Source of the DNA: Candidatus Gastranaerophilales bacterium | GTDB taxonomy: Bacteria > Cyanobacteriota > Vampirovibrionia > Gastranaerophilales > Gastranaerophilaceae | DNA length: 64,000 nt | NCBI GenBank assembly: GCA_947624645.1 | Contig: CANQLG010000007.1 | Span: forward strand, 1 to 64,000 | Direction: 5' to 3' | In this document: positions 1 through 64,000 of the stretch, piece after piece | Numbering within the stretch: the stretch's first letter is position 1 | Layout: every line of letters begins with the position of its first letter | Program-made: the position numbers and the translations under genes | The notes under the pieces: generated by a model | Databases searched by the model: none | Told to the model about the DNA's origin: nothing | Seen by the model: only the letters and a program-made list of their open reading frames with translations

Positions 1-306
1 CGGACGAAGTCCGGTTTGCTACAAAGCGAAACACCACAGCGAAGTGAGGATGATTGAGCCTGTATGCGTAGCTGAAGACAGAAACGACGACAGGCGAAGC
101 CGAAGGAGTGACAAGTTCGAGCGAAAGGAATTTCAAGACAGCGAAATTCCGTACGGACGAAGTCCGGTTTGCTACAAAGCGAAACACCACAGCGAAGTGA
201 GGATGATTGAGCCTGTATGCGTAGCTGAAGGCAGAAACGACGACAGGCGAAGCCGAAGGAGTGACAAGTTCGAGCGAAAGGAATTTCAAGACAGTGAAAA
301 TTTCGG
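1..306. repeat. 153-bp tandem repeat, two visible copies
   Basis: Bases 1-153 recur at 154-306, nearly identical until about base 295; a clear substitution is A78 versus G231. The region is much richer in G/C than its surroundings. Each unit is a string of short inverted repeats, several closed by GAA: CGGAC-GAA-GTCCG (1-13), GGC-GAA-GCC near 92-100, and GGAATTTC/GAAATTCC near 127-150. The array continues off the left edge, so copy number is unknown. An open frame at 44-334 (51-residue repeats, very basic) exists only because 153 is a multiple of three; I do not regard it as a protein. No transposase or integrase is visible. Confidence 0.85.
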
Positions 307-310
307 TGTG

Positions 311-430
311 GTTTTCGGTATGGCGGAGTTGTGAGAAATATGTGGTATGCGAGTTATGCAATGCCTGACATATCAAATAATAAATAATATTAAAAATCTT
401 ACGCTTGATAATTGTTTTTATACTGAATTA
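311..430. other. Gene-free AT-rich spacer between repeat and sdaAB promoter
   Basis: After the repeat the sequence returns abruptly to AT-rich composition. I see no ORF, no strong hairpin and no RNA gene here. The whole stretch 1-430 therefore holds only the tandem repeat and this spacer. Confidence 0.6.
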
Positions 431-459
431 TTGATTAAAAATCCTGATAATAATATAAT
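431..459 (+). promoter_or_regulatory. Sigma-70-type promoter of sdaAB, leaderless geometry
   Basis: TTGATT (431-436), a 17-bp spacer and TATAAT (454-459). Transcription is expected about seven bases after the -10, at 465-466, which is the A of the ATG at 466. No Shine-Dalgarno sequence lies between. This is a good sequence match, but the start site is inferred. Confidence 0.6.
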
Positions 460-465
460 TTAGCT

Positions 466-1134
466 ATGAAACAACGCTCTTTATTTGATATAATTTCTCC
501 CATAATGACAGGTCCATCCAGTTCGCATACGGCAGGTGCACTCAGGCTTGGCTTATTGGCTAAAAATATTTATAATATGCCTGTTAAAAAGGTAAAATTT
601 ATTCTATATAATTCTTTTGCACAAACAGGACTCGGGCATGGAACGGATAAAGCTTTAATTGCAGGATTGTTCGGATTTAGGGTTGACAGTGAAAATATAA
701 AAAATATTTTTACCCTGCCTCAGATTAAAAATGTTGAATATGAATATGAATTTATTCAAAATCCCGATAGACACCCCAACTCAGTTGATTTTATTATCGA
801 TGGCGAGTTAAGTATGAAAATTTCGGGAAATTCCATCGGAGCGGGGATTGTGGAAATTATCAAAATTGATGATTTTGATGTCAAAATCAGCGGTGAATAC
901 AATACTTTATTACTTTTTTATAAAGATAAACCCGGCATGATTTCAAAAGTTTCGTCGTTAATACAGGCTGAAAATATTAATATAGCTTCGCTTGAATGTG
1001 ACAGAAATGCCAGGGGACGAGTTGCTTCTATGTGTATTTGTCTTGATAGCGAATTATCTGCAAATATACTTAAGGAAATTCAAAATATTAATGATGTATA
1101 CTATGTGAGAAATATAAAGAAATTAGAGGATTAG
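466..1134 (+). CDS. sdaAB: L-serine ammonia-lyase, beta subunit
   Basis: Beta subunit of the two-subunit iron-sulfur L-serine dehydratase, which deaminates serine to pyruvate and ammonia in the cytoplasm. The N-terminus carries the family signature GPSSSHTAG (residues 16-24), and the C-terminal part (about 145-220) is an ACT domain beginning near LLLFYKDKPGMISKVSSL, a likely amino-acid sensing module. At 222 aa it has the usual length. The ATG at 466 has no ribosome binding site but sits just downstream of a strong -10, suggesting a leaderless message. The alpha subunit follows with no gap, so the two are cotranscribed and probably translationally coupled. Confidence 0.93.
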   Translation: MKQRSLFDIISPIMTGPSSSHTAGALRLGLLAKNIYNMPVKKVKFILYNSFAQTGLGHGTDKALIAGLFGFRVDSENIKNIFTLPQIKNVEYEYEFIQNPDRHPNSVDFIIDGELSMKISGNSIGAGIVEIIKIDDFDVKISGEYNTLLLFYKDKPGMISKVSSLIQAENINIASLECDRNARGRVASMCICLDSELSANILKEIQNINDVYYVRNIKKLED

Positions 1135-2031
1135 TTGGAATACGAAATAAATACATTTGATAAATTGCTAAGCATCTGCAAAGAAAAAAATAAAAAAATA
1201 TATGAAATTATGCAGGAAAAAGAAGCTTTTGATTTTGAAACATCCGTCGAAAATGTTCGGGAGAAAGTTTATAAAAATATATTGGCAATGAAATCAGCTA
1301 TAAAAAACGGCATAAAATCAAAAGAAAAATCATACAGCGGTTTATGCGGAGATGATTGTAATAAGTTGGTTGAAAGATATAAAAATAAAAAAGCAATATT
1401 TGGCTCAATATTTGAAAATATTATTAAATATTCAATAGCTACAATGGAAGAAAATTTAAGAATGAATAAAATAGTAGCGTGTCCGACAGCAGGTTCTTGC
1501 GGGATTGTTCCTGCGGTTATTGTCGGATTATCGGAGGCAATTGATTTAGACAAAGAAGAAGAGATAAATGCATTGATAACGGCAGGTACAATCGGATATA
1601 TAGTATCGTCAAAAGTGTCAATGGCGGGTGCGGTAGCAGGTTGTCAGGCAGAGTGCGGAGTGGCTTCCATGATGGCAGCTTCGGCAGCATCACAAATAAT
1701 GGGGGCTAATGAAGAGCAGATTATACAGGCCGCCGCCTTAGCTATAAAAAATTTGTTGGGTTTAACTTGTGACCCTGTCGGCGGACTTGTTGAAATCCCT
1801 TGTGTTAAACGAAATGCATTTTTTGCGGTACATGCAATCACGGCTGCCGAGCTTGCTTTAGCTGATATTTATTCTAAAATACCTCCGGATGAAGTTGTTG
1901 ACGCTATGGTTCAAACAGGTCAACTTATGTCACCTTTATTAAAAGAAACCTCTAAAGGAGGTTTAGCTTATACAAAAAGTGGTATATGTATTAGTAAGGA
2001 GATAGTTGGTAAGTACGCAAATGGATCCTAA
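1135..2031 (+). CDS. sdaAA: L-serine ammonia-lyase, alpha subunit (Fe-S)
   Basis: Catalytic alpha subunit partner of the preceding gene. Conserved cysteines that can hold the [4Fe-4S] cluster are visible in CPTAGSCG (116-123), GCQAECG (169-175), TCDPVGG (211-217) and IPCVKRN (221-227). The start is TTG at 1135, directly after the TAG of sdaAB; the next in-frame ATG (codon 25, nt 1207) lies well inside the conserved N-terminus. At 298 aa it is typical. Serine deamination suits an amino-acid-fermenting anaerobe; the oxygen-sensitive cluster agrees with the oxygen-defence genes elsewhere in the window. Confidence 0.93.
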   Translation: MEYEINTFDKLLSICKEKNKKIYEIMQEKEAFDFETSVENVREKVYKNILAMKSAIKNGIKSKEKSYSGLCGDDCNKLVERYKNKKAIFGSIFENIIKYSIATMEENLRMNKIVACPTAGSCGIVPAVIVGLSEAIDLDKEEEINALITAGTIGYIVSSKVSMAGAVAGCQAECGVASMMAASAASQIMGANEEQIIQAAALAIKNLLGLTCDPVGGLVEIPCVKRNAFFAVHAITAAELALADIYSKIPPDEVVDAMVQTGQLMSPLLKETSKGGLAYTKSGICISKEIVGKYANGS

Positions 2032-2356
2032 AAATAAAGCTATACTAAAAGAATTGGAAACCTCTCTCATCAATTTCTTACTGCAAAAAAAAGAAGTTGA
2101 CGATAAAGTTATAGGAGGATTTAGGAGAGTAAGAGGTTTGGTTTTAAGTTTAAAAAAGAATAATTTTAACAGATATGTATTTGCCGTACAAATAGGTATG
2201 TGTGAATGTGAATTTAATATTGTTAACGGATTAAAAGAACGAGGTAGTGTTTGGGGTATAGAGCGTAATATCAGAGATTGGTATGAACGTCCATCTGTAC
2301 GGGAAGCTTTTAAGTCTTGTTTATATAATGACCATCATCACCATAATAAAAGCTAA
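2006..2356 (+). CDS. Hypothetical protein with histidine-rich C-terminus
   Basis: Not recognised. A 116-aa protein starting inside sdaAA. TTG at 2006 has an AAGGAG ribosome site 4 nt upstream (1996-2001); an alternative ATG at 2021 would give 111 aa but sits 19 nt from that site. The product is mixed charged, without membrane segments or signal peptide, and ends in a NDHHHHNKS tail that could bind a metal. Its 26-nt overlap with sdaAA implies cotranscription with the serine dehydratase. Its stop overlaps by four bases the stop of the convergent dapL, so no terminator separates them. Confidence 0.6.
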   Translation: MVSTQMDPKNKAILKELETSLINFLLQKKEVDDKVIGGFRRVRGLVLSLKKNNFNRYVFAVQIGMCECEFNIVNGLKERGSVWGIERNIRDWYERPSVREAFKSCLYNDHHHHNKS

Positions 2357-3534
2357 GTAAATGCTTTTAAGAATCTTTGCATAGCTTCAACAGTATTTTC
2401 TCTGTTCCCGAATGAAGTTAATCTGAAATATCCTTCTCCGTTATTTCCGAAACCTGCTCCGGGGGTTCCTACTACATATATGTTATTTAAAAGATAATCA
2501 AAAAATTCCCAAGATTTCATATCATTAGGGCATTTTAACCAAATATAAGGCGAATGCTTGCCTCCCGTATACCATACTCCGAGTTTATCCATTGTATCGG
2601 CAATGATTTTAGCATTTTGACTGTAATATTCTATATTCTCTTTTATTTGTTTTTGACCCTCATCTGAAAAAACAGCTTGAGCTGCTCTTTGAACAATATA
2701 AGGTACTCCGTTAAACTTTGTTGTTTGACGTCTTAACCAAAATTTATTTAATGAGCAGTTTTGTTTAACAAGTTCTTTGGGAACAACCGTATAACCGCAC
2801 CTTGTACCGGTAAAACCTGCCGTTTTAGAAAAAGAACAAAATTCTATTGCACAATTTTTAGCTCCGTCAATCTCATAGATACTGCTTGGCAGTTCATCAG
2901 ATTTAATAAAACATTCATAAGCGGCATCAAATAATATAACAGCATCATTTTTATGTGCATATTCTACCCATTTTTTTAAGCCGTCTTTTGTATAAACGGC
3001 ACCTGTCGGGTTATTTGGAGAGCAAATATAAATAATATCACATTTAATTTTATCATCAGGCAGAGGCAAAAATCCGTTTTCTTTATTTGCTTCGGCATAA
3101 ATAATTTTCCTGCCTGCCATAATATTTGTATCAACATAAACGGGATAAACAGGGTCAGGGACAAGTACCATATTATCCTGTGAAAATATATCTAAAATGT
3201 TGCCCAAATCACTTTTTGCTCCGTCAGAAATAAATATTTCGTCTGCTTGTATGCTAACTTTCTTTTTTAAATAATAGCTTTGAATGGCTTCACGCAAAAA
3301 TGCATAACCTTGTTCGGGTCCATATCCTTTAAATGTATTTTGCACCCCCATTTCATCCGCTGCTTTTTTGATTGCGTCAACAACGGCAGGGGCTAAAGGT
3401 AATGTAACATCTCCAATCCCTAATTTTATAAGTTTTTTATCGGGATTTTTTTGAGTAAATTCGGCAACTTTCTTTGCTATATTTGAAAATAGATAACTGT
3501 CTTCCAAGTTTAAATAATTTTTATTGATATTCAT
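2353..3534 (-). CDS. dapL: LL-diaminopimelate aminotransferase
   Basis: Fold-type I PLP aminotransferase that converts tetrahydrodipicolinate to LL-diaminopimelate in one step, feeding lysine and peptidoglycan synthesis. The sequence shows the DapL N-terminus LGIGDVTLPL (38-47), the FKGYGPEQGY segment (68-77), the CSPNNPTGAV loop (171-180) and the PLP lysine in SFSKTAG (K237). At 393 aa it is a little shorter than the roughly 410 aa common in the family. The dapL pathway variant is characteristic of cyanobacteria, chlamydiae and plants, supporting the taxonomic guess. It is divergent from the following oxidoreductase gene. Confidence 0.93.
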   Translation of the reverse strand: MNINKNYLNLEDSYLFSNIAKKVAEFTQKNPDKKLIKLGIGDVTLPLAPAVVDAIKKAADEMGVQNTFKGYGPEQGYAFLREAIQSYYLKKKVSIQADEIFISDGAKSDLGNILDIFSQDNMVLVPDPVYPVYVDTNIMAGRKIIYAEANKENGFLPLPDDKIKCDIIYICSPNNPTGAVYTKDGLKKWVEYAHKNDAVILFDAAYECFIKSDELPSSIYEIDGAKNCAIEFCSFSKTAGFTGTRCGYTVVPKELVKQNCSLNKFWLRRQTTKFNGVPYIVQRAAQAVFSDEGQKQIKENIEYYSQNAKIIADTMDKLGVWYTGGKHSPYIWLKCPNDMKSWEFFDYLLNNIYVVGTPGAGFGNNGEGYFRLTSFGNRENTVEAMQRFLKAFT

Positions 3535-3566
3535 AATGTCTCCAATTCACATGACAATATTTATAG

Positions 3567-3572
3567 TATAAT
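3567..3572 (+). promoter_or_regulatory. Probable -10 element of the glutamate synthase-type gene
   Basis: TATAAT with ATG 33 bases further on and an AAAAAGG-type ribosome site between. No convincing -35 is seen at the expected spacing, so this rests on the hexamer and its place in the divergent dapL/gltD spacer. Confidence 0.4.
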
Positions 3573-3605
3573 AAAAATTAAAGATTAAGTAAAAAGGAAA
3601 AAAAT

Positions 3606-4976
3606 ATGGCAGTAAGACAAAGACAACATGAACAAGACCCTATGGTAAGACGCACAAATTTTGATGCGGTAGAGTCTAATTTAACTGATGAACAGGCAAA
3701 ACTTGAAGCATCAAGATGTTTAAATTGTAAAAAACCCAGATGCGTTGAAGGATGCCCTGTTAATATAAATATTCCGGGATTTATACACGAATTAAAGGAA
3801 GGTAATATAGAAAAAGCAGGCGAAGTTATAAGAGAATCAAGCCTGTTGCCGTCCGTATGCGGAAGAGTTTGCCCTCAAGAAAGACAATGTGAGGGTAAAT
3901 GCGTATTGGGTATTAAATCAGAACCAATCGCAATAGGAGCATTGGAAAGATATGTAGGTGACGCTACAACCGCACAGATTGGTGAAATAAAAGAATCAGG
4001 TAAAAAGGTTGCAATTATAGGCTCAGGCTGTGCCGGAATTACGGCTGCTGCCGATCTTAGACGTGCAGGACACGAAGTCGTAGTTTTTGAAGCATTACAT
4101 AAGCTTGGTGGTGTTTTAAGATACGGCATCCCTCCATTTAGGCTTCCGAGAACTTTTTTGGACAAAGAAATTTCTAACCTGAAAAATATGGGTGTAAAAT
4201 TTGTTACTAATGTTGTTGTAGGTAAGTCTATTACTGTTAAACAATTAAAAGATGACGGATTTGATGCCATTGTTATAGGCTCAGGGGCGGGACTTCCAAA
4301 AATGATGGGAATCCCCGGTGAAAACTTAAACGGAGTATATTCCGCTAATGAGTTTTTAACCAGAGTTAATTTAATGCAGGCAAACTTGGAAGAAACTCCT
4401 ACTCCTATAAGAGTTGGTGAAAAAGCTGCGATAATCGGCGGCGGTAATGTTGCTATGGATGCTGCAAGAGTTGCCGTAAGAATAGGTTTTAAAGAAGTTT
4501 ATATTATGTACAGACGTACCGAAGCTGAACTTCCCGCTCGTTTGGAAGAAATTCGCCACGCAAAAGAAGAAGGTGTTATATTTAAATTCTTACATGCACC
4601 TAAACAAATCTATAATAAAGAAGGTTATGTAGGCGGAATGCAGTTTGAGATAATGGAACTTGGTGAACCTGATGAATCAGGCAGAAGAAAACCTGTTCCG
4701 ACAGGAAAAACAATGGATATAGATGTCGATACCGTTGTTGTAGCGTTAGGTACGGGTCCTAACCCCACAATACAAGCATCTATGCTCAAAGATAATATGG
4801 ATTTGGAAACTAACCCTAAAGGTTATATTATAATTAATGCTGAAACGGGTGAAACATCAATAGATGGCGTTTATGCAGGCGGCGACGTTGCACCTACCGG
4901 TTCTTCTACCGCTATTAACGCTATGGGCGCAGGTAAACGTGCCGCAAAAGCTATTAATGAATATCTTGCTAAATAG
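3606..4976 (+). CDS. gltD: NADPH-dependent glutamate synthase small-subunit type oxidoreductase
   Basis: 456-aa flavoprotein of the GltD/homotetrameric GltA family. The N-terminal Fe-S module has two cysteine clusters, CLNCKKPRCVEGCP (about 38-51) and CGRVCPQERQCEGKC (about 85-99). Two dinucleotide-binding folds follow: FAD GSGCAGITAA (about 138-147) and NAD(P)H IGGGNVAMDAAR (about 277-288), then the C-terminal FAD motif GDVAPTGSSTA. The role would be transfer of NADPH electrons for glutamate formation. No large glutaminase subunit is in the window, so it may act alone or as an NfnB/sulfide-dehydrogenase-like subunit; sequence alone does not settle this. A clear terminator follows. Confidence 0.85.
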   Translation: MAVRQRQHEQDPMVRRTNFDAVESNLTDEQAKLEASRCLNCKKPRCVEGCPVNINIPGFIHELKEGNIEKAGEVIRESSLLPSVCGRVCPQERQCEGKCVLGIKSEPIAIGALERYVGDATTAQIGEIKESGKKVAIIGSGCAGITAAADLRRAGHEVVVFEALHKLGGVLRYGIPPFRLPRTFLDKEISNLKNMGVKFVTNVVVGKSITVKQLKDDGFDAIVIGSGAGLPKMMGIPGENLNGVYSANEFLTRVNLMQANLEETPTPIRVGEKAAIIGGGNVAMDAARVAVRIGFKEVYIMYRRTEAELPARLEEIRHAKEEGVIFKFLHAPKQIYNKEGYVGGMQFEIMELGEPDESGRRKPVPTGKTMDIDVDTVVVALGTGPNPTIQASMLKDNMDLETNPKGYIIINAETGETSIDGVYAGGDVAPTGSSTAINAMGAGKRAAKAINEYLAK

Positions 4977-4994
4977 TTTTAAGTATTAAATAAA

Positions 4995-5037
4995 AAATCT
5001 GTCTTTAATTTTTTGTATAAAGACAGATTTTTTTATT
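4995..5037 (+). terminator. Rho-independent terminator after gltD-like gene
   Basis: Perfect 12-bp stem, AAATCTGTCTTT (4995-5006) with AAAGACAGATTT (5019-5030), followed by TTTTATTT. It also serves the convergent minus-strand operon ending at 5057, though the run of T is better on the plus strand. Confidence 0.85.
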
Positions 5038-5056
5038 TGTTATTAATATTTAAAAA

Positions 5057-5365
5057 TTATACTCTTGTCAGTTGCGAAATATAATTCATATTGAAAAATA
5101 TCGTAACTGCCCATAATATAATATAGACTGCTATAAATGCGTATCCTACGTTAGAATTATATTCTTCCAAATCTTGACCTTTAGCGTCTTTATATTTCCC
5201 TATACTAATCATAATAAAATCAATAAAAGACCAAATTCCGCATCCGCCAAGGGTTAACAGTTGTACAATACCTATTCCGATATATCCGGTATAGAATCTG
5301 TGAATACCTAAAAATCCGACAAGAAAACTTAAAATTTCGGTAACTAAAAAAGATTTCTTTTGCAT
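5057..5365 (-). CDS. TM2 domain membrane protein
   Basis: 102-aa protein with the TM2 pattern: two hydrophobic helices joined by a short turn, FLVGFLGIHRFYTGY (about 14-28) and IVQLLTLGGCGIWSFIDFI (about 33-51), plus a third segment near the C-terminus (FIAVYIILWAVTIFF). The DRF-like turn (HRFYTGY) is the diagnostic motif. The function of TM2 proteins is not established in bacteria. It is the last gene of a minus-strand unit with a DUF2752 protein, a pairing seen in many bacteria. Confidence 0.85.
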   Translation of the reverse strand: MQKKSFLVTEILSFLVGFLGIHRFYTGYIGIGIVQLLTLGGCGIWSFIDFIMISIGKYKDAKGQDLEEYNSNVGYAFIAVYIILWAVTIFFNMNYISQLTRV

Positions 5366-5434
5366 ATATGCCTCTCTTTCATACTTGCTTACAATACCTA
5401 ATTTACAAAATTTTAGATTTAAAAAAACCTATAT

Positions 5435-5734
5435 TTAATGTATTTTCTTTAGTAAATTTATTATTTCTTTTATATATATGCCAAATAGAATAGGCGCTAT
5501 TATAAATATTTTGGGATTATATTCCCAAGCTTGATGAAAATTTAATTTACACAATTGATAAAAAGCTCTTATAATTCCGCAACCGGGGCAATCTGTGTGA
5601 AATAAGATTTTCCATAAACATATTGGTTTTTGTACATAATTAATTAAAAAGTGAACTGCTAAAAAAGCGGCAAAAGGCAGACATATTATTATAATCAATT
5701 TTATTAATGTTTTTTTATTTAATTGTTTATACAT
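5435..5734 (-). CDS. DUF2752 membrane protein
   Basis: 99-aa protein with a hydrophobic N-terminal helix (about 11-31) and a second one near 75-90. The central motif CPGCGIIRAFYQL (about 49-61) is the hallmark of DUF2752: two cysteines after a proline, an arginine, then a short helix and NPKIF. Function unknown; likely integral to the cytoplasmic membrane. It begins two bases after the stop of the flippase-like gene, so the two are cotranscribed. Confidence 0.85.
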   Translation of the reverse strand: MYKQLNKKTLIKLIIIICLPFAAFLAVHFLINYVQKPICLWKILFHTDCPGCGIIRAFYQLCKLNFHQAWEYNPKIFIIAPILFGIYIKEIINLLKKIH

Positions 5735-5736
5735 TT

Positions 5737-6753
5737 TTAATTATTATTTTCCTTGTTGATATCCTTTTGAATATCTTTAAAATGAATATTATTTCTAAGG
5801 AGAAACAAAAAGGCAATTATCCCCGTTGTTAAAGTTACGGCGGTTTGTTCTACAAGTGAAGCGGCAAGTGCGGTTTCTTTATTAATGTTATATATTGAAC
5901 ACGCAGATATTATCGCAAATTGGTACGGACCTATATAAATAGATGTTGATGGTATCATACAGGCCAAAGCCAAAAAGCTTTCTATAAATAATGTTATTGA
6001 AGCACTAACGTCTATATTGAAACCTTTTATAATTATATAATATTTTGATGCCTCACATATCCATATACAGCTTGATGTTAAAAGAACTAATATAATTTCT
6101 TTGGGATATAAAAGTATTTCAAATCCGTTAATAAAAGAATTGCAAGTTTTGTTTGTAAAATTAATGAAAGAATGAAATAAGTTTTTAATTTTTTCAGGTA
6201 AAAAATCAGTCTTATTTATTATAAAGTTGCAAACCGAATCAATTTTTTTAAATTTAACCATAAACAAAGCAATAACTGCACAGCCTATAAAAATAATTCC
6301 TCCTAATATGCATAATCTTTGTGCAAGCGGATTTTTGTTATATAGAAAAATCCCTAAAAATAGCATGGTAAGGATAATTAAACCGTCAAAAATTCGCTCC
6401 AGCATTACGGTGCCAAAAAGTTTAACTTTATCGGCATTATATTTAAGCCCTGTATAATATGCTCTAAAAATATCGCCGGCACGTGCTGGAAGCAGAATAT
6501 TTAATGCTGTACCCGTAATACACAAAGGAATAAGGTCTTTTAATGATATTTTGACGGTTTTGGATATTAATCTTTTATAACATAATGCTCTGAATGATGC
6601 GGATAAAATTATTGCCAGTACTAGAAAAATCAGATATTTTAAATTGAATCCTTTTAAAATTATATACAGTTCTTTAAAATTTAAGTTTTTAATAACCAAA
6701 TATAAAAAACAAAAAGTTATAAGAAGAAGAATTATTTTTTTTAGTATTTTCAC
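5737..6753 (-). CDS. Lysylphosphatidylglycerol synthase TM-region/flippase-like membrane protein
   Basis: 338-aa polytopic membrane protein of the UPF0104 / LPG synthase transmembrane family. About eight hydrophobic segments are visible. The family signature is clear: an arginine-rich loop LLPARAGDIFRAYY (about 92-105), MLERIFDGL, and the late motif containing PSTSIYIGPYQFA. Such proteins move or modify lipids; those fused to a C-terminal domain aminoacylate phosphatidylglycerol, but this one lacks that domain, so lipid flipping or glycolipid handling is more likely. Tightly packed between the TPR gene and the DUF2752 gene. Confidence 0.85.
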   Translation of the reverse strand: MKILKKIILLLITFCFLYLVIKNLNFKELYIILKGFNLKYLIFLVLAIILSASFRALCYKRLISKTVKISLKDLIPLCITGTALNILLPARAGDIFRAYYTGLKYNADKVKLFGTVMLERIFDGLIILTMLFLGIFLYNKNPLAQRLCILGGIIFIGCAVIALFMVKFKKIDSVCNFIINKTDFLPEKIKNLFHSFINFTNKTCNSFINGFEILLYPKEIILVLLTSSCIWICEASKYYIIIKGFNIDVSASITLFIESFLALACMIPSTSIYIGPYQFAIISACSIYNINKETALAASLVEQTAVTLTTGIIAFLFLLRNNIHFKDIQKDINKENNN

Positions 6754-6755
6754 AA

Positions 6756-7334
6756 TTATAAAGTTCCCGCTTGAATCAATTGAAAATGAAGTTTATTTAG
6801 TTTTTTTCTTCTGGCAATTTTGTCGTGAAGTATTTGAAGATTATACAGAAAAGAGTCGTTTAAAAATATTTTAGCTGACGAAAGCTCATTGTAAGCTGAA
6901 ATAAATTTTTTTTGAGTAAGCAGGGTATTAATTTTTATTTCAAGTATCTGATAAAAGAGCTGATAATTGTCTGGAGAGAGTTTTAAAATCGCCTTATTGC
7001 AGAAATTAATCGCAAGATTGTAATTAGACAAGCTGTTATGGCAATTGGCAATCGAGGCAAGAATTTTGGCATTGTCGGGTGATATTTTCAAAGCTTTTTC
7101 ATATAGAGAAAGTGCTTTTTTTATAAACCCTTTAATGAAATAAATATCAGCCAGTAACAAAATGCTTTTTTGATGATTGGGTGTTAATTTAACTGCCTGA
7201 GCCAGTTTTTGGCGAGCGCAATTTATTTTATTAAAAAAGAAAAAATCATCTTGTGCTTCCCTAAAAAGCTTTTCTGACTTTATATTAATAACTTTATTAT
7301 GATCTATATAAGAAATTGTATTACTGTTTTGCAT
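6756..7334 (-). CDS. TPR repeat protein
   Basis: 192-aa soluble protein with consecutive tetratricopeptide repeats. Repeat-type helices are visible at about residues 26-59 (ARQKLAQAVKLTPNHQ), 60-93 (ALSLYEKALKISPDNA) and 94-127 (AINFCNKAILKLSPDN). TPRs mediate protein-protein contacts; no enzymatic domain is present. First gene of the four-gene minus-strand unit that continues into the flippase-like gene two bases later, so it may scaffold a membrane process with those partners. The precise role is not recognisable. Confidence 0.75.
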   Translation of the reverse strand: MQNSNTISYIDHNKVINIKSEKLFREAQDDFFFFNKINCARQKLAQAVKLTPNHQKSILLLADIYFIKGFIKKALSLYEKALKISPDNAKILASIANCHNSLSNYNLAINFCNKAILKLSPDNYQLFYQILEIKINTLLTQKKFISAYNELSSAKIFLNDSFLYNLQILHDKIARRKKLNKLHFQLIQAGTL

Positions 7335-7433
7335 AAAATAAACTTGTAAACTCTACCAAATAAATAATAAATACAGATATAAAAGGAGGGCTACAAGTAA
7401 AAAACGGCACTATAAAAATAAATTAACTCAAAC

Positions 7434-7539
7434 CATGACAGCACATGGGTTTACATGATTTAAATTCAAATTAACAATTTTTAACAAGTACATACGATTG
7501 AACCTCAAAACATGTAAAAGCATGACAGGACATGAGTTT
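7434..7539. repeat. Imperfect 19-bp direct repeat upstream of the omega-like gene
   Basis: CATGACAGCACATGGGTTT (7434-7452) recurs as CATGACAGGACATGAGTTT (7521-7539) with two mismatches, 87 bp apart, centre to centre. Further CATG words occur between them. The second copy abuts a TTGACA. These may be operator sites for an unknown regulator. Confidence 0.55.
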
Positions 7540-7568
7540 TGACAAGATTACAAAACTTAACATTAAAT
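7539..7568 (+). promoter_or_regulatory. Possible promoter of the omega-like gene
   Basis: TTGACA (7539-7544), 18-bp spacer, weak -10 TTAAAT (7563-7568). The -35 is perfect and overlaps the end of the second CATGACAG repeat; the -10 matches the consensus at only four positions. Confidence 0.35.
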
Positions 7569-7633
7569 AGTTTTACTGTGCTTGATATTAAAAAATGAGC
7601 ATAGTATTATTAAACTATATACTGGAGGACAAT

Positions 7634-7876
7634 ATGAACCAAATTATAAAAATAGCTTGGGAACTTAATGAAACAACCGAAAACAGATATCAGCTTGTTT
7701 ATGAAATAGCTGAACTGGCAAAAAAATTGGTTGATGAAAATCAATTAAAACGTGTAAAAGAAGAGTATAGTTTTGATGATACTCCTTTTGATACTTCTAT
7801 AAAAAAAGAAAACCCTGTTGAACATGCCATAATGGTAAAAGCATCAGAATATGATGATTCAGGTTTGGTAGGTTAA
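7634..7876 (+). CDS. rpoZ: Putative RNA polymerase omega subunit (RpoZ-like)
   Basis: 80-aa protein. I start at ATG 7634 because GGAGG (7624-7628) is correctly spaced; an in-frame ATG at 7595 lacks a ribosome site. The sequence resembles cyanobacterial omega subunits: ENRYQLVYEIAELAKKL near the N-terminus corresponds to the NRY...ANRAK helix, and ENPVEHAIMVKASEYD matches their PV..AI.EM segment. Omega helps assemble and stabilise RNA polymerase. The match is by eye and the protein is short, so identity is probable, not certain. It ends at a strong bidirectional terminator shared with rpsT. Confidence 0.5.
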   Translation: MNQIIKIAWELNETTENRYQLVYEIAELAKKLVDENQLKRVKEEYSFDDTPFDTSIKKENPVEHAIMVKASEYDDSGLVG

Positions 7877-7888
7877 TAAAGCAATTGA

Positions 7889-7918
7889 AAAACTCCCGAT
7901 TAAATCGGGAGTTTTTTT
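7889..7918 (+). terminator. Bidirectional terminator between omega-like gene and rpsT
   Basis: 12-bp stem AAAACTCCCGAT / ATCGGGAGTTTT with a 3-nt loop and seven T on the plus strand (and A-run giving U on the minus strand). Lies between two convergent genes. Confidence 0.88.
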
Positions 7919-7934
7919 AATCAAAAATCAAATA

Positions 7935-8207
7935 TTAACCGATTAATTTATTAACAGCTTTAGTTAATCTTGATTTTTTTCTTGAAGCTGTATTTTTATG
8001 TAAAATACCTTTAGAAACAGCTTTATCACATAATTTGTATGTTTCTGATAAAGCGGAGCTAATTGCTTCATTGTCTTTTTCTTTGGCTTGAGCTAAAACA
8101 AGAACTTTTTTAACCGCAGTTTTTATGGAAGATTTAAAAGCAACGTTTCTTTCATAATTTCTTTGGGCTGTTAAAATTCTCTTTTTTGCTGATTTAATAT
8201 TTGCCAT
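7935..8207 (-). CDS. rpsT: 30S ribosomal protein S20
   Basis: 90-aa, very lysine-rich protein with the S20 N-terminus MANIKSAKKRILTAQRN and the C-terminal segment GILHKNTASRKKSRLTKAVN, both hallmark features. S20 binds 16S rRNA in the body of the small subunit during assembly. It stands alone, as is usual, with AGAAAGGAAAAC upstream of the ATG. Length is normal. Confidence 0.96.
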   Translation of the reverse strand: MANIKSAKKRILTAQRNYERNVAFKSSIKTAVKKVLVLAQAKEKDNEAISSALSETYKLCDKAVSKGILHKNTASRKKSRLTKAVNKLIG

Positions 8208-8386
8208 AATGTTTTCCTTTCTAATGCAAGTATTGTCAATGTAACAATCTGCTTAGAGGATTAGTGAGTATGTTTATTATATAATTAAAAAAAATAAAGT
8301 AAACAAAATATTACAATTTATGGAAAATAGGCAAAAAATAAATACTGCTTTTTTTATAAACATGTGTCAGTAAGATAAGAACAACA

Positions 8387-9934
8387 ATGTACATCAAAAA
8401 TATACAGTCCGAAACCAATAATCTGCAAAGAAATAAGAATAAGCAGTTAAGTTATAAAGGAGCAAGAGAAATTGTAAGAACTCTTGCTAATCCTGATTCT
8501 TTAGCTACGACAATGGTACTGGAAACGAGCGTAACCGGCGGAAGAAGCGTAAATGCATATAAGAGAGGCGGTTTTGCGGAATTCAGAGAAAGAATAACCG
8601 ATGATATATTAGCGGCATTATTTTGGATGAAAGGCGTTGATATATTTAATAAACTTGGTGATAAATTCGGTAAACATGTTTTAAAACTTCCTACAACCGA
8701 ATTTGATGTAGGTAAAGATGCGCTCAGAACTCCGTTTGAAAATTTAGTACAAGATTTAGGTGATAAAGTTGATGCCAAAAATTTGAAGAAGCTTGAAAAA
8801 AAGCTTGCCGCATTTAAATTTTCAAAGATTATTATTTCATCAATAATGGCTACGGCTTTTGTAGGTTTTGCACTGCCAAAAATCAATCAGGCTATTACAA
8901 AAAGAATGTTCAAAAAGAATAAATCAAATAATAAACCTACATTAAATGATATGATACAAGAACAATATACACTTGAAAACTTTAATAAAAAAATCGGAAA
9001 TTCAAAAGAAACATCTTTCAAAGGTTCTGCTTCCGTTATGACAACGGTAGCTCATATGCTTGAAAATAACAGACTGTGTAAAATGATGACGGCGGATGTT
9101 GGTATTACGGCAGGAAGATACTCTACCGCAAGAAATAAAGATGAAGGATTGGAGTATGTATTTAGAGATGTAAGCTCTTGTTTCTTCTATTATGCAAGTA
9201 CTCCTTTAATATACAAGTTTTTACAAAAAATTACAAAAAGTAAGGCATTTACAACAATTGATCCTGTTGCGGCGAAGAGTGTTCATCAGATAATGTTAGA
9301 CCAGTTAAAAAATGCTGACGGAACATTTAGACCAATGAATGTTAAAGAGTTTGCAGCTAAAACTATCGGTGTACTTGATGATGGTGCAAAAGAATTATTG
9401 GAAAGACTTCCGTTTAATTCCGATGTTATTTCATTAAGTGAGTTAAAAAACTTTATAAAAGATGAAAATCTTCTTAAAAAAGCAATTGAAATGGCTAAAC
9501 TTCAACCCGAAAAAGCCGGTGTGGGAGCTGTACTTACAAAACAACAAGTTTGCGATGTATTGAAAAACGGTGCCGTAAATACCCCTGAATTTATGCAAGA
9601 AGTATATAAAAGCAGATTCGGAAGAGCATTGACTGATTCTCACAGATTTATTCCGATGAAAAAGATTACGGCATTCAGAGATAATATAGATGATTATGCA
9701 AAATCTATTATAGAAGCTGCAAAAGGCGGCGACGTTACAAAAGAATTACTTGAAAAAGTTAATAAAAAGAGCTTTTTTATGTCAACGGGATTTAGATTCT
9801 TTGCAATGGCAGTTTCAGCTTTGGCTCTTGGCGTAATTATTCCTAAAGTGCAATATTATATTACTAAAAAGAGAACAGGTTCAAATGCTGCTCCCGGTTT
9901 AAGGGAATATGAAAAAGATGAGAAAAAATCTTAA
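8387..9934 (+). CDS. Hypothetical membrane protein with internal duplication
   Basis: 515 aa, family not recognised. Two halves resemble each other. Half 1 (about 22-180) has TSVTGGRSVNAYKRGGFAEF then a hydrophobic segment MATAFVGFALPKINQAITKR. Half 2 (about 210-500) has VGITAGRYSTARNKDEGLEY then VSALALGVIIPKVQYYITKK after a long insertion at about 285-465. Each half thus ends in one membrane-spanning helix with a PK...ITK(R/K) exit. Each half also starts with a short Y/F-K-G motif (SYKG at 22-25, SFKG at 210-213). No signal peptide, no catalytic motif. It stands alone in the plus direction; its end overlaps the convergent rdgB by four bases. Confidence 0.8.
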   Translation: MYIKNIQSETNNLQRNKNKQLSYKGAREIVRTLANPDSLATTMVLETSVTGGRSVNAYKRGGFAEFRERITDDILAALFWMKGVDIFNKLGDKFGKHVLKLPTTEFDVGKDALRTPFENLVQDLGDKVDAKNLKKLEKKLAAFKFSKIIISSIMATAFVGFALPKINQAITKRMFKKNKSNNKPTLNDMIQEQYTLENFNKKIGNSKETSFKGSASVMTTVAHMLENNRLCKMMTADVGITAGRYSTARNKDEGLEYVFRDVSSCFFYYASTPLIYKFLQKITKSKAFTTIDPVAAKSVHQIMLDQLKNADGTFRPMNVKEFAAKTIGVLDDGAKELLERLPFNSDVISLSELKNFIKDENLLKKAIEMAKLQPEKAGVGAVLTKQQVCDVLKNGAVNTPEFMQEVYKSRFGRALTDSHRFIPMKKITAFRDNIDDYAKSIIEAAKGGDVTKELLEKVNKKSFFMSTGFRFFAMAVSALALGVIIPKVQYYITKKRTGSNAAPGLREYEKDEKKS

Positions 9935-10509
9935 AGATTTTTTTCTATCCATTTAAGCATAGGTATTAGGGCATTTGCTCTATGGGATATTGTGTTTTTT
10001 ATTTCTTCGGGGAGCTGTGCTATGGTTTGGTTGTATTCGGGCAGATAAAATATAGGGTCATAACCGAATCCGTTTGTGCCTTTTGCCTCATAATCAATAA
10101 CGCCAAAAACTTTGCCTTCTTCTTCGTGAACAGGGTTCCCGTTTCCGTCTGTAAGCACCATTGCACAAGTAAAATGAGCCTGTCTTTTTTCCTTTGGTAC
10201 TTGATTTAATTCTGCCAGCAATTTAGCTATTTTTTCTTTTTGAGTATCGGCGTAGCGTGCCGAATGTATTCCGGGACGCCCATTTAGGGCATCAACACAA
10301 AGTCCTGAGTCATCCGCCAAACAATATGTTTTCATTATTCTTGAGGCTTCTTGAGCCTTTATTAAAGCATTTTCTCTAAAATTTTTGCCGTTTTCAACAG
10401 GGTTAAAATCACCTTTTATAACATCAAAAACTATTTGAGGGTTTTTGTTTATTGACTTGATTTCCTCTAATTTGTGCGGATTTGAGGTCGCAAGAATAAT
10501 TTTTATCAT
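9931..10509 (-). CDS. rdgB: Non-canonical purine NTP pyrophosphatase (RdgB/HAM1)
   Basis: 192-aa cytoplasmic house-cleaning enzyme hydrolysing dITP, ITP and XTP to monophosphates. Substrate-binding ATSNPHKLEEI (residues 6-16), the metal-binding ADDSGLCVDALNGRPG (about 65-80) and the C-terminal SHRANAL motif are all present, and the length matches the family. It follows uppS with two bases between stop and ATG, so the two form a minus-strand pair. Confidence 0.95.
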   Translation of the reverse strand: MIKIILATSNPHKLEEIKSINKNPQIVFDVIKGDFNPVENGKNFRENALIKAQEASRIMKTYCLADDSGLCVDALNGRPGIHSARYADTQKEKIAKLLAELNQVPKEKRQAHFTCAMVLTDGNGNPVHEEEGKVFGVIDYEAKGTNGFGYDPIFYLPEYNQTIAQLPEEIKNTISHRANALIPMLKWIEKNL

Positions 10510-10511
10510 AA

Positions 10512-11255
10512 TTATTTACCAAATCTTCTCGAACGGGAATTAAATTCTAAAATAGCTTTAGCTAATGCGTCTTCATCAAAATCAGGCCAGAAAGTATCCG
10601 TAATATATATTTCCGTGTATGCACACTGCCATAAAAGATAGTTGCTGATTCTTTGCTCTCCCCCTGTTCTGATTAATAAATCCGGGTCAGGTAGGTATGA
10701 GGTATAAAGGTTTTGACTGACTGTATCTTCCGTAATATCTTGGATTTTAAGCTCGCCTTTAGTAATTTTTTCGCTGATGGCTTTGACTGCATTCGTTATT
10801 TCCATCCTTGAGCCGTAGTTAAAGGCTATTTGAAGATTTAAGGTTTTGCAATTTTCTGTTTCTTTTTCGCCGAAGTCCAAAATTTGCCTCAAGTCTTTGT
10901 TTAAAGCATTTTTATCGCCGATAAATCTCAATCTTATATCATTTTCTTTAAACTCGGGGACTTCTGCCGTAATGGTTTTAGCCAGTAAGGACATTAAAAA
11001 TTCGACTTCTTCTTTTGGTCTGTTCCAGTTTTCAGTTGAAAAAGCGTAGACGGTTAGGTATTTAATATTGAATTTTGAACATGCTTTAAGGGCAGCTCTT
11101 AGTGCTTCAACACCTTTTTTATGCCCTGCGGCGGAGGGTAAAAACTTTGATTTAGCCCAGCGTCTGTTGCCGTCCATTATAATGGCAATATGCTGCAAGT
11201 TAGTGTTTTTAACAATTTCTTGTATTTTTTCCGTTTCGGATAAAGTACTTAACAT
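10512..11255 (-). CDS. uppS: Isoprenyl transferase (undecaprenyl diphosphate synthase)
   Basis: 247-aa cis-prenyltransferase making the C55 lipid carrier for cell wall and glycan synthesis from farnesyl and isopentenyl diphosphate. Catalytic motif IIMDGNRRWAKSK (25-37) with the essential aspartate, the AGHKKGVEAL segment, FSTENWNRP, and the C-terminal LIRTGGEQRISN and WPDFDEDAL are present. A TATAAT on the minus strand (11276-11281) and GAGAGG ribosome site precede the ATG. Shares an upstream region with the divergent WG-repeat gene, and thus flanks its C10 tract. Confidence 0.95.
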   Translation of the reverse strand: MLSTLSETEKIQEIVKNTNLQHIAIIMDGNRRWAKSKFLPSAAGHKKGVEALRAALKACSKFNIKYLTVYAFSTENWNRPKEEVEFLMSLLAKTITAEVPEFKENDIRLRFIGDKNALNKDLRQILDFGEKETENCKTLNLQIAFNYGSRMEITNAVKAISEKITKGELKIQDITEDTVSQNLYTSYLPDPDLLIRTGGEQRISNYLLWQCAYTEIYITDTFWPDFDEDALAKAILEFNSRSRRFGK

Positions 11256-11331
11256 AACCTCTCACTTTTTTATGAATTATAAAACAAAAACCAAATAAAA
11301 ACTATTTTTTAATTTTTAGCCCCTGCCTCTT

Positions 11332-11341
11332 CCCCCCCCCC
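11332..11341. repeat. C10 homopolymer in promoter region of WG-repeat gene
   Basis: Ten consecutive C in an otherwise A/T-rich spacer, followed by GAGG. It occupies the place where the -35 hexamer and the spacer start would be, relative to the -10 at 11355-11360. Poly-C of this length is prone to slippage. An assembly or sequencing error in length is possible. Confidence 0.85.
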
Positions 11342-11351
11342 GAGGAAAATT

Positions 11352-11360
11352 TGTTATAAT
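11352..11360 (+). promoter_or_regulatory. Extended -10 promoter downstream of the C10 tract
   Basis: TGTTATAAT, i.e. an extended -10 (TGn) joined to a perfect TATAAT (11355-11360). At 17-bp spacing the -35 position is inside the C10 run, so this promoter must rely on the extended -10 or on an activator whose spacing the C tract would set. Confidence 0.6.
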
Positions 11361-11384
11361 TAAACATACATAAAGGAAGATTTT

Positions 11385-12728
11385 ATGAAAAAGTTTTTTG
11401 TTTACATTCTTATTGTTTTTATTGTTAATTTGTTTTTTCCAACTTTAAGTGCTTATGCAAAACATACATATTCTTATAAAAGTTTTAAGGGTATTGATGC
11501 GGTTTTAATAAAAGATAAAACTACTAAAAGATACGGATTATCTAAAAATAACAAGATAATTGTTTTCCCTGATGCATATGTTGATAATTATACCGATTGG
11601 AAAATATTAAATTATAAAGGGCAAAAAATGATAATGCTTAAAGGGTATTATTATTTGATATACAGTCCTGATAATATATTTGCGGATATATTTCCCGCTT
11701 TTTATTCAGCTAATAATGAAAAAAATAATATAATATTTCAAAATTTCCCTAACTCAGGAGCTAACAGATATACTCCTAAAAAAATGATTACAATCAGAGA
11801 TAATATTTTTACTTCTGATTATATAATTATTGATGATGATAAATTAGATTTTTATGATTTTAATTCCGTTTTAGGTTCACTTTACAGAATTGCTTTATTT
11901 AAGGATGTTAATAATCCTAAAACAAATGTTCCTTCATATATTGAAGAAGATGTAAAAATTGAAAACGGTAAAATGTTTGTTACTTTTAAAGATATTATAA
12001 TCCCCTATCACAGTGTAACTTATCTGCCTAAAAACATACATTACGATTCAACTTCGGGTATCTCGACCGATGAATTTTTAAATCAGAATTTAAGTAAATC
12101 ATATTCTGATATGTGTTCTAAGGAACATTATTGTTTTAAAAATTATCCATTAAATGCAATGATTGTAAAAAATGGAAAAAATCGAACAAAAAACTTATAT
12201 ATATTTGAAAACGGAATAAAAACAAAATGTATTGAAGACACTTATTCCGGTTTTTATTTTTCGGATAAAAATTCCGTAATAAATAAAAAAGCTCATATAA
12301 ACATATTTTTTAATTCGCAAAATTATATAATCGCCAAAAAATATGACAAATGGGGAGTAATTGATAAAAATAATAAACAAAAAGTTCCTTTTATCTACGA
12401 TAAAATATTGCCTGTTGGCGGATACATAAAGGAATCAATAGGGGATAAGTCAAATGAATTTTATTATATCGGGCATACAAAGTTATACAATTTGTTTATA
12501 GTTACAAAAGGTAATGAAACAGGGGTTATTGATGATAAAAACAATATAGTTGTTCCGTTTTATAAAGTTAACTTTTTAAATTATCCTTTAATTAGTTATA
12601 ACTCATTAAGCAGAAATTTTAAACCGAATAAACATCCAATAAAAAGAACTACAAAAGCTATCGGTGATTTCTTTTTTACTATATTTGCCTATATGATGTT
12701 TCCGTTTTTTTGGTTGGCTTTTCGGTGA
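11385..12728 (+). CDS. Exported WG-repeat protein (first paralogue)
   Basis: 447 aa. Signal peptide or N-terminal anchor at 1-25 (MKKFFVYILIVFIVNLFF, ending near SAYA). Repeats of the WG/KWGVID type are visible late in the protein: KYDKWGVIDKNNKQKVPFIY and GNETGVIDDKNNIVVPFYK; earlier ones are degenerate. A hydrophobic C-terminus (FFFTIFAYMMFPFFWLAF) may be a second membrane anchor. Function unknown; WG repeats form beta-hairpins often found on surface proteins. AAAGGAAG precedes the ATG. Expression would be under the C10-bearing promoter. The next gene is a paralogue. Confidence 0.75.
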   Translation: MKKFFVYILIVFIVNLFFPTLSAYAKHTYSYKSFKGIDAVLIKDKTTKRYGLSKNNKIIVFPDAYVDNYTDWKILNYKGQKMIMLKGYYYLIYSPDNIFADIFPAFYSANNEKNNIIFQNFPNSGANRYTPKKMITIRDNIFTSDYIIIDDDKLDFYDFNSVLGSLYRIALFKDVNNPKTNVPSYIEEDVKIENGKMFVTFKDIIIPYHSVTYLPKNIHYDSTSGISTDEFLNQNLSKSYSDMCSKEHYCFKNYPLNAMIVKNGKNRTKNLYIFENGIKTKCIEDTYSGFYFSDKNSVINKKAHINIFFNSQNYIIAKKYDKWGVIDKNNKQKVPFIYDKILPVGGYIKESIGDKSNEFYYIGHTKLYNLFIVTKGNETGVIDDKNNIVVPFYKVNFLNYPLISYNSLSRNFKPNKHPIKRTTKAIGDFFFTIFAYMMFPFFWLAFR

Positions 12729-12734
12729 TATAAT
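12726..12734 (+). promoter_or_regulatory. Extended -10 just before the second WG gene
   Basis: TGATATAAT: TGn plus TATAAT (12729-12734). The expected start of transcription is about 12740-12741, which is the GTG start codon. It may drive a leaderless message, in addition to read-through from the first gene. Confidence 0.45.
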
Positions 12735-12740
12735 AAAAAT

Positions 12741-14174
12741 GTGAAAAAGATTTTAGTGTGTTTAATATGTTTTATAATTTTTTCGCCCATAGCTTTTGCT
12801 TTAAAAGAAACGGATAAGGTCAAAAAAATTTTGCCCTTTAAATACGAAAGGATGCGTAAAGTTAAATATGACAATAAAACCGTTTTTGTGGGAGAAAATG
12901 CATTATTTATTTCTTTATACAGTCCTGACGGATTATATAAGGATTTTTTGAAAAGTTATTTTATTCAAAATAACAAATTACAAAATATGAAATTTGAAAA
13001 TTACCCTAATATCGGGGTTATAAGATATAAACAGGGGCTAAAATATGGTATTATATATTCTGACGGTAAATTTATTCATATAACCAAGCCGATTTTTGAT
13101 AAAATAGAGTTCCCCGATGAAAAATCCATTTCCGCAAAAATTTTAAATGTTTCTTTTGCCCCTTTAGATAATATTATTCTGTATGTTAAATATCCTCAAA
13201 GGCAAAATAACGGCGAATATTTCTTTAAAACGGCTCATATGCTTTTTTATGATAATAGTCATGCACTAAATAGCGGATATGTTTTTTTATATCCCGCAAA
13301 GATTAATGAAAAATTATCAGTAAAAGATAATAATCTGTATGTAACGTATGAAAATATGGATTTTACAAAAACAAACTATGCTATTATCGTTTCGGGACAA
13401 CATTTTCAAGTACTTAATTTAGAAACAAACGAAAAATCAAAATATAAATATCCAATTATTACAAACAATATTAATAAGCCCGTAATTGCTTCTTTAAACG
13501 AATTATATGATTTTATAAATAAGAATACCAATTTAGAATTAATAAATTATCCAAGTCAAGGAATGATGGAAATCGGCAAAAAACTTTATATATTTGAAAA
13601 TTATAATTTTCACAGGCTAAGCGGCATATATGATGATTTTAAGCCGGATGATGATAATTTATTTATAAACAAATTAACGGGGTATAAATTATCATTTCAA
13701 ACTTCGGATAATATTATTGCCAAACGTAATGATAAATGGGGAATTGTTGATTCCGACGGAAACGTAAAGGTACCTTTTATATATGATGAAATATTTAAGC
13801 AGAATATAAATACAAATGAAAATATTGAGATTTCGGAAGATTCCGCACAAGGAAAAATTAAACTTGAATATTTTCCCCAAGATAATATCGATAATATTTT
13901 TCTTGCCGGAAAAGGAAAAAAATACGGAGTAATTAATGAAAATAATGAAATATTAGTGCCTTTTGAATATATTAAGTATTCGGAAGATAATGATATGACG
14001 GAATTAAAAGCTCAAATAAATAAAACCATGCAGAGGGATATACAAAGAGAAAACAATCAAAATATCAGGCGGGAACTCCCTTGGATAATTACTGCATGCA
14101 TCTTATCTCCATTATATTTGGTTCTGCCTATTTCGTCGGTTAATATGAGAATAAATATAAATTCTAACTTCTAG
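12741..14174 (+). CDS. Exported WG-repeat protein (second paralogue)
   Basis: 477 aa, similar in layout to the preceding protein: signal peptide MKKILVCLICFIIFSPIAFA, a long beta-rich middle, then WG-type repeats RNDKWGIVDSDGNVKVPFIY and KKYGVINENNEILVPFEYI, and a hydrophobic C-terminal segment (IITACILSPLYLVLPIS). The start is GTG at 12741; the signal peptide fixes this start although no Shine-Dalgarno is present. It is 12 bp from the first paralogue, so likely the product of tandem duplication followed by divergence. It ends at a very strong terminator. Confidence 0.75.
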   Translation: MKKILVCLICFIIFSPIAFALKETDKVKKILPFKYERMRKVKYDNKTVFVGENALFISLYSPDGLYKDFLKSYFIQNNKLQNMKFENYPNIGVIRYKQGLKYGIIYSDGKFIHITKPIFDKIEFPDEKSISAKILNVSFAPLDNIILYVKYPQRQNNGEYFFKTAHMLFYDNSHALNSGYVFLYPAKINEKLSVKDNNLYVTYENMDFTKTNYAIIVSGQHFQVLNLETNEKSKYKYPIITNNINKPVIASLNELYDFINKNTNLELINYPSQGMMEIGKKLYIFENYNFHRLSGIYDDFKPDDDNLFINKLTGYKLSFQTSDNIIAKRNDKWGIVDSDGNVKVPFIYDEIFKQNINTNENIEISEDSAQGKIKLEYFPQDNIDNIFLAGKGKKYGVINENNEILVPFEYIKYSEDNDMTELKAQINKTMQRDIQRENNQNIRRELPWIITACILSPLYLVLPISSVNMRININSNF

Positions 14175-14186
14175 TAATAAGTAATA

Positions 14187-14227
14187 AATAAAGCGAGGGT
14201 ATCAATATTTGATACCCTCGCTTTATT
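14187..14227 (+). terminator. Strong bidirectional terminator (19-bp perfect stem)
   Basis: AATAAAGCGAGGGTATCAA (14187-14205), TAT loop, and its perfect complement (14209-14227), followed by TTC. A/T-rich ends of the stem give U-tracts in both directions. Separates the WG-repeat gene from convergent hsp20. Confidence 0.88.
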
Positions 14228-14236
14228 TTCAAAAAG

Positions 14237-14692
14237 TTATTTTACAATCAATTTTTTGGTTTGCTCTTTTTCTTTATATAGTTTGGGTGCCGTAATTTTA
14301 AGTATTCCTTCTTCTAACTTAGCCTCTGTTTTATTGATATCAATTTCCTCAGGGAGTTGAATTGTTCTTGAAAACAAGCCATAGCTGAATTCTGAATGTT
14401 TATAATTTTTATCTTCTTCCTTAGTTTCATCAATTTTTTTGGCTTGGATTCTCAAATAATTTTCTTCAATATCAATATCTAAGTCTTCTTTTTTAACTCC
14501 GGGCAATTCGGCACTGATGAGATATTCTTTTCCTTTATCTGATAATTCAATAGGCATTGAAAGTTTTTCATTGTCTTCCCAGTACATTCCTTGAGGGAAA
14601 TAACTGTCAAAATGTCTGTTTAGCAAAGAACTGATTTCATCGTTTACTGTTCTGATAAAATTATCAGGTGTTTTTTTGATTACAAATTTCAT
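14237..14692 (-). CDS. Small heat shock protein (Hsp20/alpha-crystallin)
   Basis: 151-aa ATP-independent holdase chaperone. The alpha-crystallin domain spans about 43-140: ELSDKGKEYLISAELPGVKK, then DLDIDIEENYLRIQAKK, and the conserved end KLEEGILKITAPK. A short N-terminal arm (NDEISSLLNRHFDSYF) is typical of bacterial class A sHSPs. GGAGCAAATT precedes the ATG. I see no CIRCE inverted repeat upstream, so its regulation is not evident. Standalone gene, divergent from gyrA. Confidence 0.92.
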   Translation of the reverse strand: MKFVIKKTPDNFIRTVNDEISSLLNRHFDSYFPQGMYWEDNEKLSMPIELSDKGKEYLISAELPGVKKEDLDIDIEENYLRIQAKKIDETKEEDKNYKHSEFSYGLFSRTIQLPEEIDINKTEAKLEEGILKITAPKLYKEKEQTKKLIVK

Positions 14693-14887
14693 AATTTGCT
14701 CCTTTCAATAATTTATTACTTCCAACACTAATGTTATAAATCTTTTTTTAGGCATAATTGATTTTTTTAACTTTTATTTAACAATTGGAAAGTAAATAAT
14801 TAAATATTTTGCCCCTAAGGTTGTTTATGGTACAATATATATATCATGACACTATTATGAATGAACTTTTTAATAAGGGGATAGATT

Positions 14888-17434
14888 TTGGCACAACAGA
14901 ATTTTTTTGAAGACGGAAAGATAGTTCCCGTTAATATCCGAGAACAGATGAAACAATGTTATATAGATTATGCAATGTCTGTAATTATAGGCAGAGCCCT
15001 GCCTGATGTACGTGACGGGCTTAAGCCTGTTCACAGACGAATATTATTTGCAATGAACGAACTTGGAATGGCACCTGATAAGCCGTTTAAAAAGTGCGCA
15101 AGAATCGTCGGTGAAGTTTTAGGTAAATATCACCCCCATGGTGATACTGCGGTTTATGAAGCATTGGTTCGTATGGCTCAGGACTTTTCTACCCGTTATC
15201 TGACAGTAGACGGACACGGAAACTTCGGCTCTGTTGATGGTGACGGTGCTGCCGCAATGAGGTACACCGAAGCCAGAATGCATAAAATCACTACATCTAT
15301 GCTCGCTGATATAGATTGTGAAACGGTAGATTTTGTTCCGAACTTTGACGGTTCACTGGAAGAACCCTCAGTCCTCCCCGTAAGGCTCCCTATGCTCTTA
15401 TTAAACGGTGTTTCGGGTATTGCAGTCGGTATGGCAACCAACGTTCCGCCTCATAATTTGTGTGAAGTGGTTGACGGTACTATTGCATTAATAGATAATC
15501 CTAATTTAACAATAGATGAATTGATGCAGCATATTAAAGGTCCTGATTTTCCGACAGGTGCAAGCATTATTGGAGTATCTGAAATACGAAAAGCTTATGC
15601 TACCGGCAGAGGCTCAATTAAAATGTCTGCAATCTCGAGCTTTGAAGAAATATCAGCTCCCGGACGTCAAACAAAAACCGCTATTGTAATTACGGAAATA
15701 CCTTATCAGGTAAATAAAGCAGTTCTTATTCAAAAAATAGCCGAATTGGTCAGAGATAAAAAAATTGACGGAATATCAGATATTCGTGATGAATCTGACC
15801 GTGAGGGTATGAGAATTGTTATAGAACTTAAACGTGATGCAAAACCTGATGTTGTAAGAAATAATTTGTATAAATTTACTCAATTGACCGCAACTTTCGG
15901 CGTTAATATGCTTGCTTTAGTCGGACAACAGCCAAGATTGATGAATTTATTGGAAGTTCTTAACGAATTTATAGAACACAGGGTTGAAATTATTACCAGA
16001 AGAACATTGTTCTTCCTTAAAAAAGCCAAAATTCGTGCGCATATTTTAGAGGGCTTGTTGATTGCACTTGCAAGTTTGGATGATGTTATTGAGTTGATAA
16101 AATCATCCAAAACCGCAGATGATGCACGTTTAGGGTTAATGTCAAAATTCGGTTTGGATGTTGACCAAGCTAATGCAATTCTTGAAATGCAATTAAGACG
16201 CTTAACAGGCTTGGAACAAGATAAAATTAAAGCCGAATATGATGACTTAAAGAAGAAAATTCAAGAGTATGAAGAAATTCTGTCTGACAGAAATAAGGTT
16301 TTGGCAATAATTAAAACCGAATTAAATGAAGACAAAGAAAAATACGGCGATGAGAGAAAAACTCAAATTTTGCCCGAAGTTGATGAAATGACAATAGAAG
16401 ATTTGACTCCGAATGTAGCAATGGCTGTATTTATTACACGACAAGGATATATAAAACGTATAGCACTTGATACATTTGAACGTCAAAATAGAGCTACAAG
16501 AGGTAAAGGCGGAATAAAAACAAAAGAAGATGATGATGTCGGTCATTTCTTTACTGCAATGATGCATGATAAAGTATTATTCTTCTCAAATAAAGGTACT
16601 GTATACAGCTTAAATGTATATGACTTCCCAGAAGGTTCAAGACAGGCAAAAGGTTTGCCGATAATTAACGTCCTGCCGATAGAACAAGATGAAAAAATTA
16701 CGGCTGTCGTTCCTGTTTCTAATTTTGACCCGAATTCTAACTTGATAATGCTTACAAAGAAAGGTTATATTAAGAGAATAGGACTTGATAATTTCGCTAA
16801 CATAAGAAAGAACGGAATTATAGCAATAGGACTTGAAGAGGGTGATACCTTAAATTGGGTAAAACAGGCTAATAATTCTGATGAAGTATTTATTGCAACT
16901 TCTTGCGGTATGGCAATAAGGTTTGCAATAGATGATTTAAGACCATTAGGAAGAAGTGCAAGAGGCGTAAATTCAATGAAATTAAGAACTGCCGATACTA
17001 TTATCGGATGCGATATCATACCGAGAAACTTTGACGCTGATTTACTTGTTGTAACATCCGACGGATTTGGTAAACGCTCTAAGATGTCGGAATTCAGGGC
17101 TCAAAATAGAGGCGGTATCGGATTAATTGCAACCAAGTTTAAATCAGCATCTTCAAGATTAGTTGCTCTAACGGTTGTGGAAGAAAATGATGAAATTATG
17201 GTTGTAACTCAAAACGGTATTGTTTCAAGAATAAAAGCTTCTGATATTTCACGTCAGGGCAGACCAGCAACAGGTGTTCGGATTCAAAATCTGATGGAAA
17301 ATGATTCCGTTATGGCAGTTAATAAAATTGTTGTTACGGATACTAAAGATAATATGGAATCTGAAGAAACAGATATAATGGAGGATGTTGAGCAGGCAAT
17401 ACAGAATAAATTGGGAGATATAACAAATGAATAA
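14888..17434 (+). CDS. gyrA: DNA gyrase subunit A
   Basis: 848-aa breakage-reunion subunit of type IIA topoisomerase. Visible landmarks are [20 protein letters not shown] at the N-terminus, the quinolone-region [17 protein letters not shown], and the catalytic tyrosine in [11 protein letters not shown]. The C-terminal beta-pinwheel repeats carry a degenerate GyrA box ([10 protein letters not shown] instead of QRRGGKG) and a later QNRGGIG. Length and the box favour GyrA over ParC. The start is TTG at 14888 with AAGGGG upstream. It overlaps ridA by eight bases, so the two are cotranscribed. Confidence 0.92.
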
Positions 17435-17801
17435 AATTATATCAACCGATAAAGCTCCAAAAGCAATAGGTCCATATTCGCAAGCAATTTTAGCGGGTAA
17501 TACTCTTTACTGTTCGGGGCAGATTGCCATAAATCCTCAAACTAACGAATTTGTAAACGGGAATATTGAAGAACAAACAATCCAAGTACTTAAAAATATA
17601 GAAGGATTACTTGATGGTGCAGGGTTCAGTTTTAAAGATGTTGTAAAAACAACATGTTTTCTTGCTGATATAAATGATTTTTCGGTATTTAATTCTTTAT
17701 ATGAAAAGGTTTTTATTTCAAAGCCTGCCCGTTCTTGTGTTGCCGTAAAGGATTTACCTAAAGGCGCCTTAGTTGAAGTTGAAGTTATAGCGGTAAAATA
17801 A
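17427..17801 (+). CDS. ridA: RidA family enamine/imine deaminase
   Basis: 124-aa member of the YjgF/YER057c/UK114 family, hydrolysing reactive enamines and imines released by PLP enzymes such as serine/threonine dehydratase. Conserved segments [13 protein letters not shown] (9-21), [12 protein letters not shown], and the C-terminal [19 protein letters not shown] with the substrate-binding arginine are present. Normal trimer-forming length. Serine dehydratase elsewhere in the window would be a source of its substrate. It overlaps gyrA and, by one base (TAATG), dtd. Confidence 0.95.
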
Positions 17802-18295
17802 TGAGAGTTGTAATTCAAAGAGTAAAAAGTGCTTCCGTAACAATCGATTATGAATTGTATAGTGCCATAGACCGAGGGTATTTGGTATTATTGGGAGTAG
17901 AAAAAGGAGATACAACGCTTCAGGCAGATTGGCTTTGTGATAAAATTTGTGCTCTGCGTTGTTTTTCTGATGAACAAGGCAAAATGAATTTGTCAATTAA
18001 GGATATTCTTCACAGAGAATTAAATTTGGAAACGTGTGAATATGAAAATAAAGAATATGGGGAAATGCTAATAGTATCGCAGTTTACACTTTGTGCAAGT
18101 GTAAAAAAAGGTACTCGCCCCGGTTTTGATAATGCAATGGCGCCTGATGAAGCTAAAAAAATGTACGAGTATTTTATATCTAAGGTAAAAGAACAAAATA
18201 TTCCCGTTAAAACAGGAGTTTTTGGTGCGCATATGGAAATTAACCTTATTAATGACGGTCCTGTTACGTTTATCATAGAGGCACCTAAGGTTTAA
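17801..18295 (+). CDS. dtd: D-aminoacyl-tRNA deacylase
   Basis: 164-aa enzyme removing D-amino acids (and glycine mischarged on tRNA-Ala) from tRNA. N-terminal [16 protein letters not shown], the active-site SQFTLCASVKKGTRPGFD (corresponding to SQFTL...KGxRPSF), and the GVFGAHMEINLINDGPVT block with the Gly-cisPro-type counterpart are visible. Slightly longer than the 145-150 aa norm. Starts on the stop codon of ridA, making a three-gene gyrA-ridA-dtd operon. Confidence 0.95.
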   Translation: MRVVIQRVKSASVTIDYELYSAIDRGYLVLLGVEKGDTTLQADWLCDKICALRCFSDEQGKMNLSIKDILHRELNLETCEYENKEYGEMLIVSQFTLCASVKKGTRPGFDNAMAPDEAKKMYEYFISKVKEQNIPVKTGVFGAHMEINLINDGPVTFIIEAPKV

Positions 18296-18421
18296 TTTTA
18301 TTAAAATTTGTAAAAAGTTATTTTGAGCATGGGAATTTTATTTTTTACAAGTTTTACTGCTTTTGGTGAATTAAAAAAATATTATTTTTAATATATAAAA
18401 TAAACAAGATGAGGAATTTTT

Positions 18422-18631
18422 ATGACAACTTATCCGCTTCGAATTAATCTGAATGATATTGATGAATATACATTTAGAGATTTTATCCCGACTACAAACA
18501 GATATAATTCTCTCTCGGATATAGAACTTAATTTTATAGAAAATACTATTAAAACTCAAAATCTTAAAAATTATATGAGTTTAAAAATAAACAATATTCA
18601 ACGTAAATTTGATGATTATTGCACTTGTTAA
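18422..18631 (+). CDS. Small hypothetical protein, 69 aa
   Basis: Not recognised. ATG 18422 follows GATGAGGAATTTTT, a good ribosome site (GAGGA, seven bases). The product is polar and weakly acidic with no membrane segment; it reads like a two-helix soluble protein ending in DDYCTC. It lies between the dtd operon and the convergent FlhA-like gene, whose stop is six bases away. The ribosome site and isolation argue that it is translated, but nothing about its role can be read. Confidence 0.5.
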   Translation: MTTYPLRINLNDIDEYTFRDFIPTTNRYNSLSDIELNFIENTIKTQNLKNYMSLKINNIQRKFDDYCTC

Positions 18632-18637
18632 ACAATA

Positions 18638-20101
18638 CTATATTGTGTCTATAATCTTAAGCGGATATTCAAATAAAAGTTCTTCACGTGCAACTACTTT
18701 TATATTTGGTATCATTTGAGAAAGTATTAAATATATAATATGTCTTAACCTCATTGGTGCAACTAATATTATTTCTTTTGCATCGGGAGTGTGTTTTTCA
18801 GCCTTTGTTTTAATTTTGTTTATTACTTCTTCAATTTTGCTGCTTTCTATTCTTATAACTTCATCATCTGATTTATTGCCCATAAATGATTTAATACATT
18901 CGTTTGAAAGCTCATAAGCATAAATTGTATTGTCTTGATTATTGCAGACTGATTTACTTATTTGCCGAGCCAAAGATACTCGTATTCTTTCTAATAGTTC
19001 TTCTTTATTGGTTTCATCTGCAAAATCGTTTATTTTCTCAAAAATATAGACTATGTCCTTTATGGAAACCTGTTCTTTAATCAAGCTTGCGAGAATATAT
19101 TTTAATTCCGCAACGGAAAGATAATCAGGTATTATATTCTCTATTAAATATAAATTTTGGTTGCCGACAATTTCAATGTAACGATTAATATCGGAATAAT
19201 CTATAATATCGTCAATATATTTGCTTACCGCATATTCAATTATACTTGCTATATAATCGGCAGAATCATATCCTTTTGCCCAAAAATCTTTAGCTTTATC
19301 TTCTTCAATCCAAACGATATCACGCCCTGTTGCCGCATCTTTACCTTTATAAGAATTTTCGGGTAATTTCTCTATATTTAATTCATTTGCATAAAACATT
19401 GTGTGGTTGTAATAAGCATGAGAATTTATAACAGAGATTCCCCTTATTTTTAAAGAAAATTCGTTTTCTTCCAAAGAGTCATCTATTTCTATTTTTATTT
19501 TTGGAAGTATAAATCCTAAACTTTCCGTTAAGTTTTGCCTTACCAATACTATTTGAGAAAGTATATTAAACTCATTATCATTATCGAGTATGTCCATTAA
19601 TTCTTCCGACAGACATAGAGTAAGTTTATTTTCCCCGAGTTTTTGTTCCATAATATCAGGGTTAATAACTTTTGCCAGTTTTTTCTTTAAATCATCCAGC
19701 TCTGCCATGTGCTTCGAAATTTCTTCATTCAGTATTGCTCTTGAGTCTTCCGAAGTGCCGTCAATAAGTGCCTTTACCTGTGCTATTTTTTGGCGTTTCT
19801 CTTTTATCTTTTTTTGTATATCAACACAAAGCTCATAAGGGTCGAGTTCAGGGTTTATTATACGTTCAATACGTGATTTAAAATTCATTAAATCGGAATT
19901 ATCGTTGAAATTATCATCCTCAACATCTGTTTCTTTAATAAATATGCAGTTATAGAAAAATCCGTCATCATTTTCTATTTCCTGCAAGGAATATACATCC
20001 CAGCCGTCTTTTGACATTTCATTCAATAAGTTTTCAAGTTTTTCATTGTCATTATACGGAGAAGTTCTTATAGTGTATACATTTCTTGTCGGTTTGTACA
20101 T
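18638..20101 (-). CDS. Soluble FlhA-cytoplasmic-domain (FHIPEP) protein with DUF4177-like N-terminus
   Basis: 487 aa without any membrane helix. Residues about 5-56 resemble DUF4177 (YTIRTSPYNDNEKLENLLNE then DGWDVYSLQEI). About 75-150 is a charged coiled coil. From about 160 to the end it follows the cytoplasmic domain of flagellar/type III export gate proteins FlhA/SctV: LSQIVLVRQNLTESLGFILP (181-200), FSLKIRGISV, VWIEEDKAKDFWAKGYD (263-279), LSVAELKYILASLIKEQVSI (328-347), RIRVSLARQIS, and APMRLRHIIYLILSQMIPNI with REELLF at the end. FlhA normally has eight membrane helices before this domain; here they are replaced. No flagellar or secretion genes are in the window. The upstream gene is probably in the same unit. 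Exact role unknown. Confidence 0.75.
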   Translation of the reverse strand: MYKPTRNVYTIRTSPYNDNEKLENLLNEMSKDGWDVYSLQEIENDDGFFYNCIFIKETDVEDDNFNDNSDLMNFKSRIERIINPELDPYELCVDIQKKIKEKRQKIAQVKALIDGTSEDSRAILNEEISKHMAELDDLKKKLAKVINPDIMEQKLGENKLTLCLSEELMDILDNDNEFNILSQIVLVRQNLTESLGFILPKIKIEIDDSLEENEFSLKIRGISVINSHAYYNHTMFYANELNIEKLPENSYKGKDAATGRDIVWIEEDKAKDFWAKGYDSADYIASIIEYAVSKYIDDIIDYSDINRYIEIVGNQNLYLIENIIPDYLSVAELKYILASLIKEQVSIKDIVYIFEKINDFADETNKEELLERIRVSLARQISKSVCNNQDNTIYAYELSNECIKSFMGNKSDDEVIRIESSKIEEVINKIKTKAEKHTPDAKEIILVAPMRLRHIIYLILSQMIPNIKVVAREELLFEYPLKIIDTI

Positions 20102-20153
20102 TTATATATTCCTTTTTTTATTCATAATAGCATTTTTTATCGGAAAATAAAAT

Positions 20154-20690
20154 TTATTTTTGAATAATTCCTGTGGCGGTTTTTCCGTTATGTTTATATT
20201 TAAGAAGGTAGTAGCCTTTACCTGAATCTTCAATTTCAGCATAAGTATCAGCTGCCGCTCTTTGTTTAAATCCGATGAGTTCTTCTTCCGCTTCACGATA
20301 TTTTTTTAATTTTTTATTTCGTTTTGCACTCTCAAGCTTATTAATAATTTCACTTTCTTCATTTAATTCTTCTTGAGTATACATTTTTTCAACAAGTTTA
20401 ATAACTTTAACTCTGGCTCTTAAAATATTACTTTGATAAAGTTCTAAATATTTTAAATCATCGGATAGAACAACCATATAAAATCCGTCTGAAATTTTGT
20501 TACCCCGTTCATCATATAGGTTACAAGGCAGTGTGAGTGTGGGATATTCCGAAGATTCGGGCCCGAAATTATTCTGGGGTTTATCTTTATCAAATAAACC
20601 CGATGGATAAAACGGCTCGGGAAAATGCCTTTTCGGTCCGTTAAAATCAGTCATAAAATCGTATGAAATTGTATTTAAATCTAATATCAT
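20154..20690 (-). CDS. Hypothetical protein upstream of the FlhA-like gene
   Basis: 178 aa, not recognised. The N-terminal half has aromatic and proline-rich stretches and a small beta-rich block ([20 protein letters not shown] then [17 protein letters not shown]). The middle, about 105-150, is a strongly charged coiled coil ([20 protein letters not shown]), and the C-terminus is another short beta block ending [17 protein letters not shown]. No signal peptide or membrane helix. It ends 52 bp before the FlhA-like gene, so cotranscription and a physical partnership are plausible. It is divergent from clpP. Confidence 0.7.
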
Positions 20691-20712
20691 CGTATCTTAA
20701 TTTTATCAGATA

Positions 20713-20742
20713 TTGTATAAAATTCCTACTTTTGTATATAAT
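20713..20742 (+). promoter_or_regulatory. Probable clpP promoter
   Basis: TTGTAT (20713-20718), 18-bp spacer and TATAAT (20737-20742), with the clpP ATG at 20768 and ACGAGG between. The -35 matches only TTG. Confidence 0.4.
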
Positions 20743-20767
20743 AGATAAAGGAAACGAGGTTTTTTGT

Positions 20768-21358
20768 ATGAACAGAAATAAAATTCTCAGTTATATACCA
20801 ACGGTTATAGAAGCTTCATCACAGGGTGAAAAGTCTTTTGATATTTTTTCAAGGCTTTTGCGTGAAAGGATAATCTTTTTGGGTGAAGAAATTGATGATG
20901 AAATGGCAAATTCTGTCGTAGCTCAATTGTTATTATTGGATGCGGAAAATCCCGAAAAAGATATAATGATGTATATAAATTCTCCAGGTGGTGTGATAAC
21001 CGCAGGCATGGCGATATATGATACAATGAATCATGTCAGAGCGGATGTTTCGACAATATGTTTGGGTGAGGCTGCATCAATGGGTGCGTTTTTGTTATCG
21101 GGCGGAACAAAAGGAAAAAGAATGGCATTGCCTTCTGCCCGTATTATGATACACCAGCCTTTGGGCGGAGCTCAGGGACAAGCTACCGATATTGAAATTG
21201 AAGCAAAAGAAATTTTAAGGATGAAAAAAGAACTTAATACTCTGTTAGCTAAACATACTGGTCAGACTATTGAGAAAATATATGCGGATACGGAACGTGA
21301 TAATTATATGTCCGCTCAGGAAGCTGTCGAATACGGATTAATTGATAAAGTTATTTAA
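20768..21358 (+). CDS. clpP: ATP-dependent Clp protease proteolytic subunit
   Basis: 196-aa serine peptidase forming the barrel of the Clp protease. The triad is visible: Ser in [14 protein letters not shown], His in [10 protein letters not shown] and a late Asp in the [18 protein letters not shown] region. I start at ATG 20768 ([11 protein letters not shown]), preceded by ACGAGG; upstream in-frame codons are not conserved family sequence. It would pair with ClpX or ClpC; the Clp-N-only protein at 54308 is a possible adaptor. Confidence 0.95.
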
Positions 21359-21381
21359 AGTTATTTATTAGAGGAGTTAGG

Positions 21382-22344
21382 ATGGCAATTATGGCTAAGA
21401 AATACAGAATAGGGGTTGATGTTGGAGGTACTAATGTAAAAGTTGCTCTCGTTGATAAATCGGGTAGTATTGTGTATTCCGATACAGTTCCTACTCGTGC
21501 CGAAATGGGATATGAATATACTATTTCAAACATAATAAAAGCAATTCAAAATTTAATGAAAGAATCTAAAGTTTCTAAAGATTTGATAGAGGGTATAGGG
21601 TTCGGATTCCCAGGACAGATAGATTGTGATAAAGGAATAGTCAGATTAGCTCCTAATATCCCAGGTTGGGTAGATATTCCGATTGCAGATATTGTATCAA
21701 GAGAATTCGGTATCCCCGTAAAAGTTGATAATGATGTCAGATGTGCAGCTTTAGCCGAGTTAAATTACGGAGCGGGAAAAGGTGCAAATAATTTAATATG
21801 TATAACAGTAGGAACAGGAATTGGTTCGGGTCTTATTGTAAACGGAAAATTGGTTCGCGGTGCAAGTAATGCGGCAGGAGAAATCGGACATATAAAACTT
21901 CAAATGGAAAACGGCCCGATATGCGGATGCGGTGACAGAGGCTGCCTTGAAGCATTTGCTTCAGGACCGGCTATTGTTGCAATGGCGGAAGAATATATTA
22001 AAGGCGGAAAGTCTACTAAATACAGAGAATTGGCTAACCCTGAAATTACACCATATATTGTCGCAGAGGCTGCTAAACAAGGTGATGTTGTTGCTAAAAA
22101 AATATTTGAAATAATAGGCAGTTATATAGGAGTTGGGCTGGCAAGCGTTGTTAATCTTTTAAATCCCGAAAAAATAGTTATAGGCGGGGGCGTTGCTGAT
22201 GCTGGGGACCTTTTATTTAACCCCATAAAAGAAACGCTTAAAAAACGTACAATGCCTATCCAAGGCAGTGCCGTTCAGGTAGTTCATGCAGAACTCGGTA
22301 ATACCGCCGGTGTTATTGGCGCAAGCTTACTTATTGAAGATTAG
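21382..22344 (+). CDS. glcK: ROK family sugar kinase (glucokinase)
   Basis: 320-aa ROK protein phosphorylating glucose or a related sugar with ATP. N-terminal phosphate-binding IGVDVGGTNVKVALVD, the catalytic aspartate in VDNDVRCAALAEL, the sugar-binding GEIGH, and the zinc site CGCGDRGCLE (ROK CxCGxxGC) are present. There is no DNA-binding domain, so it is an enzyme rather than a NagC/XylR repressor. GAGGAGTTAGG precedes the ATG at 21382; a second in-frame ATG four codons on is possible. It is followed within three bases by holA. Confidence 0.9.
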   Translation: MAIMAKKYRIGVDVGGTNVKVALVDKSGSIVYSDTVPTRAEMGYEYTISNIIKAIQNLMKESKVSKDLIEGIGFGFPGQIDCDKGIVRLAPNIPGWVDIPIADIVSREFGIPVKVDNDVRCAALAELNYGAGKGANNLICITVGTGIGSGLIVNGKLVRGASNAAGEIGHIKLQMENGPICGCGDRGCLEAFASGPAIVAMAEEYIKGGKSTKYRELANPEITPYIVAEAAKQGDVVAKKIFEIIGSYIGVGLASVVNLLNPEKIVIGGGVADAGDLLFNPIKETLKKRTMPIQGSAVQVVHAELGNTAGVIGASLLIED

Positions 22345-22347
22345 TAT

Positions 22348-23316
22348 ATGGCTGTATTTCTATTTTGGGGACAAGAAGAATATCTAATGGAGCAGGAAAT
22401 CAAGAAGCTTAAAAATCAGCTTCTTGATGCCGCTTTTGTTGCTATGGCTTATAAAGTTTTTGATAATCCTTTATTCAACAATTTGATTGATATTTTACAA
22501 ACTCCGCCTTTAATGTTCGGAAATACTTTGAGTATTATTTCCATGGATAAATATCTTATCGGCAATCAGTTAAGCTTTGATGATAAACAAGTGGAAATTA
22601 TTGAGTCTGCATTAAAAAATTTGTCTGATAAAGTTAATATTATTTTTGTGTGTAAAGTTCCGAGGGATGAAAATAAAAAACCGGATTCCAGAAAAAAACT
22701 TTTTAAAATTCTTTCTAAGTATTCACAAGTAAGAGAATTTGCACAATATAAGACGTATCAAAAAGAATTGCCGCCTGTTATTGCAAAGATGGCTAAGGAT
22801 AAAGATTTAACCATTAATTCTGCTAATATTTCGCTTCTTATAGAACAAATAGGTTCAAATCTTACTTTAATTGATTCAGAACTCGAAAAACTTAAAATAG
22901 CAATCCATCCTAATAAAACTGTTGATTCGGATTCTCTTAAAAAATATTGTACTTCTTCCGAGGATGTTTTTATCCTTGCGGATTTAATTATCCAAGGTAA
23001 AAAGGATGAAGTTATGAAACAGTATAATCTGTTAACGGAAAAAAGGCATCCGCTTGAAGTTTTTTCCGTACTGCAAAGCAGCTTCCAAAGATTTATTATT
23101 ATTAAAAATTATGAGAAAAAATTAAATAATAAAGAGCTCGCTTTAAAATTGAAACTTCATGAGTTTATTGTGATGAAAACGCAGGAAAAATTAAGAAAAA
23201 CTTCTCTTGACAGATTAATTCAAATTAGAGAAAACTTAACAGATGCGGAATATAAATTAAAATCAGGTCAATCCGTTGCGGGTGAAACAATATTGGAATT
23301 GGCTTTATTAAGGTAA
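22348..23316 (+). CDS. holA: DNA polymerase III delta subunit
   Basis: 322-aa clamp-loader subunit that opens the sliding clamp. The N-terminal FLFWGQEEYLMEQEIKKLK and the diverged AAA+ modules are typical; later features include KAKD-like MAKDKDLTINSANISLLIEQ and SNLTLIDSELEKLKI, and the C-terminal helical collar segment around HPLEVFSVLQSSFQRFIIIK. Low conservation is normal for HolA. Three bases after the ROK kinase and three before the delta-prime gene, so one operon. Confidence 0.88.
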   Translation: MAVFLFWGQEEYLMEQEIKKLKNQLLDAAFVAMAYKVFDNPLFNNLIDILQTPPLMFGNTLSIISMDKYLIGNQLSFDDKQVEIIESALKNLSDKVNIIFVCKVPRDENKKPDSRKKLFKILSKYSQVREFAQYKTYQKELPPVIAKMAKDKDLTINSANISLLIEQIGSNLTLIDSELEKLKIAIHPNKTVDSDSLKKYCTSSEDVFILADLIIQGKKDEVMKQYNLLTEKRHPLEVFSVLQSSFQRFIIIKNYEKKLNNKELALKLKLHEFIVMKTQEKLRKTSLDRLIQIRENLTDAEYKLKSGQSVAGETILELALLR

Positions 23317-23319
23317 AAT

Positions 23320-24255
23320 ATGAATAAAATCTTAGAAAATAAATATCCTTATTTAACAAATTTTTTTGAAACGGCACTTAAAGAAAATCGATTGTTTCAC
23401 TCTATAATATTCTACGGAAGCAATTGTTACAGCCAATATGCAATTGCATTGGAACTTGCAAGAAAATTAAATTGTCTTGAAAATGGTTCAAATGATTGTA
23501 CTTGCCAAAATTGCAGATGGATTAGGGAAAATAGACATCCTGCCGTTATGACTGTTTCTAAGCTTGATAATAAGACTGATAAAAGTAAAACAGTTATTTC
23601 TGAAGAACAAATTAACATGGTGCTTGATACAATGTATAATTCATCCGAGTTTCACAGAGTTTTTATATTCTGTGATGCACAAATTACCGATACCAAAACT
23701 AATGACTATGATGAATTTATATCAACGGGATTTAACCCGCCCCAAGGCGATGAAGAAAAAATATGGTATCCTTTAGGGCTAAATATCACATGTTTATCCT
23801 CCGTTGCTTCTAATGCAATGCTTAAATCATTGGAAGAACCGCATTCGGGTGTTACTTTTATTTTTTTAACAAATAGTAAAGATGACCTTTTGCCCACAAT
23901 AGTTTCCCGTTCACAAGTGTTTTATGTCCCTGATACAAAAATTTATCAATATAACACTGATTTTTTAAATCAGCCGTTCCATTCATATCCATATATTCCT
24001 AAAGAAAAGGCGGTTGATTTAGCTCAATATCTTTTGAATTATCAACTTGAAAATAATCTTGAGCCGGCTTATATTTTAGATTCTATTCAGTATTATTTTA
24101 CTGAACTTATAAAATCTAACATTAATAATCAGGTAATGGTTAATATAATTTTTAGAGATATAGAAAAAATTCAAGAATCAAAAAAAATGATTAAATCATA
24201 TATAAAAGAACAGACGGTATATGAAGATTTAGCATTTTACTTAACAAAAAGCTAA
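23320..24255 (+). CDS. holB: DNA polymerase III delta-prime subunit-like protein
   Basis: 311-aa clamp-loader protein. A four-cysteine zinc module CLENGSNDCTCQNC (about 48-61) and the SLEEPHSGVTFIFLT block (sensor 1 region) followed by TIVSRSQVFYVP identify it. The Walker A position reads YGSNCYSQYAIALELA, with no GxxGxGK(S/T): it cannot bind ATP in the normal way, as in some delta-prime proteins. A loop of about 35 residues (about 115-150) is inserted before the SLEEP block. A 65-bp piece of this gene's 3' part recurs at 25241-25306. Confidence 0.85.
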   Translation: MNKILENKYPYLTNFFETALKENRLFHSIIFYGSNCYSQYAIALELARKLNCLENGSNDCTCQNCRWIRENRHPAVMTVSKLDNKTDKSKTVISEEQINMVLDTMYNSSEFHRVFIFCDAQITDTKTNDYDEFISTGFNPPQGDEEKIWYPLGLNITCLSSVASNAMLKSLEEPHSGVTFIFLTNSKDDLLPTIVSRSQVFYVPDTKIYQYNTDFLNQPFHSYPYIPKEKAVDLAQYLLNYQLENNLEPAYILDSIQYYFTELIKSNINNQVMVNIIFRDIEKIQESKKMIKSYIKEQTVYEDLAFYLTKS

Positions 24256-24306
24256 AATCGGGCAAATTAAATATTAAATTTGTTTTTTATTAAATGGAAG
24301 GTTTAA

Positions 24307-24510
24307 ATGCTATTAAGTAAAATATTAGGTAATTTGGGTAAGGCAGCTCATAGTTCACGAAGTGCTATGCAAAAAGCAAATGAAGAAGCTTTAAAAAAAA
24401 GTATTGAATCACTTGAAACATTTGTATCTCGTGAGGTACCGCAAATTGCTGCACAACGAAATGAACTGATGTTAAGTCTGAAAAAACTTGCTCAAAGTGC
24501 TAAAGTGTAA
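24307..24510 (+). CDS. Small hypothetical protein, 67 aa
   Basis: Not recognised. ATG 24307 follows GGAAGG at a good distance. The product is an alanine- and lysine-rich amphipathic helix (KAAHSSRSAMQKANEEALKK) with a second helix; no cysteines or membrane segment. It sits between holB and the methyltransferase gene that is convergent with it. In the duplicated copy to the right this gene is missing between the holB scar and the methyltransferase, so it lies within what was lost. Confidence 0.55.
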   Translation: MLLSKILGNLGKAAHSSRSAMQKANEEALKKSIESLETFVSREVPQIAAQRNELMLSLKKLAQSAKV

Positions 24511-24516
24511 TATATT

Positions 24517-25185
24517 TTATTTTTTTCTGAAAATTATGGATCCCGGTATTGTAATTGCCATATCTATTGACAATTCCAAATCTTGAATATGTTTTGGCAG
24601 ATGGTTAAAAAACGGGCGATAAGCTTTAGGATTTCTGTTTTCGCTTACTCTTAAAATTTTCATTCTGTCCATTACATAATCCCAAAATACCTGAGCATCA
24701 AGAACTTTAGGCATATTATATGCTCCTAATGCACCCCATTCAAAGTCTTCAATGATATAATATCCTCCCGAAATTAAAATCGGAAATAACATTTCAAAAC
24801 TTAATCTCTGTTCGCCCCATGCATGTGAGCAATCATCTATTATACATTTTATATTGCTAAATTGGGTTAATTTGGCAGGTAAATCTTCTGCTGTTGCATT
24901 TGAACATATAAAATTAATATTTTCTTCTTCCAATGTTTTTAGATTAGGATTTAAATCTACGCCTACAATATGAGCTTTAGGAAAATATTCCTTCCACATC
25001 CTTAATGATGCACCCGTAAAACAACCGAGTTCTGTCAATGTAAATTCTTCATTCACCAATTCTTTTAAAAATAACTCATAATATTTTAAGTAATCATGTC
25101 CCTGATATGTTTTATCTTGACATAAAAAAGTACTTGCTTTATCCGTGTTATATTTTTTACCCAAATTATCTAAAATATTTTCCAC
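24517..25185 (-). CDS. SAM-dependent methyltransferase, copy 1
   Basis: 222 aa, Rossmann-fold class I methyltransferase of the macrocin/demethylmacrocin O-methyltransferase type. Signature LGKKYNTDKAS (8-18), then SAM motif I LTELGCFTGASLRMWKEYFP, an acidic ribose-binding HIVGVDLNP, and the catalytic metal-region IDDCSHAWGEQ and IIEDFEWG. Targets in this family are usually sugars of natural products or surface glycans. The stop lies seven bases from the small ORF's stop. Nearly identical to the next gene to the right (about 95% by eye). The position that became G9 in copy 2 reads ISGGYY here. Confidence 0.85.
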   Translation of the reverse strand: MENILDNLGKKYNTDKASTFLCQDKTYQGHDYLKYYELFLKELVNEEFTLTELGCFTGASLRMWKEYFPKAHIVGVDLNPNLKTLEEENINFICSNATAEDLPAKLTQFSNIKCIIDDCSHAWGEQRLSFEMLFPILISGGYYIIEDFEWGALGAYNMPKVLDAQVFWDYVMDRMKILRVSENRNPKAYRPFFNHLPKHIQDLELSIDMAITIPGSIIFRKK

Positions 25186-25240
25186 TATTACTCCTGATAA
25201 TATAGTTTAAATTATACTATATAATAGTAAATTTGATAAT

Positions 25241-25306
25241 ATTTTACTGAACTTATAAAATCTAACACTAACAATCATGTAATAGTTAATATAATTTTTT
25301 AGAGAT
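25241..25306 (+). pseudogene. Duplicated holB 3' fragment (65-bp scar)
   Basis: Bases 25241-25306 match holB 24095-24159 with a few substitutions and one added T: ATTTTACTGAACTTATAAAA is shared and the match runs to AGAGAT. It is directly joined to the end of methyltransferase copy 2 at 25307. It does not encode a protein; it records the extent of the ancestral duplication. Confidence 0.8.
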
Positions 25307-25981
25307 TTATTTTTTTCTGAAAATTATGGATCCCGGTATTGTAATTGCCATATCTATTGACAATTCCAAATCTTGAATGTGTTTTGGCAGATGGTTAAAA
25401 AACGGACGATAAGCTTTAGGGTTTCTGTTTTCGCTTACTCTTAAAATTTTCATTCTGTCCATTGCATAATCCCAAAATACTTGAGCATCAAGAACTTTAG
25501 GCATATAATTTTTATATGCGCCTAAGGCACCGCATTCTAAATCTTCAATAATATAATACCCCCCCCCATTTAAAATTGGGAAAAGCATTTCAAAACTTAA
25601 TCTCTGTTCGCCCCAAGCATGTGAGCAATCATCTATTATACATTTTATATTGCTAAATTGGGTTAATTTGGCAGGCAAATCGTCTGCTGTTGCATTTGAA
25701 CATATAAAATTAATATTTTCTTCTTCCAAAGTTTTTAAATTAGGATTTAAATCTACGCCTACAATATGAGCTTTAGGAAAATATTCTTTCCACATCCTTA
25801 ATGATGCACCCGTAAAACAACCGAGTTCTGCCAGTGTAAATTCTTCATTCACCAATTCTTTTAAAAATAACTCATAATATTTTAAGTAATCATGTCCCTG
25901 ATATGTGTTATCTTGATATAAAAAAGTACTTGCTTTATCCGTGTTATATTTTTTACCCAAATTATCTAAAATATTTTCCAT
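25307..25981 (-). CDS. SAM-dependent methyltransferase, copy 2
   Basis: 224 aa, tandem paralogue of the gene at 24517. Same SAM motif LAELGCFTGASLRMWKEYFP and IDDCSHAWGEQ. Differences include ATADDLPAK, NGGGYYIIEDLECGALGAYK (copy 1 ISGG...DFEWG) and a two-residue insertion near YKNYMPK. The three glycines in NGGGYY come from a G9 run in the coding strand (C9 at 25559-25567 on the plus strand), absent in copy 1. A one-base slip there would truncate the protein near residue 145. Its upstream region closely matches that of copy 1. Confidence 0.85.
   Translation of the reverse strand: MENILDNLGKKYNTDKASTFLYQDNTYQGHDYLKYYELFLKELVNEEFTLAELGCFTGASLRMWKEYFPKAHIVGVDLNPNLKTLEEENINFICSNATADDLPAKLTQFSNIKCIIDDCSHAWGEQRLSFEMLFPILNGGGYYIIEDLECGALGAYKNYMPKVLDAQVFWDYAMDRMKILRVSENRNPKAYRPFFNHLPKHIQDLELSIDMAITIPGSIIFRKK
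25559..25567. repeat. C9/G9 homopolymer within methyltransferase copy 2
   Basis: Nine C on the plus strand (GGG GGG GGG in the gene). The paralogue has TCCTCCCGA at this site, so the run arose after duplication. Length is currently in frame. Confidence 0.8.
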
Positions 25982-26028
25982 TATTGCTCCTGATAATATA
26001 GATTAAATTATACTATATAATAGTAAAT

Positions 26029-26057
26029 TTGATAATAATAAAGGTTTGTAATAAAAT
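26029..26057 (+). promoter_or_regulatory. Promoter of nitrilase gene, leaderless geometry
   Basis: TTGATA (26029-26034), 17-bp spacer, TAAAAT (26052-26057). The expected start of transcription is 26063-26064, at the ATG (26064). An AAAGG lies 20 bases upstream of ATG, too far for a ribosome site. Confidence 0.45.
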
Positions 26058-26063
26058 TTATAT

Positions 26064-26873
26064 ATGAAAGTTAAATTGCTTTTAGTGCAATTGGAAGCAA
26101 TTGCAGGGGATATTGATAAAAATATATTAAAAGTTGAACATCTGCTAAAAAACAGCGGCTATACCAATAGTGATATAATTGTTCTGCCTGAATTATGGAC
26201 ATCGGGATGGGATTGCCCTAATTTTCATAAGGTTTCGGAAGAATTGACAACTTCAAAAACCTATAAATTCTTGAAACAAACAGCTGTTAAATATAATTCA
26301 AATGTAATAGGCGGAAGTGCAATCCTGCATAAAAACGGACAAAAAGACAGAAATACCTGTATTATTCTGGATAGAAAAGGTAATATAATTACCACATACG
26401 ATAAATATCATCTCTTTTCTCATAGAGGTGAGGCAGAAGGCAGTTATCTTGAAGAGGGGGATACTCCTGTTATAGCAAAAACCGATGCTGGGAAAATAGG
26501 AATTTCAATTTGCTATGATATCAGATTCCCCGAAATGTTCAGATTATATGCATTTAATGGTGTTGATTATATTGTTAATATGGCTGCTTGGCCAAAATCT
26601 TTTATTGATGAATATACTACATTATCTAAAGCACGGGCTATTGAGAATCAACTATACTTTGTTTCTTCCTGTCTGACGGGTAAAATAAATGAATCATTTA
26701 ATTTCAGCGGGCATTCTTTTGTAACCGATTATAAAGGAAGAATTGTTGCAAAACTTGCCGAAGAAGAAAAAGTTTTATATGCTGAACTTGATATTGATGA
26801 AATGAATCAATATCGTAAACAAATGCCTATTTTAAAAGATACAAAACCTAAATATCAAATATTGGAGAACTAA
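26064..26873 (+). CDS. Carbon-nitrogen hydrolase (nitrilase superfamily, omega-amidase-like)
   Basis: 269 aa. The Glu-Lys-Cys triad of the family is visible: Glu in VLPELWTSGWD, Lys in TYDKYHLFS and Cys in GISICYDIRFPEMFR. The GEAEGSYLEEGDTP segment and the FSGHSFVTDYKGRIVA block point to the Nit2/YafV omega-amidase subgroup, which deaminates 2-oxoglutaramate or 2-oxosuccinamate, but substrate is not fixed by sequence. The dacB gene begins on its stop codon (TAATG). No Shine-Dalgarno; leaderless start suggested. Confidence 0.9.
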   Translation: MKVKLLLVQLEAIAGDIDKNILKVEHLLKNSGYTNSDIIVLPELWTSGWDCPNFHKVSEELTTSKTYKFLKQTAVKYNSNVIGGSAILHKNGQKDRNTCIILDRKGNIITTYDKYHLFSHRGEAEGSYLEEGDTPVIAKTDAGKIGISICYDIRFPEMFRLYAFNGVDYIVNMAAWPKSFIDEYTTLSKARAIENQLYFVSSCLTGKINESFNFSGHSFVTDYKGRIVAKLAEEEKVLYAELDIDEMNQYRKQMPILKDTKPKYQILEN

Positions 26874-28228
26874 TGAAGAAATTTTTTGTTTTATTAATCG
26901 GTATAATAGTAAGTATTAATGCAAGTTTTGCAATATCTGTCGTTAAAATTGAAAAAGAATTAAAAACAAGCGGACTGGATGATAGTGCTATTATTGCAAT
27001 GTCTATAAAAAATGCAAAAACAGGTGATGTGGTTTTTGAACATAATGCCAAAAAGCTTTTGCATCCCGCTTCTACCTTGAAAATATTTTCAACTTATGCG
27101 GCTGTTGAAACTTTGGGATACGACTATTTATTTAAAACGGAATTTTATACCGATAATGAAAAGAATTTGTATATAAAGCTCGGTGCGGATCCGATGTTAA
27201 CAACCGCCCAACTAAAAGAGGCTTTCAGTCAAGTCAAAGAAAAATCAGGCAATAGTTATAATAATTTATATATTGATGACAGTATTATTGATAAAAAAGA
27301 GTTTCCCGAAGGTTGGATATGGGAGGATGAAATTAATCCGTATACTCCGAAGATAAGTTCTTATAATCTTGACGGCAATGTAGTAACGGGTATAATGACA
27401 AAAAATCCTCAAGGTTTTATGAATATTGAAGTTAAACCTAAATGTCCGATGACGGTTGTAAGTAATATAAAAGCAGGTGCTGATCTTGAGGCGCTCAGTA
27501 TCAACAGATATCCTTGGCAAAATCCTGAAGTTGTTGAAATCTACGGATATATGAAAAATCCTTCAAGGCTCGTTATCCCGATAAGCTCTCCAAGAAGATA
27601 TTTTATTTATAATATTGAAAAAATAATGGAAGAATATAATATAAAAATAACTAATACTTCTTTCAGCTCGCAAATATTACCGAAAAATGCCGAATTAGTT
27701 GCCCAAATAACAAATCCTGTCAGAAGAATTATTCCTTTGATATTACGAAACAGTAATAATCTTATGGCTGAAACATTATTGAAAGTTGCATCCGCACAAA
27801 AATATTCCGCAACGGGAACTAATGTATTGGGTACAAATCTTTTTAATGAATTTTATAAAAAACTCGGACTTGATACGGATAAAATAATTATAAGAGACGG
27901 AAGCGGAGTATCAAGAAAAAATCTTGTATCTGCCGATTGGATGAGTGATGCGCTGAATAAATTGTATAAAGAAAAGGATTTTGAAAAATATAAAGAAAAT
28001 ATGGCGCAAGCCGGTGACGGCACATTGGATAAAAGATTATACGATTTAAGAGGCGAGGCTTGGCTTAAAACAGGTTCTCTGTCTAATGTCAGTGCTATTG
28101 CCGGTTATATTAATTCTAAAGACGGTAATACATATTCAGTTGTTTTATTTGAACAAAATTTTACTCAAAAACAAACTGATATTAAGGCTTTTGAAGATGA
28201 AATCATTAAATTAATTTATGACCGATAG
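26873..28228 (+). CDS. dacB: D-alanyl-D-alanine carboxypeptidase/endopeptidase (PBP4, family S13)
   Basis: 451 aa with an N-terminal signal peptide (MKKFFVLLIGIIVSINASFA). Penicillin-binding motifs: SxxK as STLK in HPASTLKIFSTYA (about 65-77), SxN as SNN in ILRNSNNLMAETLL, and KTG in EAWLKTGSLSN. It trims or cleaves peptidoglycan peptides in the periplasm. The insertion between SxxK and SxN is normal for S13. Linked to the nitrilase gene by a one-base overlap. Confidence 0.92.
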   Translation: MKKFFVLLIGIIVSINASFAISVVKIEKELKTSGLDDSAIIAMSIKNAKTGDVVFEHNAKKLLHPASTLKIFSTYAAVETLGYDYLFKTEFYTDNEKNLYIKLGADPMLTTAQLKEAFSQVKEKSGNSYNNLYIDDSIIDKKEFPEGWIWEDEINPYTPKISSYNLDGNVVTGIMTKNPQGFMNIEVKPKCPMTVVSNIKAGADLEALSINRYPWQNPEVVEIYGYMKNPSRLVIPISSPRRYFIYNIEKIMEEYNIKITNTSFSSQILPKNAELVAQITNPVRRIIPLILRNSNNLMAETLLKVASAQKYSATGTNVLGTNLFNEFYKKLGLDTDKIIIRDGSGVSRKNLVSADWMSDALNKLYKEKDFEKYKENMAQAGDGTLDKRLYDLRGEAWLKTGSLSNVSAIAGYINSKDGNTYSVVLFEQNFTQKQTDIKAFEDEIIKLIYDR

Positions 28229-28256
28229 AATTATTACAACAGGTGATTTTTTAAGG

Positions 28257-28291
28257 CTCCTTTAGTTTTATATTTTAATAAACTAAAGGAG
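28257..28291 (+). promoter_or_regulatory. Hairpin sequestering the desulfoferrodoxin ribosome site
   Basis: CTCCTTTAGTTT (28257-28268) and AAACTAAAGGAG (28280-28291) form a perfect 12-bp stem with an 11-nt loop. The right arm contains AAAGGAG, the Shine-Dalgarno of dfx (ATG 28299), and is followed by a run of six T reaching the ATG. It could be a terminator for dacB, a switch on dfx translation, or both. Confidence 0.7.
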
Positions 28292-28298
28292 ATTTTTT

Positions 28299-28706
28299 AT
28301 GACTGAACAGCTTCAAATATATAAATGTAATGTATGCGGAAATATTGTAGAAGTAGTTAATCAAGGAACAGGTGAACTTGTATGCTGCTCTGTACCTATG
28401 GAACAATTGCAAGAACACTCTAATGATGATAATGCCATGGAAAAACATGTTCCTATTATTACTATGGAAGGTGAAAATAAAACAATAAGAATAGGTTCTA
28501 TCCCTCATCCTATGGAAAAGGAACATTATATTATTTTTATTGAAGCAATTTCAGCGGATAAAAAGTATTTGAAACGTAAATTTTTATATCCGAATGAAGA
28601 ACCAAAAATGGAATTGAAAGCTGATTGTTCTTATAATGAATTTACTGCACGTGAGCTTTGTAATATTCACGGACTATGGAAAAGCGAATTTAATTCAAAA
28701 AATTAA
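28299..28706 (+). CDS. dfx: Desulfoferrodoxin (superoxide reductase)
   Basis: 135-aa, two-iron superoxide reductase. Center I ligands CNVCGN and the later CC pair (about 10-31) form the rubredoxin-like site. Center II, which reduces superoxide to hydrogen peroxide, is shown by EKHVPII and the C-terminal CNIHGLW. Electrons probably come from rubredoxin (37326). Normal length for the two-domain form. Its ribosome site is inside the preceding hairpin. Confidence 0.95.
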   Translation: MTEQLQIYKCNVCGNIVEVVNQGTGELVCCSVPMEQLQEHSNDDNAMEKHVPIITMEGENKTIRIGSIPHPMEKEHYIIFIEAISADKKYLKRKFLYPNEEPKMELKADCSYNEFTARELCNIHGLWKSEFNSKN

Positions 28707-28730
28707 ATTATGTAAAATTTTTTTATAATT

Positions 28731-28758
28731 TTTACAAGCTTTATATATCTGTTATAAT
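28731..28758 (+). promoter_or_regulatory. Promoter of MinD/CooC-like ATPase gene
   Basis: TTTACA (28731-28736), 16-bp spacer, TATAAT (28753-28758), with the ATG at 28784 and TTGGAGA ribosome site between. Confidence 0.6.
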
Positions 28759-28783
28759 ACCAAAGTGACTATTGGAGAATATA

Positions 28784-29539
28784 ATGACAGTATCAATTGC
28801 GGTTACAGGCAAAGGCGGAAGCGGTAAAACTACTGTTACAAAAGCACTTTGGCATGTTATAAGAGAAAAACATCCTGAAAAAACAGTTTTATTGTTTGAT
28901 AATGACCTTACTAATGAATTGGGACACAGTTTCGGTAAAGATATAAGGCAGACAATATACGGTATAAGGAGCGGTAAGCACGAATATAAAACGGGTATTC
29001 CCGATAATATGACAAAGCAGGAATATATTGAATGGGCGCTTGAAGATATTCTTGTTCCGCTTGATAATTATACGGATATCATTGTTTCTTGGCTGATAGG
29101 GTCAAAAGATTGCCGTTGCCCGATTACCAAACAAATTAATGATGCGTTGGTTAAGCTTATAGCAAGATATGATTTCGTCATTTTTGATTGTGAATTTGAT
29201 TTAAAATATTTGTACCAACTTGTTGATATTCCGATTGATGTTACATTGGTTATAGCACGCCCGAATGAAGCTTCGATACATCTTGCAAAAAGAATTGAAG
29301 AATATAGTGCCAAATATGCGGCAGGAGCTCAATTGGGCGTTATTTTGAATAAAGTTAACAACCAAGAAATTGAACCGCTGTTAGATTTATTAAATAAGTA
29401 TGATTTAGCTACGCTTGGAACTATTCCACGTGATGATTTACTAAAACAAAACAGGATTTCTAAAGAATCAAAAGTGGTTAAAGATGCTGTTGAACAGTTA
29501 TATTACAGGTTGAATATACCGCAAAGCGAGGAATTGTAA
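28784..29539 (+). CDS. CooC/MinD-like P-loop ATPase
   Basis: 251 aa. Deviant Walker A GKGGSGKTTVT follows the N-terminal strand (SIAVTGKGGSGKTT), a signature of the MinD/ParA/CooC (SIMIBI) class; FVIFDCEFDL is the Walker B region. I take ATG 28784, which has GGAG six bases upstream; a TTG at 28772 would overlap that ribosome site. SKDCRCPI places two cysteines at about 111-113, seen in metal-insertion CooC proteins, but no CO dehydrogenase is in the window. Substrate unknown. One-base overlap (TAATG) with folD. Confidence 0.8.
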   Translation: MTVSIAVTGKGGSGKTTVTKALWHVIREKHPEKTVLLFDNDLTNELGHSFGKDIRQTIYGIRSGKHEYKTGIPDNMTKQEYIEWALEDILVPLDNYTDIIVSWLIGSKDCRCPITKQINDALVKLIARYDFVIFDCEFDLKYLYQLVDIPIDVTLVIARPNEASIHLAKRIEEYSAKYAAGAQLGVILNKVNNQEIEPLLDLLNKYDLATLGTIPRDDLLKQNRISKESKVVKDAVEQLYYRLNIPQSEEL

Positions 29540-30387
29540 TGGGTGTTATTTTAGACGGGAAAAAACTTGCGGATAATATTATTGAAGAACTTCGTACAGC
29601 TTCTTTGAAATTAACAAAAAAACCTAAGCTCGCAGTGATTATTGTCGGAGACAACCCTGCTTCTCAGATTTATGTCAGAAATAAACAAAAAACGGCTCAA
29701 TATATAGGATTTGACTCGCTTGTAATTTCCTTGGAGAATAACGTCTCGGAAGACAGTATTCTTGAACATATTTATATTCTTAATGAAGATAAAGATATAA
29801 ATGCGATATTATTGCAGCTTCCGATAAATGAAAAATTTAACAAAAAACGTATTATTGAAGCTATTGAGCCTATTAAAGATGTGGATGGATTTACTTCATA
29901 TAATTTTGGCAGATTGGCATTAGGCTATGAGCCGTTTTCTTATCCTTGCACACCAAAAGGTATTATAAGGCTTTTAGAGGAGTATAATATAAGTTTAGAA
30001 GGCAAAAAAGCTATTGTTATCGGACGTTCAAATATTGTCGGGAAGCCTATGGCTCTAATGTTGCAACAAAAAAATGCTACCGTTATTTGTGCAAACAGTT
30101 ATACCAAAAATCTTAAAGAACTTTCTTATATGGCTGATATTGTTATTAGTGCTGTCGGTAAACCAAAATTTATTGATTCGTCATTTATTAAAGAAAATGC
30201 AGTAATTATTGATGTTGGTATCAACAGAGTGAATGATAAATTGACGGGTGATGTCGATTTTGAAAGTGTTAAAGATAAAGCTTCATTTATTACGCCTGTT
30301 CCAAAAGGTGTAGGACCTATGACCATTGCAATGCTTATGGAAAATACTCTTAATTTATATAATATTCAGAGCAGATTAATTTTATAA
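29539..30387 (+). CDS. folD: Bifunctional methylenetetrahydrofolate dehydrogenase/cyclohydrolase
   Basis: 282-aa cytoplasmic enzyme interconverting methylene-, methenyl- and formyl-tetrahydrofolate. Conserved VRNKQKTAQYIGF (catalytic lysine), LLQLPINEK, DVDGF, the nucleotide-binding GRSNIVGKPMA and VPKGVGPMTIAMLMENT are present. Works with glyA (42154) and fmt (45026) in one-carbon metabolism. Starts on the stop of the ATPase gene. Confidence 0.95.
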   Translation: MGVILDGKKLADNIIEELRTASLKLTKKPKLAVIIVGDNPASQIYVRNKQKTAQYIGFDSLVISLENNVSEDSILEHIYILNEDKDINAILLQLPINEKFNKKRIIEAIEPIKDVDGFTSYNFGRLALGYEPFSYPCTPKGIIRLLEEYNISLEGKKAIVIGRSNIVGKPMALMLQQKNATVICANSYTKNLKELSYMADIVISAVGKPKFIDSSFIKENAVIIDVGINRVNDKLTGDVDFESVKDKASFITPVPKGVGPMTIAMLMENTLNLYNIQSRLIL

Positions 30388-30495
30388 TTGTTAAGAAATT
30401 TTATTTTTAATTAATATACATGTTTAGAAATTATGTTATTTCGGCATATATATAAATAGTTATGTGAGTGTCTGTTTATAAAAGTCAGGAAAGAA

Positions 30496-30768
30496 ATGAT
30501 TTTAGAATACAAAGTAAATGATTTAAATGTACAGGCCGCTTGGCTTAAAACTTTATATGATTTGGTTGAAGAACTGAATTGTAAATGCCAGACATTCATT
30601 GATGAATCATATAACAGAACCAATAAAAACTTTGACAGAATGAGAACTATAAAGATTTACGGTTCGGACACAATGTTAGGATGGTTCAAATTGCGTATGG
30701 AACGCTATTCTCATTTTATTTTTAATTTTAACGAACAGCCGGATATTAAGAGTGGTTTTGTAGAATAG
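30496..30768 (+). CDS. Hypothetical protein, 90 aa
   Basis: Not recognised. ATG 30496 follows AGGAAAG. The protein is soluble, with aromatic-rich helices and a mixed charge (WLKTLYDLVEELNCKCQTFI, then TMLGWFKLRMERYSHFIF). No known motif. It is separate from folD by 108 bp and ends just before a short hairpin convergent with rfbA. Codon usage looks like neighbours, and the ribosome site supports translation. Confidence 0.5.
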   Translation: MILEYKVNDLNVQAAWLKTLYDLVEELNCKCQTFIDESYNRTNKNFDRMRTIKIYGSDTMLGWFKLRMERYSHFIFNFNEQPDIKSGFVE

Positions 30769-30790
30769 TTGTATAGGTTTCAGTTTAGAA

Positions 30791-30811
30791 AGGCACCGGT
30801 AAACGGTGCCT
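30791..30811 (-). terminator. Hairpin at the end of the rfb operon
   Basis: AGGCACCG-GTAAA-CGGTGCCT, 8-bp G/C-rich stem, between convergent genes. It lacks a clear U-run on either strand, so termination is only probable. Confidence 0.5.
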
Positions 30812-30816
30812 ATAAA

Positions 30817-31686
30817 TTATTTTATATTTGCAATGTAATTATAGTAAGGATTTTTTGGGAATTTATCACTTATACTGTTTAATTGTTCTTTATCAATAAA
30901 TCCCATTCTGTACGCTATTTCTTCAAGACAAGCTATTTTTAATCCTTGATTGTCTTCAATAGTTTTGACAAATTGGCTTGCTTGTAAAAGTGACTCATGA
31001 GTACCTGTATCAAGCCAAGCAAAACCTCTGCCCAGTATTTCAACGGTTATTGTATTTAATTTTAAATAAGTATTATTTAAATCGGTAATTTCAAGTTCAT
31101 TACGGGCTGACGGTTTTTGTGTTTTAACGTATTCTACTACATTATTATCGTAAAAATAAAGTCCTGTTACTGCATATTTGGATTTGGGTTTTTGGGGCTT
31201 TTCTTCAATGGAAATAACTTGCGCATTTTCATCAAACTCAACCACCCCAAAACGTTGAGGATCTTTTACTTCATAAGCGAATAAAGTAGCACCGCCTATT
31301 GTTTCGGTTCTTTCTGCTGCATTTTTAAGCATTTGTGAAAATGAAGGTCCGTAAAAGATATTGTCACCTAATATAAGTGCAACGCTGTCCGAACCGATAA
31401 ATTCTTTTCCCAAAATAAATGCCTGAGCTAAACCGTCGGGACTTGGTTGCTCTTTATATTCAAATTTAACTCCGAATTGACTTCCGTCTCCCAACAGTAT
31501 TTTAAATAAAGGTAAATCCTTTGGTGTTGATATAATTAATATCTCTTTTATGCCTGCAAGCATTAATACTGATATCGGATGATAAATCATCGGCTTATCA
31601 TAAACAGGTAATAATTGTTTTGATGTCGCAATCGTTGAAGGGTATAATCTTGTACCCGAGCCTCCTGCTAAAACTATTCCTTTCAT
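30817..31686 (-). CDS. rfbA: Glucose-1-phosphate thymidylyltransferase
   Basis: 289 aa, first enzyme of dTDP-L-rhamnose synthesis: dTTP plus glucose-1-phosphate gives dTDP-glucose. Nucleotide-binding [41 protein letters not shown], and the [10 protein letters not shown] segment are present. ATG 31686 is preferred over GTG 31692 because GAGG is then well placed. It overlaps the stop of rfbD. Last gene of the rfbCBDA unit. Confidence 0.95.
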
Positions 31687-32504
31687 TCGCACCTCAATTC
31701 CATATAATCTTTAAGTGCCGTTTCCCAGTTTCTGCATATTTTATTGTTTTCCATAATGCTGTTTAAAGGCCTTTGGGCAGGACGCGGATATTCTTGTGTT
31801 GTACAAGGTTTTAAATTAACCTTATATCCTCCCAGTTCATAAATTTTTTTTGCAAACCCAAACCAGCTTGTTTTTCCGCTTCCGCATACATGGTATATCC
31901 CATAAGGCATATTATTTTTAATAATTTTAATAATTCCGTTTGCAAGTTCAACAGTCCAAGTTGGGCATCCTATCTGGTCATCAACTACTTTTATTTCTTC
32001 TTTATCTTTTAAACTTATCATTGTTTCCACAAAATTTTTACCATGATGTCCGTATAACCAGCTTGTTCTTGTAATATAATATTTTTCGCAGGTTTGAACC
32101 GCTTTTTCTCCTTCATATTTTGTTTTTCCGTATATATTCTTTGGATTCGGAATATCTTGAGGAGTGTATTTACCTTTTTTTGTACCGTCAAATACATAAT
32201 CTGTTGAAATGTATATTAAAGTTATATCATTTTGTTTACATATTTTTGCCAAATTTTCAGTTCCGATTACATTGATTTTATGCGCATTATCACTATCTTC
32301 TTCAGCTTTATCCACATTGGTATATGCAGCACAATGGATAACATAATCAGGATGTTCTTTATTTAAAACGGATTTTACGGAATCAGGGTTTGTAATATCC
32401 AGATTATCGATATCGGTTTCAACTACGTCGAATCCTTCATCTTCAAGCATTGGGCATAAATCTTGCCCAAGCATTCCTTTTGCTCCCGTAACAAGAACTT
32501 TCAT
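31683..32504 (-). CDS. rfbD: dTDP-4-dehydrorhamnose reductase
   Basis: 273-aa NADPH-dependent short-chain (SDR) reductase, last step to dTDP-L-rhamnose. Rossmann motif [11 protein letters not shown] (7-17), the catalytic [17 protein letters not shown] with tyrosine and lysine, and [10 protein letters not shown] near the C-terminus are typical. Its ATG directly follows rfbB's stop; it overlaps rfbA by four bases. Confidence 0.95.
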
Positions 32505-33488
32505 TTAAACAACTCCCGCTTTTTTGTTTTCAATACTTTTAATCCAGTTTTGATTATTTAAATACCAATCAATAGTTATTTTTATACCCTGCTCAAAAGT
32601 TAAAGACGGCTGCCAGCCAAGTTCTGATTGAATTTTATCGTTACTTATAGCATATCGTCTGTCATGTCCGAGCCTGTCTTTTACATATTCGATTGAGCTT
32701 TCATCTTTGCCCATTGCATCAAGTATCAGTTTGGTAATTTCAAGGTTTGTTTTCTCATTATGTCCGCCGATATTATATACTTCCCCGACTCTGCCATTAT
32801 GTAATACAGTATCTATTGCACTGCAATGGTCATAAACATAAAGCCAATCTCTTACATTCATACCGTCACCATATACAGGCACCTTTTCTCCCTTTAATAG
32901 TTTTGATATAAAGAAAGGAATCAATTTTTCGGGATATTGATAGGGACCGTAATTATTTGAACACCTTGTAGTTAAAACAGGCAATTTGTACGTTTCATAA
33001 TATGCTCTGACAAGTAAATCTGCACTTGCTTTTGATGCCGAATACGGACTGTTGGGTGAAATCGGAGTTGTTTCATAAAAATATCCCGTTTTGCCTAAAG
33101 TTCCGTATACTTCATCCGTTGATACCTGTAAATATCTCTGAATATTTGATTCTTTTGCACATTGCAATAAATTCAGGGTACCTTGAACATTTGTTTCTAT
33201 GAATATTTCAGGTCCCGTTATTGACCTGTCAACATGGCTTTCCGCCGCAAAATTTACTATACAGTCTATGTCTTGCGTTAATAATTCTCTGACTAATTTT
33301 TTATCACATATATTTCCGTGTACAAATGTATAGTTAGGATTATTCTTTATGTCGTTTAGATTTTCTATATTCCCAGCATAAGTTAGTGCATCAAGATTTA
33401 TTACTTTGTAATCAGGATATTTGTTGATTATATGCCTGATAAAACAACTGCCTATAAATCCTGCTCCGCCTGTTACTATTATCTTCAT
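32505..33488 (-). CDS. rfbB: dTDP-glucose 4,6-dehydratase
   Basis: 327-aa extended SDR enzyme that converts dTDP-glucose to the 4-keto-6-deoxy sugar. NAD-binding GGAGFIGSCF (7-16), SHVDRSI, the TDEVYG active-site stretch, YSASKASAD with catalytic Tyr/Lys, and RCSNNYGPYQYPEKLIP are all visible. Overlaps rfbC by four bases (ATGA) and is followed directly by rfbD. Confidence 0.96.
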   Translation of the reverse strand: MKIIVTGGAGFIGSCFIRHIINKYPDYKVINLDALTYAGNIENLNDIKNNPNYTFVHGNICDKKLVRELLTQDIDCIVNFAAESHVDRSITGPEIFIETNVQGTLNLLQCAKESNIQRYLQVSTDEVYGTLGKTGYFYETTPISPNSPYSASKASADLLVRAYYETYKLPVLTTRCSNNYGPYQYPEKLIPFFISKLLKGEKVPVYGDGMNVRDWLYVYDHCSAIDTVLHNGRVGEVYNIGGHNEKTNLEITKLILDAMGKDESSIEYVKDRLGHDRRYAISNDKIQSELGWQPSLTFEQGIKITIDWYLNNQNWIKSIENKKAGVV

Positions 33489-34036
33489 AAAGTTTCCTCT
33501 ATTTCCTTTAAAAACGGTTGATTTTTATCTTTTCCACTTAATATCGGACTAAAATCAATATCCCAATCAATATTAATATCAGGATCATTCCATCTGATAC
33601 CTCTATCATGGTCTTTTGAATATTCGTTTGAAGCTTTATAAAATATTTCTGCCGTATCACTTAAAACCGCAAAACCATGCGCAAAACCCTCAGGGATATA
33701 CAACATGTGCTTATTTTCTTCGGTTAACAGCACTTTTACCCATTGCTTATATGTCGGTGAATTTTTTCTTAAATCAACGGCAACATCTAAAATTTGACCT
33801 CTTATACATCTTATTATTTTAGCTTGAGCTTTCGGGGCAATCTGGTAATGTAATCCCCTTAAAACTCCTTTTGTTGATTTAGAATGATTATCCTGATTAA
33901 ATTCATCTTTTATTCCGTTTTCTAAAAATTCGGATTTTTTGTAGCTTTCAAGAAAAAATCCTCTTTCGTCTTCAAATACTCTAGGTATTATCAACTGAAC
34001 GTCTTTGACTTTTTGTTTAATAAATTCAAACGGCAT
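33485..34036 (-). CDS. rfbC: dTDP-4-dehydrorhamnose 3,5-epimerase
   Basis: 183-aa cupin epimerase. Catalytic-region FNQDNHSKSTKGVLRGLHYQ (about 46-65), the PEGFAHGF motif and late FYKASNEYSK are typical. It comes first in the minus-strand unit rfbC-rfbB-rfbD-rfbA, which is complete and tightly overlapped, so the cell can make dTDP-L-rhamnose for surface polysaccharide. Glycosyltransferases are not in the window. Confidence 0.96.
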   Translation of the reverse strand: MPFEFIKQKVKDVQLIIPRVFEDERGFFLESYKKSEFLENGIKDEFNQDNHSKSTKGVLRGLHYQIAPKAQAKIIRCIRGQILDVAVDLRKNSPTYKQWVKVLLTEENKHMLYIPEGFAHGFAVLSDTAEIFYKASNEYSKDHDRGIRWNDPDINIDWDIDFSPILSGKDKNQPFLKEIEETL

Positions 34037-34070
34037 TTGGTTTACCTCTTTGAATTATTATATTAAAAAA

Positions 34071-34838
34071 TTACTTAATTTCCAACAACAAATTTGTAAA
34101 TTCTATATCATCATAATCAACGGTATTAACTTTATATAAGTTATGACCTGTTTTAATTGTAACGTTGTTGTTTTGTTTAATTAGCCCTTTGGGTATAATA
34201 ATTTTTTGTCCGTCAGCATTAATTTTGATTTCGGCGATTTTAGCACCGTTAAAAAATACCTCGGGAGGACTTGAATATGCCGTTAAAACTCGGGATTGCC
34301 CCATCTTTTGAGCTTCCAGCGTATCTATGCCTATTATGGAACCTATAACAAGAATTAATTCTTCTTCTTGTTTTATAGGTTTAACGTTAAAATCTTTAGT
34401 GTAGAAAAATCCGCTTGAATTAAGACTAAATTCTCCCGCATTTGCGCTGCGTGATGAGTATGAATCATCCCCTATGTGTATCATATCCGTTTCAACTATA
34501 ATATCTTGTGGAGTCGTCTTTTCTATTCCCACTTGTATAGGACTTTTAGGGTTTTGGTTAAGTGTTAACGAATACGGTTTATATCCTGATTTTGCTACCG
34601 ACATTATAGTTGGTGAATCAATTTTTGTTTGCAGCTTAAAAGAACCGTCTTTTTTGGTTACCGTTTCATAATTCTTTGCCGGGATTTTTATAACTGCGCC
34701 TTCTATCGGGGTATTGGTATTATTATCATATATTTGATTAATGTTACGTTTGGTTTCTTTTTTTATTTCACCCGAAATAACTTTTGCAAATGCAGGTAAG
34801 CCTATTATTAAAATTATTAAACACAAAAATTTTTTCAT
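34071..34838 (-). CDS. Exported carboxypeptidase-regulatory-like (CnaB-type) protein
   Basis: 255 aa. Signal peptide MKKFLCLIILIIGLPAFA then a beta-sandwich of the carboxypeptidase regulatory-like kind: NTPIEGAVIKIPAKNYETVT followed by KKDGSFKL. The rest is unrecognised beta-rich sequence. I start at ATG 34838; TTG 34847 is possible. Likely periplasmic or surface, function unknown. It stands alone upstream of rfbC on the minus strand. Confidence 0.7.
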   Translation of the reverse strand: MKKFLCLIILIIGLPAFAKVISGEIKKETKRNINQIYDNNTNTPIEGAVIKIPAKNYETVTKKDGSFKLQTKIDSPTIMSVAKSGYKPYSLTLNQNPKSPIQVGIEKTTPQDIIVETDMIHIGDDSYSSRSANAGEFSLNSSGFFYTKDFNVKPIKQEEELILVIGSIIGIDTLEAQKMGQSRVLTAYSSPPEVFFNGAKIAEIKINADGQKIIIPKGLIKQNNNVTIKTGHNLYKVNTVDYDDIEFTNLLLEIK

Positions 34839-34912
34839 TATCCTCAAACCTTTTTTTTAGTTTAAGGAGAAGTTTGATTGTAAACCACAGTTATATGGAT
34901 ATACCCGAATAA

Positions 34913-34942
34913 ATAAGTCATGATTATTAAATCATGACTTAT
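34913..34942 (-). terminator. Terminator after the lysozyme-like gene
   Basis: AATAAGTCATGAT / ATCATGACTTATT, 13-bp stem with a small loop, lying just past the stop of the 730-aa gene and before the next minus-strand gene. The T-run is modest. Confidence 0.6.
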
Positions 34943-34965
34943 TAAAAATTAAATTATTTATAGTA

Positions 34966-37158
34966 TTAGGAAAGCAGGTATTTAAGCATAATTGCTACAC
35001 CAAGCTGTTTATCAACAGTATTAGGATCATATTTATGGTCAGCTACATATTTACCACTGGTATATTTGTCAGAACCTGCCCATACGTAAGAGGATAAACG
35101 TCCATGATTATAATTTCCAAGTCCGTTATAAGCTTCAGCATAATCATACCAGCATTTTATATCTTTGAAGTTTTCGCTGAAATTGGTTGAATTATAAGGT
35201 AAACCTTGTTTCTTTCTGTATGTTATGAATTGTTCTTTTTCTTTATTTATAGCATCGATAGCTGCTTCTGTCCAATCTTCAAAATACAAACCTGCCGGTA
35301 CATGTGTGGTTGGTTTACCCAACGGGTCACCGTTATGTAAGTATGTCGAGAAATTACCCGAACTTTCTCTCCAGTGGATTGCAGCTATAAGCTCTGCAGG
35401 AACTCCTGTTGCATCAGCTACTTTTTGGTATTTATCTTTGTTTTCTTCAAAAAGCTCTTTAAATTTCTTTAAATCATTTTCTTGATTTCCAACAAATTTA
35501 TAGTCAAAATCAAACTCGTAATCACTGACAGAGTATTTATTTTTAACTTCTTCAGCTTTCTTTGTTTTTAATTCTTCATTAATTTTATCAAGCTCAGTTT
35601 GTAAACCATCAATTTTAGATTGAGCGGCAGCTTTTTGTTCTTCTTGTATTTTAGGTACTTCTTCTCTGGCTGTATCATAAGCCTCTGAAGCTTTTTGAAT
35701 AGCTTCTTTTGTCTCTTCAGAACAAGTTTCTTCAATTTCCTTTTGAATTTCATCTTTGTGCGTAACAAGATCTTTAAGCTGGCCTTCTGCTTCGGGAATC
35801 TTAGTATTTTTAATATCATCACGCGCAGGAATTAATTCATCATCCAAAACAGCTTGATCTGCATCTCTTTTGGCTTCAGCTTCTGTTTTTTTAGCTTCAA
35901 GTTCACTTATATTTGCATCAATTTGTGCTTGAACTTCGGGGTCGTCACTTGTTTGACCTCTCAATGAAGATAAAGTACTTTCAATAGCACTGATATTTGC
36001 TTCGTCATCACTAATTAAAGCCTCTTGATCCGTAACTTTTGCTTCCGCATCATTAAGGTCAACTTTAAGAGAGTTTATCTCATCTTCTTTAGAAGAAATA
36101 TCATTTAATGTCTTTTCTAAATCCGTTTTAAGCTCATCAGAAATTTGTTCATCATTTTTAACGGCTTCAAGATAATCTTCTTTAGCTTGATCTTCATCTT
36201 CCATGGCTTTTTTAACTTCTTCATTATTGCCTGAGTATACATCATTAAGCTCTTGTCTTGCATCACCGATTTCTGATTGTTTGGTAGATTTCATTGATTC
36301 AAGTTCTTCAACAGATTTACCTGAAATATCTCCGCTTGTTGCTGCAGTATCAGTCGAATCAGAGCCTAGAGAGCTTCCGGGAGTCAGCCCCGAACCGCCA
36401 TCTACTCCTCCGGAATAGCTGCCGCCTCCGGCACGGCTCGAACCGCTTGGACTTCCTGCACTATCTGCTTGTGCTGTATCCGCAGGTACATTCGTATCAG
36501 GTTCAGAAGGGTCAGTAGGATCAGTTGCCGCCGTCGAATCAGTTGCATCTGTTGGGTCTGTCGGATCAGTTGCGTCCGTCGGATCCGTAGGATCAGTTGC
36601 TTCCGTATTTCCGTAATTAAATTCTCCTTTTCGTATATCGTCATATGCGGCTTGAACATCCGCTTCCGTTAATGTATTTCCGTTATTTTTATATCCGACA
36701 ATATATGATTCAAACATTGATTTTTCTTCATCAGAAAGTATGCCGTCATTATCCGCATCAAGTGCTTTAACTACTTTTTCATCATTATACATACTTTCAA
36801 GTAAATCTTTAACTTTTTGTTCTTCGTTTGGAGATTCATCCGTTGCCGTTTCTGTTGATATTTCAGAGGTATTTTTATCTTGGAGTTTTTCTGCATCATC
36901 AACTGATATTACAAAATTATTTTCCAAAGACTTATCAGTACGATTTATTTCGTATGAATCCGTTTGATGTGAGGCCGTAAATTCATCACTGACATATTCC
37001 TCCATTTCATTCGAGTATTGTGCAAAAATACTTATATCTGCATTGTCAACGGCTTCGGAAATTTCGGAATTTGGGGTATTGTTGCCCAAAATTTCTTTTA
37101 ACTTTTTAACCAAATCATTTTGATTTTTTGAATTTAAAAATAATGATGACCAGTCCAT
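34966..37158 (-). CDS. EF-hand, coiled-coil protein with C-terminal lysozyme-like domain
   Basis: 730 aa. The N-terminus (MDWSSLFLNSKNQNDLVKKL) is not a signal peptide. Domain order: acidic region; one EF-hand DADNDGILSDEE (134-145); a TDPTDPTDA low-complexity stretch (188-221); Gly/Ser-rich (about 235-280); a long coiled coil (about 283-545); and a lysozyme-like domain (about 575-730) with a likely catalytic glutamate in AAIHWRESSGNF (E598) and LHNGDPLGKPTTHVPAG. It probably cleaves peptidoglycan. The export route is unclear. Codons in the TDPT stretch are repeated, so the DNA there is repetitive and may vary in length. Reading is by eye. Confidence 0.75.
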   Translation of the reverse strand: MDWSSLFLNSKNQNDLVKKLKEILGNNTPNSEISEAVDNADISIFAQYSNEMEEYVSDEFTASHQTDSYEINRTDKSLENNFVISVDDAEKLQDKNTSEISTETATDESPNEEQKVKDLLESMYNDEKVVKALDADNDGILSDEEKSMFESYIVGYKNNGNTLTEADVQAAYDDIRKGEFNYGNTEATDPTDPTDATDPTDPTDATDSTAATDPTDPSEPDTNVPADTAQADSAGSPSGSSRAGGGSYSGGVDGGSGLTPGSSLGSDSTDTAATSGDISGKSVEELESMKSTKQSEIGDARQELNDVYSGNNEEVKKAMEDEDQAKEDYLEAVKNDEQISDELKTDLEKTLNDISSKEDEINSLKVDLNDAEAKVTDQEALISDDEANISAIESTLSSLRGQTSDDPEVQAQIDANISELEAKKTEAEAKRDADQAVLDDELIPARDDIKNTKIPEAEGQLKDLVTHKDEIQKEIEETCSEETKEAIQKASEAYDTAREEVPKIQEEQKAAAQSKIDGLQTELDKINEELKTKKAEEVKNKYSVSDYEFDFDYKFVGNQENDLKKFKELFEENKDKYQKVADATGVPAELIAAIHWRESSGNFSTYLHNGDPLGKPTTHVPAGLYFEDWTEAAIDAINKEKEQFITYRKKQGLPYNSTNFSENFKDIKCWYDYAEAYNGLGNYNHGRLSSYVWAGSDKYTSGKYVADHKYDPNTVDKQLGVAIMLKYLLS
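36490..36610. repeat. Low-complexity coding repeat (TDP/TDA)
   Basis: Repeats based on GGATCAGTTGC and GTCGGATC (plus strand) encode the TDPTDPTDA run of the lysozyme-like protein. Length variation between strains is likely. Confidence 0.6.
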
Positions 37159-37325
37159 ATCAATCCTTTTCTTTTATACCTTTGGATTAATAATCGGCAT
37201 TTTTTTTTAAAAGTTTAATAATTGTTACATTTGTTAATATATTGGATATATTGTAAACTTGAATAATTGATAAGTTTAATATGAAATGTTATATTTTTCT
37301 TATCAGATTAGTAAGGAGATAGATT

Positions 37326-37466
37326 ATGGAAAATTATATTTGTACGGTTTGCCATTATATATATGAGCCTGCCGAAAACGGAAATGTTGCATTTGAAGAT
37401 TTACCGGATGACTATGTTTGCCCGCTTTGCGGCGTCGGCAAGGACATGTTTGAAAAACAACAGTAA
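37326..37466 (+). CDS. Rubredoxin
   Basis: 46 aa, shorter than typical 52-54 aa. Two iron-binding pairs, CTVC (residues 6-9) and CPLC (34-37), and the [20 protein letters not shown] block are diagnostic. AAGGAGATAGATT is the ribosome site. It lies 33 bp before the flavodiiron protein, the classic electron donor-acceptor pair for oxygen or NO reduction, and it can also reduce desulfoferrodoxin. The trimmed loop between the cysteine pairs is slightly unusual. Confidence 0.92.
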
Positions 37467-37499
37467 TTTTATAATATAGTTGAGTTGAGGAGTGCTTTT

Positions 37500-38681
37500 A
37501 TGTTTCAAAAGATAAAAGATAACATTTATTATGCGGGTTTGAATGATAAAGACAGAGTTATATTTGATGAATTGATACCTTTGGATAACGGTACCAGTTA
37601 TAACTCATATATAGTTTTGGGAAGTGAAAAAACTGCCGTTATAGATACAATGTATCCTAAGTTTACAAAAGAATATCTTAAATCTTTTGATGATAACGGT
37701 ATAACTAAAGTTGACTATATTATTGCAAACCATGGCGAACAAGATCACTCGGGCAGTATCCCTGCTTTATTGGAAAAATTTCCAGAGGCTGTTGTTGTTA
37801 CAAATGCCGTTTGTGCAAAAAATATTCAGGAAATGCTTTTGGTACCTGCCGAAAAAATTAAAACAATAACAAATGAAGAAGAACTATCTTTAGGCGATAA
37901 AACTTTAAAATTTATTATAGCTCCGGGGGTGCATTGGCCTGATACAATGTTTACTCATATTAAAGAAGATAATGTTATCTGTACGTGTGATTTTTTGGGT
38001 GCACATTATATTTTTGATGATGTATTTGCAGTGCCTTCCAAAGAACTTGAAAAAAGTGCCAAAAAGTATTATGCAGAAATAATGATGCCCTTTAGCAGTG
38101 TTTGCAGAAAATACGTTAAGCAAATCAGAGATTTAAAAGTTGATATGGTACTGCCAAGCCACGGGCCTGTTCATAAAAATCCCGATTATATATTGGATTT
38201 ATATGCGGATTGGTCTGATGAAAAAGGTAAAAATTTGGTATTACTTCCTTTTGTTTCCATGTATAATTCGACAGAAGAGATGATAGATTATTTGGCGGAA
38301 AAATTAAAAGAAAAAGGAATTCCTTCTGTTAAATATGATATGGTAACGGGAAATTTAGGTGATTTGGCAATGGCATTAGTTGACGGAACAACTATTGTGC
38401 TTGGGACTTCCATGGTATTAGCAGGGCCTCATCCTGCCGCATTTAATACCGTATATTTAGCAAGTGTTTTAAGACCTAAGACCAAAATTGCTTCTTTCAT
38501 CGGTTCATACGGGTGGGGCGGTAATTTGTTCGGTAAAATGGCTGATATGCTTGCACCTTTAAAACTTGATATTATTGAACCTATTTTGGTAAAAGGTAAA
38601 GCTAAATCTGAAGATTGTTTAAAAATTGACGCTATGGCGCAAACAATATACGAAAAACATAAGGCATTAGGATTATTATGA
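37500..38681 (+). CDS. Flavodiiron protein (FprA/ROO type)
   Basis: 393 aa. N-terminal metallo-beta-lactamase domain with the diiron ligands in HGEQDHSG (about 81-88), HWPDTM, CDFLGAH and PSHGPVHK; C-terminal flavodoxin domain (from about 250; [17 protein letters not shown] binds FMN). It reduces O2 to water or NO to N2O using rubredoxin electrons. ATG 37500 is preceded by GAGGAG; an upstream TTG (37485) is rejected for lack of a ribosome site. Overlaps ilvD by four bases. Oxygen-protective role in an anaerobe. Confidence 0.93.
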
Positions 38682-40342
38682 TAAGTGATGAAATAAAACA
38701 AGGATTGCAAAGAACGCCTCACCGTTCTTTATTGTATGGTTCGGGTGTTAGTGAACAGCAAATAAATAAAAGATTTATAGGTATAGCAAGCAGTTTTTCC
38801 GATTTGGTACCGGGACATTCCGGTATGCGTGAATTGGAGCGGCAAATAGAAAAAGGTATTCATACAGGTGGCGGGCAGGCATTTATTTTCGGAGTCCCTG
38901 CTATATGCGACGGAATAGCTATGGGGCATAGCGGTATGAACTATTCTTTACCTTCTCGTGACCTTATTGCCGATTGTATTGAATCGGTGGCAATCGCCCA
39001 TAAACTTGACGGGCTTGTTCTTTTAACAAATTGTGATAAAATTACTCCTGGTATGATTATGGCTGCCGCAAGACTTGATATCCCCTGTATTGTTGTAACC
39101 GCAGGACCTATGCTGGACGGTAAATGCCATAATAATACTTTGACTATGATTAAAGGTACTTTTGAAGCAATCGGCAAGTTTACTAACGGTGAAATCGACG
39201 AAAAAACATTGCATGAAATGGAAATAACTTCTTGTCCTTCGGCAGGTGCTTGTCAGGGCTTATATACGGCAAATACGATGGCTTGTTTAACCGAAGTTAT
39301 GGGTATGAGTTTACCTTATTGTGCTACCGCTTCCGCAGTAAGCGCCAAGACTAAACGTATTGCTTTTGATTCGGGAGTTATTATAAATGAACTCATAGAA
39401 AAAGATATTCGTCCTTCTTCCATATTAACAAGGGATTCAATACGAAATGCAATAATTGCCGATTTGGCTATGGGCGGGTCTACAAATTCCATACTTCATT
39501 TACTTGCGATAGCTAATGAAGCGGGTGCGGATATTACGTTGAAGGATTTTGAAGAACTAAGTTTCAAAGTACCTCAAATAATTAAACTTGACCCGTCTGC
39601 CGCAAAAACTATGACTGATTTGGATAATGCAGGCGGTATACCTGCTGTTTTAAAAACCCTTTGGGGGAATGTTAGCGAATTAACGGATACAACAGGCGTT
39701 TCGGGTATAAAATTATCACAAATCGCTCAAAGTGATATTTGGTGTGATAATGAAGTCATAAGACCCGTATCAGACCCTATAACATCAAACCCCGGCTTGG
39801 CTGTATTACATGGAAACCTTGCACCTGACGGAGCTGTTGTTAAAATTTCCGGTGTTGAAAAGGATTGTCTTGAATTTACGGGACATGCAAAAACTTTTGA
39901 TTCTGAAGAAAATGCAATGAAAGCGATTATGGAAGATAAAATAAAAGCAGGAGATGTTGTTGTTATTCGTTATGAGGGACCAAAGGGCGGCCCAGGCATG
40001 AGAGAAATGCTCTCGCCTACTTCCGCTATCGTTGGAAAAGGGCTCGGAAGTAAAGTCGCTCTAATTACCGATGGTCGTTTCTCGGGAGGTACAAGAGGAC
40101 TTTGTATAGGTCATATTTGTCCTGAAGCGCCTATGGGTGGTGTTATAGGAATTATTAAAGACGGTGATGAAATTTATATTAATATTCCTAAACGTGAATT
40201 GACTCTTAAGCTTGATGATAATGTGATAAAAGAAAGATTTAAAAACTTTACTCCGTTACCGGTTAAGGTTAAAAAAGGCTACTTAAAACGCTATGCCGGT
40301 ATTGTTTCATCATCTGACAAAGGTGCTATTACAAGTATTTAA
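38678..40342 (+). CDS. ilvD: Dihydroxy-acid dehydratase
   Basis: 554-aa [4Fe-4S] or [2Fe-2S] enzyme of valine/isoleucine synthesis. Cluster cysteines are in [11 protein letters not shown] and [47 protein letters not shown] and [19 protein letters not shown] are family blocks. Overlaps the flavodiiron gene by four bases (ATGA), which may link protection from oxygen to an oxygen-sensitive enzyme. It ends exactly where convergent queE ends. Confidence 0.96.
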
Positions 40343-41014
40343 TTACTTTAAGTTTAAAAACTTATGCACTTGAGGAATTAATCTTACATTATTATATTGA
40401 TTATTAAAGCTGTAAAATATTTTGCTTATAGTTTCTGTTGGTATGTTTATTTTATTGGCATCCGTTTTTGGCTGTAATATTATAAGCAAATTTCTATCTT
40501 TAGCATAATTAATAACTGTTTTTATTTCTTCGGGTGTTATTTTTTCATCAAAAACAACTTTTAAGAATATTTCTTTATTATATTTTAATGCGCAGTTAAT
40601 AAATAATTTATGCTCGTTAAAAACATCCTTTCCTAAACTTGAGGACGGAAGTTTTATATCCGTTGAAATAATATCAATGTAATTAATTACTTTTGCTAAA
40701 TTTTCGAATAAAGTGCCATTTGTTTCCAAGTATATTTTTTTATCAATTTTGGGTAAAACTTTAGCTAAAAAATCGGCATATAACAGCGGTTCTCCGCCCG
40801 TTAAACTTACGGAGTGAATATTTTCAGTATTATTTATAATATTAACCAGTTCCATATCTGAATATTCTTTGGCATTTATTTTATAATCCGTATCACAGTA
40901 CGCACATTTCAGGTTACATGATGCAAAACGAACAAATAACTGATTTATTCCTATATATGGTCCCTCGCCTTGAACAGACTCAAATATCTCATTGATTAAA
41001 GCTTTATTTTCCAT
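40343..41014 (-). CDS. queE: 7-carboxy-7-deazaguanine synthase
   Basis: 223-aa radical SAM enzyme of queuosine precursor (preQ0) synthesis. N-terminal NEIFESVQGEGPYIG, then the cluster motif CNLKCAYCDT (CX3CX2C) and SLTGGEPLLY. C-terminus shows NNVRLIPQVHKFL, the usual QveE RL.PQ.HK. Overlaps the DnaJ-like gene by 11 bases, so they are cotranscribed. Confidence 0.93.
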   Translation of the reverse strand: MENKALINEIFESVQGEGPYIGINQLFVRFASCNLKCAYCDTDYKINAKEYSDMELVNIINNTENIHSVSLTGGEPLLYADFLAKVLPKIDKKIYLETNGTLFENLAKVINYIDIISTDIKLPSSSLGKDVFNEHKLFINCALKYNKEIFLKVVFDEKITPEEIKTVINYAKDRNLLIILQPKTDANKINIPTETISKIFYSFNNQYNNVRLIPQVHKFLNLK

Positions 41015-42047
41015 TGTTCATCTCTTCTCTTATGTCATTATTGACAATATCTTTTAATTGGTTATATAACTGTTTTTCTTTTTCACTCAGTGTTTCAGGT
41101 AATTTAATAATAACTGTTACTATGATATCGCCTTTTTTTGTTTTGGATTTATTATCAAGTCCGAGTCCCGCAAGCTTTAATTTTTGACCTGAAGAGGTCA
41201 TTGGCGGTATTTTTATATTGATTGTTTCATTCATAATTTTAATCGGAATATCAGCACCTAAGGCTGCTTCATATGGAGTAACGGGCAAATTGCAATATAT
41301 ATCCATACCGGCTATTTCGAAATATTGGTTTTTTTCGATATTAATGACAAGATATAAATCCCCGTCTTTACCGCCATATAGTCCTTTATTTCCTTCTTTT
41401 TTTATTCTGACTTTAGAGCCTTGCTTAACTCCTTTTGGTATTTTGACGTTTATCTTTTTTTGAAGTGAAATTTGCCCCGTACCGTTGCAAGATGGACAAA
41501 TACTGCCGTTTATGAACATTCTTCCCTCACAATTAGGACAAGGTTGAGTATGCAATATATTCACTTTTCTGTTTGTGCCTTGTAATGCTTCAAAACATGT
41601 GAGTGATATATCCAGTTTAATATCTTTTCCGTTTACGGGAGTCTTTTTTTCTTTTTTTTCGTCAGGGTGTTTTTTTGTGTGAAATAAGTTGTCTAAGGCT
41701 TCATTTATTGATTTTGAAAATGGTTCGGCTTTTTCTGCCCTATCTTTTGCACGTTTTAGTGTTTCATCATATATATTTTTTTCTGATTGAGTTTTTTGAA
41801 AATTCTCTTTTATTTTTTCACTGAAAAATCCGTTTAATACATCATATTTTCTTCGCTTATCTTTATCAATCAGTATTTCGTATGCTTCTTGTATTTCTTT
41901 GAATTTTTCAATATTGGATTTATTACCCGAAACGTCAGGATGATATATTCTCACAAGTTTTCGGTATGATGACTTGATATCTTCCGAGGATGCGTCAAAG
42001 TTTATATTTAATATCTTGTATAAATCCTTATTATAATAATTTACCAA
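41004..42047 (-). CDS. DnaJ-like chaperone with reduced zinc domain
   Basis: 347 aa. J-domain (residues 1-70) with HPD in RIYHPDVSGN, which stimulates DnaK. The Gly/Phe region is replaced by a lysine-rich linker, and only one pair of zinc motifs, CPNCEGRM and CPSCNGTG, remains of the usual four CxxCxGxG repeats. The substrate-binding C-terminal beta-domains (about 190-325) are normal. Start is TTG 42047, preceded by AAGGAG. Shorter than the 370-390 aa of standard DnaJ; it may be a paralogue rather than the main DnaJ. Confidence 0.85.
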   Translation of the reverse strand: MVNYYNKDLYKILNINFDASSEDIKSSYRKLVRIYHPDVSGNKSNIEKFKEIQEAYEILIDKDKRRKYDVLNGFFSEKIKENFQKTQSEKNIYDETLKRAKDRAEKAEPFSKSINEALDNLFHTKKHPDEKKEKKTPVNGKDIKLDISLTCFEALQGTNRKVNILHTQPCPNCEGRMFINGSICPSCNGTGQISLQKKINVKIPKGVKQGSKVRIKKEGNKGLYGGKDGDLYLVINIEKNQYFEIAGMDIYCNLPVTPYEAALGADIPIKIMNETINIKIPPMTSSGQKLKLAGLGLDNKSKTKKGDIIVTVIIKLPETLSEKEKQLYNQLKDIVNNDIREEMNNGK

Positions 42048-42153
42048 CGCTTATCTCCTTATTTCATTTTACGGAAGAGTAAAAAAATATCAAATATTTT
42101 ATAAATATTATATAATTATATTAAAATATATTTGAACAGATTAGGGGATAAAC

Positions 42154-43401
42154 ATGGAATTAGACATAATAAGTAAAACGGATAAAGAAGTTGCCGAGCT
42201 TATAAAAGAGGAATTAAAAAGGCAGCAAAATACTATTGAATTAATAGCGAGTGAAAATTTCACATCGCCTGCGGTAATGGCAGCATGCGGAAGCGTACTT
42301 ACCAATAAGTATGCGGAAGGGAAACCTTATAAAAGATATTATAACGGTTGTGAAAATGTTGATAAAATTGAAGAATTAGCTCAAGAACGAGCAAAAAAAT
42401 TGTTTAATGCCGAGCATGCCAATGTGCAGCCTCATAGCGGTGCTCAAGCAAATATGGCTGTATTTTTATATGCCGTAAAACCGGGTGACACTGTTATGGG
42501 TATGGATTTATCAAACGGAGGACATCTTACTCACGGTTCTCCCGTTAATTTTTCAGGATTGTATTTTAATGCAGTATCCTATGGAATAAATGAAAACGGT
42601 GATATTGATTATGAAAATGTCAGAGAACTTGCTCTTAAACATAAGCCTAAACTTATTATTTGCGGCGCAAGCAATTATTCAAAGATTATAGATTTTAAGA
42701 AATTTAGAGAAATAGCGGATGAAGTTGGCGCTCTTTTAATGGCAGATATAGCACATATTGCTGCACTTGTAGCAACAGGGTTACATCCGAGTCCGTTCCC
42801 TTATGCCGATTTTGTTACAACTACTACACATAAAACTCTCAGAGGACCCAGAGGCGGTATAATTATGTGCAAAAAAGAACATGCTTCGGGAATCGATAAA
42901 GCCGTATTCCCCGGAATCCAAGGCGGACCTTTGGAACATATAATAGCAGGTAAAGCAGTTGCGCTTCAAGAGGCACTTTCAGATGATTTTAAATCATATG
43001 CAAAACAAGTTGTTTTGAATGCCAAGGCTCTTGCAAAATCATTGATGGATGAGGGGCTTGATATTGTCGGAAACGGTACTGATAACCATTTGATGACTTT
43101 AGATTTAAGAAGAGTTAATAAAACAGGTAAAGATATTGCAAATATTCTTGAACTTGTCGGTATTACCGCTAATAAAAATACGGTTCCGAATGACCCTCAA
43201 AGTCCTTTCGTTACAAGCGGTGTCAGGTTGGGTTCACCTGCCATGACTACAAGAGGTTTTAAAGAAGAAGATATGGCTGAAGTCGGTAAAATTATTGCCG
43301 AAGCGGTCAGAATTTCAGATACCGGTAATGAAGCAAAAATTAAGGAACTTCGTGCCCGTTCTTTAAAACTATGCGAAAAATATCCGTTATATAAGGATTA
43401 G
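42154..43401 (+). CDS. glyA: Serine hydroxymethyltransferase
   Basis: 415-aa PLP enzyme linking serine, glycine and methylene-tetrahydrofolate. N-terminal [34 protein letters not shown], the PLP lysine in [14 protein letters not shown], and late [18 protein letters not shown] identify it. Feeds folD. Two bases from the following wecA-like gene; first of a long plus-strand unit. Confidence 0.96.
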
Positions 43402-43403
43402 TT

Positions 43404-44465
43404 ATGACATTTTTTCAATTAAATATTATTGGAGCAGTAATTGCATTTATTTTAAGTTTATTCATAATTCCTCTTGTTATATCATTCTCAGAAAAAAAAG
43501 GGCTTATGGATGAACCTAATTCAAGAAAAATCCACTCGCATCCTATTCCGAGATTGGGCGGTATTGCAATTTGGGTCAGTTCTATTCTTGCTTTTTTATC
43601 CATTATAATATTGAGTTATTATCCTCATCGTTCATTATTATCGGGATTATTTTTGGGAAGCTCTTTAATATTCCTGTTAGGCTTAATAGATGATATATAC
43701 GGACTTGAAGCTAAATTTAAATTTACAGTTCAAATTCTTATAGCTTCAATAGTATTTTTTCTCGGAGTAAAGATAACAACCGTTTTTATCCCGTTTTTCG
43801 GGCTTATAAATATCCCTCCGATATTGTCATATTTTGGTACAATAGCTTGGATAGTAGGGATTAGTAATGCCGTGAACTTTATAGACGGGGTAGATGGTCT
43901 TGCCGGAAGCGTAATAACCGTCAGCTCGGTTACTTTAGCATTAATAGCTGTTGCTCCGTTGGACTTTGTAAGCTCCTTGATAGCTTTTATATTGGCAGGG
44001 TCAATGCTTGGATTTTTATCTTATAATTTCCATCCCGCCAAAATATTTATGGGGGATTCGGGGGCATTATTCGGCGGATTTCTATTGGCTACTTTGTCTA
44101 TAATGTATCAAATGAAATCGGTTGATATTAAAATGTATGTGCCGTTATTAATTTTAGCGGTGCCTATATTGGATATTATTTTTTCATCTTTAAGACGAAT
44201 ATTAAAGGGGACATCGCCTTTTGTGGCTGATTCCGAACATATTCACCATAAATTATTGCATTTAGGATTTTCGCAGAATAAAGCCGTTTTGATTTTGGTT
44301 ATGTTTTCTATATTAATGGGGGCATTTGCTACATATATTGCGGCTTCCGATACAACAAAATATTTTTTATTTGCCATAATTATCTCATCTGTTATGATAA
44401 TATTAAATAGGATTGCAAAAACGGGTGAAGGGAAAGAAATTAATGACCATAAGGAAGATAGTTAA
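43404..44465 (+). CDS. Undecaprenyl-phosphate sugar-1-phosphate transferase (WecA/TagO-like)
   Basis: 353-aa polytopic enzyme (about ten hydrophobic segments) that transfers GlcNAc-1-phosphate or similar to undecaprenyl phosphate. Family motifs: DEPNSRKIHSHPIPRLGG near 37-54, FLLGLIDDIYGLEAK with the catalytic aspartates, NAVNFIDGVDGLAGS, and MGDSGALFGGF; the HIHHKLLHLGF histidines follow. Begins surface glycan or wall polymer synthesis, using the lipid from uppS. Overlaps def. Confidence 0.92.
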   Translation: MTFFQLNIIGAVIAFILSLFIIPLVISFSEKKGLMDEPNSRKIHSHPIPRLGGIAIWVSSILAFLSIIILSYYPHRSLLSGLFLGSSLIFLLGLIDDIYGLEAKFKFTVQILIASIVFFLGVKITTVFIPFFGLINIPPILSYFGTIAWIVGISNAVNFIDGVDGLAGSVITVSSVTLALIAVAPLDFVSSLIAFILAGSMLGFLSYNFHPAKIFMGDSGALFGGFLLATLSIMYQMKSVDIKMYVPLLILAVPILDIIFSSLRRILKGTSPFVADSEHIHHKLLHLGFSQNKAVLILVMFSILMGAFATYIAASDTTKYFLFAIIISSVMIILNRIAKTGEGKEINDHKEDS

Positions 44466-45033
44466 ATATGGCACTCCTTCTTTGAGAGAAAAATCTAAGG
44501 AAGTTCATAAAATATCAAAAAAAATACAATTGCTGGTAAATGATTTGTATGATACATTGTATGCTTTAAACGGTGTCGGGCTTGCTGCTCCTCAAATAGG
44601 CGAGAATTTGAGAGTGTTCGTCATTGATGTCGGTACCGACCCAAAGACAATGAATCCGATTACTTTTATCAATCCCAAAATTCTTAAAAAAGAAGGTGCC
44701 GTAAATTCTTATGAGGGATGCTTGAGTTTTCCCGATGCATATACAAATGTCAGACGATACAAATATGTTAAAATAAAAGCACTTGATATAAAAGGCAGAC
44801 CGTTTATTATGGAAGCGGATGAAGGCTCTCTATTAGCTCGTGCCATTCAGCATGAATTTGATCATCTTGATGGTGTTTTATTTATTGACCATTGCCGTAA
44901 CAGGTTCGAAGCAGATAAAATACTTACGGAAAAAGGACTTAACGGAGTTGATTCTAATTATCTGTTAGATGAAAAAGAATTGGAAGAAGAAATTCTAAAA
45001 AATCCTCAAACGGAGGAAAAACCCGTTGATTAA
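44443..45033 (+). CDS. def: Peptide deformylase
   Basis: 196 aa. Removes formyl from initiator methionine. Three metal-site motifs: GVGLAAPQIG, EGCLSFPD, and QHEFDHLDG. I use ATG 44443 (MTIRKIVKYG), inside the end of the wecA-like gene; an upstream in-frame ATG (44413) adds non-conserved residues. The C-terminal tail beyond residue 165 is long and acidic. Overlaps fmt, its functional counterpart. Confidence 0.93.
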   Translation: MTIRKIVKYGTPSLREKSKEVHKISKKIQLLVNDLYDTLYALNGVGLAAPQIGENLRVFVIDVGTDPKTMNPITFINPKILKKEGAVNSYEGCLSFPDAYTNVRRYKYVKIKALDIKGRPFIMEADEGSLLARAIQHEFDHLDGVLFIDHCRNRFEADKILTEKGLNGVDSNYLLDEKELEEEILKNPQTEEKPVD

Positions 45034-45988
45034 AGTAATTTATTTTGCTACTCCCGATATTGCCGTAAAAAGTTTGGAAGTATTAAATAATAATCCCGAA
45101 ATGGAAATATTGGCTGTTGTTACGCAGCCTGATAGACCCAAAGGCAGGGGAAATAAACTTGCTGCGCCCCCGATTAAAGAATACGCCGAAAAAAATGGTA
45201 TTGCTTGCTTTCAAACCGAAAAAATAAGTAAAGATACTGATTTAATAAATAAATTAATAAGTTTAAAACCTGATTTTATTGTAACTTTTGCTTTCGGTCA
45301 AATTTTATCACAGGAAGTCATTGATATACCGAAATTTGCTACCGTTAATTTGCATGCTTCTCTTTTGCCTAAGTATAGAGGAGCTAATCCTATTCAAAGA
45401 TGTATTTATAACGGAGATACAAAAACGGGTATTACAACAATGCTTACGGTACTTGAACTTGATGCCGGTGATATTTGTGAAACGGAAGAAATTCAAATAA
45501 CCGAAAATATGACAAATGTTGAGTTAAAAAACATTATAAGTGAAAAATCCCCCGCGCTTATTTGTTCTACATTGAAAGGTTTGTATAACGGTGATTTGAT
45601 TCCTAAAAAACAGTCTTGTGAAGGTGTTTGCGTTGCTAAAAAATTTATAAAACATGACGGTTTGATTGATTGGAATAATTCGTCGCAAAATGTACATAAT
45701 CAGGTGCGGTCTATGGTCGATTTTCCTACGGCTTATACATTTTTTAACGGGAAATTATTGAAAATTATTGAAACAAAATTATCAAAAAACAAAAATATAT
45801 TAAAAGCGGGTGAAATTGTATGCGTCTCGAAAGAGGGAATAGAAGTTGCCTGCAAAGACGGGTGTATTCTTATCACAAAAGTAAAACCCGAAAGTAAAGG
45901 TATTATGGGTGCTTTTGATTTTGCAAACGGTGCTAAACTAAAGCCAAATATGATATTCGGAGAAGAATTATGCTGCAAAGAGGAATAA
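45026..45988 (+). CDS. fmt: Methionyl-tRNA formyltransferase
   Basis: 320 aa. Formylates initiator Met-tRNA using 10-formyl-THF. N-terminal IYFATPDIAVKSLEVL, QPDRPKGRGNKLAAPPIKEY, the active-site NLHASLLPKYRGANPIQR, and the D residue in ELDAGDI (LDxG) are typical. Start is TTG at 45026, preceded by GGAGG. Overlaps def by eight bases and aroH by 19. Confidence 0.95.
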   Translation: MIKVIYFATPDIAVKSLEVLNNNPEMEILAVVTQPDRPKGRGNKLAAPPIKEYAEKNGIACFQTEKISKDTDLINKLISLKPDFIVTFAFGQILSQEVIDIPKFATVNLHASLLPKYRGANPIQRCIYNGDTKTGITTMLTVLELDAGDICETEEIQITENMTNVELKNIISEKSPALICSTLKGLYNGDLIPKKQSCEGVCVAKKFIKHDGLIDWNNSSQNVHNQVRSMVDFPTAYTFFNGKLLKIIETKLSKNKNILKAGEIVCVSKEGIEVACKDGCILITKVKPESKGIMGAFDFANGAKLKPNMIFGEELCCKEE

Positions 45989-46335
45989 GAGGTGCTATAA
46001 CTGTTGATTCTAATACGGTTCCCGATGTTACTTCAGCTGTTATAGAATTAATCAGTGAAATAAAAAAAAGAAATAATTTCAAAGACACTGATATATCACA
46101 TGTTATATTTACCCTTACTTCTGATATTGATTGTGTATATCCTGCTAAAATTGCACGTGAGACCTTTGAAACTTGGAAATATGTTCCGATGGTTTGCTTT
46201 AACGAACTAAAAATAAAAAATTCACTTGAAAAATGTTTAAGAATTTTAATTGTTATTAATACCGACCTTGCACAAGAACATATAAAACATGTATATTTAA
46301 AAGGTGCGGATGTTTTACGAAAAGATTTAAAATAA
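45970..46335 (+). CDS. aroH: Chorismate mutase (AroH type)
   Basis: 121 aa. Trimeric AroH fold: RGIRGAITVDSNTV at the N-terminus, FTLTSDIDCVYPAKIARE with active-site residues, and VPMVCFNELKI. Converts chorismate to prephenate for Phe/Tyr. The ATG lies within fmt, so cotranslation is likely. The pair with ilvD and serine genes shows amino-acid prototrophy, unlike a strictly dependent gut organism. The AroH class is common in cyanobacteria and Bacillus. Confidence 0.93.
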   Translation: MLQRGIRGAITVDSNTVPDVTSAVIELISEIKKRNNFKDTDISHVIFTLTSDIDCVYPAKIARETFETWKYVPMVCFNELKIKNSLEKCLRILIVINTDLAQEHIKHVYLKGADVLRKDLK

Positions 46336-46338
46336 ATT

Positions 46339-47502
46339 ATGAAAATTTTAATTACGGGTTCAAACTTATATGCCGTTTTATTGGCTAAAATATTTAAACT
46401 CCAAAATAATGAGTTTGATATTTATGTTACGACCGATGAAAATTTCGACAGTAATATTTATACTCCTGTTAATATTAACGAGAATGATATAAGTTCAATT
46501 CTTGATTTTGTTAAAAATAACGGAATTGATTTTACGGTTTCAACTTCAAATTTTTCGGTGATTAACGGGCTGGCTGATGTTTTTAATAAAGAAAAATTAC
46601 CTGTATTTGCACCATTTGCACAGTCTGCTAGAATTACATTATTTAACAGCCTTGCAAAGAAAATTTTATATAAGTTAAAAATTAACACTCCAAGGTTCGG
46701 TATATTTGACAGAGAAAATGTTGTGCTTGACTATGTTCGGCATTCCGCTTTCCCGATTGAGATATTAAAAGACTTTACCATCACTGACAGAAATCGCTAT
46801 TTTTGCCAAACATACTTGAAAGCAAAAGAAATTCTGCAAAAAATTTATGATAATAATAATGAAAAAATTATTATTGAAAAATATATTGATTCAAACCCGA
46901 TAAATTTGTATTTTATTACGGACGGTTACAATGCATTTCCGATTATCGGCTTGGAAAAGGAAATTAAAGAAGACGGAGTTGAAGTTATTTGTGCACCTAA
47001 CAAATTAATAAGTGAAGAGTTCCTTATAAACATATTACAAAAAACAATTTATCCGCTTTTAGATGATATAGCAAAATTTTCTCAAAGTTATGTCGGGATA
47101 ATAGGACTTAAAATAAAATTTGAAAAAAATAATTATTATGTGCTGGAGTTTTATAATAATTTTGATTCATATGATTTTCAGGTATTTTTATCGTTATTGG
47201 AGGATAATTGGTTTAAAATACTGTATGATGCCTCAAACGGCTCACTCGCAGATAACCATGACGGTATAAAATTAAGTGATAATTATTCTTATACACTTGT
47301 TATAGATAAAACAAGATTTAATAATGATAACAGTATTTATTCTGAAGAAGATTTATATATAAGCGAAGATGCAAAAAATATGATAATAACAGGAACAGGG
47401 TTAACTCAAAATAAGGCGAAAGCAAATGTTTTAAGTTTAATAAAACCCTATTTCGACGAGAATATATATAAAAAATTAGAAAAAGAGGAAATAAAAGTTT
47501 GA
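46339..47502 (+). CDS. Divergent ATP-grasp protein resembling PurD
   Basis: 387 aa. N-terminal pre-ATP-grasp fold (ILITGSNLYAVLLAKIFK, NNGIDFTVSTSNFSVINGLA, FAPFAQSARITLFNSLAKK) follows glycinamide ribonucleotide synthetase order, with the C-terminal GTGLTQNKAKANVLSLI corresponding to PurD's late turn. Key motifs are lost: the lysine/glycine-rich KADGLAAGKG loop and NTGGMG are absent, and the N-rich catalytic pocket is degenerate. It likely lacks the standard activity or has changed substrate. It lies in the aroH-ylxR-infB unit, four bases from each neighbour. Confidence 0.7.
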   Translation: MKILITGSNLYAVLLAKIFKLQNNEFDIYVTTDENFDSNIYTPVNINENDISSILDFVKNNGIDFTVSTSNFSVINGLADVFNKEKLPVFAPFAQSARITLFNSLAKKILYKLKINTPRFGIFDRENVVLDYVRHSAFPIEILKDFTITDRNRYFCQTYLKAKEILQKIYDNNNEKIIIEKYIDSNPINLYFITDGYNAFPIIGLEKEIKEDGVEVICAPNKLISEEFLINILQKTIYPLLDDIAKFSQSYVGIIGLKIKFEKNNYYVLEFYNNFDSYDFQVFLSLLEDNWFKILYDASNGSLADNHDGIKLSDNYSYTLVIDKTRFNNDNSIYSEEDLYISEDAKNMIITGTGLTQNKAKANVLSLIKPYFDENIYKKLEKEEIKV

Positions 47503-47765
47503 CGGATACAAGAAAATTCTTGAGGCAGTGTGTAAATTGCAAAGAATATAAAAATAAGCAGGATTTAATAAGAATAACAAAAGATTTTATCGGCGGAAAT
47601 ATACAATTTAATAATAATAATCAAATAAACGGCCGTTCTGTTTATTTATGTAAAAACTCAGAATGTATTAAAGAAGCTTTAAAAAAAAAGAAAATAGAGC
47701 ATTCTTTAAAGTCGCAAATCCCCGAAAATATGAAGGAAGAGCTTTACAATTTACTTAAAAACTAA
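47499..47765 (+). CDS. ylxR: YlxR/RnpM family RNA-binding protein
   Basis: 88 aa. The family pattern RQCVNCKEYKNKQDLIRI near the N-terminus and GRSVYLCKNSECIKEALKKK with a second cysteine pair is clear. Members bind RNA and modulate RNase P; the gene normally sits between nusA and infB. Here nusA is replaced upstream by aroH and the ATP-grasp gene. Start is TTG 47499, overlapping the previous stop. Confidence 0.9.
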   Translation: MTDTRKFLRQCVNCKEYKNKQDLIRITKDFIGGNIQFNNNNQINGRSVYLCKNSECIKEALKKKKIEHSLKSQIPENMKEELYNLLKN

Positions 47766-47810
47766 ATTGTGTTACAACTATTATATGGTTGTTTTAAATA
47801 GGGTAATATA

Positions 47811-50465
47811 ATGACGGTTGAAAATAAAAGAGTATATGAATTAGCAAAAGAATACGAGATGTCAAATAAAGATTTCATAGAATATCTGGATAAGAAACTG
47901 GATATAAAAGTGAAATCACATTCAAGTAATCTGACTCCGGGTCAAATGGATAAAATAAAGGCTTCGTTTAAAAAGCAGGAAGAAACTGATACAACCAAGA
48001 AGCCGAAAGCATTTATAATTAAAAAACCTAAACCGCAAGTACAGGAAAATGCAAAAGAACAAACAGAACAAGTAAAACCAAAAGAAAAACATGAAGAAAC
48101 CGTAACCGTTAAACAACCAAAACCCGAAATAAAAGCCCAAAAAGAAGAACAACCTGAAAAAATAGCGGAACAAGAATCTGCACCTATAAAACAAGAAGTA
48201 CCCCAAATACGCTCATTATTGGAATATAACAACCGTAACAGCCAAAAACGCCGTCAAGAAATAATGGCTTCCAAATTAAAAGAAGAAGAAAAAAATAACC
48301 AACGAAAAGAACAACAGAAACCTAATATTAAATTCGGACAAAAAACTCCGAATGATAAGCCTTTTAGGGGCGAAAGACCGGATAAAAAACCGCCTTTTAA
48401 CAGAATGAGAGATGAAAAACGGACGGACAATAAGGAAATAAAATCGGAACGTCCGCAGCTGCCCAAAAAACCTATACAACATCATATCATTTCTCCTGAA
48501 ATTTATGACGGTAAATCTCCTAATAATGCTCCTTTTAAGAAAAAAGGTCCTAAGGATAAGAAAAAACAGTATAAAAATAAAGAAGAAGAACAAGAATTAA
48601 TAAGTCTTGAAAAAACTATTTCTCAAAAGCACAAAAAGAAATCAAAAGACGAAAATGAACTTGAAACCGTAAAACAGGTAGTAATAAATCAACCCGTGAC
48701 AGTAGGTGAACTTGCGGATAAAATTAAAAAGTCGCCTGCCGATATTGTTAAATTTTTAATGATGCAGGGAATTTTGACTACCGTTAATGAAATAATATCG
48801 GTAGAAACACAAAAGAAAATATGTGAAAATTTTGAACTTGAAATACTTGAAGAAGATTTAAATGAATATATAGAAAAAGAACTGGAAAAAGAAGAAAAAG
48901 AAAAAGCGATAAAAAATGTAGATGAATCTTTATTGGAAACTCGTGCACCGGTAATAAGCATTATGGGACACGTAGACCATGGTAAGACAACATTGCTGGA
49001 CTCAATAAGAGCATCAAAACATAAAATTGTAGCAACCGAAGTCGGCGGAATAACGCAATCAATAGGTGCATATACCGTTTATCTTGATAATGATAAAAAC
49101 AAAAAAATTGTGTTTATAGATACTCCCGGGCATGAAGCATTTACGGAAATGAGAGCAAGAGGTGCAAAAGCTACTGATATAGCAATATTGGTAGTTGCAG
49201 CGGATGACGGTATAATGCCTCAAACAATAGAAGCAATTAACCATGCTCGAGCTGCCGAAGTTCCGATAATAGTTGCGGTTAACAAAATAGATAAGCCTTC
49301 TGCCGACCCTGATAAAATCATGCAGCAGCTGACGGAATACGGTTTAGTGCCCGAAGAATGGGGCGGTGATACAATTTGTGTAAAAGTCAGCGCATTGCAA
49401 GGCAAAGGTATTGATGAATTATTGGAGTATATTCTTTTACTTGCCGAGGTGCAAAATTTAAGAGCGAATAAGAATGCTTTGGCATCGGGTGTTGTTATAG
49501 AAGCTAAACTCGATAAAGGAAAAGGTCCTGTTGCAACTCTGCTTGTTCAAAACGGTACACTTCATACGGGTGATTGTTTTGTAGTGGGCAGTGTTTGCGG
49601 AAAGGTAAGAGCATTATTATCCGATTCGGGTGAAAGAATAAAAGAAGCTCCGCCATCAACTCCCGTTGAAATATTAGGCTTAACCGAAGTACCGCAAGCG
49701 GGTGATACATTTGAAGCGGTTGAAAATGAAAAAGTAATGCGTACTATTTGGCAGGAAAGAAAAGAAAAAGAACGCACTACAAAACTGGATAGCATGAAAC
49801 CTGCACATATCAGAAATGAACAGGTGGGCGATGGCGAAGATAATATTAAGCATTTAAACTTAATAATAAAAGCAAATACCCACGGTGCAGCCGAGGCTGT
49901 ATCTCAAGGTGTTTCTCAACTTGAATCAAAAGAAATTATTACAAAAATCATTCACGTTGGTGTAGGTGATATATCCGAAGCGGATGTTATGCTTGCAAGT
50001 GCAAGTAATGCAATAATTTTGGGTTTCACTGTCAAAGAAGATATAAATGCGCAAATGGCTGCCGAAAAGCAGGGTGTAACCATTAAAAAATATAATATTA
50101 TTTATCAGGTATTGGAAGACCTTGAAAAAACAATGTTAGGTCTGTTACAACCAGAGATTAAAGAAATTATACTTGGTCAAGCTGAGGTAAGACAAGTCTT
50201 TACAGTCGGAAAAACAACTAAAATCGCAGGTTGTTATGTTACTGAGGGCAAAGTTGTCAGAAACAAAACTGCTGCCATTTTAAGAGGCGGTGTAGAAATC
50301 TTTAAAGGTCAGATTGATCAATTAAAGAGGTTTAAAGATGATGTAAAAGAAGTGGCTCAAGGTTTTGAATGCGGTATTTCCTTTGATAAATTTAATGATA
50401 TAAAAGAAGGCGATATCATCAAAGTTACTACAACTGAAGAAATCGAAAGGCAAGTGCTTGTATAG
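47811..50465 (+). CDS. infB: Translation initiation factor IF-2
   Basis: 884-aa GTPase that places fMet-tRNA on the 30S subunit. N-terminal IF2_N helix (VYELAKEYEMSNKDFIEYL) is followed by a long lysine/glutamate-rich linker (about 55-285), a second IF2_N module (about 285-345), then the G domain: GHVDHGKTTLLD (near residue 387), DTPGHEAFTEMRARGAK, NKID. Beta-barrel domains and the IF2C domain follow. Antisense open frames over the linker come from its skewed composition. Confidence 0.96.
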   Translation: MTVENKRVYELAKEYEMSNKDFIEYLDKKLDIKVKSHSSNLTPGQMDKIKASFKKQEETDTTKKPKAFIIKKPKPQVQENAKEQTEQVKPKEKHEETVTVKQPKPEIKAQKEEQPEKIAEQESAPIKQEVPQIRSLLEYNNRNSQKRRQEIMASKLKEEEKNNQRKEQQKPNIKFGQKTPNDKPFRGERPDKKPPFNRMRDEKRTDNKEIKSERPQLPKKPIQHHIISPEIYDGKSPNNAPFKKKGPKDKKKQYKNKEEEQELISLEKTISQKHKKKSKDENELETVKQVVINQPVTVGELADKIKKSPADIVKFLMMQGILTTVNEIISVETQKKICENFELEILEEDLNEYIEKELEKEEKEKAIKNVDESLLETRAPVISIMGHVDHGKTTLLDSIRASKHKIVATEVGGITQSIGAYTVYLDNDKNKKIVFIDTPGHEAFTEMRARGAKATDIAILVVAADDGIMPQTIEAINHARAAEVPIIVAVNKIDKPSADPDKIMQQLTEYGLVPEEWGGDTICVKVSALQGKGIDELLEYILLLAEVQNLRANKNALASGVVIEAKLDKGKGPVATLLVQNGTLHTGDCFVVGSVCGKVRALLSDSGERIKEAPPSTPVEILGLTEVPQAGDTFEAVENEKVMRTIWQERKEKERTTKLDSMKPAHIRNEQVGDGEDNIKHLNLIIKANTHGAAEAVSQGVSQLESKEIITKIIHVGVGDISEADVMLASASNAIILGFTVKEDINAQMAAEKQGVTIKKYNIIYQVLEDLEKTMLGLLQPEIKEIILGQAEVRQVFTVGKTTKIAGCYVTEGKVVRNKTAAILRGGVEIFKGQIDQLKRFKDDVKEVAQGFECGISFDKFNDIKEGDIIKVTTTEEIERQVLV

Positions 50466-50477
50466 GTAAATATTATT

Positions 50478-50828
50478 ATGTCATTAAGAAATGAACGTGT
50501 CAGAAAAACTTTAATGAAAGAAATTGCGGATATTATCCAAAAACAGTTGAAAGACTCAAGGATTCAGGGAGTTGTTTCCATTACTGATATTGAAATATCG
50601 CATGATAATTCTTATGCAAAAGTATATTATTCCGTATTTGCGCCTGAAGAAGAAAAGAAAATCACAATTCAGGCGATAACTGATAATACGCCTAAAATCA
50701 GATACGAAGTGGGAAAACGGATAAGATTAAGATTAACTCCGGAGTTAAGATTTATTCCCGATGATTCTCTAGAACGTGGAGCTAACGTTACGGAAATTAT
50801 AAATAAAATATCCCGAGGCGAGATTTAG
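50478..50828 (+). CDS. rbfA: Ribosome-binding factor A
   Basis: 116-aa KH-type 16S rRNA maturation factor. RVRKTLMKEIADIIQKQLKD, then VSITDIEISHDNSYAKVYYS, and C-terminal RIRLRLTPELRFIPDDSLERG are typical. Lies 12 bases after infB and 5 before truB, the usual infB-rbfA-truB order. Confidence 0.96.
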   Translation: MSLRNERVRKTLMKEIADIIQKQLKDSRIQGVVSITDIEISHDNSYAKVYYSVFAPEEEKKITIQAITDNTPKIRYEVGKRIRLRLTPELRFIPDDSLERGANVTEIINKISRGEI

Positions 50829-50833
50829 CCGAG

Positions 50834-51691
50834 ATGTTTGGTTTTCTTAATGTAAATAAACCTTCCGGAATAACTTCGCACAAGGTTATTGATATTTTAC
50901 GCAAAATTACGGGGATAAAACAAATCGGACATTCGGGTACTTTAGACCCCTTAGCAAGCGGTGTTTTGCCTGTTGCAATAGGTAAAGCTTCAAGATTGAT
51001 TGATTATTTACCTCAGGATAAAAGATATAAAGTTACAATGCAGTTTGGATTTATTTCTGATACTTATGATATTGAGGGAAATTTAAAAAAAACCGATTCG
51101 GAAAAAATTTCTCAAAAAGAAGTTCAAAAAATTATTTCAAAATTTATAGGAGTGCAAAAACAAATTCCGCCTGCTTATTCTGCTGTCCATTATAACGGAA
51201 AAAGGTTATATGAACTTGCAAGGGCAGGTAAAATCCCTGATGATATTCCTTGTCGGAAAATAGTAATTTATAAAAATGAAATAATTAATTTTGATTTTGA
51301 AAAACAGATTCTTTCGCTTGATATTGCTTGTTCTAAGGGTACTTATATCCGCTCAATAGTTCATGATATAGGCACTATATTAAAAGTTGGAGCTGTTATG
51401 ACTGAACTTATACGTATTGAATCATCAGGCATGAATATTCAAAATTCACTTGTAATATCAGATGCTTTGCAATTGTCTGATATTGAAAAATTTATAATTA
51501 ATCCTATTAATATTTTGCCGCTGAAAAAATATGAAATTGATGAAAATACATATAAAATTGTATTAAACGGAAATAAATTTAAAAATGTTCAAAATATTTC
51601 GGGTGAAATTCTTCTGGTTAAAAATAATCAGGTAATTGCATTAGCTGAAGCGGTTGATGCGTATATTCAACCTAAAAAAGTCTTATTATAA
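50834..51691 (+). CDS. truB: tRNA pseudouridine(55) synthase
   Basis: 285 aa. MFGFLNVNKPSGITSHKVID, catalytic aspartate in GHSGTLDPLASGVLPV, and QIPPAYSAVHYNGKRLYELA are canonical, as is the KGTYIRSIVHDIG block. It forms pseudouridine 55 in the T-loop. End of the translation operon; the pilin-like gene follows with its own promoter. Confidence 0.96.
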   Translation: MFGFLNVNKPSGITSHKVIDILRKITGIKQIGHSGTLDPLASGVLPVAIGKASRLIDYLPQDKRYKVTMQFGFISDTYDIEGNLKKTDSEKISQKEVQKIISKFIGVQKQIPPAYSAVHYNGKRLYELARAGKIPDDIPCRKIVIYKNEIINFDFEKQILSLDIACSKGTYIRSIVHDIGTILKVGAVMTELIRIESSGMNIQNSLVISDALQLSDIEKFIINPINILPLKKYEIDENTYKIVLNGNKFKNVQNISGEILLVKNNQVIALAEAVDAYIQPKKVLL

Positions 51692-51708
51692 ATATTTTAT
51701 AATTAACA

Positions 51709-51737
51709 TTGTATAAAGAATTGTAATTTGATATAAT
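51709..51737 (+). promoter_or_regulatory. Promoter of the pilin-like gene
   Basis: TTGTAT (51709-51714), 17-bp spacer, TATAAT (51732-51737). GAGG ribosome site follows and ATG is at 51761. Confidence 0.55.
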
Positions 51738-51760
51738 AAAGAAAAAGAGGAAAAATTATT

Positions 51761-52443
51761 ATGGATAAACGAAATACCCCCCCCCCGAGGCGTTAAAACG
51801 CCGTAACGGCTTTACTTTAGCGGAAGTTCTCATTACTCTGGTTATTATAGGGGTTATTTCGGCAATAACTTTATCTTCCGTATTACAATCAACCGGAAAA
51901 CATGAAGTTATTTCAAGATTAAAAAAATCATATTCTGTTTTAAGGAATTGGCAAACACGAGCACAAGTTGCTTATGGGGATTATAATTCTTGGGATACTG
52001 CGCAAGAAATAGGTGTAAATGAATATTTTAACAAATATATTAAACCTTATTTTAACATTCAAAAAGTTTGTACTTCGTTAGAAGAATGCGGTTATAAACA
52101 AGTATATTTTTGTAATGGCACTAATGCTAATGGTATATTGGTTGCATCGGACAGAATTTTTTTTACTACAATTGATGGGTTTGCTTTTTCCTTTGTTTAT
52201 AAATCTGAAGGGAATTGGCAAGCTATAAGGGTTGATATAAATGGAGCCAAAGGTCCTAACAGGCAGGGACGTGATATTTTTGAGTTAGATCTGACCGAAG
52301 ATAAGGGTTTTCAACCGTCAGGCTATAAATACAGTATGCAACAAATTAATTCCAATTGTTCGAAAAGTTCTTTGGGAGATTATTGTTTGGCAAAAATAAT
52401 GAGGGACGGATGGAAATTCAGCAATGATTATGGCTGCTGGTAA
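51761..52443 (+). CDS. Type IV pilin/pseudopilin-like protein, frameshifted at a C10 tract
   Basis: ATG 51761 with an AGAGGAAAA ribosome site begins MDKRNTPPP then a C10 run; in the given sequence this frame stops at 51791-51793. The frame starting at GAG 51787 continues for 218 codons: EALKRRNGFTLAEVLITL, a canonical prepilin leader with the G/F cleavage site and glutamate +5, a hydrophobic helix (VIIGVISAITLSSVL), then a globular domain with cysteine pairs ending NDYGCW. That frame has no start codon of its own before the tract (TAA at 51766). With 8 or 11 C the frames join. So either phase-OFF, a pseudogene, or a read error. An ORF starting at 52138 is only its 3' part. Confidence 0.8.
51777..51786. 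repeat. C10 homopolymer in pilin-like gene
   Basis: Ten C followed by GAGG, the same 14-base word as at 11332-11345. It is placed between the start codon and the prepilin leader; a change of +1 or -2 restores the reading frame. Confidence 0.9.
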
Positions 52444-52462
52444 ATTTTAATTTTAATTTTAA

Positions 52463-52491
52463 TTGTTTTTTCACTAATGAATTATTATAAT
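52463..52491 (+). promoter_or_regulatory. Promoter of LmeA-like gene, leaderless geometry
   Basis: TTGTTT (52463-52468), 17-bp spacer, TATAAT (52486-52491). Expected transcription start 52498, the ATG is at 52499. No ribosome site is visible. Confidence 0.5.
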
Positions 52492-52498
52492 AATCAAT

Positions 52499-53338
52499 AT
52501 GAAAAAATTTATATCAGCTTTAATTTTAGTTTTTTGTTTATCGCAAATAAGCGCATTAGCACAGGAAATTGTATGTCCTATATACAATGACGAATCTCAG
52601 GTAAAAGAAACTTTTTTTAATAATGTTTCGGGTATAAGTTTCTTTTCTAAAAAAATTATTGAAATGATTATAGAAAATGAACTTAAAGAAGAACTCGGCT
52701 CTGATTTTAAAGCGGAACTTAAAATTTTTAATTTAAAAAAATTGAAATTCGGTGAATTTAAAGCTTTAGAGTTAAAAAGTAATAATATACAATATCGGGC
52801 TTTAAGTTTATCTGATTTTAGTGCTAAAACGATATGCGATTATAATAAAATAATTTATATTAACAAAAAAGTAAAATATCCGATGCCCATTCCTTTTAAA
52901 TATAGTGCTAAAATTACAAATGACGATATTAAAAATATTATAACCTCTGAAGAATTTCAAAAAGAATTGAAACGAAATGAGTCAAAACCATTATATGTTA
53001 AGACCCCTAATGTTGAAATAAAATCTGATAAAATATATTTTATAATACCGATAAAAACCTTTATAGGCAGTTTTAAAATAAAACTTTCCTGTAATATAAA
53101 AGTAGAGGATAATAAATTAGTTTTAACAAATACCACTTTTAGCTCAAAAAGTAATATAATAAGTGAAAGCATGATAAATTCTTTATTAGAAGAAATTAAC
53201 CCTATGCAGTATATAACAAGTGCCCTAAACGGTAAATATTACAAAGTAGATATACAAAAAGCACAGATTGTTTCTGATGAAATAAAAATAGATGGAACGT
53301 TTGTTATAAACAAAAACTACGGCGGAGATAATGAGTAA
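52499..53338 (+). CDS. LmeA-like (DUF2993) exported lipid-binding protein
   Basis: 279 aa with a signal peptide (MKKFISALILVFCLSQISALA). The beta-strand pattern resembles the LmeA/DUF2993 tubular lipid-binding fold: FSKKIIEMIIENELKEELGS, KLKFGEFKALELKSNNI, and VKYPMPIPFKYSAKITNDDI. These are common in cyanobacteria and actinobacteria. The identification is by pattern and moderate. It overlaps the GerMN gene by eight bases. Confidence 0.65.
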   Translation: MKKFISALILVFCLSQISALAQEIVCPIYNDESQVKETFFNNVSGISFFSKKIIEMIIENELKEELGSDFKAELKIFNLKKLKFGEFKALELKSNNIQYRALSLSDFSAKTICDYNKIIYINKKVKYPMPIPFKYSAKITNDDIKNIITSEEFQKELKRNESKPLYVKTPNVEIKSDKIYFIIPIKTFIGSFKIKLSCNIKVEDNKLVLTNTTFSSKSNIISESMINSLLEEINPMQYITSALNGKYYKVDIQKAQIVSDEIKIDGTFVINKNYGGDNE

Positions 53339-53972
53339 ATTTTCAACAAGAGTAATAATTCTGTTATTTATACTTACATTCTTTTTTGTTAGGGATAAGT
53401 ATGGGGAACAAATAGGTAATTTTATTAATTCACTAAAAAATTATACTTCAATAGAATTGCCGAAAATTTCTTTACCTAAAATAACGGGAAAAGAAAAAAA
53501 AGAAGTAATAAAAAAGCCAACAGAGGTACTAAAACCTCAAAATCAAGAGTTTGAAACCGTATCAATATACTTTTTGGCACTTGATTCCGACTCAAACGGA
53601 ATTTATAAAAAAGTTCAAAGAGAAGTTCCGTCAGGTGAAAATAAATTGGAGTTTGCAATAAATGAGTTATTAAAAGGTCCTAATTTGGTTGAAAAATCCA
53701 TGGGAGCATATTCCGAAATACCTAAATCAACCAAGCTATTAGGTATAAAACAAAACGGAAATAAAATAATAATAAACTTCAATTCGGATTTTCAATATGG
53801 AGGCGGTACTGATAGCATTTATTCAAGAATGATGCAATTAATAAAAACTTCATTGGTAAATACGAAAAATAAAAAAATATATCTTTATATAGACGGCAAA
53901 CAACTTAATACCATTGGCGGAGAGGGGATTATGATAACCCAGCCTTTGAGTGAAAAATCTCTTGAATATTAA
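53331..53972 (+). CDS. GerMN domain exported protein
   Basis: 213 aa. A short N-terminal hydrophobic segment (VIILLFILTFFFV) anchors it; a lysine/proline linker follows; from about 80 the GerMN domain begins: VSIYFLALDSDSNGIYKKVQ, EFAINELLKGPN, and INFNSDFQYGGG. GerMN domains sit outside the membrane and are thought to bind peptidoglycan or act as scaffolds. Paired with the LmeA-like gene. Confidence 0.85.
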   Translation: MSKFSTRVIILLFILTFFFVRDKYGEQIGNFINSLKNYTSIELPKISLPKITGKEKKEVIKKPTEVLKPQNQEFETVSIYFLALDSDSNGIYKKVQREVPSGENKLEFAINELLKGPNLVEKSMGAYSEIPKSTKLLGIKQNGNKIIINFNSDFQYGGGTDSIYSRMMQLIKTSLVNTKNKKIYLYIDGKQLNTIGGEGIMITQPLSEKSLEY

Positions 53973-54045
53973 TATGCGAAAATATGTTAGTATATTCTTT
54001 TGTTTGTGTGGAAAAATAATAATATACACAAATAGGAGAATGAAT

Positions 54046-54261
54046 ATGTATAATGAATCCCCAATCAAAGTAAATGAACGTGAATTAAAAGTGTTGGAAA
54101 TGCTTAGAGACGGAAAAACAAACCCTGAAATAGCAAGAGAAGTTCAGGTAAGCGTTCATACAGTGAAAGCTAACTTATCAAAATTATTTTTTAAATTAGG
54201 TGTCAAAGACAGAACTCAAGCAGTAATTAAAGCTATTAAAGAAAATATCATTGAGATTTAA
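54046..54261 (+). CDS. Single-domain LuxR-type HTH regulator
   Basis: 71 aa comprising only the DNA-binding domain: VNERELKVLEMLRDGKTNPE then IAREVQVSVHTVKANLSKLF and KLGVKDRTQAVIKA, the GerE/LuxR_C pattern. No receiver domain. I choose ATG 54046, seven bases from AGGAG; ATG 54040 is too close. Resembles Bacillus GerE in size. It may regulate neighbouring surface genes; targets unknown. Confidence 0.85.
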   Translation: MYNESPIKVNERELKVLEMLRDGKTNPEIAREVQVSVHTVKANLSKLFFKLGVKDRTQAVIKAIKENIIEI

Positions 54262-54307
54262 TTCTTATGTGGTAAAATTTACTTGTATACATACAAGGAT
54301 TTATATT

Positions 54308-55678
54308 TTGTTTGAAAAATTTACGGAAAAAGCAATAGATATAGTTAAATCTGCTCAAATATACGCAATAGAAAATAATCAGGAAAAAATTTATCCCGAA
54401 CATTTGCTTCTTGCGCTTCTAGATGACAACAGCAGTATAATAGTTAAAACTTTTTCCGTTTATAAAATAGAAATCAGTGAAATAAAAGAAGAAATCAAAA
54501 AATTGTTAAAACAAAAATCTACTGATAAAGTAGTAGAATTTGTCAGCTTTTCAGAGTCTTCTAAAGAAATATTTTTAAGAACGTTAGATATAGCAAAAAT
54601 TTTGGGTAACGTTTATATAAAACCCGAACACCTTTTCTTGGCAATATGGGATTATCCGAAATTAGAATTAACCGAAATCCTAAAACAAAAAGGTCTTGAT
54701 ATGGATAAGATAAAAACAATGCTTTATAATGTCTTGTCCGCAAATAAACATAAAAAGGTAAAACACCCTGAAAGTATTGAAAAAAGAAGACGGGTTGACA
54801 GAAGTGAAAGTATTTTTTCGCTTATAGAAAGTTCGGACAGCTCAAAAATCTTTGATAGAGCAATAGCAAAACTTTCAACTTCAAACTATGAAATATTAGG
54901 TACCGAACAAATAATGCAATCTATATTGGAAGATGAAAATTCTGAGCTTGTAAAAATATTGAAAAATTTTGGCGTGACCGCTCAAACCTTTGCTGATAAA
55001 CTCAAAGAAATTTCTTCCAGAAAAGCCGAGTTTGAGGATAAACAAATAATATTTACTCCCAATGCCCTGAAAACAATTATAAACGCAATAGATATTGTAA
55101 GAGAAGAGGGGAATGCTTCAATTTTACCCGAGCATATAATTCTGGGAATATTGAAGTCAAAAAAAGGAATTGCTTACAATATATTGAAAGAATTGAATGT
55201 AAACGAATTTTTGCTTGAAGAAAAAATAATGCAGCCCATAGAAAGACAAGTAAATGAAACTTTATATATAATGAGGCTCGCTAAACAGGAAGCAAGAAGA
55301 ATAGGCAATAATACGGTCGGAAGTGAATTAATACTGTTGGGTATTGTTCTTGAAGCAAACAGTATAGCTGCGTCAGTCCTGAGAGATTTAGGCGTAATAG
55401 TTAAAGATGCAAGAGAAGTTATAGAAGAATTAATCGGCGTTAATGAAGATTATACCGCAAGTGAAATAACTTTCAGCCAAAGAGCAAAATTGATACTGGA
55501 AGATGCTTGGAATATAGCTAAAAGTCAAAATAAAACCAGAACGACTGCTGATGATTTGTTAATTGCTATATGTAATCAGCCCGATTCTGTTGCGATGAAA
55601 GCTTTAAGCAGGTTAGGAGCAGATGCGCTTGAAATCAGACAGGGAATTAAAAACAGAATTGAACAATACACAATTTGA
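54308..55678 (+). CDS. Clp N-domain repeat protein without ATPase
   Basis: 456 aa from TTG 54308 (AAGGA eight bases upstream). It is composed of six Clp_N half-repeats: FTEKAIDIVKSAQIYAIENN with YPEHLLLALLDD; FSESSKEIFLRTLDIAKIL with KPEHLFLAIWD; one diverged half (LGTEQIMQSILED); FTPNALKTIINAIDIVREEG with LPEHIILGILKS; RLAKQEARRIGNN with GSELILLGIVLE; FSQRAKLILEDAWNIAKSQN. ClpC/ClpA have one pair followed by AAA+ modules; here there are three pairs and no Walker motif. Likely an adaptor or decoy for Clp. Overlaps the U32 gene. Confidence 0.85.
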   Translation: MFEKFTEKAIDIVKSAQIYAIENNQEKIYPEHLLLALLDDNSSIIVKTFSVYKIEISEIKEEIKKLLKQKSTDKVVEFVSFSESSKEIFLRTLDIAKILGNVYIKPEHLFLAIWDYPKLELTEILKQKGLDMDKIKTMLYNVLSANKHKKVKHPESIEKRRRVDRSESIFSLIESSDSSKIFDRAIAKLSTSNYEILGTEQIMQSILEDENSELVKILKNFGVTAQTFADKLKEISSRKAEFEDKQIIFTPNALKTIINAIDIVREEGNASILPEHIILGILKSKKGIAYNILKELNVNEFLLEEKIMQPIERQVNETLYIMRLAKQEARRIGNNTVGSELILLGIVLEANSIAASVLRDLGVIVKDAREVIEELIGVNEDYTASEITFSQRAKLILEDAWNIAKSQNKTRTTADDLLIAICNQPDSVAMKALSRLGADALEIRQGIKNRIEQYTI

Positions 55679-57464
55679 ACTTCTTGTACCTGCAAATAAT
55701 AAAAATACTGCATTATGTGCCATAAAAGCCGGAGCGGATGCAATATATATCGGCTATTCTAAATATGGTGCAAGAGCTCAAGCAGGTAATACATTGGATG
55801 ATATTGTTGATGTTATTGAATTTGCACACAGTTTTAGGGTAAAAGTTTATATTACAATAAATACAATATTGAAAGATGAAGAGCTAAATCAAGTTGAAAA
55901 GCTTATTTGGAAACTGTATCAACATAAAGCTGACGGGATAATTATACAAGATATGGGGATTTTAGAGCTGAATCTTCCGCCTATACCTTTAATTGCAAGT
56001 ACTCAGTGTCATAATAATACCGTTGAAAAAATAAAATTTTTGGAAAAAACCGGTTTTAAACGTGTAATTTTGCCCCGAGAAATAAGTTTAAAAGAAATCA
56101 AGGAAATAAGTAAAAATACAAATATAGAGTTGGAATGTTTTATACACGGAGCTTTATGTGTATCATACAGCGGTCAATGTTATATGAGTTGTAAAATAGG
56201 CTCAAGAAGTGCAAATAGAGGCGAGTGCGCTCAACCTTGCCGTAAAAAATATTCTCTTAAAGATGCCGACGGTAAGATAATTATAAAAGATAAATATTTA
56301 TTGAGTATGAAAGACCTTAATCTTTCTAATAAGCTTGAGGACTTGATTTTAAACGGTATAACATCTTTTAAAATTGAAGGCAGACTTAAAAATGAAGCTT
56401 ATGTTATTAATACGACAGCTTTTTACAGGAAAAAACTTGATGAGATACTTAAAAAATACGGTTTAAAAAAGTCGTCTCAAGGTATTATAGAATATAGTTT
56501 TGAACCTGATATCCATAAAACTTTTAACAGGGGTTATACTGATTTTTATATAACGGGAGAAAAAAACGACCTTGCAACAATTAATTATACAGGTTCGTCG
56601 GGAGAATATACAGGAAAAGTTAAATCCGTAAAAGAAAAATCTTTTATAATTGACAATGCCGACTTTAATAACGGTGACGGTATATGCTTTTTTAACGCAC
56701 AAAATGAACTAATCGGGACGTATATAAATAAAGTCTGCGGAAGTGAAATTTTCCCATCTTCTATGGATTCAATAAAAAAAGGAACAAAAATATACAGAAA
56801 CTATAATAAAAAATTTGAAGATGAACTGAAAAATTGTGTAATTAAAAGAAAAATTCCCGTAAAATTAAGAATCAGACAAATAAATACGGGGTTAATATTC
56901 TTTCTGGAAGATGAAGAGGGCAATATTGCCGGTTTTATTAGTGAATATGATATCGCTCAAAATAAAGAAAAAGCGTTAGAAACGTTAAACCGGCAATTAT
57001 TAAAAACAGGCGGAAGCGAATTTGTAATTATAAATACAGATATAAAAGTTAAAACTGCTCCTTTTTTTAAGATATCTAAAATTAATGAAATAAGAAGAAT
57101 ATTATGTGACAATTTGCGAAAAATAAGAAATAAAAATTATAATGTACCAAAAAGAAATTCAAAAATTGTTATATGCGAATATCCCCAAAAAGTATTAGAT
57201 TACAGAGCCAACATATACAATAAAAAAGCGGAAATATTCTATAAAAAACGGGGATGCGAAATAAAAGAATATGCATTTGAAACAAGCCCTAAAACAAAAA
57301 AGCATGCCGTATTAATGACATCAAAATACTGTATAAAAAAACAATTAGGACTATGCGGAAATAATCAATATAAAGAACCGTTCGTACTAACAGACGAATG
57401 CAACAAGAATTACCTTGTTGCATTTAGTTGTCTCGACTGTGTTATGAATATTCTATCAGATTAG
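55623..57464 (+). CDS. U32 family peptidase-like protein
   Basis: 613 aa. Begins as the U32 TIM-barrel ELLVPANNKNTALCAIKAGA then ADAIYIGYSKYGARAQAGN, with signature ELECFIHGALCVSYSGQCYM and cysteines in NRGECAQPCRKKY. Late part contains a DUF3656-like domain. Relatives (TrhP, RlhA, YegQ) make 5-hydroxy-uridine/cytidine in RNA rather than cut proteins. ATG 55623 has AGGAG three bases upstream; it overlaps the Clp-N gene by 56 bases, so a later start remains possible. Stop overlaps the convergent gene. Confidence 0.88.
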   Translation: MRLKSDRELKTELNNTQFELLVPANNKNTALCAIKAGADAIYIGYSKYGARAQAGNTLDDIVDVIEFAHSFRVKVYITINTILKDEELNQVEKLIWKLYQHKADGIIIQDMGILELNLPPIPLIASTQCHNNTVEKIKFLEKTGFKRVILPREISLKEIKEISKNTNIELECFIHGALCVSYSGQCYMSCKIGSRSANRGECAQPCRKKYSLKDADGKIIIKDKYLLSMKDLNLSNKLEDLILNGITSFKIEGRLKNEAYVINTTAFYRKKLDEILKKYGLKKSSQGIIEYSFEPDIHKTFNRGYTDFYITGEKNDLATINYTGSSGEYTGKVKSVKEKSFIIDNADFNNGDGICFFNAQNELIGTYINKVCGSEIFPSSMDSIKKGTKIYRNYNKKFEDELKNCVIKRKIPVKLRIRQINTGLIFFLEDEEGNIAGFISEYDIAQNKEKALETLNRQLLKTGGSEFVIINTDIKVKTAPFFKISKINEIRRILCDNLRKIRNKNYNVPKRNSKIVICEYPQKVLDYRANIYNKKAEIFYKKRGCEIKEYAFETSPKTKKHAVLMTSKYCIKKQLGLCGNNQYKEPFVLTDECNKNYLVAFSCLDCVMNILSD

Positions 57465-58045
57465 GATCTTTTTAAAGAAGCATAAGCAGGTTGGTTAGCT
57501 ATTAAGTTAGCGATAGAAGTCATTTGATTTCCGTCATTAACATATAATTTAGATAAGTAGTTTAATCTTTTAACCAATTTTGAATCGCTTTGTTTTAAAG
57601 AAGGATTAACAGAGGTAAAAGCAATCCAGGTATTAACTTCACAATTCCAAGCTCTGACTTCTTCTTCATAGGTTTTTGTATTTTCATGGTGAACGCTTTC
57701 GTGAGCTATTAAGCAAGCGATAGCTTCAACAGGCGCTGTTTTATAATTTGAACTGATTAAAATAACAAGTGTGCCTTCTGATGTTTTAGCAGTAACGGCT
57801 TCACATGTTCCGTAACCCATAACTGCCATATCTCTGAACATAATTCTTATAGGTTTATTTGTAGAATTTTGACCTTTTATAACATTTAAAACTTTGGTGT
57901 TATTCATTGCTTCTAATCTGTTTAAAGCTTCAACTAAAACAGGTTGTTTAGTATTTGCCGAATAATCCGTTGCAAAAGCAACATTAGAAAAGCTCAACAC
58001 AATTAATGCGCTAAAGAGCACAACTATCTTACTCAATAATTTCAT
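57461..58045 (-). CDS. Exported HExxH protein
   Basis: 194 aa from ATG 58045, chosen because MKLLSKIVVLFSALIVLSFS then NVAFA is a good signal peptide; a longer frame to 58123 is not conserved-looking. A HESVHHE motif (about 125-131) follows IACLIAHE, with downstream glutamates (EEEVRAWNCE) able to be a third zinc ligand, as in gluzincins. It has two cysteines. No family name can be given; a small secreted zinc protease is plausible. Confidence 0.65.
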   Translation of the reverse strand: MKLLSKIVVLFSALIVLSFSNVAFATDYSANTKQPVLVEALNRLEAMNNTKVLNVIKGQNSTNKPIRIMFRDMAVMGYGTCEAVTAKTSEGTLVILISSNYKTAPVEAIACLIAHESVHHENTKTYEEEVRAWNCEVNTWIAFTSVNPSLKQSDSKLVKRLNYLSKLYVNDGNQMTSIANLIANQPAYASLKRS

Positions 58046-58264
58046 AACAGGGAATCCTTTAGAACAACTATCTTTTACATTCGCATGAGATTTTATTAAC
58101 CTCACAAAAAAAGATATCGGCATTTAGAAAAAAAACTTTAGTAAAAAGTTCAATTTTTGATGTTTTTTGTAACATTAGTTTACAAAATCAAGCTAAAAGC
58201 CTTTAAAATCAACATTTTTAATTTTAGATATTTTAATGTATAATGAAAAAAGAGGGATAGTTTT

Positions 58265-59584
58265 ATGTATGATATCGGAATAATCGGAGCGGGACCTGCA
58301 GGATATAGTGCGGCAATTAGAGCTGCACAAAAAGGTTTAAAGGTTGTTTTATTTGAAAAAGAATATGTAGGCGGTACATGCCTGAATAAGGGCTGTATAC
58401 CTACTAAAACCGTTTTACATTCCTGTAAAATATTATCCGAATTAAAAAATGCTGAAAAATTCGGTATTAAGGCAGAAAATATTTCTTTTGATTTTGAAAA
58501 AATTTGGCAAAGACAAAAAAAAATATCGGAAAAAATTCGTAATTCTCTTACTAATTTGATAAAAAGTTATGGAATAGAAATCATTAACGAGGAAGCAAAG
58601 GTTGAACATTCGGGGTTAATAAAAACAGATACAAATAATTATCAAGTCAAAAATATTCTTATAGCAATAGGCTCTGAACCCAATAAAATAAAGTTTAATG
58701 GCGAATATGATGAAAATTTTATTTTAACTTCCGATGATATGTTAAATCTGACAAAATTGCCCGAAAGTATATTAATAACAGGCTCGGGGGCAATCGGTAT
58801 TGAATGGGCAAGAATATTGTCGTGTTTAGGGGTAAAAGTTACTATTGTTGAAATGATGGATAAAATCCTGCCGATAGCGGACGATGAAGTATCAGAAAGA
58901 GTTGTAAGACTTTTAAAGAAAAGCAGAATAACTTTTTATACTTCCGCGACGGTAGAAGAAATCAAGGGTAAAACGATAAAACTGTCAAACGGTCAGGCTT
59001 TAGAGGCGGATTGTGTTTTATCAGCAGCAGGAAGAAAAACTCTTAAAGAGTTTGGTGATATAAAAATAGAATCAGGGTTTAAAACAAATAAAGACAATAT
59101 ATATGCCATAGGCGATATAACAAGAGAAAGTATGCTTGCCCATAGTGCAATAAAACAGGCGGAAAATGTTATAGAATATATAATAAACGGAAATGAACCC
59201 AAGTTTGATAAAAATCTTGTCCCATCCGTAATATATGGTTCTCCTGAAATAGCTTGGATAGGTAAAACCGAGCAGGAACTCCAAGGTATGCAGTATAAAA
59301 AATCATTATTCCCGATTTCGGCTTTAGGTAAAGCTTTTGCAGAAGATAAAATTGATGGTTTTATAAAAATACTGGCAACAGATGATGAAATTTTGGGTGC
59401 TCATATTATTTCCGAAGAAGCAAGTGCATTAATTCAACAAATCGCAATTGCCATGGCAAATAAATTAAGTCCTAAAAATCTGCAAAAAGTCATATATGCT
59501 CATCCGACGTATTCTGAAGGTATATCTGAAAGTATTTTAGCTCTTGATAATATGGCTTTAAATATACCTCCAAAAATAGTATAA
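58265..59584 (+). CDS. lpd: Dihydrolipoyl dehydrogenase
   Basis: 439-aa FAD-dependent disulfide reductase. FAD-binding GAGPAGYSAAIRAAQKG, redox-active pair in GGTCLNKGCIPTK, NAD site GSGAIGIEWARIL, and catalytic His-Glu in AHPTYSEGISES are visible. Slightly shorter than usual (about 460). It reoxidises lipoamide of 2-oxo acid dehydrogenases or the glycine cleavage system; none are adjacent. AGAGGGATAG precedes the ATG, and TATAAT at 58239-58244 may be its -10. Confidence 0.92.
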   Translation: MYDIGIIGAGPAGYSAAIRAAQKGLKVVLFEKEYVGGTCLNKGCIPTKTVLHSCKILSELKNAEKFGIKAENISFDFEKIWQRQKKISEKIRNSLTNLIKSYGIEIINEEAKVEHSGLIKTDTNNYQVKNILIAIGSEPNKIKFNGEYDENFILTSDDMLNLTKLPESILITGSGAIGIEWARILSCLGVKVTIVEMMDKILPIADDEVSERVVRLLKKSRITFYTSATVEEIKGKTIKLSNGQALEADCVLSAAGRKTLKEFGDIKIESGFKTNKDNIYAIGDITRESMLAHSAIKQAENVIEYIINGNEPKFDKNLVPSVIYGSPEIAWIGKTEQELQGMQYKKSLFPISALGKAFAEDKIDGFIKILATDDEILGAHIISEEASALIQQIAIAMANKLSPKNLQKVIYAHPTYSEGISESILALDNMALNIPPKIV

Positions 59585-59598
59585 ATCAGCAGATGATA

Positions 59599-60501
59599 TT
59601 AATTATTTTTTGCCTGAAATTTTGATGCAAAGTGGTCTTTTAATTTTACTGCACTAAATGCTGCAACCCCAAGCGTAATAGCTGTACCTAAATAAGATAC
59701 ATAGCCACCTATATTAGTTTTTAATACTTTTTTAGCAAGTTCTTTCGGCAAATTAGAGTTAGCCCATTTGCACCCTCTGATAGAGGCCATGCCTTCTTCT
59801 AAAAGCATAGGCATCATTGCAGCAAATGCTAATTTACCTGCATTGTTCCTTACTGCATTTTTAGCTTTTTGACCTTTTGTTAGTTCTTGACCGTCTTTAG
59901 CTTCTGCATTGTTTGTATAAGCACCGAATAGAGCTAATCCCATTGCAAGTGCTATTCCCGGCATTCTTATACCTTGCATAAATTTCCAAAATTTAGAATT
60001 ATTATAATTTATTGCATGCCCTATTTCATGAAAAACAGCAGTGGGCAGCTTATCTTTATTTATAAGAATAGAATTTTTATTATATAATATATTACCCAGC
60101 CCAATTTCTATTGGTTTATTTATGAAAGCGGCATTATTTCCGGCTGCAACTGATGCTATCGGATGTATATATTCCATGACTTTACCAAGAGCCCCTGGTA
60201 AATTAAATCCGGCTGATTTTACATTTTCAATTACAACACCTTTTTCTGAAAGTCCTCTTGAAGTTATGAATTTTTCAGCAGAAGCCATAATTTGATTGAT
60301 TTGGTCTGGATTTAATTTTTTATTGGAAGAAATCATAGTTTTTAAAGCCACACCCGCAACCGGTAAACCCATAGCGGTTTGAATTACACTTGAACCTGTG
60401 GCAGCAGCGGTTGAAGCCAAAAACACACCCTTTTTCTTCTTGCTTTCTGCCTTTTTAATTTGCATATTATTTACTGCTCCGGTTCTGTTAATTGAAACCA
60501 T
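59599..60501 (-). CDS. Membrane protein with HEIGH zinc-metallopeptidase motif
   Basis: 300 aa from ATG 60501. HEIGH (in AVFHEIGHAINYNN, near residue 155) is the HExxH zinc motif; LLEEGMASIRG about 85 residues on may supply the third ligand. Hydrophobic segments lie at about 32-50, 178-195 and 268-285, so it is a membrane-embedded or anchored peptidase of unrecognised family, perhaps M48-like. Small positively charged N-terminus with no signal peptide. Standalone gene, convergent with lpd. Confidence 0.65.
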   Translation of the reverse strand: MVSINRTGAVNNMQIKKAESKKKKGVFLASTAAATGSSVIQTAMGLPVAGVALKTMISSNKKLNPDQINQIMASAEKFITSRGLSEKGVVIENVKSAGFNLPGALGKVMEYIHPIASVAAGNNAAFINKPIEIGLGNILYNKNSILINKDKLPTAVFHEIGHAINYNNSKFWKFMQGIRMPGIALAMGLALFGAYTNNAEAKDGQELTKGQKAKNAVRNNAGKLAFAAMMPMLLEEGMASIRGCKWANSNLPKELAKKVLKTNIGGYVSYLGTAITLGVAAFSAVKLKDHFASKFQAKNN

Positions 60502-60593
60502 ACATTTTGCCTTTTTATTTTTTGTATGGTTTACAAAACATATCAATTTTTAGAATTGATTTTTCTTCAATTAGTGTTAACTTTTGTGACAGA

Positions 60594-61004
60594 TTATAAT
60601 ATTTTTTGAAAACTGGTTTTGTTATTTAATTCAATATAGTTATGAAGTTTCTGAATAAGTATCGGTGAAAAATTATAATTGTTGTCGACGGGAATTATTT
60701 TAATAAAAGAATTATAGCCGTCTTGAGCTGATATACAGGCAATAAATTCTTTGGAATATGCCTTAAACAGAACACTTCCTGTTTTAAACTGTATTTCTTC
60801 AATGGAATAATTATTTTCATTAATGGCGGAAAGTAAGAGATATAGCAGATTTTCCGCTGTTGTTTTATAAGACTTAGCAAAATCAAGACTTGACGGAACC
60901 GTTTTGATAGCTGACGCCGCAGGTATAATATTTTCGGCTGAGCTTGCCAAAGGAAATGCTGCTAAAATATATAAAGAAAAAATTGTTGCTGCCAAATATT
61001 TCAT
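60594..61004 (-). CDS. Small exported hypothetical protein
   Basis: 136 aa from ATG 61004. Signal peptide MKYLAATIFSLYILAAFPLA then SSAE. The mature part has a helical region (SYKTTAENLLYLLLSAINEN) and a beta hairpin block (EIQFKTGSVLFKAYSKEFIA). Not recognised. The ATG overlaps the polA stop (ATAATGA), and GGAG from the end of polA serves as its ribosome site, so it is translationally coupled to polA. Confidence 0.65.
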   Translation of the reverse strand: MKYLAATIFSLYILAAFPLASSAENIIPAASAIKTVPSSLDFAKSYKTTAENLLYLLLSAINENNYSIEEIQFKTGSVLFKAYSKEFIACISAQDGYNSFIKIIPVDNNYNFSPILIQKLHNYIELNNKTSFQKIL

Positions 61005-63874
61005 TATATCTCCATCCAAGATTGTCCTTGATATATATCAACCTTTAATGGTACCAAAAACGGCTGATCTAATTCCATTGCATTTTGAACAAGTGATTTT
61101 ACTTTGTCTATTTCAGTATTAATCGTTTCGATAACAAGTTCATCGTGCACTTGTATGATTATTTTAGATTTAATACTATTTTTTGTAAAGTAATCATTTA
61201 ATCTAACCATTGCTAACTTCATAACATCAGCTGCACTGCCTTGTATGGGCGCATTGATAGCAGCTCTTTGCGCCGCTTCTTGTATTTTAGCGTTAGCAGA
61301 TAACAGTCCCGAACTTAAATATCGTTTTCTTCCCCAAAGTGTTTCAACATAACCATGTGCATATGCAAATTTTATTGTTTCATCCATATATTCTTTTATT
61401 CCGGGGTAGGTTTTAAAATAGCGGTCTATAAAATCTTGCGCTTCAAATGGAGATATTCCAAGACTTGAGGCTAATCCGTATCGTGATTGCCCATATACAA
61501 TCCCAAAATTTACTGCTTTTGCTTTGGAACGCATTTCTTTGGTTACTTCATCTAAAGGCACTCCAAAAACCTTGCTTGCGGTTGAACTATGTACATCTTC
61601 ATCCTCACAAAACGCTTCTATTAAATTATCATCTCGTGAAATATGAGCTAATAATCTTAATTCTATTTGAGAATAATCCGCTGAAATTATAACATTTTCT
61701 TTATTTTCAGCTGTAAATGCACCCCTTATTCTGTTTCCTAAAGCAGTTCTTGTCGGGATATTTTGTAAATTGGGATTTGATGATGACAGTCTTCCCGTTG
61801 TTGTAATGGTTTGATTAAAACTTGTGTGGATTCGGTTATCAATCGGGCTTCTTAATTCGGGCAATGTATCAACGTATGTGCTTTTTAGTTTGGCAAGATG
61901 CCTTTGTTCTAATATATCTTTTGCAATTTGGTGTTCTTCCGCTAAAGTTTCCAGTACTTTTGCACTTGTCGAATACCCTGTTTTTGATTTCATACCTTTT
62001 GCTTTTAATTGCATTTTACCGAAAAGAATGTCGCCTACCTGCTTGGGAGAGTTAATATTAAATTGCTCGCCGGCTGCTTCGTATATTTTATTTTCTGTTA
62101 TTTCAAGTTTTTCATTTATTTCTTTTTCTATACCGCTAAGACATTCAACATCTATATGGGCTCCGTTTTCTTCCATCTGCATTAAAACAGCTGATAGCGG
62201 AACTTCAATATTGTATAAAAGGTCAAGCTCTTTTTCATCCAAATTATTTTGCCAATATTTGGTCAATAAAAGGGTTGCAAATGCATCATCACATGCATAT
62301 GAACCTGCATCTTCTATATTAACGGTTTCAATACTGTATGATTTAGTTGAGGTCTTTTTTAAAAGCTCTTCAAATTCAACCATTATATAATTAAGATAGT
62401 CGCTTGCTTGCTGCTTAAGTCCGTGTTTACGTGATGAATCTTTTATATAACTTGCAAGCATTGTATCAAAAATTACGTTTTCAACTTTCATATTGTGGTG
62501 ATTTAGAACGTGACAGTCAAATTTAGCATTTTGCAGCGTTTTGGCTATTAATTTATCTGCAAAAATCGGGGCTAATTTTTCCCTTACCAAATCCAATTCC
62601 AATTGCTGCCCGACTAAATGAAATACAGGTATATAGTACGATTTGACTAAATCGGATTTTGTTTCATCAACTTTTACCCGATTATTCTTAGCACTTATTT
62701 GTTCAGAATAAGCTAAAGAAATTCCGACTAAATCACACTCTAAAGGATTAATTCCCGTTGTTTCAACATCAAGTGAAAATATAGTTTGCTTTTTTAGTTC
62801 TTCTGTTAATTTATCAAGTTTTTCAACGGTATCTACAATAGTTTTTACGTGGTTGTATTCTCTGTGTGAAGTATTGACAAGAATTTCACCTATACCAAGC
62901 CCTAATTGCATTTGACCTTCAGGATTGGTAAATTCTTGAGTTAAACAATTTTCGGTAACATTCGGTTCTAAAGCTCCGATTTTAAACGGCTTTAATATAT
63001 TTTCGGAATTTTTTAAGAAATTATAAAACTGGTTTTTCTTAAAAAACTCAATAACCGCATCATAATTAGGCATTTCAAGTTTTGCGCAGTCAAAATCAAA
63101 GTCTATATCTAAATTGCGCTGAATAGTTGCAAGCTCCTTACTTAATAAAGCAATTTCTTTGCCCTCGGTTAATTTTTTATTTAAGGCTTTTTCTGTTACT
63201 TCATCAATATGTTCATATATTTGTTCAAGTTTATCAAATCTTGAAAGCAGTTTACAGGCAGTTTTTTCGCCAATCCCTTTTATCCCCGGAATATTATCAG
63301 AGGTATCTCCCGATAATCCTTTATAGTCAGTAATTTGATATGGATATACCCCCATCTTATCGAAAACTTTATACCAATTAAATTCAATAAGTTCGCCTTT
63401 CGATGGCATAATAACTTCAATTAAGCCCTCTCTGTCTACTAGTTGGAAAGAATCTCTATCTCCCGTCAATATATATGTTTTATGTTGTTTTTGTTTCGCT
63501 TTTGTTGCTATTGTACCTATAACGTCATCAGCTTCAAATCCTTCTTTTGTTAATATGGGAATATTTAATGCATGTAATCCTTCTATAATTAATGCCAATT
63601 GACTTCTTAGAGTATCGGGCATGCTTTCTCTGTTGGCTTTATATTCGGCATACATCTCTGTCCTGTATGTATGCCTTGATACATCAAATGCAACAGCTAT
63701 TGCATCAGGTTTTATTGTATTATTTTGCAGTAAATCAAACAGTGCTTTGAAAAATCCAAATACAGCCCATGTCGGCTGATTATCAGATGTTTTCATTGCC
63801 GTTCTTTCCAGTGCAAAAAAGTATCTGTAAGCCAATGCGTGTCCGTCTATTAATAAAAAATTCTTATCCTGCAT
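61004..63874 (-). CDS. polA: DNA polymerase I
   Basis: 956-aa repair and Okazaki-processing polymerase. N-terminal 5'-3' exonuclease (LLIDGHALAYRYFFAL; FEADDVIGT; GLSGDTSDNIPGIKGIGEKT, about 1-290). 3'-5' exonuclease-like domain (FSLDVETTGINPLECD; near 355) keeps the DxE of Exo I. The polymerase palm and fingers follow (near 570-956): SADYSQIELRLLAHIS, KAVNFGIVYGQSRYGL, and VHDELVIET. Full length. GGGGA precedes the ATG. A small exported protein gene is coupled to its end. Confidence 0.96.
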   Translation of the reverse strand: MQDKNFLLIDGHALAYRYFFALERTAMKTSDNQPTWAVFGFFKALFDLLQNNTIKPDAIAVAFDVSRHTYRTEMYAEYKANRESMPDTLRSQLALIIEGLHALNIPILTKEGFEADDVIGTIATKAKQKQHKTYILTGDRDSFQLVDREGLIEVIMPSKGELIEFNWYKVFDKMGVYPYQITDYKGLSGDTSDNIPGIKGIGEKTACKLLSRFDKLEQIYEHIDEVTEKALNKKLTEGKEIALLSKELATIQRNLDIDFDFDCAKLEMPNYDAVIEFFKKNQFYNFLKNSENILKPFKIGALEPNVTENCLTQEFTNPEGQMQLGLGIGEILVNTSHREYNHVKTIVDTVEKLDKLTEELKKQTIFSLDVETTGINPLECDLVGISLAYSEQISAKNNRVKVDETKSDLVKSYYIPVFHLVGQQLELDLVREKLAPIFADKLIAKTLQNAKFDCHVLNHHNMKVENVIFDTMLASYIKDSSRKHGLKQQASDYLNYIMVEFEELLKKTSTKSYSIETVNIEDAGSYACDDAFATLLLTKYWQNNLDEKELDLLYNIEVPLSAVLMQMEENGAHIDVECLSGIEKEINEKLEITENKIYEAAGEQFNINSPKQVGDILFGKMQLKAKGMKSKTGYSTSAKVLETLAEEHQIAKDILEQRHLAKLKSTYVDTLPELRSPIDNRIHTSFNQTITTTGRLSSSNPNLQNIPTRTALGNRIRGAFTAENKENVIISADYSQIELRLLAHISRDDNLIEAFCEDEDVHSSTASKVFGVPLDEVTKEMRSKAKAVNFGIVYGQSRYGLASSLGISPFEAQDFIDRYFKTYPGIKEYMDETIKFAYAHGYVETLWGRKRYLSSGLLSANAKIQEAAQRAAINAPIQGSAADVMKLAMVRLNDYFTKNSIKSKIIIQVHDELVIETINTEIDKVKSLVQNAMELDQPFLVPLKVDIYQGQSWMEI

Positions 63875-64000
63875 AATATCCCCAATTCAATATAGTAATA
63901 TTTTATTGGAATTATGCTTTTTTCTCAAGAAATTAAATTTACTTTAATTTTAATAATCATTGTATTGGAATTATTTTTCTTAAATAAGTATTGTAATAAA
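63875..64000. other. Spacer upstream of polA
   Basis: AT-rich, 126 bases, no ORF or hairpin of note; a weak minus-strand -10 (TACTAT) may lie near 63890. The neighbouring gene is beyond the window. Confidence 0.4.

Follow-up and report, generated by a model that had tools for sequence, protein, structure and literature searches.

The gene at positions 51761–52443 of the window (the whole 64,000-nucleotide stretch of DNA analysed here) is best interpreted, with a probability of roughly 0.8, as a phase-variable gene for a type IV pilin-like protein that would be switched by slipped-strand mispairing at a cytosine tract close to its start, and as one of a large repertoire of such genes that are OFF by default. 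Slipped-strand phase variation was already the reading of a first-pass annotation of this locus, and all runnable sequence tests point to a switch and away from gene death or a slip in assembly; the single gene described there is a member of a genome-wide and family-wide system. The interpretation draws on the anatomy and frame logic of the locus, intact pilin bodies under selection, the coding constraint between tract and cleavage motif, recurrence in many genes and species, an excess of OFF states, and the presence of pilus-type ATPases and a prepilin peptidase. Switches of this kind are already known; the scale of the pilin repertoire, the default-OFF register within a disposable leader and the host group appear to be new as far as the searched literature shows.

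At this locus (Table 1), a tract of ten cytosines breaks the frame between a start codon and an intact prepilin. The frame read from the ATG with ten cytosines encodes MDKRNTPPPRR followed by a stop codon, and from 51769 the frame of the prepilin (NGFTLAEVLITL...DYGCW) stays open as far as its stop codon at 52441–52443. The two are joined only at 8 or 11 C, the product then being 227 aa long. A search of the prepilin frame from the preceding stop codon to the motif found no ATG, GTG or TTG. Re-reading of the ATG, the tract and the frames thus bears out the start codon, coordinates and 8-or-11-C joining rule proposed at first pass, together with the claim that the downstream frame has no start of its own. 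It is plausible, judging from the nucleotides, that the promoter upstream of the ATG is intact; a consensus scan detects nothing above chance at 51732–51737. As expected of a contingency locus, the repeat at 51777 is longer than chance would allow, the gene is intact on either side and joined in one register only, and selection acts on it.

Table 1. Features of the window at the pilin locus and at the two other tracts of the same system
Feature	Position	Strand	Basis or remark
C10 tract, 44 nt upstream of a WG-repeat-like ORF (11385–12728)	11332–11341	+	Probable promoter-region switch of the same system
G9 (sense strand) within a methyltransferase-like ORF (25307–25981), in frame as assembled	25559–25567	-	Same system
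Possible -10 box TATAAT, with a weak TTGTAT 17 nt upstream	51732–51737	+	Read from sequence
Putative ribosome-binding site GAGG, 10 nt 5' of the ATG	51747–51750	+	Read from sequence
Start codon and first leader codons (MDKRNT)	51761–51776	+	Translation; layout ATG-RATAAACSAAATA common to the paralogues and the G021 orthologue
Proposed switch, a C10 tract; OFF at this length, with 8 or 11 C joining the frames	51777–51786	+	Sequence, frame analysis
Spacer, remaining leader in the joined frame (EALKRRN)	51787–51807	+	Translation; such spacers open in 98/98 genes
Prepilin body: cleavage/methylation motif GFTLAEVLITL, Glu at +5, long N-terminal helix, C-terminal beta domain, stop codon	51808–52443	+	PF07963, TIGR02532, structure model, dN/dS

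Profile searches with the body identify PF07963 (30 bits) and TIGR02532 (29.7 bits), both above cut-off, which together with the frame being open to 52443 agrees with the clean prepilin body noticed at first pass. The product combines a prepilin cleavage motif, a hydrophobic helix and Glu+5, and the helix is recovered in a structure model of the body (mean pLDDT 86) that consists of a long N-terminal helix and a beta domain. A search of PDB structures with the modelled body gave no fold match, the C-terminal domain included. Comparison of the body with its orthologue in the congener G021 yields dN of 0.148 and dS of 0.754 (dN/dS of about 0.2), with similar values for paralogues, so that by this measure the body is under purifying selection even though the gene is OFF as assembled. 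The genome of the window further encodes a prepilin peptidase (PF01478, contig C12) and PilB/PilT-type ATPases (PF00437, contigs C15, C31, C8 and C16). The product is predicted to be a type IV pilin-like protein or pseudopilin, a putative subunit of a surface fibre. It resembles type IV pilins and pseudopilins (PF07963, TIGR02532) in the N-terminal motif, Glu+5, the long helix and the accompanying peptidase and ATPases, but differs from them in the C-terminal domain without a PDB fold match and in the unusually long leaders, of 15–30 aa, that bear the tract.

The genome of the window (2.14 Mb in 71 contigs, 99.8% complete, with a GC content of about 32%, and 31–32% in the stretches read) contains far more such tracts than its composition predicts. 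The window alone has five C9 matches (three tracts) against 0.08 expected from dinucleotide shuffles, and the whole genome has 47 tracts of C9–C13 against about 0.2 expected from composition, a per-base expectation scaled up. In 547 kb that include these 47 tracts, runs of 7, 8, 9, 10 and 11 number 0, 4, 30, 12 and 3, respectively, with 0.045 runs of 9 expected, and A/T runs of at least 9 are below expectation. On the contig of the window, two further prepilin genes (C7:64064 and C7:87409) have C9 behind ATG-RATAAACSAAATA, and both need 8 or 11. The same tract is found at the same leader codon in two paralogues and in the G021 orthologue, and G030 also has a tract at this leader position; the lengths differ, with C10 in the window and C9 in the G021 orthologue and the paralogues, and are nearly fixed at 10 in G083, a genome of another genus. 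In C7:64064 (L003:64–776), which of the tract-bearing prepilin paralogues is the nearest, the frame breaks a second time about 40 residues into the body, and the gene may be decaying or may possess another switch.

Analysis of larger sets of prepilin genes reveals a coding constraint between tract and motif. In 545 kb of the congener G017, 73 prepilin genes were identified, 44 of which have a tract between the ATG and the motif (45 with earlier loci added); where tract and motif are at least 40 nt apart, the spacer is open in the frame of the motif in 32 of 32 cases, compared with 1 and 11 for the other frames and 7.6 expected from shuffling. For 66 genes with confident starts, pooled from several species, all 66 spacers are open, 49 genes are in the 8/11 register, and 5 of the assembled genes are in frame (p = 8e-7 relative to one third), where permutation of lengths over registers predicts 12 (p = 0.0014); both p-values assume independent paralogues, and since paralogues are related, the counts are not independent. 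G083, fetched later as a check, has 32 such genes, again with all spacers open (32/32), none in frame and 31 in the 8/11 register. For the combined 98 genes with a leader tract, the spacer is open in the joined frame in every case (98/98), 5 are in frame as assembled, and 80 are OFF at both 9 and 10 and ON at 8 or 11. Among the 66 pooled leaders the tract is 9 long in 43 and 10 long in 18; as both lengths are usual, an ON register of 8/11 leaves both OFF. Given that OFF states are commoner than the two in three of neutral drift, selection or founder effects must be added. In G083 (L226–L245), 48 of the 50 C/G runs of at least 8 are exactly 10 long, and in G017 and G000 the lengths are spread over 9, 10 and 11; the distribution in G083 is narrower than free slippage would lead one to expect, a point against the preferred reading.

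A mechanism compatible with these observations would run as follows. Slippage during replication would change the length of the C tract by one or more bases in living cells. At 9 or 10, the ribosome would stop after about 10–20 codons, and at 8 or 11 it would read through into the full prepilin. The tract would encode proline (glycine in G-type leaders) inside the leader that prepilin peptidase is predicted to cut off, and since it lies within the removed part, lengths of 8 and 11 would yield the same mature pilin. With the ON lengths one step beyond the two modal lengths, the gene would usually be OFF and one slip away from ON, and few pilins would be made per cell at once. Cells in the ON state would presumably express the pilin and assemble it into pili; the benefit might be varied adhesion, or bet-hedging in the face of phage or host immunity.

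The main competitor, although an unlikely one, is programmed slippage of RNA polymerase or the ribosome on the C/G run, so that some product would be made at all times with no change needed in the length of the DNA. Such slippage would fit the conservation of nearly all these genes while out of frame as assembled, and the shift required is almost uniform in G083. In the pooled 66 genes, however, the required shift is mixed (-1 in 45, +1 in 16, in frame in 5) rather than constant, as it nearly is in G083 alone; lengths of 9 or 10 leave other tract-bearing genes in the window's genome in frame, and tracts also occur outside ORFs, 5' of genes. An assembly or sequencing slip (the true tract being 8 or 11) or a decaying dead gene is a very improbable account. 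Assemblies from metagenomes report one length per tract, long C runs lie at contig ends in some relatives, and the second frame break in C7:64064 could reflect decay; against this, the same tract is present in the same place in paralogues and in separately assembled species. Poly-G read artefacts are rejected because the tracts are internal to contigs and occupy fixed positions in the leader, and a dead gene is rejected because of purifying selection (dN/dS of about 0.2), the open spacers and the bodies of the pooled tract genes, which span 193–320 aa with no stops.

Just as improbable is a silent reservoir, in which out-of-frame pilins would donate sequence to expressed pilins by gene conversion, in the manner of Neisseria pilS/pilE. 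The coexistence of tract-bearing and tract-free pilins in G017 would be in keeping with it, as would the independence of leader type from the tree of the bodies (see below), but the silent genes have their own starts, ribosome sites and open spacers, and pairs of G017 pilin bodies share no segment of at least 60 nt at 97% identity or more, with the exception of one of 74 nt in two neighbouring tract-free genes. The long near-identical segments typical of a pilE/pilS-type system are therefore not seen in G017, and such a system, already disfavoured, was rejected. Default-OFF phase variation by tract length remains the preferred reading.

In a survey of 192 genomes sampled across the order, in which tracts of at least 9 were counted, tracts are common in the family of the window, where a genome may contain as many as 176, and rare in six other families, whose 22 genomes have 0–6 each. 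Within the window's genus, the count ranges from 0 to more than 100, and matches to the window's pilin number 1–75 per congener. Prepilin-motif matches number 141, 138, 104, 93, 75 and 41 in six tract-rich relatives from five other genera and 7 and 5 in two tract-free congeners, the six having been picked for high tract counts, so that this is a contrast and not a test of correlation. A DNA pattern derived from G-type leaders identifies matches in 'Lapin' MAGs of Candidatus Gastranaerophilales; 2 of 21 matches (L149 and L153) are titled proteobacterium and Bacteroidales bacterium and may reflect chance or mis-binning, and a match in IMG/VR (L225) is not a prepilin and was discarded. Loss of mismatch repair does not explain the tracts, because MutS1 and MutL are encoded by tract-rich and tract-poor species alike, as well as by the genome of the window; the sole congener without a mutS match, G013, has no C9 tract.

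It is possible, although rather doubtful, that the switch is a dispersed and exchangeable module comprising promoter, ribosome site, leader, C/G tract and fixed species-specific flanks, as opposed to a tract that grew gene by gene. The similarity among tract-bearing genes of G017 reaches some 60 nt 5' of the ATG and ends at the stop codon. On the C strand, sense-C pilins, sense-G pilins and other sites have identical flanks, with TA before and GT.GC after the tract in G017 (TA-C9-11-GTNGCG) and G on both sides in G083 (G-C10-G), and both orientations relative to genes occur. Leader type in G017 does not track the phylogeny of the bodies, with 23 changes against a shuffle mean of 22.2, although this is a quick tree of divergent proteins that may be poorly resolved. 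Among the 28 prepilins of G017 without a leader tract, 18 have a tract 80–330 nt upstream, mostly within short leader ORFs of the same type; these span 22–52 codons in the longest register and end before the pilin's own start. The same tentative module would have been placed before several dozen distinct pilins; in G017 it would additionally form a separate leader ORF before pilins that have their own start. If so, a length held near 9–10 would set the whole pilin repertoire to 'mostly off', with near-exclusive display of few pilins per cell. Tract-free pilins of G017 (L095–L133, e.g., L111 and L123) have a common upstream block with the palindrome CAATATTTCATAAGAAATATTG and TATAAT.

The closest known parallel is the phasome of Campylobacter, whose poly-G/C contingency loci likewise reside in an AT-rich genome, in ORFs and promoters of surface-related genes, and peak at 9 and 10 (53% and 26% of tracts, respectively; PMC6321876), as tracts do in the window's genome and G017. 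The host here belongs to another phylum and has up to 176 tracts of at least 9, compared with 5–81 phase-variable genes per Campylobacter strain (PMC6321876); moreover, pilins dominate in the tract-rich relatives, pilins have both C- and G-sense tracts, and the OFF excess goes beyond neutral drift. Phase-variable pilus genes and pilin antigenic variation in Neisseria (PMC5084427, PMC11868660) are similar in homopolymer slippage at surface genes and in the pilus as the variable fibre, but here there are many separate pilin genes, each with its own leader switch, and gene conversion was not seen in G017. No link of Gastranaerophilales or Melainabacteria to such tracts was found in the open-access literature searched. 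The hosts are uncultured gut bacteria, non-photosynthetic relatives of cyanobacteria, in which closely related tract-free species provide natural controls. A repertoire of as many as about 140 prepilin genes within 2 Mb, together with the default-OFF register, amounts to a specific, testable model of how a commensal might vary its surface in the face of phages or host antibodies.

Beyond pilins, the tract contexts, which rest on sequence stretches chosen around tracts and prepilins, show tracts in or before mostly surface-related genes encoding GT2, GT6, fucosyltransferases, AlgX-like, acyltransferase-3, ATP-grasp, Pmp-repeat, Kelch-like and WG-repeat proteins, with in-frame and out-of-frame states mixed. 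In the genome of the window these include a FucT (GT10) gene with C13, a GT6 gene with G10 and genes for Chlam_PMP-repeat proteins adjoining tracts. Helicobacter-type fucosyltransferase and Chlamydia Pmp genes are known gene types with tracts; only the gene types coincide, and no membership is claimed. G9–G11 runs between a TTGCNN-like hexamer and TATAAT, 5' of Kelch-like and other genes (L010:1242–1250, 4113–4123 and 7429–7437; L001:6603–6612), are probable promoter-spacer switches. A second promoter-type layout, common to paralogues, is represented by the window tract at 11332–11341 and by L008:8463–8473, where C10 or C11 is followed by GAG-GAAAATTTG and a TATAAT-like sequence 5' of two WG-repeat-type genes. 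Four tandem AlgX/DHHW-like genes (L002:4738–9837) have C9 at about nt 400 of the ORF in three and C10 nearer the start in one, and their ON/OFF states differ. Both the start of contig C63 and the end of contig C30 of G000 lie within 10 bp of a C9–C12 tract, as if mixed lengths had broken the assembly, which is weak evidence. Finally, in glycosyltransferase, ATP-grasp and other genes, some tracts lie close to the 3' end (L007:8974, 12337, 17087 and 19221; L020:7314; L012:2804), and there all three frames end at similar lengths, so that switching would alter the C-terminal tail and not the ON/OFF state.
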